From Chlorobium sp. (GTDB lineage Bacteria > Bacteroidota > Chlorobiia > Chlorobiales > Chlorobiaceae): a stretch of DNA of 64,000 nucleotides. The translations under genes were made by a program, and so were the position numbers. How positions within the stretch are numbered: position 1 is the stretch's first letter; each line of letters opens with the position of its first letter. Positions 1 to 64,000 of the stretch are shown here, piece after piece. Under the pieces are notes generated by a model. The model saw only the letters and a list, made by a program, of their open reading frames with translations, was not told where the DNA came from and did no database searches. The stretch covers positions 124,001 to 188,000 of the forward strand of contig SZXW01000010.1 of assembly GCA_005862285.1 (NCBI GenBank), read 5' to 3'.

Positions 1-396
1 GGTACCGACGATATTCAATCCTGGAAACTTGGCACGCAGCTTGCTGGCCGCCTGATCGGCAATACCCGGGTTTCCGCCAAGAAAATAACTGTTCAGGCCG
101 GTGCCGGCTGATTTTTCACAAAGGGCGATCAGGAGATCGGAACCGCAGACCCTTTCGGGAAGGGGATTTTTTTTGATACGGCTGAGCCAGACGATTGGCA
201 TGCCGTCAGCATAGCTGAAAAGAGCCTGCTGATAGATCCTTCGCATCTCGGCATCATCCTGAATCATCACAAGATGATCGACATTCGGAGTGACAACGAG
301 ACCTTTTCTGCCCTGCCTCGCAGCATCGAGTACCTGTGAAACAGCCGCGGAAAATGTCACCTGGTCGAAAGATACATCGCAAAGTAGAGTCCGCAT
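1..396 (-). CDS. WecG/TagA/CpsF-family glycosyltransferase, partial
   Basis: This is the first 132 codons of a gene that runs off the left edge of the window. The start is the ATG at 396. The visible part carries family hallmarks: TPNVDHLVM near residue 38, the YADGMPIVW segment near residue 65, ERVCGSDLL near residue 82, and the start of the FLGGNPGIA motif near residue 111. Members transfer N-acetylmannosamine or a related sugar from a nucleotide donor to an undecaprenyl-diphosphate-linked sugar in cell-envelope polysaccharide synthesis. It follows the phosphatase gene on the same strand after about 140 bases, so it may have its own promoter. The exact sugar specificity cannot be read from the fragment. 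Confidence 0.85.
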   Translation of the reverse strand, partial: MRTLLCDVSFDQVTFSAAVSQVLDAARQGRKGLVVTPNVDHLVMIQDDAEMRRIYQQALFSYADGMPIVWLSRIKKNPLPERVCGSDLLIALCEKSAGTGLNSYFLGGNPGIADQAASKLRAKFPGLNIVGT

Positions 397-535
397 AGTT
401 CTAATGTTATGGATGTTTACCATTATCCATGAAACCGGACATGGCTGACATATGTTGAATTTTGCGTTTCGCTACTCCTTCACTTTTCCTTTTCTCGGCC
501 GGATATAAAAAACCTTTCTGACATGCCATCTCTAT

Positions 536-2197
536 TCAACCAATGGAAAAACCGGAATTTCCGATACGTATGACGATACAGGTAACATCATCGTCAAAGG
601 CCTCCCGCCGGGCAAACCCTGAGAGAGCCGCCTTGATTTCCTCGATCATCAGATGCGGCGGCTTTTCATGGTGCTTCTCGATCAGCTCGACAAGACGTTC
701 TTCGCCGAACATTGTATGATCAGGAGAGCAGCTCTCAGTGATTCCGTCGGAATAAAGAACAAGAATATCGTTCTCAAAAACCGGGTAAGCATGCACGGAA
801 TAGTCCTGCTCTCTGATCATACCCATCGGCATCTGTTCACCCTTCAGCAGCGAACAGCATCTGGTGGCGGCATGAAAATGAATGACCGGAGGATGTCCGC
901 AATCAACCATGGCAAGACTGCCCGACTCGAGGTCGAGACGCATGAACAGCATTGTCACGAAAGATCCGAGCTCCATTAGTTCCGTTATGCAGAGCTCATG
1001 AACTCCGGCAACGATGTCCTGTAGAAGGGGCAGATCGTTTTGAGAATATTTTTTTTGCGCAAGCACTTTAACAAAAAGTGTTTTGATGCCTGCACCGATC
1101 AGTGCAGAGTGAATGCCGTGACCCATGACATCACCAATGAGAATATCAACCTGACAATCGTTATAAACCACAAATTCGGTAAAATCACCGTCAAGATGAC
1201 CCGAGGGCATCATCAGCCTGCTGATGGAAGCTCCCTGGAAAGTCAAAGGCACCAGCCCCTGGAGAAGTTTCCTCTCGATTTCGGATTCCAGTTCCTTCTG
1301 CATGTTTTCGTAACGCATCCGGCTTTCTTCAGCCTCAACACGGGCCGTTATATCCCTGGCGATCAGAACGGTATGCCGTACTGAATCGATAAATACAGAT
1401 CCCCTGGAAATCTCGAGCGGTACGATAGTACCGTTTTTTCTCAATCCATTGATTTGCCAGATCAGGGATTCACCATTACCGGATGTATTCTCCAACATTG
1501 ATTTACAGATATCGAAAACATCGACCTCCCTGAATCCTGATGAAATAATATCGATCAGGCGCTGATCATCGTATTCATTACGATTGTAACCGAAAATGGA
1601 CTCGGCGGCATTGTTCCGGTAGATAATCCTGCCGTCAGGATTGATCATGAAAACGGCATCCTGTGCAGCATCGGTCATGGAGCGGAATTTTTCCTCGCTT
1701 CGCCTGAGATCCTGTGCCATAAGACTGAGGGCTTCATTTACCTTCAGCAGTTCCGAGTTTTTCCTCGAAATCTCATCAAACAGTTCTTCGCGTTCGGTTT
1801 TAAGACAATAATAGTCGATGGCATCATTGAGCACTTGCTTGAATGCTTCCGGATCGACCGGTTTCGGAACAAACCGGAACACCTCTCCTTTGTTTATGGA
1901 ATTGATGATCTGATCGAAATCCTGGGATCCGCTCAATATGAGACGGAGAACTTCGGGCTTGCGTTTCTTCACTTCGCTGATCAATTCCAGCCCATTCATT
2001 TCCGGCATGCGAAGATCGGAAACGACAATGGATATATCATTGCTTTCAAGCAATTCAAGCGCTTTCTGTCCGTTTTCCGCAAACATTTTCATGTAGGGTT
2101 CCCGCCGCAGAAAACGGTTCAGCGAACTGAGTATATCCAGTTCATCATCAACGAAAAGTATGGCGATTTCACTCCTGTCCTTCATGCGTCCAGTCAC
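536..2197 (-). CDS. response regulator with PAS and PP2C/SpoIIE phosphatase output
   Basis: A 553-residue cytoplasmic signalling protein. Residues 11-125 form a receiver domain with the acidic pocket VDDE and a phosphoacceptor aspartate in VVSDLRMP (about D61). Residues 165-290 form a PAS domain, followed by a short coiled coil. The last 240 residues are a PP2C/RsbU-like serine phosphatase, shown by GDVMGHGIHSAL, DCGHPP, LYSDGITES and FDDDVTCIV, which supply the metal-binding aspartates. The gene overlaps the end of the upstream histidine kinase gene by 29 bases; a second ATG at 2185 would shorten the overlap. Phosphorylation of the receiver probably controls the phosphatase. RsbU-type enzymes usually act on anti-sigma-factor antagonists, but no such partner is visible here. 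Confidence 0.9.
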   Translation of the reverse strand: MTGRMKDRSEIAILFVDDELDILSSLNRFLRREPYMKMFAENGQKALELLESNDISIVVSDLRMPEMNGLELISEVKKRKPEVLRLILSGSQDFDQIINSINKGEVFRFVPKPVDPEAFKQVLNDAIDYYCLKTEREELFDEISRKNSELLKVNEALSLMAQDLRRSEEKFRSMTDAAQDAVFMINPDGRIIYRNNAAESIFGYNRNEYDDQRLIDIISSGFREVDVFDICKSMLENTSGNGESLIWQINGLRKNGTIVPLEISRGSVFIDSVRHTVLIARDITARVEAEESRMRYENMQKELESEIERKLLQGLVPLTFQGASISRLMMPSGHLDGDFTEFVVYNDCQVDILIGDVMGHGIHSALIGAGIKTLFVKVLAQKKYSQNDLPLLQDIVAGVHELCITELMELGSFVTMLFMRLDLESGSLAMVDCGHPPVIHFHAATRCCSLLKGEQMPMGMIREQDYSVHAYPVFENDILVLYSDGITESCSPDHTMFGEERLVELIEKHHEKPPHLMIEEIKAALSGFARREAFDDDVTCIVIRIGNSGFSIG

Positions 2198-4226
2198 TTG
2201 CTGTTTGTTTCAAAGGAAGCATAATCGTAAAAACCGTCCCTCCCTCCGGAGGACAGGCTGCATCGATTTTTCCATTATGTTTCTGTACTATTATGTCAAA
2301 TGAGATACTGAGACCAAGTCCGGTGCCTTTTCCCGGTTCTTTGGTAGTGAAAAAAGGCTCGAATATGCGCCGCATGATATCCTCTGGAATTCCGGGCCCG
2401 TCATCAGTTATGGAACAGTATACTCGTTCATTATCATGCCAGGAATGAATCTTTATGATACCTTTTGAACTCCTCCGCTGTGACGCAATTGCATGGGCGC
2501 TGTTGATGACAAGATTCAGAAAAACCTGATTGATCTGTTCAGGATTACAGGGAACAGGGGGCAATTCTTCAAGGTCGGTTTCCACTTCCGCATAATACCG
2601 GTATTCATTTCTTGCAATGACAAGCGTGTCCCTGATTCCCCGGTTGATATCAAATGAAACCATTTCATTGGCAGCATGCCGGAATGAAAAGTTCCTCATG
2701 CTTTCGATGATGGTTGTAATGCGGTCAAAACCGTTTTTTGACTCCGAAAAGATCTTTGGAATATCTTCAAGAAGAGAATCGATGGAAAGATCGCCTTCTT
2801 TCCTGTGAAGCTGTTTCAGGTTATCATCGACACCATGTAATATTTCGATTTTTTTTACAGCATCACGGTAACTCTCGAGAATTGACTGGAGGTCTTCGAT
2901 ATCTTCCTGAAGTGCCGCAAAATTGATTCTGACAAAATTGATCGGATTGTTCAGCTCATGAGCCAGTCCGGCGGCAAGCTGGCCGATAGACGCGAGCTTT
3001 TCCTGCAGGACCATCTGGTGATGTGTTTTTGCAAGCTCTTTGGTCCGTTCCTCGACTTTCTGTTCCAGCGTCTGATTAAGATGCTGCAGTTTCTCCTCGA
3101 TCTGCCGGCGGGCCGTGATATCAAGAACTATTCCACGAATACCGACAGTTTTGCCGTCCCTGATAATACGGGATGTAAAGACAAGAATCGGGAATGTGGT
3201 TCCGTCACTTTTAAGTGCTGAATATTCATGAGTTTCAAAAGGAACCCCTTTAAGGCGGCTTTCAATATTTTGCCTTACCCGTTCCCTTTCCCCGGGAGCG
3301 AACAACGAGAGGCAGGAAACTCCTTGTTCGAAATCCTCATTTGTATATCCGAACAACTCAAAACCGAGCCGGTTGGTATAGGTTATCATACCTGTGGGAT
3401 CGCATTCAAAAACAGGCTGTGGAAGAAGGTCGGCAAGTTCCTGGAACCGCTTCTCACTTTCAGCGAGAGCTTCCTTTTCCTTTTTGCGTTGGGTAATATC
3501 CTGCTTGATTCCGAGAAAGTGGGAAATCTTGCCGGAATGGTCGGTAATCGGACTTACCGTAGCAAACTCCCAGAACAGCTCACCGTTTTTTTTTCTGTTT
3601 ATGAATTCTCCTTCCCAGACTTTACCGGACGCGATGGTTTTCCAGAATCTGCCGTAAAACTTTGCATTATGTTTGCCGGAAGAAAGTAGCTGCATTCCTT
3701 TCCCTTTCGCTTCTTCCTCGGTATACCCTGAAACTGCTGTAAAAGAAGGATTGACATATTCTATTTTTCCCATCGGATCGGTAATGACAATTGACAACGG
3801 GCTCTGGATCGTCGCCGCAGAAAACAGTTTTACCTGCTCACGAAGTGCCTGCTCACTGAGAGCGTTTTTAATTGTGACTGCAAGCCTGTCCGGATCGATC
3901 GGTTTCAGGAGAAATTCATATGCTCCCATCTTCAGTGATTCGATAGCCTGCTCGATATCACTCGATCCAGAAATCATGATCACCGGAAGAGAGAAGTGAT
4001 GCTCCTGCAGGTAAGAAAGAACTTCCATTCCGCTTTTTTTCGGCATATGTATATCGAGAAGCAGCAAAGAAACATCATGGCTGTTCAGCATTTCAATGCA
4101 GCTCTCACCGTTATCAGCCACAAGAGGCTCATAGCCGAGTTTTTTAACAATATGGGCTGTGGAAATGCGTATCAGATCGCTGTCATCAACAACAAGAACT
4201 TTGGCATTTTCTTCTGAAGCCGGCAT
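2169..4226 (-). CDS. hybrid sensor histidine kinase (receiver-PAS-PAS-HisKA-HATPase)
   Basis: A 685-residue soluble kinase without membrane segments. Residues 8-122 are an N-terminal receiver with phosphoacceptor D58 in LLLLDIHMP. Two PAS domains follow (about 140-255 and 262-385), both ending in the DIT motif typical of PAS/PAC. A coiled coil leads to the phosphorylated histidine in LAHELNNP, and the ATPase domain shows NLVINSAHAI (N box), DDGPGIPE (G1) and GTGLGLSIS (G2). The N-terminal receiver suggests it takes phosphate from, or is gated by, another kinase. It sits upstream of and overlaps the PP2C response regulator, so the two very probably form one pathway. The signal sensed is unknown. 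Confidence 0.92.
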   Translation of the reverse strand: MPASEENAKVLVVDDSDLIRISTAHIVKKLGYEPLVADNGESCIEMLNSHDVSLLLLDIHMPKKSGMEVLSYLQEHHFSLPVIMISGSSDIEQAIESLKMGAYEFLLKPIDPDRLAVTIKNALSEQALREQVKLFSAATIQSPLSIVITDPMGKIEYVNPSFTAVSGYTEEEAKGKGMQLLSSGKHNAKFYGRFWKTIASGKVWEGEFINRKKNGELFWEFATVSPITDHSGKISHFLGIKQDITQRKKEKEALAESEKRFQELADLLPQPVFECDPTGMITYTNRLGFELFGYTNEDFEQGVSCLSLFAPGERERVRQNIESRLKGVPFETHEYSALKSDGTTFPILVFTSRIIRDGKTVGIRGIVLDITARRQIEEKLQHLNQTLEQKVEERTKELAKTHHQMVLQEKLASIGQLAAGLAHELNNPINFVRINFAALQEDIEDLQSILESYRDAVKKIEILHGVDDNLKQLHRKEGDLSIDSLLEDIPKIFSESKNGFDRITTIIESMRNFSFRHAANEMVSFDINRGIRDTLVIARNEYRYYAEVETDLEELPPVPCNPEQINQVFLNLVINSAHAIASQRRSSKGIIKIHSWHDNERVYCSITDDGPGIPEDIMRRIFEPFFTTKEPGKGTGLGLSISFDIIVQKHNGKIDAACPPEGGTVFTIMLPLKQTASDWTHEGQE

Positions 4227-4495
4227 ATTATTTACTGAATCGGGGTTGTCATAAATTGAAGACGGGGGAATTATGACGTCACTTAAATATAAGGATAATC
4301 CAGTTATATTGCATTTAAAGATCGCAATATTTTAAGCCGATTTAAATGGTTCACCAGGCCACTGAACTATATGCTCACCGCATCAGGCCCGATTCTCCAT
4401 TTATGAATATTTTTTCGATATCATTTCACGTTTTCCTGCTTTGTATCAATGATCAGGTGTAAAACAGAAAACATCAATCAAACCTTCATCCTGGA

Positions 4496-4915
4496 ATGAA
4501 ATCATATCACAAGGAACTCTGGCTGGACGTACCGGCAAGAATGGATTTTATAAATATCACGCGCGATGTTGAGCAAGCACTGAGGGAAAGCGGCATACAG
4601 GAAGGCCTCTGCCTGGTGAACGCCATGCACATTACCGCCTCGGTGTTCATCAATGACGACGAACCCGGTCTTCACCAGGACTACAAACGATGGCTCGAGG
4701 AGCTTGCGCCGCATGAACCGGTAAGCCGTTACCTCCACAACAGGACAGGAGAAGACAATGGCGACGCTCACCACAAGCGCCAGATCATGGGACGGGAAGT
4801 CGTCGTTGCGGTAACCAAAGGAAAACTGCATTTCGGCACCTGGGAACAGATATTTTACGGCGAGTTCGACGGAAGAAGAAGAAAGCGCGTGCTGATTAAA
4901 ATCATCGGAGAGTAA
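4496..4915 (+). CDS. YjbQ family protein (UPF0047)
   Basis: A 139-residue protein matching the YjbQ/UPF0047 family over its full length. Diagnostic pieces are the N-terminal TRDVEQAL region, [14 protein letters not shown] in the middle, and the C-terminal [18 protein letters not shown] stretch. The histidines in [14 protein letters not shown] fit the conserved metal site. Some members have weak thiamine-phosphate synthase activity in vitro, but the physiological role is not settled. The gene is single and convergent with glnN, sharing the palindromic terminator just downstream. The 270 bases upstream separate it from the divergent kinase gene. Confidence 0.88.
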
Positions 4916-4940
4916 GTGCAATTATACAGATATACATGAA

Positions 4941-4964
4941 AAAAGCCCGCAGCTGCGGGCTTTT
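4941..4964. terminator. bidirectional rho-independent terminator
   Basis: A perfect palindrome with the core GCCCGCAGCTGCGGGC is flanked by A runs on the left and T runs on the right. It lies between the convergent yjbQ-type gene and glnN and can terminate both. Confidence 0.85.
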
Positions 4965-4996
4965 TTCGCTGTAATGCTGTCAATTCAAAGAACCAT

Positions 4997-7183
4997 TCAG
5001 TGCTCGAAAAGCATTTCAAGGTAGGTCGGAAGCTGCCAGCGGCTGCGGTCGACCATAAGTTCGAGCCTGTCGGCAACCTCGCGAACGCTGACCATGTGAG
5101 GCAACAGTGTTTCAACACAGAAGTCGGCTTTTTCGAACTCGGTATCGAAGCTTTCGATCTTCTCTACCAGCTCGTCGAGCTCTGAGGTAAGATCGATCAG
5201 TTCGGAAAGACCTTCGGCCAGGTTTTTGAGATGATTTGCCTGGCTTGATACCGCAGCTTCGCTGAGACCGATGGCTTCAGAAGCTGCAAGAAGGTTGTTG
5301 AACGAATTGCCGATATCGCCCTGGTACTCGGAAATATCAGGAATGACAATAGTCTTGAGCATGAGCTGCAGCGTGCGGGCTTCGATATCGATACCCTTGA
5401 TGTAGCGCTCGAGGCGGATATGCAGACGAGAATGGATCTCCTCTTCGGTAAGAACACCGTATTTCACGAACATTGCCCTGACGTCGGCTTTCTCGAGGGT
5501 ACGGAGAGCCTGCGGGGTGTTCTTCATGTTCGGAAGACCCCTTTCCCTGGCAGCTGACTGCAGCGCTTCGCTGTAGTTGTCGCCCGGATAGCGGATATCC
5601 CTGGTGGCGGTTATGCCTTCACGAAGGGCTTCGAGGATTGCGGAATCCCGGTCCTTCCCTGCAGCGATTTTCGCTTCGATCGCTTCGGCAACTTCGTCGA
5701 TCGCTTCGGCCATCAGTGTGTTGAGCACCATGTTCGGCACGGAAGGCGACTGTGAGGAACCAACGGCGCGGAACTCGAATTTGTTTCCGGTGAAAGCGAA
5801 CGGCGAAGTCCTGTTGCGGTCGGTGTAATCCTTGTTGAGCGAAGGCACCTGTGAAAGCCCGAGGTCGAGGAACTGCTTCTCTGTTTTCAGATCGGTCTTG
5901 CCGCTTTCGATAGCATCGAGCACGTTCTCGAGCAGTTCGCCGAGGAAGACGGTCACGACAGCCGGAGGGGCTTCGTTCGCACCGAGGCGGTGGTCGTTGC
6001 CGATGCTGGCAATGGACATCCTGAGAACGTCAGCTCTCTTGTGTACACCTTTGAGAACTGCGACGAGGAAGACGAGGAACTGGATGTTCTCGGCCGGAGT
6101 ATCGCCCGGATCGAGCAGGTTAACACCAGTGTTGGTGCCGATCGACCAGTTGTTGTGCTTGCCGGAGCCGTTGATGCCTGCAAAAGGTTTTTCAAACAAG
6201 AGAAGAGCGAATCCTTTCTTGTCGGCTACCTTGCGCATGACCTCCATCGTGAGCAGGTTGTGGTCTACCGCGATGTTCGCCTCTTCGAAGATCGGAGCGA
6301 TTTCGAACTGGTGCGGAGCAACCTCGTTGTGGCGGGTCTTGGCAGGGATACCGAGCAGATAAAGCTCCTGTTCGACTTCCTGCATGAACTCGAGCACGCG
6401 GTCGGGAATGGCGCCGAAGTAATGGTCTTCGAGCTGCTGGCCTTTCGGCGGAAGTGCACCGAGAAGAGTACGGCCAGTCATCACGAGGTCAGGACGCTGG
6501 GTGTAGAATTTCTTGTCAATAAGAAAATACTCCTGCTCGCATCCGCAGAAAGTCTTCACGCGGGAAACACCGTTGACGCCGAGAATTTCGAGAAGCCTGA
6601 TGGCAGACTTGCTGACCGCATCCATAGAACGGAGAAGCGGGGTCTTTGAGTCGAGGGCTTCACCATGATAGGAGATGAAGACTGTCGGAATACAAAGCGT
6701 AAGGTTGTTACCACCCTTCATGAGGAATGCCGGGCTCGAAGGGTCCCATGCGGTATATCCGCGGGCTTCGAATGTGGTGCGCATACCACCTGAAGGAAAA
6801 CTGGATGCGTCAGGCTCACCCTGAATAAGCTGCTCGCCGGAAAAACGCTCGATCGGGGTACCGTCACGGTCTATCGAAAGGAATGCGTCGTGTTTCTCGG
6901 CCGTTGAACCGGTCATCGGCTGGAACCAGTGAGTGTAATGGGTTGCACCCTGCTCCATCGCCCACTCCTTCATACCATGGGCAACAACGCCTGCGATTGA
7001 TTCTGGAATCTTTTTTCCCGCCTTGATAGTATCCTGCAATGCCACGAAAACTTCTTTCGGAAGCCTTGCACGCATGGCCTTATGGTCAAATGTCAATGAC
7101 CCGTAGTAGGCGGAAACCGGAACTTTACTTTCACTGCTCAAGTGAACCTCCTTGTTTTTTTGCATGATTTGGTGTTTTGACAA
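4997..7183 (-). CDS. glnN: glutamine synthetase type III
   Basis: A 728-residue enzyme, the usual size for the type III (GlnN/GlnA3) family and far longer than type I. It makes glutamine from glutamate, ammonia and ATP in the cytoplasm. Visible motifs include the glutamate-binding CGCEQEYFLID, the ATP/metal segment INGSGKHNNWSIG, and RTSPFAFTGNKFEFRAVGSSQS split over residues near 470, with C-terminal helices typical of GSIII. It lies 31 bases behind an Lrp/AsnC-type regulator gene on the same strand, so the two are probably cotranscribed. The context suggests nitrogen-dependent or amino-acid-dependent control. Confidence 0.95.
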   Translation of the reverse strand: MSKHQIMQKNKEVHLSSESKVPVSAYYGSLTFDHKAMRARLPKEVFVALQDTIKAGKKIPESIAGVVAHGMKEWAMEQGATHYTHWFQPMTGSTAEKHDAFLSIDRDGTPIERFSGEQLIQGEPDASSFPSGGMRTTFEARGYTAWDPSSPAFLMKGGNNLTLCIPTVFISYHGEALDSKTPLLRSMDAVSKSAIRLLEILGVNGVSRVKTFCGCEQEYFLIDKKFYTQRPDLVMTGRTLLGALPPKGQQLEDHYFGAIPDRVLEFMQEVEQELYLLGIPAKTRHNEVAPHQFEIAPIFEEANIAVDHNLLTMEVMRKVADKKGFALLLFEKPFAGINGSGKHNNWSIGTNTGVNLLDPGDTPAENIQFLVFLVAVLKGVHKRADVLRMSIASIGNDHRLGANEAPPAVVTVFLGELLENVLDAIESGKTDLKTEKQFLDLGLSQVPSLNKDYTDRNRTSPFAFTGNKFEFRAVGSSQSPSVPNMVLNTLMAEAIDEVAEAIEAKIAAGKDRDSAILEALREGITATRDIRYPGDNYSEALQSAARERGLPNMKNTPQALRTLEKADVRAMFVKYGVLTEEEIHSRLHIRLERYIKGIDIEARTLQLMLKTIVIPDISEYQGDIGNSFNNLLAASEAIGLSEAAVSSQANHLKNLAEGLSELIDLTSELDELVEKIESFDTEFEKADFCVETLLPHMVSVREVADRLELMVDRSRWQLPTYLEMLFEH

Positions 7184-7214
7184 CGAATAATGTTCAGAAT
7201 ATCGGGATAATCAG

Positions 7215-7742
7215 TTATTGCTTCCTTGACCGCTTTTCTTCGAAGGTGATCAGTACCTGCCGGTCCTGAAGATTGTTGCGAACGATTTCAGAGCTGATCT
7301 TGTTTTTCTTTTTCAATTGCGACAGAACAAAACTGGTATTGGTGCCAAGCACGCCCGGCCAGCTCTGGATCCTTGAAAGAAAGCTTTCGAGAGAAGAGGT
7401 ATTGTGGGTCATGACCTTGAGGATATGTGAACCTTCACCGGTAACGGAATAACACTCCATGATCTCATCCTCTTTCATGACATGTTCCATGAAAGATTTG
7501 TAGTGTTTGGAAGAATCAATCCTGACCCTGATAAATGCCTGAATATCAAAACCAAGCTGCCGTTCGTCGACCTCCATGGTAAAACCCTTGATGATATTGC
7601 TCTTCTGAAGCTTGTCAAGGCGCTCGCTGACTGATGGGATTGAAAGACCGACTATTTCTGCAAGCTCACTTAATCGGACCCTTCCGTTTTCACCCAGGGA
7701 CTCGATAATTTTCAGGTCGATAAGATCGAGATGTCCGGACAT
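7215..7742 (-). CDS. Lrp/AsnC family transcriptional regulator
   Basis: A 175-residue regulator. The first 60 residues form the Lrp helix-turn-helix (DLKIIESLGENGRVRLSEL, then VGLSIPSVSERLDKL). The rest is the RAM/AsnC ligand-binding domain, with ECYSVTGEGSHILKV as its core. About 25 extra residues at the C-terminus are rich in lysine and arginine. It directly precedes glnN, so regulation of glutamine synthetase by an amino acid or 2-oxoglutarate-related effector is a reasonable inference. An AT-rich inverted repeat just upstream (7771-7821) is a candidate autoregulatory site. Confidence 0.92.
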   Translation of the reverse strand: MSGHLDLIDLKIIESLGENGRVRLSELAEIVGLSIPSVSERLDKLQKSNIIKGFTMEVDERQLGFDIQAFIRVRIDSSKHYKSFMEHVMKEDEIMECYSVTGEGSHILKVMTHNTSSLESFLSRIQSWPGVLGTNTSFVLSQLKKKNKISSEIVRNNLQDRQVLITFEEKRSRKQ

Positions 7743-7770
7743 ACGAGGTTTGATTTTGATTTTTTTTTTG

Positions 7771-7821
7771 TTGATTATTACTTATTTGTAAGAAATAAAC
7801 ATTTATTTTCTTAATAATCAA
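7771..7821 (-). promoter_or_regulatory. inverted repeat upstream of the Lrp-type gene, candidate operator
   Basis: The arms TTGATTATTA and TAATAATCAA are exact reverse complements separated by 31 bases. Between them lies a second near-palindrome, AAGAAATAAA and TTTATTTTCTT. The block starts 29 bases upstream of the regulator start codon, within very AT-rich DNA, as expected for an Lrp-type operator that bends DNA. Confidence 0.5.
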
Positions 7822-7994
7822 AAACTATTTTGCGTTTTTCTTAAATATTTAAGGGATCAAATCGTTTTTAACCGCATTACTTACGATATCGAAATATTTT
7901 GCCGATTCTTATCTTTTTTTTAATTCTCATGATACAGTCTTGACATGCATCAAGCTGGATAAGCCGTTATCAATAAAAAATTTATCATTGTTAC

Positions 7995-8186
7995 ATGCCC
8001 CAGGTAAATAAGACCATTGAACCCCGCATCAATACCGACAAACCGTTTGAAACAGGCCATATACCGCAACTCCCTGTCCGTTCGGCTGTCGAAGACCTGC
8101 ACTTCATTTTCCGGGAATCCCTAAAACTCGGCATGAACATGCTTTCGGAAGTCGACAGGATGGTTAAGAAACTGAAAGGCGACTGA
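7995..8186 (+). CDS. small hypothetical protein (63 aa)
   Basis: A possible 63-residue protein starting at the ATG at 7995. The N-terminal half is polar and proline-containing; the C-terminal half (from about residue 30) reads as an amphipathic helix ending in VKKLKGD. No domain is recognised. The opposite strand is also open over most of this stretch, and there is no strong ribosome-binding site, so it is only moderately supported. It is isolated between the Lrp-type gene (divergent) and crtQ. Confidence 0.45.
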   Translation: MPQVNKTIEPRINTDKPFETGHIPQLPVRSAVEDLHFIFRESLKLGMNMLSEVDRMVKKLKGD

Positions 8187-8304
8187 GCACCCTTTCTAAG
8201 CATACATCTCCCCTTTACCCGCCCGCTTTCGTTATCGGATCATCATTACGTATATTACCGCCATTACCAAATCAGCGAATATTAATTACAAATCTTGTGC
8301 AACG

Positions 8305-9669
8305 GTGAAAGTAGCGATCTTCGGTGCCGGAGTTGCCGGTCTCAGCGCAGCAATAGAACTCGTGGACCGTGGCCATTCGGTTGAGATTTATGAAAAAAGG
8401 AAAATTCTCGGCGGAAAAGTTTCTGTATGGAAGGATAATGATGGCGATTCCATAGAGTCCGGCCTGCACATTGTATTCGGGGGGTACGACCAGCTGCAGA
8501 AATACCTGACAAAAATCGGGGCGGAAAACAACTACCAGTGGAAAGAGCATGCACTGATCTACGCCGAACCTGACGGCAGACAGTCTTTCTTCAGAAAGGC
8601 GAACCTGCCAAGCCCCTGGGCTGAAGTTGTCGGAGGACTGCAGACCGATTTTCTCACCATGTGGGATAAAATATCCCTCATCAAAGGTCTCTATCCGGCA
8701 CTTGCAGGCAACGAAGAGTACTTCCGGAGCCAGGACCACATGACATATGCTGAATGGCACCGGATGAGAGGCGCCTCGGAACATTCGCTTGAAAAACTGT
8801 GGAGGGCGATCGCGCTTGCCATGAACTTCATCGAACCGAACGTCATCAGCGCCCGTCCGATGATTACCATCTTCAAATATTTCGGTACTGATTACGCTGC
8901 CACCAAATTCGGATTCTTCCGCAAGAACCCTGGAGAATCGATGATCGAGCCCATGCGCCGATATATCCAGAGCAGAGGCGGACGAATTTTCGTCGATGCA
9001 AGGCTCGGCAGATTGGAGCTGGAGGAGAATGGTTCCGTCAAATCAGCGATTTTCAGCGACGGCCAGAAAATCGAGGCTGACGCCTATATCTCCGCCCTGC
9101 CGGTACATAGTCTGAAGAAAATCCTTCCGGCACCCTGGCTCGCCCACGATTATTTCCTGAACCTCCATCAGTTCACCGGCAGTCCGGTGGCAAACTGCCA
9201 GCTGTGGTTCGACCGGAAAATAACCGATACCGACAACCTGATGTTTTCACAGGGCACGATTTTCGCGACGTTTGCCGACGTTTCCCTCACCTGTCCCGAT
9301 GATTTCCAGAAAGGGAACGGCACAGCGAACGGAGGAAGCGTCATGAGCCTTGTGCTTGCGCCTGCACATCAGCTTATGGACCTTCCGAACGATGTCATCA
9401 TCCGGCTTGTGATGAAGGACATCCACAACCGGTTCCCGTTGTCGAGGAACGCGAAACTACTGAAATCGACCCTTGTCAAAATTCCTCAGTCGGTTTACAA
9501 GGCAGTCCCGGATGTCGACAAGTTCAGACCGGATCAGATAAGCCCTGTGAGCAACTTTTTCCTTGCCGGTGATTATACCGACCAGCACTACCTCGCCTCG
9601 ATGGAAGGCGCCGCACTGAGCGGAAAACTTGCAGCCGAAAAGCTTGTATCGAAGCTCGGAAAAAGATAA
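8305..9669 (+). CDS. crtQ: CrtP/CrtQ-type carotene desaturase, likely zeta-carotene desaturase
   Basis: A 454-residue FAD enzyme of the plant/cyanobacterial-type desaturase family. The dinucleotide-binding motif is at the extreme N-terminus (VAIFGAGVAGLSAAIEL, then GGKVSVW), and the C-terminal FAD-contact motif NFFLAGDYTDQHYLASMEGA is present. In green sulfur bacteria this family desaturates phytoene or zeta-carotene on the way to lycopene. The choice of CrtQ over CrtP rests on overall resemblance and on neighbours (chlorosome and bch genes nearby), not on a decisive residue. The start is a GTG at 8305 that places the FAD motif directly at the N-terminus; no clear ribosome-binding site precedes it. 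Confidence 0.85.
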   Translation: MKVAIFGAGVAGLSAAIELVDRGHSVEIYEKRKILGGKVSVWKDNDGDSIESGLHIVFGGYDQLQKYLTKIGAENNYQWKEHALIYAEPDGRQSFFRKANLPSPWAEVVGGLQTDFLTMWDKISLIKGLYPALAGNEEYFRSQDHMTYAEWHRMRGASEHSLEKLWRAIALAMNFIEPNVISARPMITIFKYFGTDYAATKFGFFRKNPGESMIEPMRRYIQSRGGRIFVDARLGRLELEENGSVKSAIFSDGQKIEADAYISALPVHSLKKILPAPWLAHDYFLNLHQFTGSPVANCQLWFDRKITDTDNLMFSQGTIFATFADVSLTCPDDFQKGNGTANGGSVMSLVLAPAHQLMDLPNDVIIRLVMKDIHNRFPLSRNAKLLKSTLVKIPQSVYKAVPDVDKFRPDQISPVSNFFLAGDYTDQHYLASMEGAALSGKLAAEKLVSKLGKR

Positions 9670-9736
9670 AACATGAACGATTTCCGGCGGATGTGCGGTT
9701 AGTCCACTGAAAGCTTTAACGTAACTTCATGTACCA

Positions 9737-10792
9737 ATGAACCCTCAGACTTCTCTCCATAAAAGGCAAAGTCTGCTTGCTGACGCCAGGGAACAGATAA
9801 AGGTACTCCAGAAGACCGACTGCCATATACCTTTCTTTTGCAAAAAGCTGGCCGAGTGCGGTCTCTTTCCCATCGAGTCTGACAGCACGTCTATCCTTCA
9901 GGTCAATACCGGGTACCGCTGCAACCTGCTCTGCAGGCACTGCCATGTCGATGCGGGACCGGACAGGAAGGAGGAGATGAGCCGAGAAACAATGCAGTAC
10001 TGCCTCGATGCACTTGGCAAAAGCCGGATCCTGACTCTCGACATAACCGGAGGAGCCCCGGAAATGAACACCGAACTTCCCTGGTTTATCCGTGAAGCAC
10101 GAAAAATCATGCAGGATGGAGAGATCATGGTCAGGACGAATCTCGTTATCCTGGTTAACGGAAACCGGTACAGGGATTTTCCGGATATTTACAAGGAAAA
10201 CCGGGTGACCATCATCGCCTCCCTCCCCTGCTATACCAGGGAAAATGTCAATGCCCAGCGGGGAGCAGGAGTATTCGAAAAGTCAATCGTGGCTTTGAAA
10301 ATGCTGAACTCCATAGGATATGGAAAGGATGGCAGCGGACTCGGGCTGAACCTGGTCTTCAATCCCGGCGGGCCTTCTCTTCCCGGTCAGCAGCAGGCTC
10401 TCGAAGCGGAATACAAAAAGCAGCTTTACGAGAACTTCGGAATCCTTTTCAGCACTCTTTATACCATCACCAACATGCCGATCAGCAGGTTCCTCGAATC
10501 CCTGCTCGATTCGGGACGGTATTGTGAATACATGAAGCTGCTCGCTGACCATTTCAACCCGCGTGCCATTAATAATCTGATGTGCAGGACAACCGTTTCC
10601 GTGGGCTGGGACGGAACGCTTTACGACTGCGACTTCAACCAGATGCTGAAACTTCCGCTGAGCCCCCCATCACCGCGCCACATTCGAGATTTCGATGAAA
10701 ACCTGCTCCGTTCACGCTCAATCACGATCGGACAGCACTGTTTCGGCTGTTCGGCTGGTGCAGGTTCAAGCTGTCATGGTAGCCTCATATGA
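9737..10792 (+). CDS. arsS: ArsS-like radical SAM protein (arsenosugar type)
   Basis: A 351-residue radical SAM enzyme. The cluster-binding motif CNLLCRHC is near residue 58, followed by the SAM-binding TGGAPEM near residue 110. The C-terminal cysteine-rich domain (DUF3641 type) shows CRTTVSVGWDGTLYDCDFN and CFGCSAGAGSSCHG. This architecture matches ArsS, which is thought to add the 5'-deoxyadenosyl group to dimethylarsenite. The stop overlaps the start of the next glycosyltransferase gene in an ATGA, and a second glycosyltransferase follows, the usual arsenosugar-type gene set. No ArsM methyltransferase gene is adjacent. Whether the substrate is arsenic in this organism is inference. Confidence 0.85.
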   Translation: MNPQTSLHKRQSLLADAREQIKVLQKTDCHIPFFCKKLAECGLFPIESDSTSILQVNTGYRCNLLCRHCHVDAGPDRKEEMSRETMQYCLDALGKSRILTLDITGGAPEMNTELPWFIREARKIMQDGEIMVRTNLVILVNGNRYRDFPDIYKENRVTIIASLPCYTRENVNAQRGAGVFEKSIVALKMLNSIGYGKDGSGLGLNLVFNPGGPSLPGQQQALEAEYKKQLYENFGILFSTLYTITNMPISRFLESLLDSGRYCEYMKLLADHFNPRAINNLMCRTTVSVGWDGTLYDCDFNQMLKLPLSPPSPRHIRDFDENLLRSRSITIGQHCFGCSAGAGSSCHGSLI

Positions 10793-11508
10793 ACGCACCT
10801 CGTTACACTATAATCCCGCTCGGGGACTGTTTCAGGGAACATCCCCGCCTTTCAGGACTTTTTATGCCTGAGCGCACCAGGATGCTTGCGATTTTTTCAA
10901 AAAACCCTGTTACCGGGCAGGTCAAAACTCGTCTTGCCAAGTCCATAGGAAACGAAAAAGCGCTCGAAGTCTATGAAATCCTCAGACGGCATACCGACAG
11001 CGTCACTGCCTTGGCAAAGGCAAAAAGGGTTGTCTTCTATTCAGACTTCATACCGGCTTCCGACATCTTCCTCAACGAGGGAGCAGAAGCGAAACTGCAG
11101 GATGGCGACGACCTCGGAGAACGCATGCACAACGCGATATGCGATATGCTTGAAAGCGGTTTCAGCCACGTCGTGCTGATCGGAACCGACTGTCCGGACC
11201 TGAATGCCGCAATCATCGAGGACGCATTTTCCGCACTTGAAAACCACGATGCCGTCATCGGTCCGGCGAAAGACGGAGGGTTCTATCTGATCGGCCTGAA
11301 AAAAAGCTGTCCGGGGCTTTTCCTTCAGAGAACATGGAGCACCTGTTCAGTGCTTCGGGAAACCATCGAAACACTCGAAAAAAAAGGAATGTCATATATG
11401 CTTCTTCCGGAACTTCAGGACATCGATACCTTCGAAGACCTGAAACAAAGCCGCTTATGGAATGAAAACCTGTCCTGCTTGTATCTTGATGAATACGGAG
11501 TACAATAG
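10789..11508 (+). CDS. TIGR04282-type glycosyltransferase (DUF2064)
   Basis: A 239-residue protein of the nucleotidyl/glycosyltransferase-A fold family. Motifs are IFSKNPVTGQVKTRLAKSIG near residue 30, GERMHNA, LIGTDCPDL (the metal-binding DxD-like loop), and AKDGGFYLIGL. The family is recurrently found with ArsS. The annotated start overlaps the arsS stop as ATGA, which suggests translational coupling; family alignment would favour the in-frame ATG at 10864. It probably works with the next gene in sugar transfer to the ArsS product or a related lipid. Confidence 0.85.
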   Translation: MNAPRYTIIPLGDCFREHPRLSGLFMPERTRMLAIFSKNPVTGQVKTRLAKSIGNEKALEVYEILRRHTDSVTALAKAKRVVFYSDFIPASDIFLNEGAEAKLQDGDDLGERMHNAICDMLESGFSHVVLIGTDCPDLNAAIIEDAFSALENHDAVIGPAKDGGFYLIGLKKSCPGLFLQRTWSTCSVLRETIETLEKKGMSYMLLPELQDIDTFEDLKQSRLWNENLSCLYLDEYGVQ

Positions 11509-11548
11509 TATCGGAGAGAACGAACACTATAAACAGCAGCGCTATCAC

Positions 11549-12241
11549 ATGTCAGCAACCGGTTTGAGCATCATCATTCCCGCCTGGAACGAGGAAAACG
11601 GTATCGCCGGTACACTTGAATATCTGCTGAATATCACGGTAAAATATAGCGATATCGAAATAATCGTCTGCGATGCGGGGTCTGACCGTACCTCGGAGAT
11701 TGTATCACTTTATCCGGTCACCCTCTGCCGGACGGAAAAAGGACGCGCCCGGCAAATGAATGCAGGAGCAGCACTTGCAAGCCATGATACCCTTTATTTC
11801 CTGCACGCGGACACCACTCCGCCGCAAAGTTTCGTTGACGATATCCTCTCTGCTGTCAGAAACGGCAAGGAGGCCGGATGTTTCCAGATGCAGTTCGACG
11901 ATCCGAACCCGATCATGGGAATGTACGGATGGTTTACCAGGTTCCCTTTCCAGCTTTGCCGCGGTGGCGACCAGTCGCTTTTTATCACAAAGGAACTGTT
12001 CAGGAAAATCGGTGGTTTCACCGAATTCATGCAGGTCATGGAGGATATCGAGATCATCGCCCGGATCGAAAAGGAAACCTCGTTCCATATACTCGACAGG
12101 GTCGTCGTGACTTCGGCGAGAAAATATCACAGCAACGGCATCATCCGGCTCCAGCTGATATTCGGCACAATCCACCTGCTCTATGCGGTCGGTGCGGACC
12201 AGGAAACTCTCGTTCGTTATTACAGGGAAAATATCGCGTAA
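11549..12241 (+). CDS. TIGR04283-type family 2 glycosyltransferase
   Basis: A 230-residue GT-A glycosyltransferase starting at the ATG at 11549 (MSATGLSIIIPAWNEE), which places the family 2 start motif at the N-terminus; an in-frame ATG at 11462 lies inside the previous gene and is less likely. Motifs are IIVCDAGSDRTSEI, FLHADTTPP (DxD equivalent), and GGDQSLFITKELF, then MEDIEIIARI. Members are recurrent partners of ArsS and the TIGR04282 protein. It is the last gene of a four-gene co-directional run starting with crtQ. The acceptor is not known. Confidence 0.87.
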   Translation: MSATGLSIIIPAWNEENGIAGTLEYLLNITVKYSDIEIIVCDAGSDRTSEIVSLYPVTLCRTEKGRARQMNAGAALASHDTLYFLHADTTPPQSFVDDILSAVRNGKEAGCFQMQFDDPNPIMGMYGWFTRFPFQLCRGGDQSLFITKELFRKIGGFTEFMQVMEDIEIIARIEKETSFHILDRVVVTSARKYHSNGIIRLQLIFGTIHLLYAVGADQETLVRYYRENIA

Positions 12242-12478
12242 TTGCACGCTCCAGGTTCAGGACTGAACGAATCATTACATCTGTTGTTCCCGATCAAGGG
12301 GATGCCATAAAGAACCCGGAAATATATTCATCAGGAACCAGTGCATCGATTCATGACACAACAACCCGGAAGTGCAGATAATAAGAGCAATTTTGGCGTT
12401 TTTCTGAAAAAACGGAAAGATGAGATTATTATATTAAACCAAAGTAAAACCTAAAATCCTCTAAACACCTTAAACGTT

Positions 12479-13249
12479 ATGGCTGCAGACGAAATTAAAA
12501 AAACAGAAAACTTACCCGGCCAGGGGGGACCGCAGAAAACCGAGAGCAATGCAGGTAATGGCGATTTCGCCAATCTTATCGGCAATGTCGGCGTTCTGCT
12601 TGATTCTACGATCGATACCGTCCAGGGCATGATCAATTCCGTCAGCTCCGTGACGGGACAATTGATAGAAGGTGTGAACAGTACCATAAAATCCGAACCC
12701 CTACAGGAAATTATCCAGAATGTCAACACTGTCTCCGGCCAGCTCATTGAAGGGGTAAATACCGTTTCAGGCCAGCTCATCGAAGGCGTCAACGCCACGA
12801 TCAATTCCCAGCAGGTCCAGGAGTTCGGCAAAATGCTGAAAAACCTGGTCGAGAATGTAAACTCCACGGTAAACTCCGGACAGATTCAGAACCTGTTCAA
12901 CAATGTAAGTTTCGGCCTCGGCCAGCTAATGAACAATGTTTTCGCTCCGGTTATGTCTGGAGGACATGATGAGTACCAAAAAAAGGAAGTCAAGCAGATT
13001 CCGTTCTGCAGCCATGCACCTGAACCAAAATCCCTGGCTCCTGCTGCTGCCGCTCCAGTACCCGTTACCCCTGCGGCAACTCAGCCAGTAAAACCCGTAT
13101 CGGTTCCAGTTATTCCGGCAGCATCTGCGCCTGCTGCCAAACCCGCAGCCCCGGCTCCAGTTGCTCCGGCGGCTTCATCACCGGCTGCCCAGCCAGCATC
13201 GAAAGCTCCAGACGCGCCTGCAGCACCTGAAAAACCGGCACAAAGCTGA
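12479..13249 (+). CDS. chlorosome envelope-like protein with Ala/Pro-rich tail
   Basis: A 256-residue protein. Residues 28-160 are built of amphipathic, glycine- and asparagine-spaced helices (for example NLIGNVGVLLDSTIDTVQG) like those in chlorosome envelope proteins of the CsmC/CsmD/CsmH kind. An 11-residue unit, TVSGQLIEGVN, occurs twice in tandem at about 84-105, with a related copy at 57-67. Residues 181-256 are an alanine/proline tail with many PAA and PVAP units. Its place near crtQ and the bch genes fits a chlorosome role, and the length is closest to CsmH, but I did not assign the symbol. A strong terminator follows. Confidence 0.65.
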   Translation: MAADEIKKTENLPGQGGPQKTESNAGNGDFANLIGNVGVLLDSTIDTVQGMINSVSSVTGQLIEGVNSTIKSEPLQEIIQNVNTVSGQLIEGVNTVSGQLIEGVNATINSQQVQEFGKMLKNLVENVNSTVNSGQIQNLFNNVSFGLGQLMNNVFAPVMSGGHDEYQKKEVKQIPFCSHAPEPKSLAPAAAAPVPVTPAATQPVKPVSVPVIPAASAPAAKPAAPAPVAPAASSPAAQPASKAPDAPAAPEKPAQS

Positions 13250-13300
13250 ATTACTTTTCTTTCAGAAAGCGATTCAGAGAAAACGGTGAATATTGACAAA

Positions 13301-13340
13301 GCGAGCGGAAAAACCTGATCCTGACGGTTTTTCCGCTCGC
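13301..13340. terminator. rho-independent terminator
   Basis: A perfect 15-bp stem GCGAGCGGAAAAACC / GGTTTTTCCGCTCGC with a 10-base loop. It lies between the convergent chlorosome-type gene and dut. The T-rich tail on the plus strand favours the chlorosome-type gene. Confidence 0.8.
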
Positions 13341-13369
13341 TTCTTGTTTGGGTGCCGAAAAAACGGATA

Positions 13370-13816
13370 TTATTTGCGGCCGATACCGGTATGACCGAAC
13401 CCGCCTTCACCCCGTTGCGTTTCTCCAAGCTCGGCCACCTCTTCAAAACAAACATGCTCGACCTTTGCGACAACCATCTGCGCAATGCGGTCACCATGAC
13501 TAACCGTAAAAGGCTCCTTGCCGTAATTGATGAGAATCACCTTCACCTCTCCGCGGTAATCGGCATCGATGGTTGCCGGCGTATTGGGTAATGAGATCAT
13601 CGAACGCAGAGCGAGTCCGCTTCTCGGACGCAGTTGCGCTTCGAAACCTTCAGGAAGTTCTATCGCAAAACCCGTCGGGATCAGTGCCGTTGTCAGGGAC
13701 TGGATAGTTACCGGAGCATCGAGACAGGCGGATATGTCCATGCCCGCTGCATGAGCGGTTGCATATGCCGGCAATACGGCTTGTTTGTTCAGACGAACAA
13801 TCTTTACTTGTAACAT
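13370..13816 (-). CDS. dut: dUTP diphosphatase
   Basis: A 148-residue trimeric-type dUTPase of normal length. It hydrolyses dUTP to dUMP and diphosphate, keeping uracil out of DNA. All five family motifs can be read: [10 protein letters not shown] (1), RPRSGLALR (2), [14 protein letters not shown] (3), GDRIAQMVV (4) and the C-terminal P-loop-like GEGGFGHTG (5). It is a single gene on the minus strand, convergent with the chlorosome-type gene. Confidence 0.96.
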
Positions 13817-14189
13817 TGCAAGTGATTGGTTTTTTTAGATGCCTGAAAGAGGCTTCAACGAAGTAGAATATAACATATTCGCACGCTGTAAGCCTTTAAG
13901 AGAAATTTTGCAACTATTCATATAATACTCGACCGCCGTTCATTCCTGGTCGAAGCATCGTTTCTCGTAAATGGAAGTCCGAAACATACTTTTGGCTTGA
14001 ACTTCTTCATGGAAACATGGCGAAGGGACCGGCATTCGAATTCGAAGACTTCCCTTTCCGCGAAGCGGATATAACTATGCTTTTTTGTGGTTTTCAGGTG
14101 CCGGAATGTGCCGGGGGGTATTGTCAGTGAAACGATAATGCTTGACAAGGTGGAGAAATAGAGACGTGCCGGAGAGTAACGGATAAAAA
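13817..14189. other. intergenic, no supported gene
   Basis: About 370 bases upstream of dut. A 76-codon open frame on the minus strand (13918-14148) has no ribosome-binding site and unusual composition and is not called. No RNA gene is recognised here. Confidence 0.5.
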
Positions 14190-14217
14190 AAAGGCCATTC
14201 CCTGAAGAATGGCCTTT
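14190..14217 (-). terminator. rho-independent terminator of the DUF2934 gene
   Basis: Stem AAAGGCCATTC / GAATGGCCTTT with a 6-base loop; read on the minus strand it is followed by a T run. It begins 3 bases after the stop codon of the short gene at 14221-14397. Confidence 0.75.
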
Positions 14218-14220
14218 GAT

Positions 14221-14397
14221 CTAATTCTGCGAAACAGTGTTCAAGTTCTTCAAGAATGATTCCGCTTCAACCCAATCCTCGATATCTGAGCCATTGTTTG
14301 AACCTTTTTTTTCCCATAGATAATAAGCCGTGAGTCTCACATCCTCTTCAATCTGTTCAGGTGACTTTTCTGTACAATTGTTCGTTTTGTTTTTCAT
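14221..14397 (-). CDS. DUF2934-like short protein (58 aa)
   Basis: A 58-residue protein. It starts at the ATG at 14397, preceded by AAGGG about 10 bases upstream, and ends directly before a terminator, which supports a real transcript. The body reads ARLTAYYLWE-like (VRLTAYYLWEKKG, residues 20-32), then SDIEDWVEAESFLK (37-50). This is the short aromatic pattern of DUF2934 proteins, whose function is unknown. It is the only gene in a stretch of about 1.2 kb otherwise lacking genes. Confidence 0.7.
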   Translation of the reverse strand: MKNKTNNCTEKSPEQIEEDVRLTAYYLWEKKGSNNGSDIEDWVEAESFLKNLNTVSQN

Positions 14398-15087
14398 CTT
14401 TGCCCTTGTTGACTAATTTTACCCAAGTGAATATCGCGCGAATAAAACATCGCATTTTCTTTATTTTCACATCACTATATAACAATTAATCAACACACCT
14501 GCAACTAATTATTCGTTATAATTATTTTAATTATTTATAGTTATAGGTAAGTACCCTTACCATATAGCGATACAATCAATGCGACAAGCTGAACCTGGAC
14601 CCTCATTGTTTTACCGGGAGCTGCCGACCTGAACATCATAAAACCAGCCAAATCAATTGATGTGGTCAAAGCCGGTTTATTTACGAACAAGTCCTCAGTC
14701 TCAATGGGTGAACTTGCTGCATTTTTCCGGAGCCGGACTGGTCCGGCAAAACGGTCGGTCAAGCAGCATTGAGCTTTGAGACAATTCAGGAGCCCTCGAA
14801 CCCTGGACTGCTTTTCCCGCAATGACTGTCATGGAATGAAGGGAATACAGCCGAGTGCGAAAGCTGTGAATATATCGGGCAAAAACTCATTCGTTGAAAG
14901 AATTGATCACATGAAAACATAAACACATGTAATAAAGATGACATGGAACCTTTCTGACACTCCTGAAATTAAGTATACTGATAGCGTAATGCTTATCAAG
15001 CAGGATAATTATTGTTAACAGCCAGTGAAAAGTGAACAGGCAAAAAGCAAAAAAAACCCGGATACAGACATTGAGGAGGTCAGCATA
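14398..15087. other. AT-rich intergenic stretch, possibly decayed DNA
   Basis: About 690 bases without a supported gene. A 93-codon minus-strand frame (14541-14822) and a shorter plus-strand frame without a start codon over the same segment are both open, but neither has a ribosome-binding site or recognisable domain. The segment next to 14440-14540 is strongly AT-rich and may hold the promoter of the DUF2934 gene. Confidence 0.4.
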
Positions 15088-15315
15088 ATGCAGAACGCAG
15101 GAGCCCTTCGAGAGGAAATTATCAGCAGATTAAAACATAGAGGCCTGAGCGGAAGGCATCAGGGGTCGATTTTTGCTTTGCGATATAAAAGCCAGGAACC
15201 GGGCGAGAGACAATCATTCCGATGGAATGAGCTGTTGGACGAACTCACCCTTTCTTCAATTCGATACGGGATTGACGGGGTATTGGAAGCGGCATACATC
15301 GAAGAGCGAATATAA
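15088..15315 (+). CDS. small hypothetical protein (75 aa)
   Basis: A 75-residue protein starting at the ATG at 15088. The choice rests on a very strong ribosome-binding site, GAGGAGG, 8 bases upstream; an in-frame GTG at 15025 would add 21 residues but has no such site. The protein is charged and probably helical (ALREEIISRLKHRGL, then WNELLDELTLSSIRYGIDG). No domain is recognised. It directly precedes the remains of an XRE regulator, so it could have been part of a small accessory module. Confidence 0.6.
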   Translation: MQNAGALREEIISRLKHRGLSGRHQGSIFALRYKSQEPGERQSFRWNELLDELTLSSIRYGIDGVLEAAYIEERI

Positions 15316-15372
15316 CCTTGCTCCCCGGTTTTACCGAAAGGTATGATGAAGGAGAAGGATACAGGAATCCAC

Positions 15373-15560
15373 GTTTAGGGACACTCCTCAAACAGTCAAG
15401 CTCAATGCAGGTTTGTCTCAGGTCGTAGTTGCCAAATAGCTGAAAACCGGGCAAGTCCGCTATTTACCGCATTGAGAACCATACCGAAGATGTCAGGCTC
15501 TCCACCATTTCACATTATACGGAAGCGTTGGGCAAAAAGCTTGACATTCCAATCCATTGA
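15373..15560 (+). pseudogene. XRE-family regulator pseudogene
   Basis: Pieces of one helix-turn-helix protein can be read in different frames: GTLLKQ, then NAGLSQVVVAK ending in a stop, then [20 protein letters not shown] and [13 protein letters not shown]. Joined, these spell a typical HigA-like XRE domain (LSQ..VAK...SAIYRIE). At least two frameshifts and an in-frame stop break it. A relic of an antitoxin or small regulator is the simplest reading. Confidence 0.7.
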
Positions 15561-15659
15561 ACGGATGCCGGGTTTTGAAGTTTTAACAAAGATGCTGCTT
15601 ACTTTCAGGACACCTTTCACAGTCAAAGTTTTTTACATCTTACAAAACATAACACATTC

Positions 15660-16421
15660 ATGAGCAGTCAAATTACCGGTACACCTGAAAAGGTATATGC
15701 GCTTGCATTCGGAGCACATCCTGACGATGTCGAACTCTCCTGCGGGGCCACGCTTCTGAAAATCATCGGTGAAGGCAACGATGTCGCCGTCTGCGACCTC
15801 ACGAAAGGCGAAATGGGAACGTATGGCTCACCTGAAACAAGAAAGGCCGAGGCGGAAAAAGCAACCCGCATCATGGGATACCGTTGCAGGGTAACCCTCG
15901 ATCTCGGTGACTCGAAACTGTTCTATACCGAGGAAAATATTGCCGAAATCATCCGCGTCATACGGCATTTCAAACCCGATGTGGTCTTTGCGAACGCTCC
16001 CGACGAGCGCCACCCCGACCATATGAAAGCCTCAAAACTGGTCAGCGATGCGGTTTACTACGCAGGTCTGCAGCAGCTTCGAAGCGAGCTTGACGGAGTT
16101 CCGCAGGAACCCCACCGTCCACGACATCTGCTTCACTACATCCAGTTCAAACATCTCGAACCGGACATCATCGTCGATGTTTCTGATACCTACGCGAAAT
16201 CAAAGAAAGGGGTTCTGGCTTTTGAATCGCAGTTCTACAGTGAAGACAGAGCTGACGAGCCGAAAACCCTGATCAAGAGAAAGGAATTTCTTACAGCCCT
16301 CGAAGCCCGATGCCACTATTTCGGCGAGCAGATCGGCGTCATGTATGGCGAAGGGTTCCTCTGTCCCTCCAGAATTGCAGTCCACTCCTTCAAAACCGCT
16401 TTCCCCGGGATGAACACTTGA
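15660..16421 (+). CDS. bshB1: N-acetyl-alpha-D-glucosaminyl L-malate deacetylase (bacillithiol)
   Basis: A 253-residue PIG-L family zinc deacetylase. The zinc ligands are in GAHPDDVELSCG (residues 18-29) and the HPDH motif DERHPDHMKAS (near 120). The SKGVLAFESQF region and the C-terminal GEQIGVMYGEGF match BshB1, which deacetylates GlcNAc-malate in bacillithiol synthesis. Green sulfur bacteria are reported to use N-methyl-bacillithiol, which fits. The gene is single here, followed by its own terminator; the bshA and bshC partners are not in the window. Confidence 0.9.
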   Translation: MSSQITGTPEKVYALAFGAHPDDVELSCGATLLKIIGEGNDVAVCDLTKGEMGTYGSPETRKAEAEKATRIMGYRCRVTLDLGDSKLFYTEENIAEIIRVIRHFKPDVVFANAPDERHPDHMKASKLVSDAVYYAGLQQLRSELDGVPQEPHRPRHLLHYIQFKHLEPDIIVDVSDTYAKSKKGVLAFESQFYSEDRADEPKTLIKRKEFLTALEARCHYFGEQIGVMYGEGFLCPSRIAVHSFKTAFPGMNT

Positions 16422-16443
16422 AATTGACCGCTCCATATCGCAG

Positions 16444-16473
16444 AAAAGCCGCCTTTTTTTCGAGGCGGCTTTT
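16444..16473. terminator. bidirectional rho-independent terminator
   Basis: Stem AAAAGCCGCCT / AGGCGGCTTTT with an 8-base loop between the convergent bshB1 and C1 protease genes. Confidence 0.8.
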
Positions 16474-16500
16474 CCTGAAACAAACAGAGATGGGTCAGTA

Positions 16501-17418
16501 TCAGCTTACCTTGAACTCACCGGTATCGATCCACTCATTTTTCAGAAGGGACCACCAGTCAAGGGCCAGGCCTTTCAGAACGTAGTCATAAGGCAGCCAT
16601 CCGTATCCAGCATCACCCCATTCCGTTCCCCATGAATTTCTGATCAGAAGGGCCCCTTTGGTTTCAATACCGCCGGTACTGGTGTTCTGTATTTTGATAT
16701 TATCATCGAATCCGAAAGCTCCTATAGCATGTCCGCCGAGTATTTTCTCGCCATTCGAAGGAAACGGGATCATGCCTGTCTTGTCCGCCTGGAAGATGGA
16801 ACTGAAAACCGTAAATCCGAACATCGAAGGCAAACCCGCCATGAGCAATGTTTTAATCTGGGCAAGAAGCACGTTCCTTGCCATCCCTTCGGGATCGAGC
16901 CGGTAATAGCTGATCGCCTGGTAATTCTGTGCGAAAGCATAGCAGAAAGCGGAGGGTTCCTTTTCGAAATCGTCGACAACATAGGGCCAGTACTCCTCAG
17001 GCGGCACGCCCATGAGCACAAGCGCCTCCATGGTCGAACGGAGAAATGCGCCCGTATCGCCTGTCCAGTTGAGCAGGTTCCGGGTTACCTTGTACAGAAA
17101 CAGCCTCGATGCATCGATATGTTTTCCGAATGCCTTCCTTTCGAAATATTCTACGATGCCGACTCCGGCATGTGCTGTGCAGGCACCGATGCTCTCCTGG
17201 TTTTCGATCGGCGAACACCACTGCCTGAGATCGACAGAAAAGGGAAAACTTTTAACCGGCTTCAGAACGCCGGCTGACGAAAGCATAGCTTTGACAGAAT
17301 CCTTCTCGCCGAGTTTCTTCTTGCGCAGAGATACCTTGTTCTGCTCTGCAGTGTAATCCCTGGTATCAGGATAATCAGGCAACCAGCCTAATCCGAGACG
17401 TTTCGATACTTGATCCAT
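16501..17418 (-). CDS. C1 (papain) family cysteine protease
   Basis: A 305-residue protease. The start is taken at 17418 (MDQVSKRLGLGWLPDYPD), since family members begin just before the LGWLPDYPDTRD motif; an upstream in-frame start at 17457 is possible. The catalytic set is visible: the oxyanion glutamine and nucleophile in IENQESIGACTAHAG (about Q79 and C85), the histidine in GGHAIGAFGFDD, and the asparagine in IRNSWGTEWGD. No signal peptide and no long inhibitory prodomain are seen, so the protein is predicted to be cytoplasmic or exported by another route. A GH19 hydrolase gene lies 150 bases upstream on the same strand. Confidence 0.88.
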   Translation of the reverse strand: MDQVSKRLGLGWLPDYPDTRDYTAEQNKVSLRKKKLGEKDSVKAMLSSAGVLKPVKSFPFSVDLRQWCSPIENQESIGACTAHAGVGIVEYFERKAFGKHIDASRLFLYKVTRNLLNWTGDTGAFLRSTMEALVLMGVPPEEYWPYVVDDFEKEPSAFCYAFAQNYQAISYYRLDPEGMARNVLLAQIKTLLMAGLPSMFGFTVFSSIFQADKTGMIPFPSNGEKILGGHAIGAFGFDDNIKIQNTSTGGIETKGALLIRNSWGTEWGDAGYGWLPYDYVLKGLALDWWSLLKNEWIDTGEFKVS

Positions 17419-17568
17419 AGTTCCTATCCGTTTATTTATTAAGACAACCTCTTGCAACCACCTTTGATTGCATTATCCTGAAAATCACCGCAAACCGGCA
17501 CCAATGATGATTGTTGCCGGTTCAAGAAAGGGTATGCTTTAAAGAGCAAATAAACAAAAACCTTACGT

Positions 17569-18153
17569 TCAGGTCAGCACCCGTTTTGCTGCAGCGTAAT
17601 TCTTCTTCCGTTCATCCATGCCGTTGTAACCGCCGTTTATGGTAATGCTGATGAACTCGACGGGAGAGACATCGATCAGCTCTCCTTTGTATTTCTTTTT
17701 CAACAGGTCGCTGTCGGGGTGATTGGCGGTATCGTTGAGGCCTCGCGTTCTCCAGTATTCACAGGCGCTCCAGACGGCGAATTCCGGCTGTTCGAGAAGC
17801 TCGGGTGTGTTGATGAACATGTCCCGGTGTCCTCTTTTGATCCCGAGCTGCAGGTAGTTCGCCCGGCCTGTGGTCTGAAAAATCCCGCGGCCCCTGAACC
17901 TGACTCCGTCACCGGGCCGGGTATTCCCAAGATCGGCACGGTCTTCATAAGCCCTGCCCGAAGCATACTCCCGAAGGGTTTTGAAGTGATCGGTCTCATG
18001 ACATGCCTGCGCGAGGAAATGGGCATATTCCTGCGGTGAATCAATCTCATACGTCGGACATATTTTATTGATCCATTCGGCAAGCGGCGGCATCAGAGGG
18101 GTGTTTATACCGGCAATGGCCGATAAATGATCGGGCGTGACGATGTATGCCAT
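17569..18153 (-). CDS. GH19 family glycoside hydrolase (endolysin-like)
   Basis: A 194-residue single-domain protein of the GH19 chitinase/lysozyme fold. The active-site region reads FLAQACHETDHF (catalytic acid E53), then YEDRADLGNTRPGDG and the family signature FRGRGIFQTTGRANY (about 87-101). Small GH19 proteins of this type are often phage-type lysins acting on peptidoglycan. No signal peptide or anchor is visible. It precedes the C1 protease gene. No phage structural genes are nearby. Confidence 0.85.
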   Translation of the reverse strand: MAYIVTPDHLSAIAGINTPLMPPLAEWINKICPTYEIDSPQEYAHFLAQACHETDHFKTLREYASGRAYEDRADLGNTRPGDGVRFRGRGIFQTTGRANYLQLGIKRGHRDMFINTPELLEQPEFAVWSACEYWRTRGLNDTANHPDSDLLKKKYKGELIDVSPVEFISITINGGYNGMDERKKNYAAAKRVLT

Positions 18154-18461
18154 ATGCAGTTCCTGATAAGGTTATGAAAGCAAACCCGGTATGAACTGAT
18201 TGAAATTATGATGAGGGCTACATCAAATGTAAAAAAATAGATTTAAACACACTAACATAGCGGCCTCTGAGCCTGTTTTGCAACCCGGCTTTTTCCAAAA
18301 AAAACAATGCTCGGAGTTATCCGTGCTGGTCAAAACAGGTGTCCGTCTGTTCATCACTGTTCCTGAAAACTTTGAACGGACAAAAGTTTAAAAAAAAGGA
18401 GAAACTTGGCTACTTTGCCATCTGTTGCAGCTGCGATGTGCAAACCAAAACCTCTCACGAC

Positions 18462-20156
18462 ATGATGCGCTCTGTTTCAAGGAATTCGCTGTTCGGGATA
18501 GTTCTCCTGCTGATGCTCACACTTGTTTCCTCATGCCAGCAGAATTCCGGAAAAATCCGGCAGGAACAGATCGTCACCGGCATATCTGCCGATTTCGACC
18601 ATCTCAACCCCCTGCTGATCCAGCTCTCCATGTCCCGTGAGGTCTGCAACCTGATCTACCCGTCGCTTGTGAAGCCTTTCTACGATGAGCAGAAAGGAGA
18701 AATCGACTACAAACCCAATACGGCGAAAAGCTGGGAGTTTTCGCCGGACGGAAAAACCGCGACATTCCATCTGCGCAGCGATGCTCTCTGGCAGGACGGA
18801 GTGAAAGTCACATCGCATGATTTCAAATTCTCCTATGCCCTCTACAAAAACCCGAAAATCGCCAGTTCACGGCAGCACTATCTTAACGATCTTCTGCTGC
18901 TCGGCGATGGCACCGCAGACATAGAGAAAGGGGTTGAAACGCCTGACGATTCGACACTTGTACTGCATTTCAGCAAACCTCTCGTAAGCCAGATCGTACT
19001 CGATCATTTCAACGATCTCATGCCAGTAGCTGAACATGTTTTCAAATCATACCTTCCTGATGATATCCGCCCTAAAGCGGCAACACTGCCTGTTATCGGT
19101 GCCGGACCGTTCAAGGTTGAAAAATGGACACGTCAGTCGCAACTTGTCCTGGTCCCTAACCTCACCTCACGCCTTCCGAAACCTGCCGTTATCAAAAAAC
19201 TGGTATTCACGGTCGTCCCTGAATACACGACCCGTCTTGCAATGCTGAAATCAGGCCAGATCGACGCCATGATCTCAGCGGGCGGCATCAGTCCTAAAGA
19301 CCTGCCCGAACTCCTGAAAAGCTCCCCGTCGACCGTTATCAGACCTGTCCGAAACCGCCTTTTCGACAGTATCGTCTGGCTCAATATCGACGGTGAGGCA
19401 TGGAGGACCCGGAGAGAGGTCAAGCCGAATCTCTTTTTCGGCAGCAGGCTTGTCCGCCAGGCAATGACCTATGCCATCGACCGGCAGTCCATCATCGACG
19501 GTTTCATGGGCCCGGAGCACGCCATTATCGTGAACACCTCGCTTTCGCCGGCTTACAAGGAGATAGCGAACACTGCTCTCGCACCCTATGAATACAATCC
19601 CGAAAAAGCTTCGGCTCTTTTACGTGAAGCCGGATGGGTGCCGGGACCGGACGGCATCCTGGCTAAAAACGGCAGGAAATTTTCGTTCGAACTTGCCGCG
19701 CCGGTAGGAAATCCCCGTCGCAACTATGCGGCAACCATCATCCAGCAGAACCTTCGCTCTATCGGCATCGACTGCCGCCTGAAATTCGACGAGAGCCTGA
19801 TTTTCAACAAAAACCAGAACGAGTACCGTTACGATGCCGCGCTTTCCGGGCTGGCGGCTGAAACGCTTCCGTTCCAGCTTGTCATCTGGGGCTCCGATTT
19901 CGCTAACAAGCCTTTCAATTCCGCAGCTTTCCAGAACCGTGAACTCGACACCATTATCGCCGAACTCAGCGGACCGCTAACCAGCCATCGCAAACACGAA
20001 CTCTGGAAAAACTACCAGAAAATCCTGCATGCAGAACAGCCGAGAACGTTCCTTTATTATTACGATGAACTTGAAGGGTTCAACAAACGGGTGAAGAACA
20101 CCGATGTGAACCTGATTTCAACACTGTACAACGCGTATGAATGGGTCATCGAGTGA
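18462..20156 (+). CDS. ABC transporter peptide-binding lipoprotein (family 5)
   Basis: A 564-residue periplasmic solute-binding protein of the OppA/DppA type. The start at 18462 puts a lipoprotein signal at the N-terminus: a short basic stretch, a hydrophobic run and the lipobox LVSSC (about residues 22-26). Upstream in-frame codons from 18339 would bury this signal. Family features include NPLLIQLSMSREVCNLIYPSL, WQDGVKVTSHDFKFSY and VRQAMTYAIDRQSIIDGF. No permease or ATPase genes are adjacent, so its transporter partners lie elsewhere. Peptides are the likely ligand class; nickel or other ligands are possible. Confidence 0.88.
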   Translation: MMRSVSRNSLFGIVLLLMLTLVSSCQQNSGKIRQEQIVTGISADFDHLNPLLIQLSMSREVCNLIYPSLVKPFYDEQKGEIDYKPNTAKSWEFSPDGKTATFHLRSDALWQDGVKVTSHDFKFSYALYKNPKIASSRQHYLNDLLLLGDGTADIEKGVETPDDSTLVLHFSKPLVSQIVLDHFNDLMPVAEHVFKSYLPDDIRPKAATLPVIGAGPFKVEKWTRQSQLVLVPNLTSRLPKPAVIKKLVFTVVPEYTTRLAMLKSGQIDAMISAGGISPKDLPELLKSSPSTVIRPVRNRLFDSIVWLNIDGEAWRTRREVKPNLFFGSRLVRQAMTYAIDRQSIIDGFMGPEHAIIVNTSLSPAYKEIANTALAPYEYNPEKASALLREAGWVPGPDGILAKNGRKFSFELAAPVGNPRRNYAATIIQQNLRSIGIDCRLKFDESLIFNKNQNEYRYDAALSGLAAETLPFQLVIWGSDFANKPFNSAAFQNRELDTIIAELSGPLTSHRKHELWKNYQKILHAEQPRTFLYYYDELEGFNKRVKNTDVNLISTLYNAYEWVIE

Positions 20157-20275
20157 GACCTGCCGTTTGTATATGTCCGGCAGCATTTGCCGCCTGCGGC
20201 GTTTTTTGCTATATTCAGCCTCTTTTTCCAATGCAGTCAATCTCTTTCAGCCACTATCCGTGAACTTTTCTTTCT

Positions 20276-20749
20276 ATGCCCCGTTATACTCCTGAACAGC
20301 TTGCCCGCAGAAACGCATCGGTCTGGACAAAGGTGCAGGCTATCCTCGCGCCGATCCAGTTCCTGATATTCCTTGCCGGTCTGACGGTTACCTATATGTA
20401 CAAAGCGCATATCCTGATCCATGATTTCACCTGGATCACGGTCTTTGTGACCCTGAAAACCTTCATGCTGTTCCTGATCTTCATCACGGGGGGATTTTTT
20501 GAAAAAGAGGTTTTCGGAGCCTTTGCCTTCGCGCCTGAATTTTTTTGGGAGGATTTCGGCAGCGCCATCGCCATGATCGTGCATGTCTCGTACTTCATCC
20601 TGTTCTTTGTCGGGCTCGATGAAAATACGCTCATCTGGACAGCGCTCCTTGCCTACCTGAGCTATCTCGTCAATGCAGCGCAATTCGTTATCCGCCTGCT
20701 TCTCGAGAAACACAACGAAAAAGTGCTCAAACGGCAGCAGAGCGCTTGA
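20276..20749 (+). CDS. bchF: 3-vinyl bacteriochlorophyllide hydratase
   Basis: A 157-residue membrane protein with about four hydrophobic helices, matching BchF in length and sequence (RYTPEQLARRNASVWTKVQ at the start, FAPEFFWEDFGSA in the middle). It hydrates the C-3 vinyl group of (bacterio)chlorophyllide to a hydroxyethyl group. It is the first gene of a compact bchF-bchC-bchX run; bchC starts 23 bases after its stop. The order places the hydratase before the dehydrogenase that uses its product type. Confidence 0.93.
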   Translation: MPRYTPEQLARRNASVWTKVQAILAPIQFLIFLAGLTVTYMYKAHILIHDFTWITVFVTLKTFMLFLIFITGGFFEKEVFGAFAFAPEFFWEDFGSAIAMIVHVSYFILFFVGLDENTLIWTALLAYLSYLVNAAQFVIRLLLEKHNEKVLKRQQSA

Positions 20750-20772
20750 GCGGAAAAGGAAAAAAAACGATC

Positions 20773-21777
20773 ATGAAAGCTAAAGCCATTGTTTTCAAGG
20801 GTGTAAGACAGATCGAGCTGAGCGAAGTTTCACTGAAGCCGCTTTCTTCGACCGATGTGCTTGTTGAAACCTGGTGGTCATCGATCAGTACCGGCACGGA
20901 AAAAATGGCCTTCAACGGCCTCATTCCTTCCTGGCCATTCATCTTTCCTTTCATCCCGGGTTATGAAACCGTCGGAAAGATCATCAAAGTCGGTGAACAT
21001 GTGAACGAAAGCCTGATCGGCAAATTCGCCTATGTTGCCGGGTCATTCGGTTATGAAGGGGTAAACGCCGCATTCGGAGGCTCTTCGGAATTCATTGCCT
21101 GCCCGGTTGAAAGCATCACCGTGCTCGACAATATCGAAAACCCGAAATGCGGCATCGCTCTGCCACTCGGTGCCACGGCGCTTCATATCGTGGACCTTGC
21201 ACAGGTCTCGGGAAAGAAAGTCCTGGTGCTTGGACAGGGTGCGGTAGGAATTCTTGCTGTAGAGCTGGCGAAACATATGGGCGCTACGCTTGTCGCCGCG
21301 ACAGAACCCTACCAGAACCGCCTCAACCTCTCTTCGGCCGACCTCAAGGTCAACCCTGAAAAAGAGGATGTCTCGGTCGCCCTCGCAGGCCACGAGTTCG
21401 ACGTTCTTATCGACAGCACGGGTGTCATGAGCGCTATCGACTTGGGACTGCGGTTCCTGAAATTTCACGGCGTCGTGATTTTCGGCGGCTATTACCAGCG
21501 AATGAACATCGACTATTCCCAGGCATTCCAGAAAGAGCTCTCATTCATCGCCGCGAAGCAGTGGGCAAAAGGCGACCTCGAAAGAGTGAGGGAACTGATA
21601 CAGCAGCGGAAACTCAATGCGGAAAGGATTTTCACACACCGCGAGACCGTGGACGGGGATATCACCAAGGCATACCTGCATGCTTTCAGTGACCCGGACT
21701 GCCTGAAAATGATCCTTTACTGGAAAACGGAAGATCCCTCAACGGCAGCGGCCTGCGACGTAACCGGAAATACCTGA
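20773..21777 (+). CDS. bchC: bacteriochlorophyllide a dehydrogenase
   Basis: A 334-residue oxidoreductase of the zinc-type alcohol dehydrogenase superfamily. It starts at the ATG at 20773 (MKAKAIVFKGVRQIEL). It converts 3-hydroxyethyl to 3-acetyl in bacteriochlorophyllide a synthesis. The Rossmann motif is VLVLGQGAVGILAVELAKHMG near residue 150 (shown split in the protein as VLGQGAVG). ETWWSSISTGTEKMAFNG and FPFIPGYETVGKI are typical of BchC. It lies between bchF and bchX with short spacers, so one transcript is likely. Confidence 0.94.
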   Translation: MKAKAIVFKGVRQIELSEVSLKPLSSTDVLVETWWSSISTGTEKMAFNGLIPSWPFIFPFIPGYETVGKIIKVGEHVNESLIGKFAYVAGSFGYEGVNAAFGGSSEFIACPVESITVLDNIENPKCGIALPLGATALHIVDLAQVSGKKVLVLGQGAVGILAVELAKHMGATLVAATEPYQNRLNLSSADLKVNPEKEDVSVALAGHEFDVLIDSTGVMSAIDLGLRFLKFHGVVIFGGYYQRMNIDYSQAFQKELSFIAAKQWAKGDLERVRELIQQRKLNAERIFTHRETVDGDITKAYLHAFSDPDCLKMILYWKTEDPSTAAACDVTGNT

Positions 21778-21786
21778 AAGGCTGCA

Positions 21787-22899
21787 ATGGCACCAAGAAC
21801 CATAGCGATTTACGGAAAAGGCGGCATCGGCAAGAGCTTTACCACCACGAACCTCAGCGCAACCTTTGCGCTCATGAACAAGCGGGTGCTGCAGCTTGGC
21901 TGCGATCCCAAACACGATTCCACTACATCTCTCTTCGGCGGTATTCCGCTGCCGACGGTCACCGACGTTTTTGCAGAAAAGAATGCCCTGAACCAGCAGG
22001 TAGCGATCAGCGATATCGTCTTCCGCAGGGACATTCCCGACTTCCCGCAGCCGATTTACGGCATCGAACTCGGCGGTCCCCAGGTAGGCAGGGGGTGCGG
22101 CGGAAGAGGGATCATCTCCGGTTTCGACGTGCTCGAAAAGCTCGGGATCTTCGAATGGGATATCGACATCATCCTGATGGACTTTCTCGGCGACGTTGTC
22201 TGCGGAGGGTTCGCTACCCCTCTTGCCCGCTCTCTCAGCGAACAGGTCATCCTGGTGACAAGCAACGACCGGCAGTCGATTTTCACGGCCAACAACATCT
22301 GCCAGGCCAATAACTACTTCAAGACCATCGGCGGTCAATCCCGTCTGCTGGGCCTGATCATCAACCGTGACGACGGCAGCGGGGTCGCGGAAAAATATGC
22401 CAAAGCGGCAGGCATCTCGGTGCTCATGAGGGTGCCATACAACACCGATGCACGCGACAGGGACGACAGTTTCGACTTTGCCGTCCGGCTGCCGGAAATC
22501 GGTGAAAAATTCCGCAAACTCGCCATCGATATCCTCGAAGACCGGATTCACCCGTGCGAGGCGAGAGGACTCGATTTCAACCAGTTCGTGCGCCTCTTCG
22601 GCGATGTCAGCGATGACGAACCGGTACCGGCAACCGCTGAAGAGATGTTCGGTAAACATGACCGGAAAGCAACTCCTGATGCGGAAAAAGGGAACGGTAC
22701 CGTTGAAAATGACGACGAGAAAATGATCCGCTGCATCGAACAGCTCCCTGAAAAGGAAAAAGAGATCTATATCATGGCGGAACAGGAAAAAAGAAGCTCC
22801 GCCGAAATCGCTTCACTGAAGCTTCTTACCGAAAACGAGGTGCTGCAAGTGCTCGCCCAGGCCAGAAGACAGCTGAAAAAGCTCTTCTTCGAGCTGTAA
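21787..22899 (+). CDS. bchX: chlorophyllide a reductase iron protein subunit X with C-terminal extension
   Basis: A 370-residue NifH-like ATPase that passes electrons to BchYZ for reduction of the chlorin B ring. The Walker A loop is YGKGGIGKSFTT (residues 9-20), and the 4Fe-4S cysteines are seen in GRGCGGRGI and DVVCGGFATPL. The conserved core ends near residue 284. The last 86 residues are extra; residues 320-368 (LPEKEKEIYIMAEQE, then SSAEIASLKLLTENEVLQ and LAQARRQLKKLF) look like a sigma-70 region 4 helix-turn-helix. The bchY and bchZ genes are not in the window. Confidence 0.93.
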   Translation: MAPRTIAIYGKGGIGKSFTTTNLSATFALMNKRVLQLGCDPKHDSTTSLFGGIPLPTVTDVFAEKNALNQQVAISDIVFRRDIPDFPQPIYGIELGGPQVGRGCGGRGIISGFDVLEKLGIFEWDIDIILMDFLGDVVCGGFATPLARSLSEQVILVTSNDRQSIFTANNICQANNYFKTIGGQSRLLGLIINRDDGSGVAEKYAKAAGISVLMRVPYNTDARDRDDSFDFAVRLPEIGEKFRKLAIDILEDRIHPCEARGLDFNQFVRLFGDVSDDEPVPATAEEMFGKHDRKATPDAEKGNGTVENDDEKMIRCIEQLPEKEKEIYIMAEQEKRSSAEIASLKLLTENEVLQVLAQARRQLKKLFFEL

Positions 22900-23032
22900 A
22901 CGGATTCTCTTTTTTGCAGGAAAAATTATTGAAATCAATTAACAATTGATAATTTTCGAAATTAAGGTATTTTCATTTTATAATGCCATATCTGAAACAC
23001 CACAGAAAAACAATTGACCAAAGGAGGAACCA

Positions 23033-23233
23033 ATGCTGGGACAGATGGATCTCGTACTGATAGGAGGCGCCGTTCTTTTGCTTTTCGGCCCGAAAAAACT
23101 GCCCGATCTCATGAAAGGCCTGGGACATGGAATTAAGGAGTTCAAAAAAGCCCAGTCGGACTTGAAAGAGGAATTTACCAGTGCCATCAATACCGATGAC
23201 ACACCATCAAAATCTGATGGGTCGAAAAAATAA
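23033..23233 (+). CDS. tatA: twin-arginine translocase subunit TatA/TatE
   Basis: A 66-residue protein. It has a short membrane helix ([20 protein letters not shown]) with the conserved FGPKKLPDL hinge, then an amphipathic helix ([20 protein letters not shown]) and a polar tail. TatA forms the pore of the Tat pathway for folded, often cofactor-bearing proteins. A strong ribosome-binding site (AAGGAGG) precedes the ATG at 23033. No tatC is nearby, so the subunits are encoded apart. Confidence 0.93.
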
Positions 23234-23381
23234 AATGTCATGTTGAAAGCATGCTCAGTCTACTCAGAATGGCAAGACAATTATCATGAGGCATATTGTC
23301 TCTATCAGTAATGCGTTCACTGATTTTTTCCATGGGGTATGATACCCTGCTTTATAGCACAAGCTTTTTTTTATAATACTG

Positions 23382-24176
23382 TTATTTACGGGCCAGAATC
23401 CGTCCCCGTCCAACCTTCCCGGCAGCCGAAGCATCGCGCCACAGTGTAATGCCGCGTTCCACTTCGTCGTACATTCCCTGCCCGTAGTTTCCCACGATCC
23501 CCGCCTTGAACTCGTTCTGCACCTTGTCAAGGTACAGTTGAATATTCCGGGCGAAATCGGGGGTAAGGTCTTCCTGCTCGATGACAGTCAAACTGGCTGC
23601 ACGGGCCAAGTCCACATAACCTTCCAGTGTCTCCATATAGGGAAAAACCATGAAGGTGTTCAGGGCAAGCCATTCATCTTCGGTCATCGGGCCGGTTTCC
23701 AGCCAGTCGGTAAAGGCAAGAACGCCTCCGGGTTTCAGCACGCGGGCGCACTCTTCGATCAGCCGTTTTTTATCGGTGATGTAGCACCAGGCATCCTGTC
23801 CCCACACCACATCGAATGTGTTTGCCGGAAAAGGCATGTCGAGAGCGTTTCCAAGCCGGTATTCGATCCTGCCGTCAAGCCCTGCCTCTTTTGTGCGGCG
23901 GACAGCCTCTTCGTGCATGCGCAGGGTTGCATCAAGTCCGGTAACGCGGCATCCGTAAGTTTGTACCAGATGGCGTGCGGGTCCACCCAGCGCGCTGCAG
24001 ACGTCGAGAACGTGGCTGTCAGGGTCGATTCCGGCTTTCTCTGCGAGAATTCCAGTCTCTTCCTCACCGCCGACATGGATCTGATCCCCCATGAGCATCT
24101 CCCATAGTATACCCCCGGGGCCATCATACACTTCATTCACATTTCCGATTGTGACATCGAGTTTGTTCCTGCTCAT
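23382..24176 (-). CDS. class I SAM-dependent methyltransferase
   Basis: A 264-residue methyltransferase. The start at 24176 (MSRNKLDVTIGNVNEV) is chosen because AGGAGGT lies 7 bases upstream and it avoids overlap with the preceding gene. Motif I is HVLDVCSALGGPARHL (about 60-75), and later motifs are FDVVWGQDAWCY and LKPGGVLAFTDWLETG. The resemblance is to methyltransferases of the sarcosine/dimethylglycine type, but the substrate is not predictable. The gene follows a radical SAM/SPASM gene by 29 bases on the same strand, so the two probably act on one molecule. Confidence 0.88.
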   Translation of the reverse strand: MSRNKLDVTIGNVNEVYDGPGGILWEMLMGDQIHVGGEEETGILAEKAGIDPDSHVLDVCSALGGPARHLVQTYGCRVTGLDATLRMHEEAVRRTKEAGLDGRIEYRLGNALDMPFPANTFDVVWGQDAWCYITDKKRLIEECARVLKPGGVLAFTDWLETGPMTEDEWLALNTFMVFPYMETLEGYVDLARAASLTVIEQEDLTPDFARNIQLYLDKVQNEFKAGIVGNYGQGMYDEVERGITLWRDASAAGKVGRGRILARK

Positions 24177-24205
24177 TTCAGTACCTCCTGTAAGGTTTGA
24201 AAAAG

Positions 24206-25285
24206 TTACGTTTCTTTCAGCTCGTTGCGAATCAGCCAGCATTTGGGGTCCAGACCATCCGCATCGCCGTTGTAATTATATGCGCTGGCACGGCATCCCC
24301 AGCAATGGGGGTTATTGATACAGGTATTGCATGGAGCGGGCAGGTTGCTGACATCGTGCAGATCTCCATGAACGAGGGTGTTTCCATATTTCGCGATGAT
24401 TTCCCTGAACGGCATCGACCGGATATTGGCCACTCCTTCGCGGATCACCGAACATGGTGTCACGTCGCCCTTGAATGTCACCGTCGCCATGGTGCCGCAG
24501 TAGTATTTGTCGGTGTCCATGGAAGCAATTGAGATGTTGTCGCTGCCGTAATTGATATGGTCGCGCTCGGTATAGACCTGCTGAACTTCGGCAAGTTCCG
24601 GTTCGAGCGCTCTCAACTCTACCCCCATCCCGGCGGGATTGAACATGGTCAGGCAAGTGCGAAGCCCTTTTTCCTCAAACCACCAGCGCATCGTTTTAAT
24701 GGCATCTTCCGGGCCCTGCAGTGCGGTATAGGTGATGCAGTTGATCATTTTTTCGGCAGGCTTGCCCAGTTCGAGCATATTCGTCACACCTTCGACGATC
24801 GCATCGATGTATTGCGGATTGCCGCCGCGATGGAGTCTGGCATAGACTTCCGGCGTGATGGAATCGACGTGTACCGAAACAAAGCCTCCGTCGGTCACTT
24901 CTTGAACCCTGGCGGCAATCTTTTTATTTTTCAGAGGCAGGCCGCTTGTCCAGACATTGTTGACAAGACCGAGCGACCTTGCGTATTGCATCAGCTCATA
25001 CCAGTCGGAACGGACAAGCGGATCGCCCCCCAGCCAGTCAATGGCACGAATCTCAAGCGATGCCGCATCGTCGAGCAAGCTGCGGATTTCATCCGAAGTT
25101 AGCCCATGGTTCTCCCTGATGGTGGAACCGGCATAACAGAAAATACAACCCTGCTGACATGCATCAGTGGTTTCGATCTGCAGAGCATAAAGCTTTTTTT
25201 CGGCGAAATACCGTTTCTGTTCATCTTCATGGCCGACAGCCAGACCACCGTAGCGGTTCAGATGATCGTTGATGCACTTACCCAT
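24206..25285 (-). CDS. radical SAM/SPASM domain protein
   Basis: A 359-residue radical SAM protein. The 4Fe-4S motif is CQQGCIFC (about residues 43-50), followed by DWLGGDPLVR as the SAM-binding GGEP equivalent. The C-terminal third is a SPASM-type domain rich in cysteines (YYCGTMATV, DVTPCSVI, PCNTCINNPHCWGCRAS and DPKCW), which should hold auxiliary clusters. SPASM enzymes often modify peptides, but no precursor peptide is seen next to this pair. GAGG precedes the ATG at 25285. It is the first gene of a two-gene operon with the methyltransferase. Confidence 0.9.
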   Translation of the reverse strand: MGKCINDHLNRYGGLAVGHEDEQKRYFAEKKLYALQIETTDACQQGCIFCYAGSTIRENHGLTSDEIRSLLDDAASLEIRAIDWLGGDPLVRSDWYELMQYARSLGLVNNVWTSGLPLKNKKIAARVQEVTDGGFVSVHVDSITPEVYARLHRGGNPQYIDAIVEGVTNMLELGKPAEKMINCITYTALQGPEDAIKTMRWWFEEKGLRTCLTMFNPAGMGVELRALEPELAEVQQVYTERDHINYGSDNISIASMDTDKYYCGTMATVTFKGDVTPCSVIREGVANIRSMPFREIIAKYGNTLVHGDLHDVSNLPAPCNTCINNPHCWGCRASAYNYNGDADGLDPKCWLIRNELKET

Positions 25286-25625
25286 ATCATTGCCTCACAA
25301 TCATTTTATTACTGCTTGATGGCATCTCTGTTTACCGTATTGATAAGAGCGTGAAAAAATGACGGGTATTTCATACTCCAGTTCACGCAGTGACCGTGCC
25401 AGGAACAGAAACCAGCGATAACCTCTTGAAACTATGAATTCTATAGGTATTCTACAGCAGAAAAGGTTCCCTTGTCCAGTGAAAATACCGGAACAATCAG
25501 GAAAAAACACGGGAAAGAAAAAAACATTCTCAGTTTTTGCTGCAATATGAATAGGACTTGCCGATACAATGGACCCTCATACAATTCGAGGTCGACTGCC
25601 GGAGGAGTGACGTAAAGAGACTTCT
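25286..25625. other. intergenic with a short frame coupled to hipT
   Basis: About 340 bases between the radical SAM gene and hipT. A 62-codon minus-strand frame (25441-25629, start MKKSLYVTPPAVDLELYEG) overlaps the hipT stop as ATGA. It has a hydrophobic second half, no ribosome-binding site and no recognised domain, and may be a fourth operon gene or chance. The promoter of the radical SAM gene should lie near 25290-25350. Confidence 0.35.
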
Positions 25626-26585
25626 TCATGAAACCAGACGTATCTGGCGGTACTTCTCCTTGATCAGTTCCTTGTACCTGTCCTGCATTGTTTTATCAAG
25701 GAAACTACTTTCGACAAGTTTCTCCCATATTGGCATCACGTTTCTGAACTTCGTGAACATCCGCTCCTGTACTACCTTATCGACTGAAGACACATCCAGT
25801 GCCGTCCTGAAATCTTTGATCGTGATTCTTCTTTTCTTTCCGTTCAGCGCCAGGGCAAGATCTTCTTTATCGGCAGGCATGACGAGCGCCGTAGAAAGCA
25901 GATCATAGGCTGGAGCAAGGTTGAAACCTCCTTTTTCAGGAATTTCGATCAGAGAAAAATTCTTCAGATGCATATCCGCATTCCCGGTCAGGAAACAGAA
26001 AAGCACTACATCGAAAAAGTTGATGACGTCGAGACCGGGATTTGCGGAGTAACGGCGTATAGTTTTGGCTACTTGCTCATAGGAACCTCGATATTTGTTT
26101 TCTGTAAGGTACCCGGTTATCTGGCACATATCTTCCATATGCCGCTTGCCCGTCTTCAACCGGTCGATGCGTCGGGTAAGATATGCCAGGCTCCCCGACT
26201 GCATACGGATCAGGCAATGCGGAACGGCAGCGATCCGCGCGGCTTCAGCCATATGCATCGTAAGGTCCTCTATCTCGGGCAGTTGCGGAAATTTCAGTGA
26301 AGGAGGTTTGAGTATATACCATGCCCGGAGACCATCAATGGAAAACCGCTGTTTTTTGCAGACTCGTTCTTCCGGTATCGGATCAAGACATAGTTTAGAC
26401 TGTACCCCGGTTACCGTAACCTGGCGGGTGATCATTCCTGAAGCAAGCTTTTCGCAGTGGTTTTCGTCAAACGGCAGAGCCGGTGGTGTCGCCGACCCGA
26501 ACATTTTCCTGCTGCATAGCGGATGATAGTCGGGTTCACCTTGCTCCAATGGCTTGTAGCAGAAGAGACATCGAGGTTCCATCAC
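25626..26585 (-). CDS. hipT: HipT-like serine/threonine kinase toxin
   Basis: A 319-residue kinase equal to the core of HipA without its first N-terminal subdomain. It starts with a cysteine motif (CLFCYKPL then HPLCSRKMFG). The Gly-rich loop is TVTGVQSK, the catalytic loop GNADMHLKNFSL, and the metal motif LAPAYDLLST. YLTRRIDRL matches the family's core strand. Known HipT phosphorylates tryptophanyl-tRNA synthetase; the target here is inferred only by family. The start directly follows the stop of hipS, so translation is probably coupled. Confidence 0.9.
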   Translation of the reverse strand: MMEPRCLFCYKPLEQGEPDYHPLCSRKMFGSATPPALPFDENHCEKLASGMITRQVTVTGVQSKLCLDPIPEERVCKKQRFSIDGLRAWYILKPPSLKFPQLPEIEDLTMHMAEAARIAAVPHCLIRMQSGSLAYLTRRIDRLKTGKRHMEDMCQITGYLTENKYRGSYEQVAKTIRRYSANPGLDVINFFDVVLFCFLTGNADMHLKNFSLIEIPEKGGFNLAPAYDLLSTALVMPADKEDLALALNGKKRRITIKDFRTALDVSSVDKVVQERMFTKFRNVMPIWEKLVESSFLDKTMQDRYKELIKEKYRQIRLVS

Positions 26586-26909
26586 TCACTCCAGGATGAG
26601 AGGATGCACGCTGACCGCCCCTATGCAATCCCTGCAGCAGTGCATCAGGAGCCCCATGCGGTCCCGCGGGTCGAGTTTCCACTGCCTTGCCGCAATATCG
26701 AGAAGCCACCCCTCCGGAATCAGACCGTCAAAAAAAGGAATCATTGTCCTGCTGGCATATGCTTCAACCTGCAGCGGCAGCGAAAAACTTACCGGTCTGG
26801 CATCCGGGAATTCCAGATATGCCTTGTAGTATAAAAAACGGAAACCCTCCTCATCCTCGATCAGCCAGCCTGCAGTCCGGTCGAGATATTTTATTTCCGC
26901 TTTACGCAT
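26586..26909 (-). CDS. hipS: HipS-like small protein (HipA N-terminal subdomain)
   Basis: A 107-residue protein matching only the first N-terminal subdomain of HipA: AGWLIEDEEGFRFLYY, VSFSLPLQ, FFDGLIPEGWLLD and LLMHCCRDCIGAVSV. In single-protein HipA this domain is fused to the kinase. As a separate protein between the DNA-binding protein and the short kinase it fits HipS, the antitoxin of the tripartite HipBST system. It lies 6 bases after hipB and abuts hipT. Confidence 0.88.
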   Translation of the reverse strand: MRKAEIKYLDRTAGWLIEDEEGFRFLYYKAYLEFPDARPVSFSLPLQVEAYASRTMIPFFDGLIPEGWLLDIAARQWKLDPRDRMGLLMHCCRDCIGAVSVHPLILE

Positions 26910-26915
26910 CAGCTA

Positions 26916-27119
26916 TCATTCCCTTTCCTGCATAACTGGTGAAAGCCGGTAACCGAACAATCCAAGAACCTGGTTGACCTTGTCCATACGCAGCGTTTTC
27001 TTTCCCTGTTCGAGATCCCTGATGAAACGCAGTCCCGTACCTGCTTTTTCAGCCAGCTGCGGCTGGGTCAAGCCCAGAACCTTTCGTCTTTCACGGACAA
27101 AGTCGGATAAATCAGGCAT
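26916..27119 (-). CDS. hipB: HipB-like XRE regulator
   Basis: A 67-residue XRE helix-turn-helix protein (FVRERRKVLGLTQPQLAE, then LRFIRDLEQGKKTLRMDKV). It is the first gene of hipB-hipS-hipT and should be the DNA-binding autoregulator. Three palindromes of the form ATACC-N6-GGTAT stand upstream. The gene starts at the ATG at 27119. Confidence 0.9.
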   Translation of the reverse strand: MPDLSDFVRERRKVLGLTQPQLAEKAGTGLRFIRDLEQGKKTLRMDKVNQVLGLFGYRLSPVMQERE

Positions 27120-27131
27120 ATTTTATTTTTT

Positions 27132-27230
27132 TAACCTGTTAAGGTATAAAAGTATTTTTTATAAATGAAATTATACCATTTCAGGTATTGAATAAAATTA
27201 TAATTAATTTTCATATACCATTTCGGGTAT
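27132..27230 (-). promoter_or_regulatory. three phased HipB operator-like palindromes
   Basis: ATACC-N6-GGTAT occurs perfectly at 27173-27188 and 27215-27230, with spacers ATTTCA and ATTTCG. A third copy with a degenerate left half (TAACC-N6-GGTAT) is at 27132-27147, close to the hipB start. The copies are 41 and 42 bases apart, about four helical turns, so all would lie on one face of DNA. They surround TATAAT-like sequences on the minus strand. Confidence 0.7.
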
Positions 27231-27572
27231 AATAATATTTTGGTATCAGATTTTCGGAATTTTTTCGTTTGTTTCACCAATCGAATGAAGTGTTCATTTG
27301 TTTCTGAAGTCCAGACGCACCAGTTCCTTTCCGTCATGCAGCATATGGTGCCGTTCATTGAGAAGGGCAAAACCTTCCTTCACCAGCTGTGGAAACCGGA
27401 ATAAAAGGTATCTTTAACGAAAGTGCGCAGGAAACATTCACTCCTGGTATTTTACTCCATCGCACAACATCAGATCATGGCCGTGCAATAGGCTCGGAAT
27501 CAATAAACTGAACGTTGTTTTCGAGCAGCAGGGGAAATTGTTCAGATAATGCACAATTCATCGATAACAGTT
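27231..27572. other. intergenic with possible coding relics
   Basis: No intact gene is seen. On the minus strand a start-less frame of about 39 codons ends near 27290 and reads VKEGFALLNERHHMLHDGKE, which has protein-like composition. Nearby, near 27500-27550, another short minus frame reads FPLLLENNVQFIDSEPIARP. Both look like pieces of decayed genes but match nothing I recognise. Confidence 0.35.
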
Positions 27573-28130
27573 ATGGGATATGTCGAAAAAAATCTCATGC
27601 AGGGCGAAAAGCTTTATGCGAAAGCCAGATTGCACTGGACAGTATTCTCAAAAGCGATTTTCTTGACGGCGATTGCCCTCGCACTGATAGCTTATTCGTT
27701 CCTGGCCAGGTTTGACGGCAGTTCAGAACCGACTTCCGCTGCCAGGTTCAGCGGAGTGATCATTCTGCTTGCGGGTTTTTGGTATACCGGCAAAGCCTTC
27801 GTGAAACGGCAGACGACAGAACTTGCCGTAACCTCAAAACGGGTGATCGCAAAGTTCGGGTTCATCAAACGCAGGACGATAGAACTGAACCACAGCAAGG
27901 TGGAGAGCTTCCATGTCGACCAGAGCGTTCCCGGCCGTTTACTGGGTTACGGAACGCTCAGCATAAACGGTACAGGCGGCGGGATAACACCGATACCGGG
28001 CATCGGCGATCCGCTCGGTTTCCGCCGGAAAGCCATGGAAGTGATAGACGCCTTCCAGAACAGGGCCGAACCGTCTGCCCCACCTCATGTACCTCAACGG
28101 GCGACGCAGTCTCCCTGGCTCCAGTCCTGA
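27573..28130 (+). CDS. PH domain-containing membrane protein
   Basis: A 185-residue protein. The start at 27573 (MGYVEKNLMQGEKLYAKA) is typical of bacterial PH-domain proteins; an in-frame ATG at 27549 adds eight residues. There are two membrane segments (about 25-43 and 55-72), then a bPH2-like domain: TELAVTSKRVIAKFGFIKRR, LNHSKVESFHVDQS, LGYGTLSINGTGGG. The C-terminus is a proline-rich tail. Function is unknown; related proteins are membrane-associated. It stands alone between two toxin-antitoxin modules. Confidence 0.82.
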   Translation: MGYVEKNLMQGEKLYAKARLHWTVFSKAIFLTAIALALIAYSFLARFDGSSEPTSAARFSGVIILLAGFWYTGKAFVKRQTTELAVTSKRVIAKFGFIKRRTIELNHSKVESFHVDQSVPGRLLGYGTLSINGTGGGITPIPGIGDPLGFRRKAMEVIDAFQNRAEPSAPPHVPQRATQSPWLQS

Positions 28131-28218
28131 TAATTTTGCAGGACAATGACCAAAAAGGCCGACAATTACGCTTGCAGCCATCCTGTAATCTATACAGGTA
28201 ATACAGATATGGTGAAAA

Positions 28219-28935
28219 TCAGCCAAACGATTCGACGGCGACCTCAATCGGCAGAATGCCGCCGGACCCGTCGACACTGACCGAACCATCACAAAGCTGA
28301 TACCTGAGGTAACTGTGATGACGAGGGCTGGAGAGTATGTGAGGGTTCATGATTGCATAATTCAGACCTCCATGGTGACGGACCGAAAGCGTCAGAATGC
28401 CGGAATGCCCTTCCCTTTTCACCCTTGCCCCGACAAGCTGCGTAAATGTGTAATCCGCAGGATGCAGCATTGCAGGCCATGCCTCGGCTGCCTGCCGGAA
28501 ATCCAGGAGCAATGCATCGCATGCAACCCGGAAAACCCTTCGCTCGATAGCCACCTGCTCCTGCTCGAAACCGGCATCGCACACCAGACCCCGGTACCAG
28601 TGATACATCGTCTCGTATATCGTTGTATAAATCCTGTCGCTGCCGTACCAGACACCGAATGAACCGTCTGAAAAACGGCTTTCCTGCCAGTTCCTGAAAG
28701 GCCAGCGTATCGCATTGTACCACACGGAATCCTCGAACGGCCGATCGATTTCAGGCTGATGCGACCGGTACGGCAACGGCCTTGCATCTGCTTCCACCTG
28801 CTGTGCAAGCCGCCACTCATCAGGTGCGCTGCTCAAGTCATCAAAAAGATTCTGCGATTCAAACAGCGACACGACATTGCGAAACAGATCCTCGTGTGTA
28901 TCGGCAAGCGCAAGCCGCGAAAAAAGGCGTTCCAT
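28219..28935 (-). CDS. RES domain toxin
   Basis: A 238-residue RES-domain protein. The start at 28935 (MERLFSRLALADTHEDLF) avoids overlap with the antitoxin and has GGAG about 8 bases upstream. Family features are the arginine and glutamate in FSDGSFGVWYGSDRIYTTIYETMYHWYR (read in pieces as SFGVWYG and YTTIYETMYHW), DALLLDF, and the C-terminal YAIMNPHIL segment. RES toxins degrade NAD+ and stop growth; they are neutralised by the Xre/MbcA partner encoded just upstream. RES and Xre belong to one operon. Confidence 0.87.
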   Translation of the reverse strand: MERLFSRLALADTHEDLFRNVVSLFESQNLFDDLSSAPDEWRLAQQVEADARPLPYRSHQPEIDRPFEDSVWYNAIRWPFRNWQESRFSDGSFGVWYGSDRIYTTIYETMYHWYRGLVCDAGFEQEQVAIERRVFRVACDALLLDFRQAAEAWPAMLHPADYTFTQLVGARVKREGHSGILTLSVRHHGGLNYAIMNPHILSSPRHHSYLRYQLCDGSVSVDGSGGILPIEVAVESFG

Positions 28936-28949
28936 GCTCACGACTCCGG

Positions 28950-29345
28950 CTATGCGCCCCGTGCCCGATCGAGGTACGAACGCACCATGAGAAGGCCGGA
29001 AAATCCCCACTCCCTGATAACCTCAACCGGAGTGAGATTATCGAAAGCCTTGTTGCGAGTGCTCATCCAGCGATATGCAAGGTTACGATTTTCCGGAAAC
29101 AGCAACCGAAGATTTTTATGGATCGCCAGAAGATGACCGACCCTCTCGTACTGGTCGCGGCTTGTTCCGATAGGTTCCCCCTTGCGATATCTTGTCAATG
29201 CCGACCTGTTCGACGCTGCAAGTCCAAGAAGCACTGCCTGCTCCTCCGTGCTCAGCATCCAGTGATCGAACAGAGTCATAACCATTCTGGCAAGAGCTCC
29301 ACGATCCTTAGATGTGATGTTCTGACGATCTGCTATCATCTCCAT
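28950..29345 (-). CDS. Xre/MbcA/ParS-type antitoxin (DUF2384)
   Basis: A 131-residue antitoxin. The first 75 residues form an Xre-like helix-turn-helix ([20 protein letters not shown]). The C-terminal half is the DUF2384 toxin-binding domain ([18 protein letters not shown], then [16 protein letters not shown]). AGGAG stands 6 bases before the ATG at 29345. It precedes the RES toxin by 14 bases, the usual order. A 17-base inverted repeat upstream is a candidate operator. Confidence 0.9.
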
Positions 29346-29405
29346 AGCGGACTCCTGCTGTGTTCTTGCAAGCTTTTTCCTGTAACATACCGATATGTTT
29401 TTATC

Positions 29406-29422
29406 AAAACAATATTTGTTTT
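29406..29422 (-). promoter_or_regulatory. inverted repeat upstream of the Xre-RES operon
   Basis: AAAACAA-TAT-TTGTTTT, a perfect 7-bp inverted repeat 61 bases upstream of the antitoxin start, within AT-rich promoter-like DNA. A candidate operator for Xre autoregulation. Confidence 0.45.
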
Positions 29423-29660
29423 ATAAGTACAATCAAGATCGATAAATCGTTCATGAATCCGGGTCGTAATTAATTATTCTATGCAACATGACAAGATCGG
29501 AGCTGTTGTTGCTGACCAGGATTGTCAGTTTTAATCGCCGGAGAAATAATACATAGTGCAAGTCACCCTATTTATGCGTATGTATAGGTACGTAACGAAA
29601 ACGTGCAATAATGGAAACGCTATTATTTTTCAATGAATCGATCTTAAGTTTATAACCATC

Positions 29661-29858
29661 ATGACAACTGAAACGACTCTGCAAAAAGCTGAAAACCAGA
29701 TCAAATCGGCATTTGACAACGTCAAACTCTTTTTTAACAAGATCATGGGTGTCACTGCCGTTGCTGAAACCAAGACTAAAGTAAAAGGTATCGGATCCGA
29801 AATACCGGAAAAATCCGGTGACGAACCGATCAGGTGGCCGCTGCCGGTAAAAAAATAA
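29661..29858 (+). CDS. small hypothetical protein (65 aa)
   Basis: A 65-residue frame that reads like protein: an amphipathic helix (TTLQKAENQIKSAFDNVKLF) followed by a basic linker and a proline-containing tail (EPIRWPLPVKK). No domain is recognised and no clear ribosome-binding site is present. The other strand is also open here, so support is moderate. Confidence 0.45.
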   Translation: MTTETTLQKAENQIKSAFDNVKLFFNKIMGVTAVAETKTKVKGIGSEIPEKSGDEPIRWPLPVKK

Positions 29859-29953
29859 TGATGTGAGCTTGTTCGTGAGCGCTTCAGGGTAGAAAGAATT
29901 CGGGGGCGCGCACAAACCTCTTTAACACTCATAAACTCACGATCGGCAATCTG

Positions 29954-30133
29954 CTATACGTTCCCCTTCCATACCAACCAACGGTTAAGCTTACCGGGAG
30001 TTGTCTGCTTCGAAGAACATCCGAACAACGCATAGGCACCCCATGGCATACCTGCAGCCATTGCGATCTGAAAGACCACGATGTCGACTGTGAGTCCCGC
30101 ATAGGTGACGGCTGCAATCCTTTGTATTCCCAT
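29954..30133 (-). pseudogene. truncated small membrane protein gene (59 codons)
   Basis: The frame starts at the ATG at 30133. One hydrophobic helix (IAAVTYAGLTVDIVVFQIAM) is followed by AAGMPWGAYALFG, a pattern seen in small multi-helix membrane proteins where several more helices normally follow. Here a basic stretch (PGKLNRWLVWKGNV) and a stop end it after 59 residues. A truncated relic is the likeliest reading, though a real short protein is possible. Confidence 0.45.
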
Positions 30134-30208
30134 TAATCCGCCCTATGGATCAACGTTGACGTAGTGAAAAGCTGACAAGCCCATCAACGGAAGCGATAAC
30201 AGCTGCAC

Positions 30209-31285
30209 TCATTTCTCGAATATCCAGTAGGTGAAGGTTTCTCCGTCTTTGGTAAACCGGGCAGGGCTCAGTGAAAAACGATCCTTCGCATCGAGCTTGT
30301 TTTTTATGATATAATAGATATCCGAAAGCACCTGCCGGGAGGTCGTAAAATAGTCATGCCCGAGATAGCCGTCAGCCAAGTTGGTGACATCGACCGTATC
30401 GATGCCGGGATGTACGAACGGATATCCATCGACCCCGCCGAGCCTGACATATCCGTTGACATCCTTCGAGAGCTCCATCGCCCTGTCATTCCGGGAAACG
30501 TAGAGCGTCACCTTAGCCCCGGAGCGCTTCAGCACAGGGGCAAAATCCCGTTCGAAAATCGCAGAGTCGACATCGGGCGCAGCCATGATGATCAATCTGA
30601 AACGGTCCATGAGTGCGGGAGCATCCGCCATCAGCCCGGCGAAAGCGTTGACGGTCTCGCGATTCCCCATGCTGTGCGCAAGAATGCAGATGCTTTTAGG
30701 CTGGGCTTTCTGTGCAAGCTCCTTCAGGAAGAGTGTCAGGTTTTTGGATGACCAGTCGGTATTGTTCTGGTCCCCGACATATCCCATTACTTTGCCATTC
30801 GACGGCCAGCTGAAAAAGACAGCTCTCCCCCTGAAATCGAGGTCGCTCGCGACCCGTGCCATCGTCACCGCTGCCTGTTCAAAGGTCGTGTTGAAACCGT
30901 GGACATAAAGCAGGATATCCCCGGCGGCTCCATGTTTTTCGTTCCCGAAAAGTTCTTTCAGAAACTCCGTTTCGTTCATCCGCAGGTTGTGCTGCCTGAG
31001 CACGAAACACTTCAGGCTGTCACCCGTCAGATCATCTTTCTGCAAGCGACCTATCGCGTGTCCCGGCGGGCGGGAGAGTTTCAGATATCCGTACGTCAAG
31101 GAAGCACGACTCTTGCCGTAGAGTTTCCCATGCTCTGCATCCCCGATAAAATCGCGGTCGGTCGCATAGTACTCCTCGACCGTGGCCGGGCGTATATTGC
31201 TTTCGATCGTCTTTTCCGTGGCACATCCGCAAACAAGAAACAGGGATATAACAGCCATCATTCTCGGCATCCAGGAGTATTTCAT
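30209..31285 (-). CDS. DUF900 alpha/beta-hydrolase lipoprotein
   Basis: A 358-residue predicted outer lipoprotein. The N-terminus has a signal with lipobox LVCGC (about residues 17-21). The DUF900 hydrolase core follows: LLYVHGFNTTFEQAAVTMAR (near 130), FFSWPSNGKVMGY, and the nucleophile elbow ILAHSMGNRETV with the catalytic serine near 205. A later aspartate (AAPDVDSAIF) and histidine (LGHDYF) may complete the triad. Members are lipase/esterase-like of unknown substrate. The gene stands alone. Confidence 0.87.
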   Translation of the reverse strand: MKYSWMPRMMAVISLFLVCGCATEKTIESNIRPATVEEYYATDRDFIGDAEHGKLYGKSRASLTYGYLKLSRPPGHAIGRLQKDDLTGDSLKCFVLRQHNLRMNETEFLKELFGNEKHGAAGDILLYVHGFNTTFEQAAVTMARVASDLDFRGRAVFFSWPSNGKVMGYVGDQNNTDWSSKNLTLFLKELAQKAQPKSICILAHSMGNRETVNAFAGLMADAPALMDRFRLIIMAAPDVDSAIFERDFAPVLKRSGAKVTLYVSRNDRAMELSKDVNGYVRLGGVDGYPFVHPGIDTVDVTNLADGYLGHDYFTTSRQVLSDIYYIIKNKLDAKDRFSLSPARFTKDGETFTYWIFEK

Positions 31286-31629
31286 CGTGATGAAGTTTGG
31301 GGTTCCCTGCCTGACACTGCTATCCAGTTATTGAAAAGTAAGGAAGAAAAACATTGTGAAAAAACGGATTTCGAATTGAAAAATGAATACTGGATAATCC
31401 AGAAAAGCTCGAGCTGAAACGGAAGTACAAGTACACTGCATAGCACTTCTCCTTCCCGGACGCGCATTTCCGATGATGAGAAAAACAGGGCCCACAACGA
31501 AACAAACATATGCGATAAGTTTCCAGGTTTTCAGAAGCAAAGCCATGTCGTAAAAAAAGACGAATCCATAACCAGTCCGTTCGATCCGGATTCTTTTTAA
31601 AGCAGATCACTGACGAATTTCAGAATAAA
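31286..31629. other. intergenic, possible decayed membrane gene
   Basis: Several frames are open on both strands. The minus-strand frame from 31546 begins with a plausible membrane helix (LIAYVCFVVGPVFLIIGNA), then loses protein-like character. There is no ribosome-binding site. No gene is called. Confidence 0.3.
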
Positions 31630-31660
31630 AAAGCCTGCAAAGGGTTTCCCTGCAGGCTTT
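31630..31660 (-). terminator. rho-independent terminator downstream of typA
   Basis: Stem AAAGCCTGCA / TGCAGGCTTT with an inner GGG/CCC extension and a T run on the minus strand. It lies 64 bases beyond the typA stop. Confidence 0.75.
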
Positions 31661-31723
31661 AAATATAATATGTGATCGATACTTGGTTCGAACCGTTCCC
31701 CTTTGCCGAGGGTCAGCCTTTGC

Positions 31724-33553
31724 TCATCCTACTTTCTCTTTCTTCGCCGCCTTTGCGCGCAGGTTGGAATCAAGGATCTTCTTGCGAAGCCTCAGGCTCT
31801 GAGGCGTGACTTCAAGCAGTTCGTCGTCGTTGATGAACTCGAGCGCCTGCTCCAGCGAAAGGATCTTTGCCGGTGTGAGCCTGAGCGATTCATCTGTTCC
31901 CGATGCCCTCATATTGGTGAGTTTTTTCGTCTTGCAGACGTTGAGGGTGATATCGAGCCCTCTTGTAGACTCGCCGACAATCATGCCTTCATAAACCCTG
32001 GTGTTCGGAGAAGCGAAAAACGTCCCGCGATCCTCGAGGCTGCTGAGCGCATAAGCCACACAGATACCCGTTTCAGCAGAAACAAGCGCACCGGTTTCCC
32101 TCGAAGGCAGCTTTCCCTTGAAGGGCTGGTAGTTATGGAATATGTGCGAGAGAATGCCTTCGCCTTTCGTATCGGTGGTAAACTCGAGGTTGTAGCCGAT
32201 GAGGCCCCTCGTAGGAATTTCGAACTCGAGACGCACCATGCCGCCGCGAAGTGTTCCCATGTGGGTCATCTCGGCTTTCCTGCGGCCCATTTTCTCGATG
32301 ATCACGCCGGTGTACTCTTCCGGGATATCGATTGTGACATGCTCGATCGGCTCCATCAGGGTGCCGTCGTCGTCATTGTACATGATCACTTCGGGACGTG
32401 AGATGGACAGTTCGTACCCTTCGCGCCTCATGGTTTCTATCAATACTGAAAGGTGAAGCTCACCCCTGCCGGAAACCCTGAACGTATCAGCGCTGTCGGT
32501 CTCCTCGACCTTGAGAGCAACGTTGGTCATCACTTCCTTCATAAGACGCTCGCGAATTTTGCGGCTGGTGACCTCCTTGCCTTCCTGGCCTGCGAAAGGG
32601 GAGTCGTTGACCGAAAAGAGCATCGAAAGGGTCGGTTTGCTGATCTCGAACGATTCGAGCACCTCGGGAGCATCGACCGATGCAAGTGTCATGCCGACAG
32701 TGGCTTCGGCTATGCCGGCCATAGCGACAATATCGCCGGCACCGGCCTCTTTAACTTCGAAACGCTGCAGCTTGTCGAAAAGGAAAAGTTTGGTGACTGA
32801 ACCCCTGCCAGCAATGCCTTCAGGTCCCACGACCACAAGCTGCTGACCTGGAGAAACCTTTCCCCGCTGGATACGGCCGATCGCTATCTTGCCTATGTAA
32901 TCGCTGTAGTCGAGGCTGGTCACGAGCATCTGGAACGGAGCGTCGTCGTCAACTTCAGGCGGAGGGATCTCCCTGATGATCGTGTCAAGCAGGAGGCTCA
33001 TGTCGCTGTCCTCGTCGGTCATGCTGTATTTGGCAATACCGTTCTTCGCGGATGTAAAGATATAAGGAAAATCAAGCTGGTCTTCGTCTGCTCCGAGCGC
33101 GATGAACAGATCGAGAACCTGGTCGTGAACCTTTACCGGATCGGACTGGGGACGGTCGATCTTGTTGATCACGACAATGGGCTTCAGATGGAGCTCGAGC
33201 GCTTTGCGCAGCACGAACTTAGTCTGAGGCATCGGACCCTCGAACGCGTCGACAAGCAACAGAACACCGTCGACCATTTTAAGGATACGCTCGACTTCAC
33301 CGCCGAAATCGGCATGGCCTGGAGTATCGACAATATTGATCTTGCACTCTTTGTAGATCGCAGCCGCATTTTTAGAAAATATGGTAATGCCCCGCTCACG
33401 TTCCTGCGGATTTGAATCAAGCACCCTGACGTTTACCTGCTGGTTCTCCCTGAAAGCCCCTGTCTTCTGAAAAATCGAATCGACAAGAGTCGTTTTGCCA
33501 TGGTCAACATGCGCTATAATCGCTATATTCCTGATATTCTTTTTCGTACCCAT
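31724..33553 (-). CDS. typA: translational GTPase TypA/BipA
   Basis: A 609-residue GTPase of the expected length. G1 is [10 protein letters not shown] (residues 14-23), G2 includes RERGITI, G3 DTPGHADF, and G4 NKIDRP. Domain II, an EF-G-like domain ([20 protein letters not shown] read in part) and the C-terminal TypA-specific domain with [10 protein letters not shown] and [20 protein letters not shown] pieces are present. TypA acts on the ribosome during stress and ribosome assembly. It is divergent from the ccsA-like gene. Confidence 0.96.
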
Positions 33554-33725
33554 CGTTTTTTTCCCTTGTAAATAAGTATATTTTAATCTCTCGTGGCGGA
33601 ATATACACTTTTCAACCGTATTTACGTCTACAATCTTTGTGCCCTGATAAAGAGCTTCACTTTCTTCCGTAACGGATTTCAGGAAAAATTTTTAAACGTT
33701 TTCATACTTCCCTCTTTCATAAATA

Positions 33726-34571
33726 ATGAACAATATATTATACAATAACCTGCCCCTGTTAATTCTCAACCAGATCGTCTCTCTCTTGTATCTTTTCACG
33801 GCGATTCTTTACGGTGTGCACTTTTTCAGCGAAAACAACAGGGCAAAAACATACAAGCAGCCTTTTCTCGCTGTTACAGTGTTGATGCACGTGGTTTATC
33901 TCGGCCTGCTGACTTCGACCGAAGGATACAAGCTCGGATATTCGACATTCAACCTCATGACGATGGTGGCAGTGACCCTGACCATCACCTACCTGTTTGT
34001 CGAGTTTACCACCAAAAGCGACCGGACTGGCTTTTTCATCATCTCGTTTGCCACCGGAGCCCAGTTGATCTCGTCAATCCTGACAGCTCTGACACCGAAT
34101 ACAGGAATCACCTTCAGCGGCATCGGTATAGGTGTCCACCTGATCGCCTCGATTTTCGGATTCAGCGCCATAGCGATCGCAGGACTTTACAGCATACTCT
34201 ATCTGCTGCTTTTCCGGCAGATTCAGAAAAACCGCTTCGATCTGCTTTTTCAGCGGCTGCCCAGTCTCGAAGTGCTTGAAATGCTGACCATGCATGCAGT
34301 GGCTTTCGGGTTCGTTTTCCTCTCGATCACGCTCTTTGCCGGCATCATCGAACAACAGGCTTCAGGAAAGGTTATATCACTCTTCGAGCCCAAGATGATC
34401 ACTCTGATCGTCATATGGCTGCTCTACGGCGCAAGCATATTTGTCAAGCCCCTGATCGGCTGGGATCTCAAACACATGGCCTATCTTTTCATTTTCCTTT
34501 TTCTTTTTGTTACCGTTCTGATCGTGTTTATGACCTTTTTTTCTCCGACTTTTCACCGGATCCCCTTTTAA
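33726..34571 (+). CDS. CcsA/HemX-like cytochrome c assembly membrane protein
   Basis: A 281-residue integral membrane protein with about eight hydrophobic helices. It matches the CcmC/CcsA/HemX family, with HVVYLGLLTSTEGYKLGYST early and GIGVHLIASIFGFSAIAIAG in the middle. The conserved LLYGASIFVKP and DLKHMAYLF regions supply a candidate haem-ligand histidine. The position 130 bases upstream of hemA recalls HemX, which affects HemA levels in other bacteria; a role in haem handling is also possible. Confidence 0.8.
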   Translation: MNNILYNNLPLLILNQIVSLLYLFTAILYGVHFFSENNRAKTYKQPFLAVTVLMHVVYLGLLTSTEGYKLGYSTFNLMTMVAVTLTITYLFVEFTTKSDRTGFFIISFATGAQLISSILTALTPNTGITFSGIGIGVHLIASIFGFSAIAIAGLYSILYLLLFRQIQKNRFDLLFQRLPSLEVLEMLTMHAVAFGFVFLSITLFAGIIEQQASGKVISLFEPKMITLIVIWLLYGASIFVKPLIGWDLKHMAYLFIFLFLFVTVLIVFMTFFSPTFHRIPF

Positions 34572-34703
34572 AAAGTCCATTGTGCTTGAAAATAAAAGGC
34601 TTTTAAGGTATATTAGTAATTCAACGGTTTATCCCGTAAGATCTGAGGGAGCATTGTTTTTCATTGCATTCATACCTGATCAGTTCACTAAAACAACCCT
34701 GCC

Positions 34704-35981
34704 ATGAACATCATTTCAGTTGGTGTCAACCATAAAACAGCACCTATTGAAATCCGTGAAAGAATCTCACTTACAGAAACCCAGAACAAGGAATTCATCT
34801 CGGGCCTGATTTCGAGCGGACTCGCCCATGAAGCAATGGTGGTTTCCACTTGCAACCGAACCGAGCTCTATGTCGTTCCGGCCATGCATGAAGTAACAGG
34901 CGAATTCCTCAAGGAATATCTTATTTCTTACAAGGATGCCCGTAACGAGGTTCGCCCCGAACACTTTTTCGGAAGGTTCTATTGCGGGACCGCACGCCAT
35001 CTTTTTGAAGTGTCAAGCGCTATCGACTCACTGATCCTTGGCGAAGGCCAGATTCTCGGACAGGTCAAAAACGCATACAGGATTGCCGCTGAAACACAGG
35101 CTGCAGGTATTCTTCTGACCCGTCTCTGCCACACCGCCTTCAGTGTCGCCAAAAAGGTCAAGACAAAAACAAAAATCATGGAGGGCGCTGTATCGGTAAG
35201 CTATGCGGCTGTCGAGCTTGCCCAGAAAATCTTCTTGAACCTCTCGGTCAAGAAGATGCTGCTGATCGGTGCAGGTGAAACAGGCGAGCTGGCTGCAAAG
35301 CATATGTTCCAGAAAAACGCGCGGAATATCGTCATTACAAACCGTACACAATCAAAAGCCGAGGCTCTTGCCGAAGAGCTCGGGACCAACAAAGTTCTGC
35401 CTTTCGAAACCTTCAAGGAACACCTTCACGAATTCGATATCATCATCACCGCCGTCAGCACGAAAGATTATATACTTACCGAAGCTGAAATGCATCAGAG
35501 CATGATGAAGCGCAAGCTGAAACCGGTGATCATCCTCGATCTCGGCCTTCCGAGAAACGTCGATCCTGATATCGGAAAACTGCAGAACATGTTCCTGAAG
35601 GATATCGATGCTCTCAAGCATATCATCGACAAAAACCTCGAACGCCGCCGCTCTGAACTTCCAAAGGTCAAGGCGATCATTGACGAGGAGCTTGTCGGTT
35701 TTGCCCAGTGGATCAACACGCTGAAAGTAAGGCCGACCATCGTCGACCTTCAGTCGAAATTCATTGAGATCAAGGAAAAGGAGCTCGAACGCTACCGTTA
35801 CAAAGTAAGCGAAGAAGAGCTGCAGAGGATGGAGCATCTGACGGACAGGATCCTGAAAAAAATCCTCCATCATCCGATCAAGATGCTCAAGGCTCCTATC
35901 GATACGGCGGATTCAATCCCGAGCAGGGTCAATCTTGTACGCAACATCTTCGATCTTGAAGAACCCAATCAGTCATATTAA
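34704..35981 (+). CDS. hemA: glutamyl-tRNA reductase
   Basis: A 425-residue enzyme of normal length that reduces glutamyl-tRNA to glutamate-1-semialdehyde, the first step of the C5 route. The N-terminal [14 protein letters not shown] and the catalytic cysteine in [13 protein letters not shown] (about C50) are visible. [21 protein letters not shown] lies next, and the NADPH motif is [15 protein letters not shown]. It heads hemA-hemC-hemD. Confidence 0.96.
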
Positions 35982-36002
35982 ATTCATAATCTCGTAATTG
36001 CC

Positions 36003-36944
36003 TTGAAAAAAAAGCTTATTATCGGTACCAGGTCCAGCCCTCTCGCTCTGTGGCAGGCAGATTTCACAAAAAACGAACTTTCCCGGCATTTTCCAGAGCT
36101 TGATATCGAGCTGAAACTTGTCAAAACAACCGGTGATGTTCTTCTCGACTCCCCCCTATCGAAAATCGGGGATATGGGACTTTTCACAAAGGATATTGAA
36201 AAACATCTCATAGCAAAGGAAATTGATCTTGCCGTCCACAGCCTCAAAGATGTGCCGACATCCACTCCTGAAGGCCTCATTATCACATCCTTTACTGAGC
36301 GTGAGGACACAAGGGACGTCATTATTTCAAAAAACGGCGCGGCATTGAAAGACCTGCCGCAGAATTCGAGAGTTGCTACAAGCAGCCTCCGCAGGATGTC
36401 GCAGCTCCTCAGCATGCGCCCGGATCTCGATATCCGCGATATCAGGGGAAACCTGAACACCCGTTTCAAGAAGTTCGACGATGGGGAATTCGATGCCATG
36501 ATGCTTGCCTATGCCGGCGTCTACCGCCTGAAATTCAGTGACCGTATCTCTGAAATCCTTCCACACGATATCATGCTTCCGGCAGTCGGCCAGGGTGCGC
36601 TCGGTATCGAAACCCGAGTCGATGACGAACAGACAAGGGAAATTGTAAGGATTCTCAACCATTCAAATACGGAATACTGCTGCAAAGCCGAACGCGCTCT
36701 GCTTCGTCATCTTCAGGGCGGATGCCAGATTCCGATCGGCGCTTATGCTTCGTTCAAGAACGGAACACTGAAACTGCTGGCTTATGTCGGATCGGTCGAC
36801 GGAAAAACCGCACTCCGCAACGAAATCACAAAAACCGGTCTTATCAGCCCGGACCAGGCTGAAGAAACCGGTATCGCGCTCGCTGAAGAACTGCTGAAGC
36901 AGGGTGCTGACAAAATCCTGTCTGAAATCCGCAAGACCAGGTAA
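36003..36944 (+). CDS. hemC: hydroxymethylbilane synthase
   Basis: A 313-residue porphobilinogen deaminase that links four porphobilinogens. The start is a TTG at 36003 that gives the standard N-terminus [18 protein letters not shown]. Key pieces are [36 protein letters not shown], the [12 protein letters not shown] loop, and the dipyrromethane-cofactor cysteine in [13 protein letters not shown]. Its stop shares one base with the start of hemD. Confidence 0.96.
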
Positions 36945-37690
36945 TGAAAACAGTTCTCGTTACCCGTCCAAGGCACCAGGCAGAATCTTTCGTAAAGGAA
37001 CTGGAACAGTACGGCCTAGTTTCAATTGTTTTTCCGACAATTGAAATCAGGCCTGTTCCCGGCTGGCAGGTTCCAGACCTCACCCGGTTTGAAGGTGTTT
37101 TTTTCACCAGCCCGAACAGCGTGAGCTTTTTCATGGAACCCCTGCTGAAGGACAAACCCGAAGAACTCGAACATCTCGGAAAACTCAAGGTTTGGGCTGT
37201 CGGCAAGACAACCGCCCAGGACCTTGCAGGTTACGGCGTCTCAACACAGCCTGTACCGAAAATTGCCGATGCGGCATCGATGATGGAAGAGATCGACAGC
37301 GACGAAATCCAGGGGCGCACCTTTCTGTTTCTCAGGGGCAACCTTTCGCTCGGCATAATTCCCGACATAATCACAAAGCGAGGCGGAACGTGCATTGAAA
37401 TAACGGTTTACGAAAATATCCCGCCCTCGCTCGAGGAGACAGGCAAAGTGAAAGCGCTTCTCGAACGCGGGGAACTTTCATGCCTCTCGTTCACCAGTCC
37501 GTCAACCGCAGTCAATTTCTTCGAAGCGATCGGGACAACAGCTCTTCCTGAAGATGTCCTTGTCGCGGCTATCGGAACGACGACGGCAAAGGCGCTTGAA
37601 AAACTCGGTGTGAGAACGGACATCATCCCCGAATATTTCGATTCCCCGAATTTTGCGAAAGCTATAGCCAGGGCGCTCGCTGAAGGTTAA
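36944..37690 (+). CDS. hemD: uroporphyrinogen-III synthase
   Basis: A 248-residue synthase. This family is poorly conserved, but [38 protein letters not shown], and the C-terminal [14 protein letters not shown] and [15 protein letters not shown] are typical. It inverts ring D while closing hydroxymethylbilane. The one-base overlap with hemC (TAATG) implies coupling. Confidence 0.94.
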
Positions 37691-37722
37691 TATTCTTTTT
37701 TCGGTCTGATTCAGTGATTATA

Positions 37723-38457
37723 TCAGATATCGTCGATATCGGGAATATCATCGATATCGATCGAGGATTTTATCCTGATCGTTTTCGGTTCATCAACCGT
37801 TTCTCTATCACTCTCTTCTTCCAGTTTCGGGAGGTTTTCGATATCGGGAATATCGTCATAAAGTTCAGGTGACGGATGGACCCTGATCATCGAGATGTAT
37901 CCGTCATCATCACTCTTCTCTGTTGTTTCTGAAGATCGAAATTCCCCTGAAACCTTTGTTACAGCTGTCGATTGCTCAAGAAGGGATCGCATCTGTTCCT
38001 CAACAGCAGCTCTTGTTACTACTTTCTGAGGCTCCGCAGCCTGAAAGAGCTGCAGCTGCCGGTCTTCTTCATAATTACAATTGAAGGTGCCCCCCGTCAT
38101 TTTAGCCCCATTTTCGCCCACAACGGTATCATCTCCGTTTGATGTACCGGCTGAGTATAAAGCATTTGATTCACGGGAAACCGTATACGATCTTCTCCTC
38201 CTTGAACTGCTTCTGCTCTGCATTACCTCGAACGAATCGAATTTCTGCTCTATAACCTCACGGAGGGAATCTTCAAGTTCTATACGCATGGAGTGCAGGA
38301 GCTGTACGGTATCCGCCCTTTGCTGGGCAAGCTCCCTGCGTATATCCTGTCCGGTTCGATCAATTTCATTTTTTTTCTCTGCCGGCCACCCGGTCACCAT
38401 CATGGCAATGATGCCCCCAAGCAGGAGTATGATGACAATGAGCAGAAAAATGATCAT
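37723..38457 (-). CDS. hypothetical membrane-anchored protein with acidic C-terminal repeats
   Basis: A 244-residue protein with one N-terminal membrane helix (residues 1-22), a predicted coiled coil (about 28-75), a serine/arginine patch (SRSSSRRRRSYT), and a low-complexity acidic second half. The motif DDIPDIENL / DIDDIPDIDDI recurs at the C-terminus. No domain is recognised. Its start overlaps the hisN-like stop by four bases (ATGA), so translation is probably coupled to that gene. Confidence 0.75.
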   Translation of the reverse strand: MIIFLLIVIILLLGGIIAMMVTGWPAEKKNEIDRTGQDIRRELAQQRADTVQLLHSMRIELEDSLREVIEQKFDSFEVMQSRSSSRRRRSYTVSRESNALYSAGTSNGDDTVVGENGAKMTGGTFNCNYEEDRQLQLFQAAEPQKVVTRAAVEEQMRSLLEQSTAVTKVSGEFRSSETTEKSDDDGYISMIRVHPSPELYDDIPDIENLPKLEEESDRETVDEPKTIRIKSSIDIDDIPDIDDI

Positions 38458-39233
38458 TCTGAATGATTCCGCATGTTTTCAATAGCTCTTATCAATCCGT
38501 TTCCGATAATCCTGTTCGCGCTGACTAAACCTTCTCCAGATATAGTCGTCCGGCCCCTGTAATCAAAACAGCACCCTCCCGCTTCAAGCACCACGGGAAT
38601 GAGGGCTGCGCAATCCCATGGGCTCATGATTTTGTCAACGGCAACTTCGGCACGTCCGGAAGCCACAAGCATATGGCCGTAACAATCTCCCCAACCTCTC
38701 ACGAGTCCTGCTTCACTGCGTAGAAGATCGACCGGATGAGATGACGGCGGATCGAGCAGATACTCCTTTTCAGTATACAGCACCGTTGCGTTACCAACCT
38801 CGGGGACTTCGGATACGGATATCGGAGAGCCGTTCAGGAAGGCGCCATACCCCCGTTCGGCATAATACAGTTCACCGAGAGCAGGAAAATGAACGACACC
38901 GATACGAAGCTCATCATTTTCTTCAAGCGCAATCATAACTCCGTAGAGCGGCACTCCGTGAATGAAAGCCTTTGTCCCGTCTATCGGATCGATAATCCAC
39001 CGCCTGTTGCTGATGGAAGGACGCTCGTCAAATTCCTCACCAAGCAGTCCGTCATCGGGAAACCGGGAATGAATGACATCCCTGATCAATTCTTCGGTAT
39101 TCCGGTCCGCTTCCGTAACCGGGGTTGCATCCCTTTTTGTAAAAACCTGAAGGGATTTGCGGGAAAAATAACCCAATGTCAATTTACCTGCCTGTTCGGC
39201 AAGTTCAATTGCAAGCTGAAGGTCGGGAGTCAT
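38454..39233 (-). CDS. histidinol-phosphatase HisN-like (inositol monophosphatase family)
   Basis: A 259-residue lithium-sensitive phosphatase-fold enzyme. Metal motifs are LLGEEFDERP, WIIDPIDGTKAF and SPWDCAALIPVVLEAGG. It resembles the HisN group, which hydrolyses histidinol phosphate, but inositol- or nucleotide-phosphate use is possible. No his genes are adjacent. The downstream partner is the acidic membrane protein. Confidence 0.85.
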   Translation of the reverse strand: MTPDLQLAIELAEQAGKLTLGYFSRKSLQVFTKRDATPVTEADRNTEELIRDVIHSRFPDDGLLGEEFDERPSISNRRWIIDPIDGTKAFIHGVPLYGVMIALEENDELRIGVVHFPALGELYYAERGYGAFLNGSPISVSEVPEVGNATVLYTEKEYLLDPPSSHPVDLLRSEAGLVRGWGDCYGHMLVASGRAEVAVDKIMSPWDCAALIPVVLEAGGCCFDYRGRTTISGEGLVSANRIIGNGLIRAIENMRNHSE

Positions 39234-39491
39234 CTACAGGTATTTTAATGTACCATAATGAAAAAATATAACATTATTCGATGTTGATTGCCGATAATGA
39301 AGGCGGATATTCGTTTTTTTTTTTCAATATTGAAAGTTTACAGCAGGGAAAACAAAAAAAAGTTGAACATATCAGCTTGAAAGGCCTGCCGGATGCTCAC
39401 AGGCGGGCTTATAGCGTGCCGGAAATTTCCATAAGATTATCTGGACAGGGAAGCTGTTGCCCCTCATGTCCGTCAATCCACATCATTGATC

Positions 39492-41039
39492 ATGCCCATG
39501 AAACGCCTGATTGCAGAACGCGAAAAAGCACGCCTCGGCGGCGGTGAAAAACGCATAGAAGCGCAGCACAGCAAAGGAAAGTTCACCGCGAGGGAGCGGA
39601 TCGACATGCTGCTCGACGAAGGGAGTTTCGAAGAATATGATATGTTTGTCACACACCGTACGAGCGATTTCGAACTCGACAAGGAACTGTACCTCTCGGA
39701 TGGCGTCATAACCGGCCATGGAACGATCGATGGCCGCACGGTCTATATTTTCTCACAGGATTTCACGGTTCTCGGAGGTTCATTGTCCGAAACCAATGCC
39801 CTCAAGATCTGTAAAATCATGGACCAGGCCATGAAAGTCGGCGCACCGCTCATCGGCATCAACGACAGCGGCGGCGCGAGAATCCAGGAAGGTGTGAGAA
39901 GTCTTGCCGGCTATGCGAGCATTTTCCAGCGCAACATCATGGCATCAGGGGTCATACCGCAGATATCGGCGATTTTCGGTCCCTGCGCCGGTGGAGCAGT
40001 CTACTCGCCTGCCCTGACCGATTTTATCCTGATGTCCGACAAAACAAGCTGTATGTTTGTAACCGGTCCCAAGGTGGTCAAGACTGTGACCGGCGAAACG
40101 ATTTCCGATGAAGACCTTGGCGGTGCATCCATGCATGCGACAAAATCCGGGGTTACCCACTTCGTGGGGGCCGATGAAAAAGAGAGCATCCTGCTGATCA
40201 GGAAACTGCTCAGTTACCTTCCCCAGAACAATCTCGAGGAGCCGCCCGTTTCAGTCTGCGACGACCCAGCGGACAGAATTGACGAGAATCTCAATACCAT
40301 CATACCGGAAAAACCCTCCATTCCCTACGATGTGAAGGATATCATCCACTCCATCGCGGATAATGGGGAGTTCCTCGAGGTACAACGGCAGTACGCACGA
40401 AACATCGTGATCGGCTTTGTGACCTTCAACGGCATATCAACCGGCATTGTCGCCAACCAGCCGAACTATCTTGCAGGGTGCCTCGATATCAACGCTTCCC
40501 GGAAGAGCGCGCGTTTTGTCCGTTTCTGCGACGCGTTCAATATCCCCATTGTAACCCTTGTCGATGTACCGGGCTTTCTGCCTGGAAGCGCACAGGAATT
40601 CGACGGTATCATCACCAATGGAGCAAAACTGATCTTCGCCTACGGGGAAGCAACTGTACCGAAAATCACGGTTATACTACGCAAGGCGTATGGCGGGGCA
40701 TACTGCGTGATGAGTTCCAAACAGCTTCGCGGTGATGTGAACTATGCCTGGCCGACTGCCGAAATAGCCGTCATGGGTCCCAGAGGAGCAATAGAGGTGC
40801 TCTACAACAGGGAACTGAAAAAGCTCTCGAACGACGAAGAGAGAGCCCGGTTTGTCGCGGATAATGCCTCTGAGTATCGCGAGAAGTTTTCCAATCCGTA
40901 TGAAGCGGCAAAATACGGTTATATCGATGACATCATCGAGCCGCGGAACACCCGGTTCAGGATCATCCGGGCTTTACAGACCCTGTCTACCAAAAAAGAC
41001 AGCAATCCGCCGAAAAAGCACTCGACCTTGCCATTGTAA
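39492..41039 (+). CDS. mmdA: acyl-CoA decarboxylase/carboxylase carboxyltransferase subunit
   Basis: A 515-residue carboxyltransferase of the propionyl-CoA carboxylase beta / methylmalonyl-CoA decarboxylase alpha family. The start is taken at 39492; a TTG at 39486 and ATG at 39498 are alternatives. Two crotonase-like halves are seen: INDSGGARIQEGV with GPCAGGAVYSPALTDF, then VDVPGFLPGSAQEFDGII with RKAYGGAYCVMSSKQL. Together with the next three genes it makes a sodium-pumping decarboxylase, so methylmalonyl-CoA is the likely substrate. Confidence 0.88.
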   Translation: MPMKRLIAEREKARLGGGEKRIEAQHSKGKFTARERIDMLLDEGSFEEYDMFVTHRTSDFELDKELYLSDGVITGHGTIDGRTVYIFSQDFTVLGGSLSETNALKICKIMDQAMKVGAPLIGINDSGGARIQEGVRSLAGYASIFQRNIMASGVIPQISAIFGPCAGGAVYSPALTDFILMSDKTSCMFVTGPKVVKTVTGETISDEDLGGASMHATKSGVTHFVGADEKESILLIRKLLSYLPQNNLEEPPVSVCDDPADRIDENLNTIIPEKPSIPYDVKDIIHSIADNGEFLEVQRQYARNIVIGFVTFNGISTGIVANQPNYLAGCLDINASRKSARFVRFCDAFNIPIVTLVDVPGFLPGSAQEFDGIITNGAKLIFAYGEATVPKITVILRKAYGGAYCVMSSKQLRGDVNYAWPTAEIAVMGPRGAIEVLYNRELKKLSNDEERARFVADNASEYREKFSNPYEAAKYGYIDDIIEPRNTRFRIIRALQTLSTKKDSNPPKKHSTLPL

Positions 41040-41054
41040 CCATGGAGCACGACA

Positions 41055-41426
41055 ATGCCATCCTTTAATCAGCTTCTGCCGGTTGATTTTTCGGCAATCA
41101 CAAGGGATCAGATGATCCTTGCCATCTTCGGCTATATGACCGTCATCTGCTCTCTTTTTCTTTTCTTCATGCTTTTCAGCCTGATACCTGCTTTACGAAA
41201 CCGGAGGTTCAGGAAAAAGTTCGAACAGGAGGGAATGCCGGAAATATCGAACCGGATAGTGCCTGGAGAGGTTAGCGCAGCAATCGCACTTGCGGTTTCA
41301 CTCTACCTTGAAGAGCTCCATGACCAGGAAACGTCGGTACTGACCATAAAAAAAATCGGGAAAACCTACTCTCCCTGGAATTCGAAAATCTATAATGTCA
41401 TCAACTTTAACCAGGGTAAACGATGA
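41055..41426 (+). CDS. sodium pump decarboxylase gamma/delta (OadG-like) subunit
   Basis: A 123-residue protein with one membrane helix (about residues 25-45, IFGYMTVICSLFLFFMLFSL). The rest is soluble and variable. It starts 15 bases after mmdA and its stop overlaps the next start by four bases. Position and layout match the small OadG/MmdD subunit that holds the membrane and soluble parts together; the sequence itself is weakly conserved. Confidence 0.75.
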   Translation: MPSFNQLLPVDFSAITRDQMILAIFGYMTVICSLFLFFMLFSLIPALRNRRFRKKFEQEGMPEISNRIVPGEVSAAIALAVSLYLEELHDQETSVLTIKKIGKTYSPWNSKIYNVINFNQGKR

Positions 41427-41839
41427 GGCGCTTCAAATTCACGATTGCCGGCAACCGGTACAACGTTGAAATCAGGTCCTTCGATGACCACGTAGCCGAA
41501 CTTGAGGTAAACGGCACATCATACCTTGTCGAACTGGATAAAGGAATACCGAGACCGCAACCACCGAAAATCCTGCGCACTGCCCCGCTTCCTCCGAAAC
41601 CGCCGGAACCGCTCATCAAACCCGGACTGAGCCTTCTCAAGGCCCCTCTGCCGGGCACTATTATCGATATCACGGTCGAGCCGGGGATGCAGATCAAAAT
41701 GGACCAGCCGGTAATCGTGCTCGAAGCCATGAAAATGGAAAACAACATCTTTGCAGAAAAACCCGGAATCGTCAAGACCGTGCGGGTTTCCGTCGGTGAT
41801 ACCGTCATGCAGGGAGATGTCCTGATTGAAATTGAATAA
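41423..41839 (+). CDS. biotin carrier subunit
   Basis: A 138-residue biotinyl protein. The last 75 residues are a biotinyl domain with the modified lysine in VLEAMKMENN (about K108). A proline-rich hinge (PRPQPPKILRTAPLPPKPPE) links it to a small N-terminal region. It carries CO2 from the carboxyltransferase to the membrane decarboxylase. It overlaps the previous gene by four bases. Confidence 0.92.
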   Translation: MRRFKFTIAGNRYNVEIRSFDDHVAELEVNGTSYLVELDKGIPRPQPPKILRTAPLPPKPPEPLIKPGLSLLKAPLPGTIIDITVEPGMQIKMDQPVIVLEAMKMENNIFAEKPGIVKTVRVSVGDTVMQGDVLIEIE

Positions 41840-41846
41840 CACTTAC

Positions 41847-42983
41847 ATGGAAGGAATAGCACGTTTTTTCGAGTTCTCAGGTTTTGCCAATGCTACGCCT
41901 GGCCACTTCCTGATGATCCTTGTAGGACTGGTTTTCATCTACCTCGCCATACGATTCGAATATGAACCACTGCTCCTTGTCCCGATCGGCTTCGGGATGG
42001 TGCTGGGCAACATTCCGTTTCTCGAACATGCCGGCCTGCAGCTTGGGGTTTACGAGGATGGAAGCGTGATGAAATACCTGTATATGGGCGTACTCAAAGG
42101 GGTTTTTCCGCCACTGATATTCCTTGGAATCGGTGCAATGACGGATTTCTCTCCCCTCATATCGAATCCGAAACTCTTCCTGCTCGGTGCCGCTGCCCAG
42201 CTCGGGATCTTTTTGACCTATATCGGCGCCATAACACTCGGATTCAATAACCTCGAATCGGCATCGATCGGCATTATCGGCGGTGCTGACGGTCCGACAG
42301 CGATATTTCTCTCATCGAGGCTCGCGCCCCGCCTGATAGGAGCAATAACGATCGCAGCCTACACGTATATGGCCCTTGTCCCTCTGATCCAGCCGCCGGT
42401 CATGCGTCTGCTGACGACGAAAAAGGAGCGCAGGATCAGGATGAGACCGCCCCGTTCAGTCAGAAAAAGGGAAAAAGTGCTCTTTCCCGTCATCGGTGTT
42501 CTGGTAACGGGTTTCATCGCGCCCGGTTCACTCCCGCTGCTCGGCATGCTTTTCCTGGGCAACCTGCTCAGGGAATCCATGGTTACCAAAAGGCTTGCCG
42601 ACACGGCAAGAAATGCGGTGATCGATACCGTAACGATCATCCTTGGCGTAACGATAGGGGCTTCGACCCAGGCAACCACATTCCTGACAAGGGAGTCACT
42701 GCAGATCTTCATTCTCGGTGCGGGAGCATTTGTCATATCGACGGCTGGCGGCGTGCTGTTCGCAAAACTCCTGAACCTTTTCCTGTCCGATGAAAACAGG
42801 ATCAATCCGCTAATCGGTGCAGCAGGAGTCTCTGCTGTCCCGAACAGCGCAAAGGTCGCACATCAGGAAGGTCTGAGGGCTGATCCGTCGAATCACCTGA
42901 TCATGCATGCCATGGCACCCAATCTCGCCGGCGTTATCGGATCGGCCGTCGCTGCAGGTATCATGATGGGCAGCCTGTTATGA
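41847..42983 (+). CDS. mmdB: sodium-translocating decarboxylase beta subunit
   Basis: A 378-residue membrane protein with about nine helices, of the OadB/MmdB/GcdB family. The start is the ATG at 41847. Diagnostic segments are FLGIGAMTDFSPLI, the sodium-site region IIGGADGPTAIFL, and the C-terminal AAGVSAVPNSAKVA and HAMAPNLAGVIGSA. It decarboxylates carboxybiotin and exports sodium ions. With the three upstream genes it forms a complete complex. Confidence 0.93.
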   Translation: MEGIARFFEFSGFANATPGHFLMILVGLVFIYLAIRFEYEPLLLVPIGFGMVLGNIPFLEHAGLQLGVYEDGSVMKYLYMGVLKGVFPPLIFLGIGAMTDFSPLISNPKLFLLGAAAQLGIFLTYIGAITLGFNNLESASIGIIGGADGPTAIFLSSRLAPRLIGAITIAAYTYMALVPLIQPPVMRLLTTKKERRIRMRPPRSVRKREKVLFPVIGVLVTGFIAPGSLPLLGMLFLGNLLRESMVTKRLADTARNAVIDTVTIILGVTIGASTQATTFLTRESLQIFILGAGAFVISTAGGVLFAKLLNLFLSDENRINPLIGAAGVSAVPNSAKVAHQEGLRADPSNHLIMHAMAPNLAGVIGSAVAAGIMMGSLL

Positions 42984-43733
42984 CATTCCTTCCCCGAGAG
43001 GATGACGTCGCTCGAACCCGCGGACAGCTTCCTGGAAGTTCCACCCCGACGGGGATGTGCTCTTCAGCCTTTCAGCGAGCTGTTTGAGGCCGCCTGCAAG
43101 CGACAGCCTCTCGTTATCCGATAACGAGCAGAATACCGAGGCAAAATGGTTACGCTGTACATGCATCGAGATTTCGTAAACCCCTGTCGTAACAATACCA
43201 CGGTAGAAATCCTGAACGTTCAAGTCGAGAATATCGGAAAGTACTTCAAGGTATAGCGGTTCACCAAGCCCTTCAGAAAAAGCAAGCTGGAGCCTGACGA
43301 GCGGATAGTGCTGTTCGGGGAAACAGGTCATTCTCATCCTGAAATGCCTTTTCTCCAGTGCCGCGGCAATCACAGGAGCTTCCTGGTCTACCCCCTGATA
43401 ACCGAGTTCGATCAGGATCCTCGCCATACCTCCGAGAGAAGTAACGGCCGGCATATTCGGTTCAATGGAACCGGGGTAACCGAATATCCTGGGATTTTCT
43501 CCGCCGAGGGTCATCGTACCCCTGATTTTCGACAGTCTCATACTGGAGCCGGTACCGGGAGGAAGCCCCCTGATCACTTCTGCATATTTTGGGTCAGAGT
43601 CGGAAAACCTTTTTCCTGAAGTCCAGGCCGAAAGCCCTTCGAAAACTTCCGAGATATCGATCTTCCCGTATTCCTGCAGCGGCCGGGGGGACTGTTCCGG
43701 CGTTTTCTGGAAAAACATGTCGAAAAAACCCAT
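42978..43733 (-). CDS. hypothetical protein (251 aa)
   Basis: A soluble protein with no signal peptide and no recognised domain. It begins MGFFDMFFQKTPEQS and contains conserved-looking stretches (GKIDISEVFEGLSAWTSGK, RIFGYPGSIEPNMPAV). It overlaps the end of mmdB by six bases on the opposite strand and is divergent from hemB. Coding character over its whole length is good. Confidence 0.78.
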   Translation of the reverse strand: MGFFDMFFQKTPEQSPRPLQEYGKIDISEVFEGLSAWTSGKRFSDSDPKYAEVIRGLPPGTGSSMRLSKIRGTMTLGGENPRIFGYPGSIEPNMPAVTSLGGMARILIELGYQGVDQEAPVIAAALEKRHFRMRMTCFPEQHYPLVRLQLAFSEGLGEPLYLEVLSDILDLNVQDFYRGIVTTGVYEISMHVQRNHFASVFCSLSDNERLSLAGGLKQLAERLKSTSPSGWNFQEAVRGFERRHPLGEGMS

Positions 43734-43762
43734 TTCTGCCTCCGTTTCATGGTTACATGTGA

Positions 43763-44890
<1,128 letters not shown>

Positions 44891-44922
44891 GGCATAACCA
44901 TTCAGGAAGAAGCAAATTTAAC

Positions 44923-44960
44923 ATGCCCGGCTGGAGTTCAAGGACACAGCCGGGCATTTT
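44923..44960 (+). terminator. rho-independent terminator of hemB
   Basis: Stem ATGCCCGGCTG / CAGCCGGGCAT with a 13-base loop, then TTTT. It lies between hemB and aroC. Confidence 0.78.
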
Positions 44961-44973
44961 ACTGATACACAAC

Positions 44974-46167
44974 ATGATACGTTATTTTACAGCAGGTGAG
45001 TCACACGGTCCGGCGCTTTCGGCAATCGTAGAAGGCATGCCTGCAGGTGTTTCCGTTACGCTCGAGGAGATCAACTGCCAGCTCGCCAGACGCCAGCAGG
45101 GGCATGGAAGGGGCGGGCGAATGAAAATCGAAACCGACAAGGCGGAAGTGCTGTCAGGAATCCGTTTCGGCAGAACGATCGGATCGCCGGTCGCGCTGCT
45201 GATCAGAAACCGGGACTGGGAAAACTGGACAACCACCATGTCCCAGTTTGACAGACCGGCGGAAGATATCCCCAGCATCTCCATTCCACGGCCCGGTCAT
45301 GCCGACCTTGCAGGCAGGATAAAATACGGGTTCGACGACATCCGTCCCGTCATCGAACGCTCCTCGGCCCGCGAGACAGCGGCACGGGTAGCAGCAGCAT
45401 CGCTTTCCCGGATATTTCTGAAGCAGCTCGGCATTGAAATAGGAAGCTATATCTCGGCGATAGGTCCCGCAGCCGAAACAGAACCGGCGCCTGATCTTCA
45501 GGAACTGCTTGCTGCCGGAGCGGAAACAGTGGCGAAAGAAGCTGACCGTTCACCTGTACGCATGCTCGGAAAACAGACTGAAGCCGAAGCCGTTGCGGCG
45601 ATCGATGCCGTCAAGGAAAAGGGAGACACGCTTGGAGGCATCATCGAGATCTTCATAACGGGTGTACCCCTCGGATTTGGAAACTATGTCCAGCACGACC
45701 GTCGGCTCGACGCGGCCCTCGCTTCGGCCATCATGTCGATCCAGGCCATCAAGGGCGTCGAGATCGGACCGGCTTTTGAAAATGCGAGAAAACCAGGCTC
45801 ACAGGTGCACGATGAATTCCATCTTGTCCCTGGCGAAGGACTCTCAAGAAAAACAAACCGTTCCGGAGGTATCGAGGGAAGCATGACGAGCGGGCAGGTC
45901 ATTCATCTGCGTGCGGCAATGAAACCGATCTCGTCGCTGCTTTCACCGCTGCAGTCATTCGATTTTGAAACCATGCAACCGGTACCCTCACGGTTCGAAC
46001 GCAGCGACAGCTGCGCTGTACCTGCTGCCGGAGTTGTTGCGGAAGCGGCTGTAGCGCCTGTCATAGCAAATGCTCTGCTGGAAAAGATCGGAGGAGATAA
46101 TCTGGATGAGATCCGGGAAAGGCTCGACCTTTACCGTGAAAAACTCCGGAAGATTTTCACCCGTTAA
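44974..46167 (+). CDS. aroC: chorismate synthase
   Basis: A 397-residue FMN enzyme. The start at 44974 (MIRYFTAGESHGPALSAI) is chosen because it gives the invariant N-terminus. Signatures are GRGGRMKIE, ERSSARETAARVAA (second signature) and RSGGIEGSMTSGQ (third). It makes chorismate from EPSP. Its stop overlaps the end of cysE on the other strand by four bases. Confidence 0.96.
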   Translation: MIRYFTAGESHGPALSAIVEGMPAGVSVTLEEINCQLARRQQGHGRGGRMKIETDKAEVLSGIRFGRTIGSPVALLIRNRDWENWTTTMSQFDRPAEDIPSISIPRPGHADLAGRIKYGFDDIRPVIERSSARETAARVAAASLSRIFLKQLGIEIGSYISAIGPAAETEPAPDLQELLAAGAETVAKEADRSPVRMLGKQTEAEAVAAIDAVKEKGDTLGGIIEIFITGVPLGFGNYVQHDRRLDAALASAIMSIQAIKGVEIGPAFENARKPGSQVHDEFHLVPGEGLSRKTNRSGGIEGSMTSGQVIHLRAAMKPISSLLSPLQSFDFETMQPVPSRFERSDSCAVPAAGVVAEAAVAPVIANALLEKIGGDNLDEIRERLDLYREKLRKIFTR

Positions 46168-46976
46168 GGGTTCTCGCCTGTTTCCCGCCTGGCGGCGTCC
46201 ACCCGCTGGTTCATGTCGAGGGATGGCTCGGGAACCTCGGTCTTGCCGACAATCTGGGCGGGAACACCCACAACCGTATAGTGCGGCGGGACATCGTCGA
46301 GCACCACGCTTCCCGCTCCCACTTTCGCACCTTCGCCGATAACCACGTTCCCGAGAATCTTGGCCCCTGCACCGATCAGCACCGATTTTCTCACTTTCGG
46401 GTGACGGTCCCCGGTTTCCTTGCCGGTCCCGCCAAGCGTAACCTCGTGGAGGATCGATACATTGTCGTCTACCACGGCAGTTTCGCCAATGACGAGACTG
46501 GTGGCATGGTCGAGAAGGATACCTTTTCCGATAACCGCCGCAGGATGAATATCGACCGCAAACACTTCCGAAATGCGGTTCTGTATGAAATACGCCATTG
46601 TCTTGCGGCCGTTCTTCCAGAGCCAGTGTGCAAGGCGGTATGCCTGGAGCGCCTGGAACCCTTTCAGGAACAGCATGATCTCGAAATAATACACGGCAGC
46701 CGGATCACGCTCCTGTGTCGCCACAAGGTCGCAGGCGGCATTTTCGACCTGATCCGGGCAGTGACGGTAAAAATCTTCAAACAGAACCTGAAGCACGAGC
46801 GGCGGAAAATGCTTCGATCCAAGTTTCACGGAAAGCAGCATGGCAAGCGCATCGCCGAAATTATCGTAACGAAGAATGTGCTGCTCGAGAAAAATGCTGA
46901 TTTGATGGTCCCGCTCGCATTCGTTGGCCGCTTCAGCGAGGATTCTCGTCCAAATATTCTGTACTTCTGTTGGCAT
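46164..46976 (-). CDS. cysE: serine O-acetyltransferase
   Basis: A 270-residue acetyltransferase. An N-terminal helical part (DFYRHCPDQVENA and AYRLAHWLWKNGRK) is followed by a left-handed beta-helix with hexapeptide repeats: DIHPAAVIGKGILLDHATSL, SILHEVTLGGTGKE and IGAGAKILGNVVIGEGAKVG. The catalytic histidine is in LLDHATS. It makes O-acetylserine for cysteine synthesis; C-terminal feedback residues are not clear. Confidence 0.94.
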   Translation of the reverse strand: MPTEVQNIWTRILAEAANECERDHQISIFLEQHILRYDNFGDALAMLLSVKLGSKHFPPLVLQVLFEDFYRHCPDQVENAACDLVATQERDPAAVYYFEIMLFLKGFQALQAYRLAHWLWKNGRKTMAYFIQNRISEVFAVDIHPAAVIGKGILLDHATSLVIGETAVVDDNVSILHEVTLGGTGKETGDRHPKVRKSVLIGAGAKILGNVVIGEGAKVGAGSVVLDDVPPHYTVVGVPAQIVGKTEVPEPSLDMNQRVDAARRETGENP

Positions 46977-47316
46977 TCGATTTACATAATGAGCGCTTCG
47001 TAAACGTATCGCAAAAAATTAAAGCGCTTTAATTCAGCCTTGTTCGGCTTTTACACTGTCTTTACATTAGGAACAAGCTGACGGGTAAAATAATTCACTT
47101 GGCTTCCCGGCAGCAGCACCGGAATTTATAAAAAAAGATGGTCATTATGTATGAGAAAACCGGACAAAACCATACCGGAAAAAACTGCAAAACCAGAAAT
47201 CATTCTTTCCTGAACGACATCGATTGAACAGAGAATCAGGCTGAACAGGCAGAGATTCTTTAAATTCCGTTTTATCTCTTATCTTTGGTCATTTTCCAGA
47301 CACTGTATTCCAGACC
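46977..47316. other. intergenic with an 18-base perfect palindrome
   Basis: About 340 bases between the divergent cysE and queD-like genes. AATTAAAGCGCTTTAATT at 47017-47034 is a perfect palindrome 41 bases upstream of cysE, a candidate operator. No gene or RNA is recognised. Confidence 0.5.
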
Positions 47317-47760
47317 ATGCGCATTTCACGTAAAATAGAGATCGATTACGGCCACACCCTTCCGAACAGCTATTCTTTCTGCAACCAGATACACGGGCAC
47401 AGGGGGGTTGTGATCGCAACGGTTGAAGGCAGCGTCATCCATCGCCGGGGCGACGGCGAAGAAGGCATGGTGATGGATTTCAAGTTCCTGAAAGAAATCA
47501 TGGTAACGCACATCCATGAGAGGCTCGATCACGGCTTCGCTGTCTGGAAACATGACTATGAAGACCTCGAGTTCATCACGAAGCGCAATTCGCGCGTGCT
47601 CGTCACCGACGATCCGCCAACTGCCGAATGCCTCGCAAAATGGGCGTTCAACGAGATCCGTCATCGGCTTCCAGCCGGGATCACTCTGAAACAGATCCGC
47701 TGGTATGAAACTCCCAACAACTTCGCAGAGTACCAGGGAGAAGACGGCATCGATTCATAA
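47317..47760 (+). CDS. queD: 6-carboxytetrahydropterin synthase-like (QueD/PTPS)
   Basis: A 147-residue protein of the PTPS/QueD fold. Zinc-ligand histidines are in DYGHTLPN and IHGHRG, and the catalytic cysteine is in FCNQIHGH. MVMDFKFLKEIMV and HERLDHGFA follow, and the C-terminal WYETPNNFAEY supplies the substrate glutamate. It most likely makes the preQ0/queuosine precursor, though a folate or biopterin role is possible. It is single, with no other que genes near. Confidence 0.87.
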   Translation: MRISRKIEIDYGHTLPNSYSFCNQIHGHRGVVIATVEGSVIHRRGDGEEGMVMDFKFLKEIMVTHIHERLDHGFAVWKHDYEDLEFITKRNSRVLVTDDPPTAECLAKWAFNEIRHRLPAGITLKQIRWYETPNNFAEYQGEDGIDS

Positions 47761-48019
47761 TCCTCTTTTCTTTTCCTCACGATTCAACCTTCCATGCTGA
47801 TTCCGGAACAGCAATAACCCGGAAATCCTCGATATTCCCCGATTGCATATCCCTGCAGATCTGATAAAAAAAACGTTTGCAGAAATTTTTCAATTTTCTG
47901 TGCATGAATCGAAATAAAACATCGTCAGACTTATTGAACTCCTCGTATAACAAGAGTAACTCATGATATAATGAAGAGTAACGTGTATTGACAATCAGAA
48001 ACCGATAACCGAAAAAACG

Positions 48020-48550
48020 ATGAAAAAGAGTATTTTAATGGTAACAGGTATCGCAGGCATCCTGCTCGGAACTCCTTTGGCAGACGCTCTTGCCGAACGC
48101 TGGGACGGGCCTGGAAGGCCTGCTCATGAAATAGTGATCGACACCAGGCCCGACTTCATTTATCTCCCGAAACCTGGGTTTTATGTATCCTTCAACGGAC
48201 CTTTCGATATCATATTCTACGGCAACCGCTATTATGTGCTCCGTGATGGTTCCTGGTACGCAGCATCCCATCACCGCGGTCCGTGGGTTGTCGTCAGGAA
48301 CAATGCCCTGCCTTCGAGGATAAAACGGTATCAGTGGGAAGATCTCAGGCGTTACCGCGAAAGGGAATACAACCGGCACGACCGCCGTTACTGGGACAAT
48401 CAGTTCGAACATGACCGTATGCGATATGACGGAAGGGACCATGACGGACGCCGCGGCAGAAATGATGATCGCGGGCATGGCCCGACCGATGGCCCAGGCC
48501 ATGGACCTGAGGGTCCTCATGGCAACCCCGGACCAGGCGGCCCGAGATAA
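48020..48550 (+). CDS. secreted hypothetical protein, Arg/Asp/Gly-rich C-terminus
   Basis: A 176-residue protein. Residues 1-24 are a signal peptide (KKSILMVTGIAGILLGTPL). A central part rich in tyrosine and proline follows (FYVSFNGPFDIIFYGNRYYV, WVVVRNNALPSRI). The last 60 residues are charged and low-complexity (RYREREYNRHDRRYW, then HGPTDGPGHGPEGPHG). A periplasmic or cell-surface location is inferred. No domain name is assigned. Confidence 0.78.
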   Translation: MKKSILMVTGIAGILLGTPLADALAERWDGPGRPAHEIVIDTRPDFIYLPKPGFYVSFNGPFDIIFYGNRYYVLRDGSWYAASHHRGPWVVVRNNALPSRIKRYQWEDLRRYREREYNRHDRRYWDNQFEHDRMRYDGRDHDGRRGRNDDRGHGPTDGPGHGPEGPHGNPGPGGPR

Positions 48551-48591
48551 TTCAGGAAACGTTATATCCGGAAGATGTTTTCCGGTCAACG

Positions 48592-48624
48592 AAAAAAGGG
48601 AGCTCGAAAGAGTCTCCCTTTTTT
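48592..48624. terminator. bidirectional rho-independent terminator
   Basis: Stem AAAAAAGGGAG / CTCCCTTTTTT with an 11-base loop, between the convergent secreted-protein and radical SAM genes. Confidence 0.82.
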
Positions 48625-48634
48625 CGTTGCAGCT

Positions 48635-49582
48635 TCATTGTTCGCTGATGACCCAGTAAGGTTCACCGTTATGATCGATGATCCTGAACCTGCCGGATTC
48701 AAGCAAGGTCTTCATCATTCCGGCAGCCTTTTCTTTTTCACCGGAAAAACAGTTCTCCACGGCTTTCTGCAGTTCGCGCTGCTGAACCGGATGGCGTGAT
48801 ACGATCGCTGTAACGGCCTGCAGAAGGTCGGGTGAACCTGTAAGGTCCATAATCCCTTTTGCAGGGTGCACAACGGCCGCGACTTGTGAAAGGATCGTAA
48901 TTGCCCGTTCGATGCGTTCCTCCGATGGAAGATGCACTTCCTGCTCCGGTGCAGGCCTTGTCGGCAGCACAAGATGAACCATATCAGGGTTGATCTCTTT
49001 GAGCACATCGGCGATGTCCTGCAGCGCTTCATCGGAATCGTTGATCCCGCCAAGCAGCATGACCTCGATCCACAATCTCCCTTTGTACTCTTTCCGGAAA
49101 GCGGCAAGGCCTTCGATATGCCGGCGGAATGTCAGGCCGGGGGCCGGACGGCCGATCCTGTCGTGCAGAGCCTCGGAACCGGCATTGAGCGAGGGAAGAA
49201 CAGCATCAGCTTCGAGCAGTTCCTCCCTTACTTCGGGAAGGTATAACAGCGAACCGTTGGTAATAACCGCGACCGGAATGGATGTAAGCTTTTTAACTTC
49301 TGAAACAAGCCATCCGACCCCCTTGTACAGCATGGTTTCACCCGAACCGACAAAGGTGATCCAGTCGATGTTCTCTTTTCCGGCGATTGCCGTGCGGATC
49401 TCGTCAAGAATCGCTTCACGGGGAAAGAACTCCTGCCTTTCGGTCATGAGCTTGCGCGTCTTGCCCAGCTGGCAGTAAACACAATTCCAGGTACAGCTCT
49501 TGGGCGGAAGCAGATCGACCCCGAGGGACTGCCCGAGGCGTTTCGAAGATACCGGACCGAACACATGCTTCATGATTGACAC
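48635..49582 (-). CDS. radical SAM protein (COG0731-like)
   Basis: A 315-residue radical SAM protein. The cluster motif is CTWNCVYC (about residues 30-37), with WITFVGSGETMLY as the SAM-binding segment and ITNGSLLYLPEVREEL and VLPSLNAGS following. The family resembles TYW1/MoaA-like Fe-S oxidoreductases; the reaction is not known. The final 90 residues form a small extra domain with a winged-helix look. It starts 12 bases from the end of the transporter gene, so cotranscription is likely. Confidence 0.88.
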   Translation of the reverse strand: MSIMKHVFGPVSSKRLGQSLGVDLLPPKSCTWNCVYCQLGKTRKLMTERQEFFPREAILDEIRTAIAGKENIDWITFVGSGETMLYKGVGWLVSEVKKLTSIPVAVITNGSLLYLPEVREELLEADAVLPSLNAGSEALHDRIGRPAPGLTFRRHIEGLAAFRKEYKGRLWIEVMLLGGINDSDEALQDIADVLKEINPDMVHLVLPTRPAPEQEVHLPSEERIERAITILSQVAAVVHPAKGIMDLTGSPDLLQAVTAIVSRHPVQQRELQKAVENCFSGEKEKAAGMMKTLLESGRFRIIDHNGEPYWVISEQ

Positions 49583-49594
49583 TCCTTGATTCCC

Positions 49595-50956
49595 TTACCT
49601 TGCTTTTGCCGCTTCAGTGTATTCCGTCATTTTCGCATGGCTCTCCGCTTCGAACGCTTCCTTGGAGATATGGGGAAGGACAAGGCTTGACGCTGTAAAG
49701 GCAAGGATTTCAATAATAAATATGAAGGCATAGGCCAGCATATGGTTCCCGGACAGGGTGTAAACCACATCTCGGACTATTCCGGCACCTGAATGGCCGA
49801 TAAAGATCGCAAGGCTCTGCGCGGTTCCCCACAGCCCGATATAGATGCCGCTGCGGCCGGCCGTCATGTTCATCATCATGGAAATATTGGAAACGCTTGA
49901 TGCTCCAAGGCCCATGCCGGTCACGACAAGCCCGATGCGAAGCAGGTTCATGTCGTGGCTGAAACCCGCAGCTATGATGATGGCAAAACCGATGGAACTG
50001 AAGGTATTACCGAAAAATGCGCCCTTTTTGTAACCGATCCTCGAAAGAAGGAAGCCGGTAAGTAGCATGAAAACAAGCTGGGTGCCGCCCATTGTCGGCT
50101 TGAACAGCTTGGTGGTGACCGAAACAGGCATCCCGAAAACTTCTGCTCCGAAGGGGTCCATGACCACCTCGTTCGCAAAGAGCGCAAAGATTGAGATGAA
50201 AATATACAGCGCGAACTGCAGGGTTTTCGGAGAAGATGAAAGCAGACGGACCGACTGGGCAAAGGTAATGCTGTGTTTTTCCTTGCCTGGCCCGCTCTCC
50301 GCATTGCGCCGTTCTATACCGATGACGGCGAACAGCCCGAAGCAGAGCGTTATGAGGCCGCCGATTTCCGCAACCTGTGTCAGACGTTCGGGAGAGAAAA
50401 CCTTGAGATAGTTGCCGATGTTCCAGTTCGATATGATTGCCGTGAGCACCATGAGGGTCCAGCTCGCGCCGGTGATCTTGCCGATATGCTCTTCCGGCAC
50501 GATATCGGCGATTAGCGCATAGTATGCCGTCGTTGCAACCTGGAGGCCGAAACCGAACATGAGGAAAATGATGCAGAGCTTCCAGAGGCCGATATCGGTA
50601 AGCATTGCAGGCAGCATCTGGGAGAACGCCGTTCCGCCCACTTTCACTTCATAGGCTGCAGCCGGAGAAAGCATGAATGAGATCACACAGCACACAAGCC
50701 CGATAAGAACATAAGGGGTCCTGCGGTACCCGAAAAAACTCTTGCGGTCGGAAAGATTTCCGGCCCAGACCTTGACTCCGAAAATTGCCATCAGCTCTTT
50801 CAGGCTGATCAGGCCGAGCGCTATCGTCGCCGGCAGGAGCAGTTCCTTGATCATGACCCTGTTCAGGATATCCTGTACAAAGCCCAGCATGAGCCCGAAA
50901 CCCATCTGGAACATGGAAAGGCGTATCAGGTTCAGGGTCTTCACTATCTTGTTCAT
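49595..50956 (-). CDS. BCD/PucC-family MFS transporter
   Basis: A 453-residue membrane protein with about 12 helices. The start is taken at 50956 (MNKIVKTLNLIRLSMFQMG); an in-frame start at 51031 adds 25 residues. It matches the BCD (bacteriochlorophyll delivery) group of MFS proteins, which includes PucC and LhaA. Signs are GLMLGFVQDILNRVMIKEL, YRRTPYVLIG and GLWGTAQSLAIFIGHSGAG. A role in pigment delivery or photosynthetic complex assembly is inferred from family and organism. Confidence 0.86.
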   Translation of the reverse strand: MNKIVKTLNLIRLSMFQMGFGLMLGFVQDILNRVMIKELLLPATIALGLISLKELMAIFGVKVWAGNLSDRKSFFGYRRTPYVLIGLVCCVISFMLSPAAAYEVKVGGTAFSQMLPAMLTDIGLWKLCIIFLMFGFGLQVATTAYYALIADIVPEEHIGKITGASWTLMVLTAIISNWNIGNYLKVFSPERLTQVAEIGGLITLCFGLFAVIGIERRNAESGPGKEKHSITFAQSVRLLSSSPKTLQFALYIFISIFALFANEVVMDPFGAEVFGMPVSVTTKLFKPTMGGTQLVFMLLTGFLLSRIGYKKGAFFGNTFSSIGFAIIIAAGFSHDMNLLRIGLVVTGMGLGASSVSNISMMMNMTAGRSGIYIGLWGTAQSLAIFIGHSGAGIVRDVVYTLSGNHMLAYAFIFIIEILAFTASSLVLPHISKEAFEAESHAKMTEYTEAAKAR

Positions 50957-51055
50957 AGAAGAAAGCTGATGATTTCCGAAAAGACGGCGGCCGTCCGCAT
51001 TGCGTGGCCCCCAGAAACTCAAGGCTGGCAATATAACAAAAAAGCCGGATGATCG

Positions 51056-52441
51056 TTACCGGGTGCTCTTTTCACTGTTTCCGGCAATCAGCCGGGCAAG
51101 GCCTGTCAGCCGGCCGGATGCCCTCCTGTTGTCGATCGCCATGGCGAGGGCTTTCGGGTCACCGATGATCATGACGATTTTTCTGGCTCTCGTGACGGCA
51201 GTATAGATGAGGTTTCGTTCGAGAAGGGTATAATGCTGCATGGAAAGGGGTATGACTACCGCGGGATACTCGGACCCCTGGCTCTTGTGGATCGTTATCG
51301 CGTAAGCGAGTGCAATTTCGTCAAGCTCGCCCGCCTCGTAAACGACATCCCTCTCGTCGAACTGCACACCAAGCTGGCCTTCTTCGTCGTTCACGAAAAC
51401 AATACGGCCGATATCGCCGTTGAACACATCCTTGTCGTAATTGTTCACCAGCTGAATCACCTTGTCACCCTGTGCGAAAGTAGTGCCGAAACGCACGATT
51501 TTCCTGTTGGCCCGAGGGTTCATTGCCTCCTGGAGCAGGGTATTGAGGGATTTCGTACCGAGAACCCCCTTGTTCATGGGTGTCAGTACCTGGATATCCC
51601 GCAGGGGATCGAGACCGAAACGCTCCGGGATCCTTTCGCAGATAACCTGTAGCAGTCTCCGCTGGATATCTTCGGTTCTCCTTGAATCGACCACGTAAAA
51701 GTCGGAAAGGTCAGGTCCGGAAGGCTTCACAACCGGCTCTCCGCGATTGATACGGTGTGCGTTCACAATGATCATCGAAGACTGTGCCTGACGGAATATT
51801 TCGGTAAGGCGGACCACCGGAACGGCTTCAGAACGGATCATGTCGGCAAGCACGAAGCCCGGTCCGACAGGCGGAAGCTGGTCCATGTCTCCGGCAAATA
51901 TGATACCCGCATGGCTTGGAACAGCAGCAAGAAGGCGGTTCATCAAAACCACATCGATCATCGACGATTCATCGACAATCACCACATCGGCCTGCAGCGG
52001 GTTCGATGCCCCTCGTTTGAAATCGCGCAGGTGCGGATCGAATTCGAGAAGACGGTGTATGGTTTTCGCCTCTCTGCCGGTAGCTTCCGCGAGCTTTTTA
52101 GCGGCCCTTCCGGTCGGAGCGCACAGCATGAATTTCAGGCTGCCCGTACCGAGAATACTCAGAAGGGTATTGATGATGGTGGTTTTTCCGACCCCGGGCC
52201 CGCCGGTTATGACAAGCAGCTTGTTCGCAAGTGCAAGCGCAAGCGCGCCTCGCTGCGATAGCGAAAGTTCGATGCCCGACTGGCGTTCGGCTTTTGCAAT
52301 AACCTTTTCAGGATCGAATGTACCCCATGGAAGCCTGCCCTGCAGAAGGCGGCGGATATGCGCCGCGACACCGTTTTCAGCACGGTACAGCTCGTTGAGG
52401 TAATAACACCGTTCACCTTCCTCCCCCCACGGCCACGACAT
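51056..52441 (-). CDS. recD2: RecD2-like helicase, C-terminal part after a frameshift
   Basis: The last 461 codons of a RecD2/TraA-type superfamily 1 helicase. The Walker A loop is ITGGPGVGKTTIIN, Walker B VVIVDESSMID, and the C-terminal motif IHKSQGSEYPAVVIPL. The ATG at 52441 is only the first in-frame methionine; no ribosome-binding site precedes it, and family proteins continue upstream. Removing one G from the G6 tract at 52423-52428 (minus strand) joins this frame to the upstream one as NVVAVGEEGERCYYLNEL. The gene is therefore one gene broken by a single base, or a sequencing slip. Confidence 0.85.
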   Translation of the reverse strand: MSWPWGEEGERCYYLNELYRAENGVAAHIRRLLQGRLPWGTFDPEKVIAKAERQSGIELSLSQRGALALALANKLLVITGGPGVGKTTIINTLLSILGTGSLKFMLCAPTGRAAKKLAEATGREAKTIHRLLEFDPHLRDFKRGASNPLQADVVIVDESSMIDVVLMNRLLAAVPSHAGIIFAGDMDQLPPVGPGFVLADMIRSEAVPVVRLTEIFRQAQSSMIIVNAHRINRGEPVVKPSGPDLSDFYVVDSRRTEDIQRRLLQVICERIPERFGLDPLRDIQVLTPMNKGVLGTKSLNTLLQEAMNPRANRKIVRFGTTFAQGDKVIQLVNNYDKDVFNGDIGRIVFVNDEEGQLGVQFDERDVVYEAGELDEIALAYAITIHKSQGSEYPAVVIPLSMQHYTLLERNLIYTAVTRARKIVMIIGDPKALAMAIDNRRASGRLTGLARLIAGNSEKSTR

Positions 52442-53279
52442 TTCCTATGGAAAGCTCCTGCCTGACAGCTTCCTCGATTACGGGTGCTGGAATATCGAGA
52501 AGCGAACCGCACGATTCGATCAGCATCTCCTGCGGAATGCGGCAATGTCCCCCGGCGGAAAGCTCCTGAAGCACATAGCCGATCGCGGCGCGCGCCCGCA
52601 GTGGCGAATCGGCCGGTATACCGATATTGCGGGCGATCTGGTCGGCGGAGCGGAAACCGACCCCCTGAATGTCGAGTGTAAGCCGGTATGGATTGGAACT
52701 GACAACGGAAACCGCCTCGTCGCCGTAAACCCGGTATATCCTTACCGCCCTTGCCGTACCTACGCCGTGGGACTGCAGAAAAACCATGATCTTCCTCACG
52801 GCTTTCTGCTCAGCCCATGCCTCAACCACCTGATCCATACGTTTACGTCCGATACCCGGCAGTTCGAGCAGACGCTCCGGCTGATCCTCGATCACCGCGA
52901 ACACCTCCTCGCCGAATGCCTGAACGAGCACTTTGGCAAAATGCTTACCGATCCCCCTGACCATGCCGGACGAGAGATATTTGCTGATCCCTTCGATAGT
53001 GTCGGGAGGTATTACCGTCAGGCGTTCAGCCTTGAACTGCCTGCCCCAGGTTTTGTCGTTCTGCCAAATTCCAACAGCTTCGACATGCTCTCCCGGGTTC
53101 ACTGCCGCCACATGCCCGATCGCCGTCACGCCGTCACGCTCCCCATTAACGCTAAGCCTGAGGACACAGAACCCCGTCTCGGCATTGAAAAAGGTCACTT
53201 TATCCACCACCCCGCTGATGCGTTCGTCTCCTCCGGGTGATAAAGGAATTTCATGTATATCGGATATTTCCCGCTTCAA
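52413..53279 (-). CDS. recD2: RecD2-like helicase, N-terminal part before a frameshift
   Basis: The first 288 codons of the RecD2-like helicase, starting at the ATG at 53279. It holds an OB-fold region (VTFFNAETGFCVLRLS) and helix-hairpin-helix units (LPGIGRKRMDQVVEAW and IQGVGFRSADQIA) typical of the RecD2 N-terminus. The frame ends at a stop 14 codons past the family match, just after the G6 tract. The joined protein would be about 750 residues, the normal RecD2 length. It lies upstream of the transporter gene by about 100 bases once joined. Confidence 0.85.
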   Translation of the reverse strand: MKREISDIHEIPLSPGGDERISGVVDKVTFFNAETGFCVLRLSVNGERDGVTAIGHVAAVNPGEHVEAVGIWQNDKTWGRQFKAERLTVIPPDTIEGISKYLSSGMVRGIGKHFAKVLVQAFGEEVFAVIEDQPERLLELPGIGRKRMDQVVEAWAEQKAVRKIMVFLQSHGVGTARAVRIYRVYGDEAVSVVSSNPYRLTLDIQGVGFRSADQIARNIGIPADSPLRARAAIGYVLQELSAGGHCRIPQEMLIESCGSLLDIPAPVIEEAVRQELSIGNVVAVGGGR

Positions 53280-53388
53280 GTTCTTTCATCATTCAAAAGA
53301 TTTTCCATGTACCGCATTTACGGAACAGCAAGCATTCCCCTGCCGATTTGTAAAATATGGTGAATTTAACTATTGTGCCGAAAGATTC

Positions 53389-53477
53389 TCATCTTGGGGG
53401 TGCTGATTAACATGGTATTCAGCTGAGATCAAACCCTTGTAACTTGATGCAGGTAATGCTGACGCAAGAAAAGATGA
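53389..53477 (+). promoter_or_regulatory. TPP riboswitch (THI element)
   Basis: The closing stem TCATCTT / AAGATGA (53389-53395, 53471-53477) encloses the conserved core: GGGGGTGCTG at 53396-53405, CTGAGA at 53423-53428, ACCCTTG, and the second arm with TTGATGCAGGTAATGCTGACGCAAG-like order read in short pieces (TTGATGCAGGTAAT, then GCTGACGC). It precedes thiC by 76 bases, the classic context. No T-run terminator follows, so control is probably at translation. Confidence 0.9.
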
Positions 53478-53544
53478 AGCCGGATATCCTCAATCCGACC
53501 ATCCTTATCCGTTCTCATGCTCCTTCGCATCCTTATCGTCTTAA

Positions 53545-55251
<1,707 letters not shown>

Positions 55252-55328
55252 ATGGGAAACTGGGGATTGGGTGGTTGATCGGACCGATCAGATGAATTAG
55301 TCCGATCAGTCCGATCCGCCCTCAGCAC

Positions 55329-56087
55329 TCAATTCTCGGCAGCCGCCTTGACAATTGCCACGAAATCGGCGGCATTGAGGCTCGCTCCTCCAATCAGACC
55401 GCCATCAATGTTCGGCATGGCGAAAAGTTCAGCAGCATTGGATGGCTTCACGCTTCCGCCGTACTGGATACGAAGCTCTGATGCTACAGCTTCTCCGTAA
55501 AGTTTCACAATCACTGTTCTGATCAGGTCGTGCACTTCCTCGGCCTGTGCCGACGATGCCGTTTTGCCCGTACCGATCGCCCAGACCGGTTCATATGCAA
55601 TGACAAGCCCGGTTATATCGTCGATGCCCTCGAGCCCTTCACGAACCTGGGATGACACCACAGCTCCGGTGACACCGGCTTCACGCTCTTCAAGGGTCTC
55701 GCCCACGCACATGATCACCGTCAATCCTTCACTCATGGCTTTTTTCACCTTGAGGTTCACGGTAGAGTTGGTTTCTCCGAAATACTGACGGCGTTCGGAA
55801 TGTCCGATAATGACGTGGGAGCATCCTGCGGCCTTGATCATTCTTACCGAAACCTCACCGGTAAACGCACCGTCATTCTCGTAATGGCAGTTCTGGGCCG
55901 TGAGCTGGACAGGACTTCCGCCAATCACCGAGCCAACGGCCTGTATCGCAAGGAAAGTGGGCGCAATCCCTACCTCACAGCCTGAAAATCCTTCACCGAG
56001 CTGAGCGAGCACTTCCTGTGCAAGCTGAGTCGATTCGGCAATGGTATTGTTCATTTTCCAGTTGCCGACAACAATTTTTGTTCGCAT
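55329..56087 (-). CDS. tpiA: triosephosphate isomerase
   Basis: A 252-residue isomerase of normal length for glycolysis and carbon fixation. VGNWKMNNT holds the catalytic lysine, [12 protein letters not shown] the histidine, and [14 protein letters not shown] the glutamate; the phosphate loop is [12 protein letters not shown] and GGLIGGASL. It follows a short gene by 3 bases, so they share a transcript. Confidence 0.97.
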
Positions 56088-56090
56088 GCT

Positions 56091-56315
56091 CTAATAATCC
56101 GTTTTAATGTCGCAGTAGATTTTATCGATATTGTCAACAGTGAATTGATGCTTCCATGAACGGTCGTCCTTCAGCATGATGTCTCCGCTTCCAACAGCGA
56201 TTATCCTGCCATGCCATACCCTGTTCTCTTTGGTTACCAGGTTAACTTCACGGTTCAGCAGATCAGGATTGTTGCCTATCTTGTCCTGACGATAAATGAC
56301 CTGACGTTTGCCCAT
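56091..56315 (-). CDS. small hypothetical protein, possible Sm-like fold (74 aa)
   Basis: A 74-residue protein. The start is taken at 56315 (MGKRQVIYRQDKIG); an ATG at 56321 adds two residues. The pattern LLNREVNLVTKENRVWHGRI, then IAVGSGDIMLKDD and HQFTVDNIDKIYCDI, looks like short beta strands of an Sm/SH3-like barrel. The fold is inference; no family is named. It is the first gene of a pair with tpiA, 3 bases away. Confidence 0.7.
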   Translation of the reverse strand: MGKRQVIYRQDKIGNNPDLLNREVNLVTKENRVWHGRIIAVGSGDIMLKDDRSWKHQFTVDNIDKIYCDIKTDY

Positions 56316-56525
56316 ACACAATAACTGTTTAAGGTTATCCCCTGTTTATGTAAAAATTTCCCGGGAAGCTTATAACGTACAGTTTTATTGAACATTACAC
56401 TATCCCTTCATTGCCTGCCCTGTATCTGTCCGAGATTTTCAGCGAAAAACAGGCCTCTGAATATAAAAAAAGCGCAGATTTCTCCGGACTTTTTCTTCCC
56501 TGAAAAAATATGCAATTCAATAAAT

Positions 56526-56556
56526 GTCAAAGCCCGGCATGAAACCGGGCTTTGAC
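56526..56556 (-). terminator. rho-independent terminator
   Basis: Stem GTCAAAGCCCGG / CCGGGCTTTGAC with a 7-base loop, 36 bases beyond the stop of the Met/Cys-rich protein gene (minus strand). Confidence 0.72.
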
Positions 56557-56591
56557 GGTATGAAATTGAAAGCACCGCTCCTGCTTCAGCA

Positions 56592-56990
56592 TCAGGGCAG
56601 AGGCGTAACCTTCATCGTGCAGGGTTGGCCATTCTGCATCGGGCATGGCTTTGCGGCATTACCGCCTGCTGCCGGTGCATTCTGCATCATCGGCATGCAG
56701 CACTTCATATCGGCCATCTGTTTCTCCAGTGCGGCCATCTTCTGGTCGAGCTCAGCCCTGAGTGCTTTTTTATCGCTATCCTTGATCTCCGATAAAAGTT
56801 TCTGCTCGATCTTCATGACATCGATCATCGACTGCATGACTCCACTCATAGGGCAGGGCATCTGCATATTACTCATCATCGGGCATGGCTGAACGGCTGA
56901 CCTGGACTGAACCTGAACCGGTTTCTGTTTGGCCTGGGCAGAAAAGGTAAACAGACAAAGGCTCAGAAATACAAGGATCATTTTTTTCAT
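56592..56990 (-). CDS. secreted Met/Cys-rich protein, possible metal binding
   Basis: A 132-residue protein. Residues 1-20 are a signal peptide (KKMILVFLSLCLFTFSAQA). Methionine-cysteine clusters flank a central coiled coil: PCPMMSNMQMPCPM, then KIEQKLLSEIKDSDKKALRA, then MADMKCCMPMM and CPMQNGQPC. Such clusters are typical of periplasmic copper or other soft-metal binding, which is inference. It is single, with its own terminator, 54 bases from greA. Confidence 0.78.
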   Translation of the reverse strand: MKKMILVFLSLCLFTFSAQAKQKPVQVQSRSAVQPCPMMSNMQMPCPMSGVMQSMIDVMKIEQKLLSEIKDSDKKALRAELDQKMAALEKQMADMKCCMPMMQNAPAAGGNAAKPCPMQNGQPCTMKVTPLP

Positions 56991-57044
56991 CGATTCCTCC
57001 TGATTTGTTTTGAATAATGTGAATCTTATCCGAAATGAATAAAC

Positions 57045-57524
57045 TTACTTGACGAAAATCTCGAGAATTTCGTAATGAAGCTCGCCGCTCGGAACTCTGA
57101 TACCGACCTTTTCACCGACGGTCTTGCCTATCAGGGCCTTTCCAACCGGAGAGCGTACTGAAATCTTTCCAAGATCGGAATCAGATTCTTCCGAAGAAAC
57201 GAGGGTATATTCAATTATCTCGTTCTGGTCGTCAAGGTTCTTCAGCTTTACCGAAGTGAGGATATAGACTTTATCGGTTTTGATCTGCTTGGGGTCAAGA
57301 ATAGAAGCCGATGCAAGTTTGTGCTCGATATCGGCAATCCGCGCTTCGGTTTGGGACTGCTCCTCCCGCGCTGCATCATATTCGGCATTTTCGCTCAGAT
57401 CGCCATGAGACCTCGCTTCAGCTATTTTTTCCAGCACCTCTTTTCTGGTTTCATGCAGCAGCACATGCAGTTCGTCTTTCAGCCGGTTATAGCCATCTCT
57501 TGTCAGATAAATTCTGTCACTCAT
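57045..57524 (-). CDS. greA: transcription elongation factor GreA
   Basis: A 159-residue factor. The N-terminal coiled coil ([19 protein letters not shown]) and the acidic tip [15 protein letters not shown] are present, and the C-terminal domain ends with [18 protein letters not shown]. It rescues backtracked RNA polymerase by stimulating transcript cleavage. It stands alone. Confidence 0.95.
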
Positions 57525-57600
57525 CTCATGTGTCTTTTATAGTTGAAATGCTAAAAAACATTGATAAACACGATACAATCCGGCTGTCAGGAAAAACACA

Positions 57601-57637
57601 AAAAAAGTAAAGCCAGCTGTTCAACGCTGACTTTACT
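57601..57637 (-). terminator. rho-independent terminator of htrA
   Basis: On the minus strand the stem AGTAAAGTCAGC / GCTGGCTTTACT (one mismatch) with an 8-base loop is followed by TTTTTTTG. It lies 43 bases past the htrA stop. Confidence 0.75.
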
Positions 57638-57679
57638 ATACGATAAATGTACAATTCTTATTCCTTCCGGCAAAAAACT

Positions 57680-59194
57680 TTACAGATTAAACGCAAAATA
57701 GATCTTCTCTCCGCCCCGGTTGACAAGCAGGAAAATAAGATCGCCTTTCTTGACGCTCTTGATGAGCGATCTGTATACAGCAAGCGATGTTACATCTTGT
57801 CTGTTGACAGCAAGAATGATATCGCGCTTCCTCAAACCGGCCATGAACGCATTGGAAGACGGATCGACCTCCGAAACAACAACCATACCGGGCGCGGGTT
57901 TCATGTTGAGTTTTTCAGCAATCTGTCCCACCTGCTCTTCTGCCTTGAATCCGAGAACAGATGGAACGATTGGACGTTCATCGCTCCTTGATTCGGCAAC
58001 CTCTCCGGAAGGCAACGATTCCAGCCGAACCGTAAACAGCAACAGCTTTCCATCTCTGCGCACCTTCAGCTTTACGGCCGAGCCGGGAGACTGACTTGCT
58101 ATCGAATTCCGAAGCTCGACGCTGCTGGATACATTCGCATTGTTGAATTCAAGAATGACATCACCAGTCCTTATACCGGCTTTCGCCGCCGGGCTGCCTT
58201 CAACAACCGTGCCTACCAGAACACCTTCGGTTTTCGACATCTGCATACCTTTGGCGATATTCTCATCGATATCCTGGATACTGACGCCGAGATAACCTCT
58301 GGTAACCTTGCCGGTCGTTATGAGCGATGTCAGTATCTTTTTCGCCATGTTGGACGGCACGGCAAATCCGATCCCCTCGAACCCGCCAGTCCGGCTTGCA
58401 ATAGCCGTGTTGATACCTACAAGTTCACCATTGATGTTGACAAGGGGACCACCGGAATTGCCCGGATTGATAGCCGCATCGGTCTGTATGAAATCCTCGT
58501 AATCCGCAAGCCCGACATTCGCCCGGCCTTTTGCGCTCACGATACCCTGTGTGACCGTTCTTGCGAGGTTTTCACCAAGCGGACTGCCGATCGCGATTAC
58601 CCATTCCCCTACCCGGAGCTTGTCACTGTTGCCGATCACGATCGGTTTCAGACCTTTCGCATTGATCTTGATGACGGCAAGATCGGTTTTCGGGTCCTTG
58701 CCGACAACTTTTGCATCGATCTTTCTGTTGTCGGATGTCCTGATATAGACCTGATCAGCATCATCGACCACATGGTTGTTGGTCAGGATATAGCCGTCAT
58801 CGGTTACTATGACTCCGGAACCGAGACCGCGCTGAACATTCCTGTGCCCGTTTCCGGGAGACCTCCGGGGAGATCCGAAGAAATCATCGAACGGATGGCC
58901 GAAAAAATCGAATGGAGATATAAGCCGTTCATTCAGCTTTTTCTCGGTATAAATTGTCACAACCGATGGGGTTGCCGATTCTGCGATCTGGACAAAAGCA
59001 TCGTTGAAATTCTTCAGGGTCTGGATCGGATAATTCTCGATACTGTTTGTCGCTGCAGCAAAACTGGGCCTGTTTGAGAAATTCAGGCCCTGAGGGCTCA
59101 TATTGAACTCGAAATTTGAAAAAACAAGAGCCCCCAAAACAATGCCCGCTATAACAAGGAGCAGGTATTTGACGGTTTTTTTTCTTTCTTTCAT
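57680..59194 (-). CDS. HtrA/DegP family periplasmic serine protease
   Basis: A 504-residue protease. An N-terminal membrane anchor or signal (YLLLVIAGIVLGALVFS) is followed by the trypsin-like domain with the triad in ILTNNHVVDDA (H), DPKTDLAVIK (D) and NPGNSGGPLV (S). Two PDZ domains follow (VTRGYLGVSIQDID near 290 and the C-terminal MAGLRKRDIILAVNRQDV). It handles misfolded envelope proteins. It lies 28 bases behind trpE on the same strand. Confidence 0.94.
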   Translation of the reverse strand: MKERKKTVKYLLLVIAGIVLGALVFSNFEFNMSPQGLNFSNRPSFAAATNSIENYPIQTLKNFNDAFVQIAESATPSVVTIYTEKKLNERLISPFDFFGHPFDDFFGSPRRSPGNGHRNVQRGLGSGVIVTDDGYILTNNHVVDDADQVYIRTSDNRKIDAKVVGKDPKTDLAVIKINAKGLKPIVIGNSDKLRVGEWVIAIGSPLGENLARTVTQGIVSAKGRANVGLADYEDFIQTDAAINPGNSGGPLVNINGELVGINTAIASRTGGFEGIGFAVPSNMAKKILTSLITTGKVTRGYLGVSIQDIDENIAKGMQMSKTEGVLVGTVVEGSPAAKAGIRTGDVILEFNNANVSSSVELRNSIASQSPGSAVKLKVRRDGKLLLFTVRLESLPSGEVAESRSDERPIVPSVLGFKAEEQVGQIAEKLNMKPAPGMVVVSEVDPSSNAFMAGLRKRDIILAVNRQDVTSLAVYRSLIKSVKKGDLIFLLVNRGGEKIYFAFNL

Positions 59195-59222
59195 CGCTTT
59201 TCTCAGAGTTATTGATCGTTCA

Positions 59223-60716
59223 TTATGGATTCATGGATTCAATAGTTTCAACAGCGGTCAAGCCGGCTTTCATTTTATTCATCGTCTCCTGGTATTCCGA
59301 TTCGGGTTGCGAATCGGCAACAATCCCGCCGGCAGCCTGAAAATAGATGGTGTCATCCTTGACCACCATGGTGCGAATTGCAATCGCCGTAGTCAGGTTT
59401 CCCTTGAAATCGAGAAAACCAACCGCACCTCCGTAAAGACCACGTTTTTCCTTTTCAAGTTCATAGATGATCTCCATTGCACGAACTTTCGGAGCACCTG
59501 TGAGTGTTCCTGCCGGAAAACAGGACCAGAAAGCATCCATGGTTCCAAGTTCATCGCTGAGTTCGCCCCGGACATTGCTGACAATATGCATGACGTGTGA
59601 ATATTTTTCAATCACCATCATCTCGTTGGTTTCAACGGTTCCAATCTTGGCGATCCTGCCGATATCGTTCCTGCTCAGGTCAATAAGCATGAGATGTTCG
59701 GCGCACTCCTTTTCATCCGCAAGCAGTTCCCGGGTAATCCGTTCATCCTCTTCGTATGTGTTTCCGCGGTGCCTTGTTCCTGCAATTGGACGGGTATCGA
59801 CGATACGCCTCCCGCTGCTGTCCTTTTCTACCCTGACAAGCAGTTCAGGGGATGAACCGACGATATGAAAATCCTTCAGATCGTAAAAATAAAGGTAAGG
59901 TGATGGATTGATGGTCCTGAGCATCCTGTAGACATCGAATGGGCGGGTGTTGAGCTTCCGCCGGAGACGCTGGGATATCTGAACCTGAAAAATATCACCT
60001 GCAAGGATATACTCTTTCGCTATACCGACTTTTTTCAGGTAATCCTCTTTCCCGGTATTTGAAACAACCGGTTCATGCTTTTCCGGCCTGAAAACAACTT
60101 CCTCCCTTGACAGCGGACGGAACATCTGTTCGGCTATTTCCTCGATTTTCCTATGAGTGGCAGGTTTATGGGATTCATCGAGATAGTTGGAAACAATGAA
60201 CACCTTCCGCATGATATTGTCGAAAATGACCAGGGTATCGCAGAAAAGAAGAAATACGTCAGGCATTCCTGCCGGATCGGGAAGCTCCGGCTTCGGTATC
60301 CTTTCGATAAGATGCATGGCATCGTAACTGAAATAACCGAACACTCCCGATGTGATCATCTGAGGAGAACCGTTCTTTTTCCTTGGAATCTCTTCGGTAT
60401 CGAACGCTTCGAGACAACGATCGATCTTTTTTCGCAGATCAGGCTCCCTGTCCGCAATCGTTCGAAGAAAGCTGTACTTCTCATTGAAAATATCGATAGT
60501 GACAGGACCGTCGACCGATCCACTGAGAATGGCTACGGGATCTATCGCAATATAGGAGAAGCGGGCAAGGAACTCCTCGCCTTCGACCGATTCGAGCAGG
60601 CAGGAATAGGGCCGCTGCAGTTTAAGGTAAACCGAAACCGGCGTCTCGGTATCGGCATGCACTTCCTTGTAGAGCGGCTTGAGCAGGTATGATACACACT
60701 GCTTGTGAACTGTCAT
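59223..60716 (-). CDS. trpE: anthranilate synthase component I
   Basis: A 497-residue chorismate-using enzyme. The feedback-site motif CLLESVEG is near residue 38; the catalytic half shows INPSPYLYFYDL, IAGTRHRGNTYEED, DLSRNDIGRIA, and GTLTGAPKVRAMEII with GGAVGFLDF. The N-terminal tryptophan-binding site favours TrpE over PabB. The partner trpG is not adjacent. It is the first gene of a probable pair with htrA. Confidence 0.92.
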   Translation of the reverse strand: MTVHKQCVSYLLKPLYKEVHADTETPVSVYLKLQRPYSCLLESVEGEEFLARFSYIAIDPVAILSGSVDGPVTIDIFNEKYSFLRTIADREPDLRKKIDRCLEAFDTEEIPRKKNGSPQMITSGVFGYFSYDAMHLIERIPKPELPDPAGMPDVFLLFCDTLVIFDNIMRKVFIVSNYLDESHKPATHRKIEEIAEQMFRPLSREEVVFRPEKHEPVVSNTGKEDYLKKVGIAKEYILAGDIFQVQISQRLRRKLNTRPFDVYRMLRTINPSPYLYFYDLKDFHIVGSSPELLVRVEKDSSGRRIVDTRPIAGTRHRGNTYEEDERITRELLADEKECAEHLMLIDLSRNDIGRIAKIGTVETNEMMVIEKYSHVMHIVSNVRGELSDELGTMDAFWSCFPAGTLTGAPKVRAMEIIYELEKEKRGLYGGAVGFLDFKGNLTTAIAIRTMVVKDDTIYFQAAGGIVADSQPESEYQETMNKMKAGLTAVETIESMNP

Positions 60717-60844
60717 AAAAGCTTGAAGCTTAATTGGTTATTGTAACAACGTAAAAAAGCGAAATTTTTCGTATTGTATTGTATGGTATAGTTCCGGGAA
60801 AAACAACCGGAATAAGCCGCTGAAAACAAAGAGCAATCAATGCT

Positions 60845-61267
60845 GTGCGCCCCCCGAAAAGAAAATTTATCATAAACTGGCTGAAAGCGTTTGCTGTCTC
60901 TCCCGGAGTGCTGTTTCCCGCTGCTTACCTTCTGTTGTACCTCGGAACGGTTATCTACCTCAATACGGATTATAAAAAAGAACTCATCAGGTCATTGAAC
61001 CTTGCTGCCGGTCCTTCATCCAGAATTGAATTGGGGCAGCTTCATACCTGTTACAGGCTCGATAACATTTCCGTTGACCGCATAGATATCATCGATCCGG
61101 TTACCACTCCGGAGAGTGTTAACCGACATGAAACCCTGATATCCATTAACTCAGTCAGCCTCCCTGTCAGAAACGTGGAGAAGCTCATGTTCAGCACTTC
61201 AGACCGCAAGTCATCACTCGATGCAATTTGCAGGCTGATTTTGTCTGAAAAACATCATGTTCAATGA
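60845..61267 (+). CDS. hypothetical membrane-anchored protein (140 aa)
   Basis: A 140-residue protein with a GTG start at 60845. One membrane helix (about 20-38, VLFPAAYLLLYLGTVIYL) is followed by a soluble, probably periplasmic domain (SSRIELGQLHTCYRLDNISV). No domain is recognised. It overlaps the end of lepB by seven bases on the other strand. Confidence 0.65.
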   Translation: MRPPKRKFIINWLKAFAVSPGVLFPAAYLLLYLGTVIYLNTDYKKELIRSLNLAAGPSSRIELGQLHTCYRLDNISVDRIDIIDPVTTPESVNRHETLISINSVSLPVRNVEKLMFSTSDRKSSLDAICRLILSEKHHVQ

Positions 61268-62091
61268 ACCATCATCCCCGGGCGGTTCCACCGGATCGAT
61301 GCCAGTTTGTTGACTGGATCGGTCAGCAGCGATAAGTCAGGGTTCCAGGACCAGTATACCATGAGTGCCTGGCCAAGAATGTGCTTTTCAGGCAGGAAAC
61401 CCCAGAAACGGCTGTCAAGGCTGTTATCCCGGTTATCACCCATTGCGAAATAATAGTTTTCCCTGACCGTATACTGTTCTGCCGGTGAGCCGTCAATAAA
61501 AACCTGCTTGCCCATCAGGCTGACCTCGTGGCCTTCATTGGCGATAAGTGAACTGTATGTCGTAAAATTTGCCGGTGTCAGTCTGATCACGTCGCCCGTT
61601 TTCGGCACACGAAGCGGGCCGTAATTGTCCTTGTTGTAGTCCGAATACTGGGGGAAAATCATGTAGTCCGCTTCTCCGGCCGGAACCCTGTTTCCGATGA
61701 ACTGCCCGTGTTCAGGCAACGGAACGGTTTTTTTATTGACAAAAAGCTGGCTGTTATGAATCTCCACCGTGTCACCGCTCAGGGCGATACAGCGCTTGAT
61801 ATAGTTCAGCGAAGGATCTTTCGGATATTTGAAAACAATAATGTCCCCGCGATTGACCGGGTGCAGTCCAGGCAGCCTGATATCGGAAAATGGTACTTTC
61901 GGACCGTAGACAAATTTGTTGACGAAAAGGAAATCACCGGCAAGCAATGTCCTTTCCATCGACCCGGTCGGAATCCTGTAGGACTCGACAACGAAAATCC
62001 GAAGGATCGTTGCAAAAATCGCCGCAATGATCAGAGCTTCAAACCATTCCTTCGAATGTTTCCTTTCCGGCTTGTTATTCTGCGTGTTCAA
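61261..62091 (-). CDS. lepB: signal peptidase I
   Basis: A 276-residue membrane protease. An N-terminal helix (ALIIAAIFATILRIFVV) is followed by the catalytic serine in YRIPTGSMERTLLAGD (about S42), the catalytic lysine in YIKRCIALSGD, and the C-terminal GDNRDNSLDSRFWG box. It removes signal peptides. It follows lepA by about 125 bases, as often seen. Confidence 0.95.
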   Translation of the reverse strand: MNTQNNKPERKHSKEWFEALIIAAIFATILRIFVVESYRIPTGSMERTLLAGDFLFVNKFVYGPKVPFSDIRLPGLHPVNRGDIIVFKYPKDPSLNYIKRCIALSGDTVEIHNSQLFVNKKTVPLPEHGQFIGNRVPAGEADYMIFPQYSDYNKDNYGPLRVPKTGDVIRLTPANFTTYSSLIANEGHEVSLMGKQVFIDGSPAEQYTVRENYYFAMGDNRDNSLDSRFWGFLPEKHILGQALMVYWSWNPDLSLLTDPVNKLASIRWNRPGMMVH

Positions 62092-62217
62092 TGATATGAT
62101 AGTTTTTGATTATAAAATGTCCTGCAGCGGCATCAATTGACCTGTAAGACGTCTTTTTTAATGAATTCCTGCCCCTTTAACCATATTTTTTATGCGGTTA
62201 AGGAATAAATCCTGCTC

Positions 62218-64000
62218 TTATTCCTCGATATTCAGCAGTGCAAGGAAAGCCTCCTGCGGAACCTCGACCCTTCCGACCTGTTTCATTCGTTTTTTACCCT
62301 CTTTCTGTTTTTCAAGCAGCTTCCGTTTTCGGCTTATGTCTCCGCCATAACATTTCGCCAGCACATTCTTGCGCATGGCTGATATGGTTTCGCGGGAGAT
62401 GATCTTGCTGCCGATAGCCGCCTGAATGGCAACCTCGTACATCTGCTTCGGGATGATCCCCTTGAGCTTCTGGCAGAGTTTCTTTCCCCAGTCATATGCT
62501 TTCGAACGGTGCACGATGATCGAAAGGGCATCGACCGGTTCAGCGTTCAGCAGCACATCGAGCTTGACAAGATCAGACGGGCGGTAGCCTGTATACTCGT
62601 AATCCATCGAGGCATAGCCTTTCGAAATGGATTTGAGCTTGTCGTGGAAATCAAAAACGATTTCGGCAAGGGGGAAATCGAAATGCATGATCACCCTTGA
62701 CGTATCGATGTAATCTGTATTCTTGTATTCACCCCTCCGGTCCATGCCGAGCTTCATGATATTGCCGATATATTCTGAAAGCGTAATGATCTGTACGCTC
62801 ACATACGGCTCTTCCACCTGCTTGATCCTTGTCGTGTCGGGCATTTTCGACGGATTGTCGACAACAACCACTTCGGCATTGGTCAGTACGACACGGTACT
62901 CGACGTTGGGTACCGTCGTGATGATATTGACATTGTACTCCCGTTCGAGACGCTCCTGGATGATTTCCATATGAAGCAGGCCGAGAAAGCCGCAACGGAA
63001 CCCGAACCCGAGCGCAACCGAGGTCTCGGGGGTATAAACGAGCGATGCATCGTTAAGGGCAAGCTTCTCGAGCGATTCGCGCAGGTCTTCGAATTCATTC
63101 GAATTGATCGGATAAAGACCGCTGAACACCATGGGTTTCACATCCTTGTATCCGGCAAGTCGTTCCAGCGCAGGAGTGTCGGCAAGCGTGACCGTATCGC
63201 CGACCTTGGCATCCTTCACATCCTTGATGGAACAGATCAGGTAACCGACATTGCCCGATTCAAGAACGTTTTTAGGATTCCGCTTCAGGCTCATGGTGCC
63301 GATTTCGTCGGCAATGAAAATCTTGTCACTGGCAAAAAATTTGACCCTGTCTCCTTTCTTCAGTACACCCTCAACAATACGCAGGTAGACAACGGCACCC
63401 CTGTATGCATCGAACACCGAATCGAAAATCAGTGCCCGCAAAGGTTTATCCTTGTTTTCAGCCGGAGGAGGCACCCTGGAAATGATGGCTTCCATGAGCT
63501 CGGTGATGCCGATTCCGGCTTTCGCTGAAACCTGCAGGATATCCTGGCGTTCGACACCGGTAAGGTCGATTATCTGTCTTGCAACCCCCTCGACATCGGA
63601 TGAGGGAAGGTCTATTTTATTGATAACCGGTATGATCTCAAGTCCTGCCTCGATTGCGAGATACAGGTTGGCGATTGTCTGCGCTTCAACGCCCTGTGTA
63701 GCGTCAACGACAAGCAGAGCCCCTTCGCAGGCAGCAAGTGAACGGGAAACTTCGTAGCTGAAGTCCACATGACCGGGTGTATCGATCAGGTTCAGGGTAT
63801 ATTCCCGGCTGTCGGCAGCAGTATATCTCATCTGGACGGCATGGCTTTTGATAGTGATGCCGCGCTCACGTTCGAGGTCCATATCATCGAGAACCTGTGC
63901 GGAAGACATCTGGGTGCGGTCGAGGGTATGGGTCACCTCGAGCAGGCGGTCTGCCAGAGTGGACTTTCCATGATCGATATGGGCTATAATGCAGAAGTTT
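62218..64000 (-). CDS. lepA: elongation factor 4 (LepA), partial at right edge
   Basis: 593 visible codons of LepA; the first few residues lie beyond the window. The P-loop [17 protein letters not shown] is at the very edge. G2 includes [10 protein letters not shown]3 [11 protein letters not shown] and G4 NKIDLP. The EF-G-like domains and the C-terminal region with [15 protein letters not shown] and [20 protein letters not shown] (in part) are intact. It is a ribosome-associated GTPase. Confidence 0.95.

What the first reader, a model, noticed from the sequence alone, without database searches (positions are those of the whole stretch)
9737..12241. Arsenosugar-type operon between carotenoid and chlorosome genes
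ArsS-like radical SAM enzyme plus TIGR04282 and TIGR04283 glycosyltransferases, with an ATGA overlap, lie directly between crtQ and the chlorosome-type gene. No arsM is adjacent. The position raises the possibility that the set serves a photosynthetic lipid or pigment, or that arsenosugar synthesis is linked to the antenna.
Basis: partly seen in the sequence, partly recalled or inferred. Interest (0 to 1): 0.55.

Follow-up and report, generated by a model that had tools for sequence, protein, structure and literature searches.

The report
ArsS cassette between crtQ and csmH
Green sulfur bacteria carry, next to a carotenoid gene and often a light-antenna gene, two sugar-transfer genes that are nearly always kept and an arsenic-sugar enzyme that comes and goes, mostly without the methyltransferase expected to feed it.

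Summary
An intact arsS (TIGR04167, 432 bits) is followed by TIGR04282 (ATGA overlap) and TIGR04283, between crtQ and a csmH-type gene, with no arsM beside it. No arsM model is over its cut-off anywhere in the genome. The order is old: in 48 of 52 ArsS-bearing Chlorobiaceae genomes crtQ lies directly upstream. 'Arsenosugar operon' holds only in part. The two sugar genes are the core: together in 79 of 86 Chlorobiaceae genomes, arsS in 52. Twenty-eight of 34 ArsS-less genomes keep the pair, and two hold ArsS fossils just before TIGR04282. TIGR04282 resembles guanylyltransferases (CofC/3-PG type) most. A match of 100 bits or more to the arsM model is found in 17 of 52 ArsS-bearing Chlorobiaceae against 41 of 50 ArsS genomes outside. 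Best reading: a nucleotide-activated glycosylation pair with a job of its own, onto which ArsS puts a dimethylarsinoyl-adenosyl branch, fed mostly by methylated arsenic from elsewhere. A link to photosynthesis rests on position alone.

The parts
8305..9669 (+). crtQ-type carotenoid desaturase (FAD amine-oxidase family), directly upstream, same strand, 67 bp before arsS
   Evidence: TIGR02731 411 bits, TIGR02732 350 bits, both below cut-off; Pfam PF01593
9670..9736 (.). crtQ-arsS spacer; no terminator-like site listed inside
   Evidence: sequence; scan lists none between 9670 and 9736
9737..10792 (+). arsS-type radical SAM enzyme (351 aa), CxxxCxxC at C62/C66/C69 and C-terminal C335, C338, GSSC346
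   Evidence: TIGR04167 432 bits, PF12345 181 bits; 75 positions at least 98% invariant in Chlorobiaceae and in other ArsS; model resembles SPASM/twitch enzymes, best VIA Z 19.9 to SkfB
10789..10792 (+). ATGA overlap: arsS stop / TIGR04282 start
10789..11508 (+). TIGR04282 protein: CofC/guanylyltransferase-like (labelled glycosyltransferase); alternative starts 10864, 10882
   Evidence: 203 bits; model pLDDT 90.6; VIA Z 27.0 to 3cgx, 21.1 to 3-PG guanylyltransferase 7p97
11462..12241 (+). TIGR04283 family-2 glycosyltransferase; probable start 11549
   Evidence: 227 bits; PF00535 69 bits; ATG 11549
12353..12432 (+). gap before csmH: two promoter-like sites (12353-12382, 12404-12432) and one terminator-like site (12397-12422); consensus matches only, csmH may have its own promoter
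12479..13249 (+). csmH-type chlorosome envelope protein (3 repeats), flanking gene
   Evidence: TIGR03058 77 bits
4997..7742 (-). conserved left flank: glnN (4997-7183) and lrp-type regulator (7215-7742), part of the same syntenic block
13370..13816 (-). conserved right flank: dut
   Evidence: NF001862 198 bits

Best explanation
The core is a two-gene activation-and-transfer pair. TIGR04282 (CofC-like) makes a nucleotide-activated sugar or phosphoester. TIGR04283 (GT2) transfers it to an acceptor, probably a lipid or glycerol. The pair must have a job of its own, since 28 of the 79 Chlorobiaceae genomes that carry it have no ArsS. ArsS is an optional front end. It adds the 5'-deoxyadenosyl radical of SAM to dimethylarsenite; a purine-nucleoside phosphorylase (unlinked, present in this genome) could release a dimethylarsinoyl-ribose-1-phosphate; the pair would then activate and transfer this in place of its ordinary sugar. 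In this genome, as in 35 of 52 ArsS-bearing Chlorobiaceae, no match of 100 bits or more to the arsM model was found, so the methylated arsenic would have to come from neighbours. Shown: genes, families, conservation, loss of arsS, selection in the pairs tested, predicted fold of TIGR04282, presence of a phosphorylase and of acr3. Inferred: every reaction step, co-transcription with crtQ, acceptor, source of arsenic.
For: Presence across 86 Chlorobiaceae genomes: ArsS 52; TIGR04282 79 plus one cut by a contig end; TIGR04283 78 plus one cut. The pair is together in 79, both are missing in 6; G066 cannot be judged. ArsS-less: 23 of 34 keep the pair right after crtQ, 5 elsewhere, 5 have neither, 1 (G042, 86% complete) is undecided. 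Four of the 23 are single-contig genomes (G001, G002, G016, G020), so assembly gaps do not explain it. Loss is visible: L135 and L136 hold C-terminal ArsS fossils (E 4e-6, 1e-7) ending at the TIGR04282 start, with the last Cys changed. The best crtQ tree needs at least 8 ArsS changes. dN/dS: ArsS 0.11-0.25 in 7 genome pairs; sugar genes 0.11-0.24 in 8 pairs of ArsS-less genomes. The two are one fused ORF in four genomes. A fuller set elsewhere, L217: TIGR04169, ArsS, rhodanese, TIGR04282, PNP, NF038099 ArsM, hydroxylase, DUF547, TIGR04283. Own PNP 310 bits, own acr3 387 bits. Chlorobiaceae ArsS keep the residues invariant in other ArsS. Adenosylation of arsenic by a radical SAM enzyme: PMC12159101, passage.
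Against: No metabolite data. The ArsS-independent job of the pair is unknown. A methyltransferase that no model names might do the work of ArsM: the genome has 22 Methyltransf_11 matches, which I did not study one by one. ArsS and arsM go together mildly, not significantly, in Chlorobiaceae (16/36/6/28, Fisher p 0.21; with split G058 0.14), so a tie to a resident arsM is not excluded. The 100-bit line is my own; two more ArsS genomes (G071, G072) have partial matches of 93 and 98 bits. The same fold class also holds true glycosyltransferases (mannosylglycerate synthase Z 13.6).
Confidence: 0.55

Rival explanations
1. Plain arsenosugar operon: all three genes exist for arsenosugar or arsenolipid synthesis, with DMAs made by an unlinked or unrecognised methyltransferase; ArsS-less genomes are on the way to losing the rest.
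For: NCBIfam names all three arsenosugar biosynthesis proteins. A TIGR04282-like match lies in the ArsS neighbourhood in 50 of 72 outside loci (58 of 80 with the 8 Chlorobiaceae). 17 of 52 ArsS-bearing Chlorobiaceae have an arsM (16 over cut-off, one split).
Against: 28 of 34 ArsS-less genomes keep the pair, with dN/dS 0.11-0.24 in the 8 genome pairs tested; 13 of them form one clade of genus g2 on the crtQ tree (support 82, 12 of them 95*), which speaks against decay in progress. 35 of 52 ArsS genomes have no arsM match of 100 bits or more; NF038099 is over its cut-off in 0 of 98; TIGR04169 in 0 of 86.
Confidence: 0.2
2. ArsS of Chlorobiaceae has changed substrate: it adenosylates something other than arsenic (for example a lipid or pigment precursor), and the pair glycosylates the product for the photosynthetic apparatus.
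For: Fixed place 3' of crtQ, 41 of 47 measured gaps at 100 bp or less, some ORFs overlapping; arsM mostly and TIGR04169 always missing; Chlorobiaceae ArsS form one clade (99*, FastTree), with L64 and V171 in all 51 where the other 80 have Q and T.
Against: 75 near-invariant positions are shared with ArsS of bacteria most of which carry an arsM-type gene; only seven positions differ consistently. ArsS is missing in 34 of 86 members of the same family.
Confidence: 0.15
3. Neutral neighbourhood: the cassette has sat at this spot since the ancestor and its place between crtQ and csmH means nothing for function.
For: The block also keeps glnN, lrp, dut and bshB. Five genomes carry the pair on other contigs. 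In the 10 loci without ArsS and pair, csmH simply follows crtQ. In G057 the cassette is kept without crtQ upstream.
Against: The crtQ-arsS gap is short in most genomes (median 22 bp in 47 loci, taking the furthest start), which suits co-transcription; not measured.
Confidence: 0.1

Closest known systems
Arsenosugar biosynthesis operon as seen in Winogradskyella aurantiaca, L217 (TIGR04169, ArsS, rhodanese, TIGR04282, PNP, NF038099 ArsM, TIGR04283)
   Same: ArsS, TIGR04282 and TIGR04283 over cut-off and on one strand; same near-invariant ArsS residues
   Different: No TIGR04169 match and no ArsM over cut-off in this genome; PNP unlinked; fixed position after crtQ; pair kept without ArsS in relatives
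ArsS of oxo-arsenosugar synthesis (Cheng et al. 2021, known here only from text and reference list of PMC12159101)
   Same: Same NCBIfam equivalog; radical SAM CxxxCxxC and C-terminal cysteines
   Different: That work concerns arsenosugar makers with a methylated-arsenic supply (recalled); here no ArsM over cut-off
CofC/FbiD and 3-phospho-D-glycerate guanylyltransferase
   Same: Predicted fold of TIGR04282: Z 21.1 to 7p97 (187 aligned, 2.3 A), 17.8-17.9 to Rv2983; PF01983 CofC 36.7 bits
   Different: 18-19% identity; below the F420 CofC cut-off (41.7 vs 105 bits); no evidence of F420 use
ArsS loci of other Chlorobiales (f2, f4)
   Same: ArsS over cut-off in 8 of 12 genomes
   Different: TIGR04169 beside ArsS in all 8; no crtQ match in the stretches fetched; TIGR04282 on another contig in 7 and 22 kb away in G087

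Membership tests
ArsS (TIGR04167 equivalog) | score over curated cut-off along full length | tested here: met
   432.3 bits vs 300, profile 2-303 of 303
ArsS (TIGR04167 equivalog) | radical SAM CxxxCxxC and C-terminal cysteines intact | tested here: met
   C62, C66, C69, C283, C298, C335, C338, C346 among invariant positions
ArsS (TIGR04167 equivalog) | adenosylation of dimethylarsenite | not testable with these tools
   needs in-vitro assay
Arsenosugar biosynthesis operon | arsenite methyltransferase in operon or genome | tested here: not met
   NF008823 best 79.4 bits vs 263 in own genome; NF038099 no match in own genome at E 1e-20, over cut-off in 0 of 98
Arsenosugar biosynthesis operon | TIGR04169 partner | tested here: not met
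   no match in own genome at E 0.001; 0 of 86 Chlorobiaceae over cut-off
Arsenosugar biosynthesis operon | TIGR04282 and TIGR04283 beside ArsS | tested here: met
   203 and 227 bits, both over cut-off
Arsenosugar biosynthesis operon | a nucleoside phosphorylase available | tested here: met
   own genome C12:43518-44258, 310 bits, unlinked
Arsenosugar biosynthesis operon | arsenosugar or arsenolipid in the cell | not testable with these tools
   needs HPLC-ICP-MS
CofC-like nucleotidyltransferase (fold level) for TIGR04282 | fold of the predicted model | tested here: met
   VIA Z 27.0 to 3cgx, 21.1 to 7p97, 20.1 to 2i5e; Foldseek gives the same top entries
F420 CofC (TIGR03552) | score over cut-off | tested here: not met
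   41.7 bits vs 105
Photosynthesis gene cluster member | co-transcription with crtQ or csmH, or pigment phenotype | not testable with these tools
   only position known

The most novel reading that the evidence does not exclude
In green sulfur bacteria TIGR04282/TIGR04283 are not arsenosugar enzymes at all but a core glycoconjugate pathway made next to carotenoid and chlorosome genes, and the ArsS between them adenosylates a non-arsenic acceptor, so that the curated name 'arsenosugar biosynthesis' is wrong for a whole family of phototrophs.
Probability: 0.15. Interest if true: 0.7.

Novelty: new variant of a known kind. Interest (0 to 1): 0.42.

Why it matters
Names in public annotation tie TIGR04282 and TIGR04283 to arsenosugars. 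Here they are near-universal in one bacterial family while ArsS and arsM come and go, so the names carry a claim that this family does not bear out. If ArsS works without a resident ArsM, green sulfur bacteria would be consumers of methylated arsenic in sulfidic waters, a link in the arsenic cycle that can be tested with cultured strains. The natural set (ArsS with pair, pair alone, neither, at one locus) is a ready comparison.

Tried and rejected
Rejected: that the cassette is an artefact or a pseudogene (intact ORFs; ArsS dN/dS 0.11-0.25 in 7 genome pairs). Rejected: that ArsS was inserted separately in each lineage, since it stands at one spot wherever the contig shows it, G057 apart, forms one clade, and two fossils exist; exchange between strains is not excluded. 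Rejected: hidden operon-type ArsM.

Led nowhere: paper searches for ArsS or arsenosugars with Chlorobium, for TIGR04167/04282/04283, for CT1414-CT1417 (locus tags recalled), for arsenosugar-arsM-cyanobacteria, for dimethylarsinoyl with radical SAM, for Chlorobium-chlorosome-glycosyltransferase-carotenoid, for arsenosugar-selenoprotein and for guanylyltransferase-CofC listed no study of this cassette by title and abstract start; subscription journals are mostly not held. PMC9312934 and PMC12165603 were searched for passages: the first lists TIGR04167 as a predicted selenoprotein family, the second treats arsenic uptake by Chlorobium biomass and, in the passages seen, names arsenosugars for cyanobacteria. 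The independent-pairs test of ArsS against arsM had too few pairs. Promoter and terminator scan: counts a little above shuffles (8 vs 4.3, 9 vs 6.2), not decisive. HpnH was not among the 50 rows, which says nothing either way.

Rows dropped: of the 72 outside loci 50 were given to the arsM search, because of a cap. The crtQ tree used rows of 260 aa or more, 80 in all. L084, whose contig ends inside TIGR04282, counted there as pair-less, so one of the six pair changes is an artefact. dN/dS was computed on 16 chosen genome pairs. One outside operon (L217) was put through NCBIfam, so the middle class is read as operon-type ArsM from that one member and from arsM matches near ArsS in 29 of 80 loci. 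Parts of the output were cut.

Full report
WHAT IS THERE. The window is part of a 2.61-Mb genome in 15 contigs, 100% complete. The three ORFs are at the stated places and score over the curated cut-offs of TIGR04167, TIGR04282 and TIGR04283. crtQ ends 67 bp before arsS; arsS and TIGR04282 share ATGA at 10789-10792; TIGR04283 most likely starts at 11549, not 11462. No terminator-like site was listed in the crtQ-arsS gap; the gap before csmH holds two promoter-like sites and one terminator-like site, so csmH may be transcribed apart.

IS IT MORE THAN CHANCE. In 98 Chlorobiales genomes TIGR04167 is over cut-off in 60: 52 of 86 in the window's family (f1) and 8 of 12 others. In 48 of the 52 (47 fetched loci and the window) crtQ is directly upstream on the same strand, 41 of 47 measured gaps being 100 bp or less; in three the contig ends, in one (G057, L102) other genes stand there. 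A csmH match was seen downstream in 40 of the 52, in some after several kb; in the other 12 the contig ended or no match was found in the stretch. glnN, lrp, dut and bshB are kept in the same block, so the conservation is of a neighbourhood, not only of photosynthesis genes.

THE PAIR IS THE CORE. TIGR04282 is over cut-off in 79 of 86 f1 genomes and cut by a contig end in one more; TIGR04283 is over cut-off in 78 and cut in one more. Both are present in 79, both absent in six (G022, G025, G026, G029, G030, and G042, which is 86% complete), and G066 is cut inside the first. Of the 34 ArsS-less f1 genomes, 23 hold the pair right after crtQ; in 21 of these csmH follows, in L142 the contig ends, in L108 no csmH match was seen in the remaining 8.7 kb. 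Five hold the pair elsewhere (G032, G062, G064, G084, and G085, where the two genes are on different contigs), five have neither and one is undecided. Single-contig genomes G001, G002, G016 and G020 have the pair and no ArsS, so missing sequence is not the reason. In four genomes the pair is one ORF of 441-449 aa.

ARSS WAS LOST, PROBABLY MORE THAN ONCE. The best crtQ tree (80 rows, quick method, many weak forks) needs at least eight changes of ArsS and six of the pair, one of the latter an artefact of a contig end. Counts of changes do not tell gain from loss, but the fixed spot, the single clade of f1 ArsS (99*, FastTree) and the fossils do: in L135 and L136 a stretch read as the last 38-odd residues of ArsS lies between the crtQ stop and the TIGR04282 start, E 4e-6 and 1e-7, with the last invariant cysteine changed and in L135 a stop inside. 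Of the other 21 pair-only loci one (L119) had a match at E 0.27 and 20 had none at E up to 1 in the 1.8 kb after crtQ. dN/dS is 0.11-0.25 for ArsS in the 7 genome pairs tested and 0.11-0.24 for the sugar genes in 8 pairs of ArsS-less genomes; with ArsS present the sugar genes range 0.09-0.34.

WHERE IS THE METHYL DONOR. NF008823 is over cut-off in 23 of 98 genomes. Among the 52 ArsS-bearing f1 genomes 16 have it (in G024 with one TGA inside; G039 is 7% contaminated) and one (G058) has it in two pieces; six ArsS-less f1 genomes have it. The table 16/36/6/28 gives Fisher p 0.21. Of the eight f2/f4 ArsS genomes one (G087) has it. In G028 and G019, where both genes are on one contig, they are 60-70 kb apart. 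PMC5552862 (passages read) argues that arsM of two Chlorobi came by transfer from delta-proteobacteria, which fits separate histories. The operon-type ArsM, NF038099, is over cut-off in 0 of 98 and TIGR04169 in 0 of 86 f1 but in all eight ArsS-bearing f2/f4 genomes. As a yardstick, 50 of 72 ArsS loci found outside were searched by genome: 19 have NF008823 over cut-off, 22 more have a match of 116-201 bits, nine have neither, their best being 72 bits. One of the middle class, L217, is NF038099 at 578 bits and 123 on NF008823. With a line at 100 bits, 17 of 52 f1 ArsS genomes have an arsM-type gene against 41 of 50 outside; G071 and G072 fall just below with partial matches of 93 and 98 bits. 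The outside set is the best 80 matches to a Chlorobiales-led alignment, mostly Bacteroidota, so it is not a fair sample of bacteria. The own genome has acr3 (387 bits), which suggests that it meets arsenic, and a PNP (310 bits); both are widespread (76 and 93 of 98).

WHAT THE PROTEINS DO. ArsS keeps the 75 positions that are at least 98% invariant in both f1 and other sequences, cysteines included; seven positions differ consistently, L64 for Q and V171 for T being complete in 51 against 80. The model (pLDDT 91.9, low at the last nine residues) resembles SPASM and twitch enzymes, Z 19.9 to SkfB. That a radical SAM enzyme adenosylates arsenic in oxo-arsenosugar synthesis is stated in PMC12159101 (passages read); the primary paper I did not see. 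TIGR04282 is called a glycosyltransferase, but its model (pLDDT 90.6) is closest, after 3cgx (which it also matches by sequence, E 6e-30), to 3-phospho-D-glycerate guanylyltransferase (Z 21.1), a probable nucleotidyltransferase 2i5e (20.1) and Rv2983/FbiD (about 18; the name FbiD is recalled), then mainly to cytidylyl- and uridylyltransferases at Z 13-15, with mannosylglycerate synthase, a true glycosyltransferase, at 13.6. I therefore read it as the activating enzyme and TIGR04283 (GT2) as the transferase. A purine-nucleoside phosphorylase between TIGR04282 and ArsM in the L217 operon suggests the missing step: phosphorolysis of the arsinoyl-adenosine to a sugar-1-phosphate, which TIGR04282 could activate. 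This chain is inference.

VERDICT. The finding is real and conserved. The genes are members of known families; what is unusual is the arrangement and the dependence: sugar pair as core, ArsS as an extra that was lost in part of the family, arsM missing in most ArsS carriers. The arsenosugar reading is possible only if methylated arsenic is supplied from outside or by a methyltransferase that the models miss. The antenna or pigment reading has position in its favour and nothing else.

Noticed in passing
L235:2768-4743 (G032) and L239:5973-7052 (G085): In two ArsS-less genomes the relocated TIGR04282 lies near a NirJ2-like radical SAM/SPASM protein (359 aa; 83 bits, far below cut-off); in L235 a methyltransferase gene follows it. 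May be chance.
   Followed up: partly
L102:9349-15204 (G057): G057 keeps arsS, the pair, csmH, dut and bshB but has secretion/haemagglutinin-like genes (by sequence look) where crtQ should be.
   Followed up: partly
window 8305-12241 against L085: Synonymous distance window-L085 is 0.59 in crtQ but 0.22-0.39 in the three cassette genes, which could mean recombination of the cassette between strains.
   Followed up: no
L223-L234: In f2, f3 and f4 Chlorobiales a more distant TIGR04282 member (31-35% identical in the rows shown) stands apart from ArsS, with varying neighbours and no TIGR04283 match in the rows shown (output was cut).
   Followed up: partly
L058:8649-9335 (G090): An f4 ArsS is followed by another family-2 glycosyltransferase, by sequence look of the polyprenyl-phosphate sugar type.
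   Followed up: no
G000:C1:791024-792609: Two neighbouring radical SAM genes in the own genome match TIGR04167 weakly (48 and 46 bits), far below the cut-off.
   Followed up: no
L240 (G039:C70): G039, 7% contaminated, has a second crtQ-TIGR04282-TIGR04283 set without ArsS, perhaps from a contaminant strain.
   Followed up: partly
window 16501-17457 (-): A papain-like cysteine protease by sequence look; no family search was run on it.
   Followed up: no
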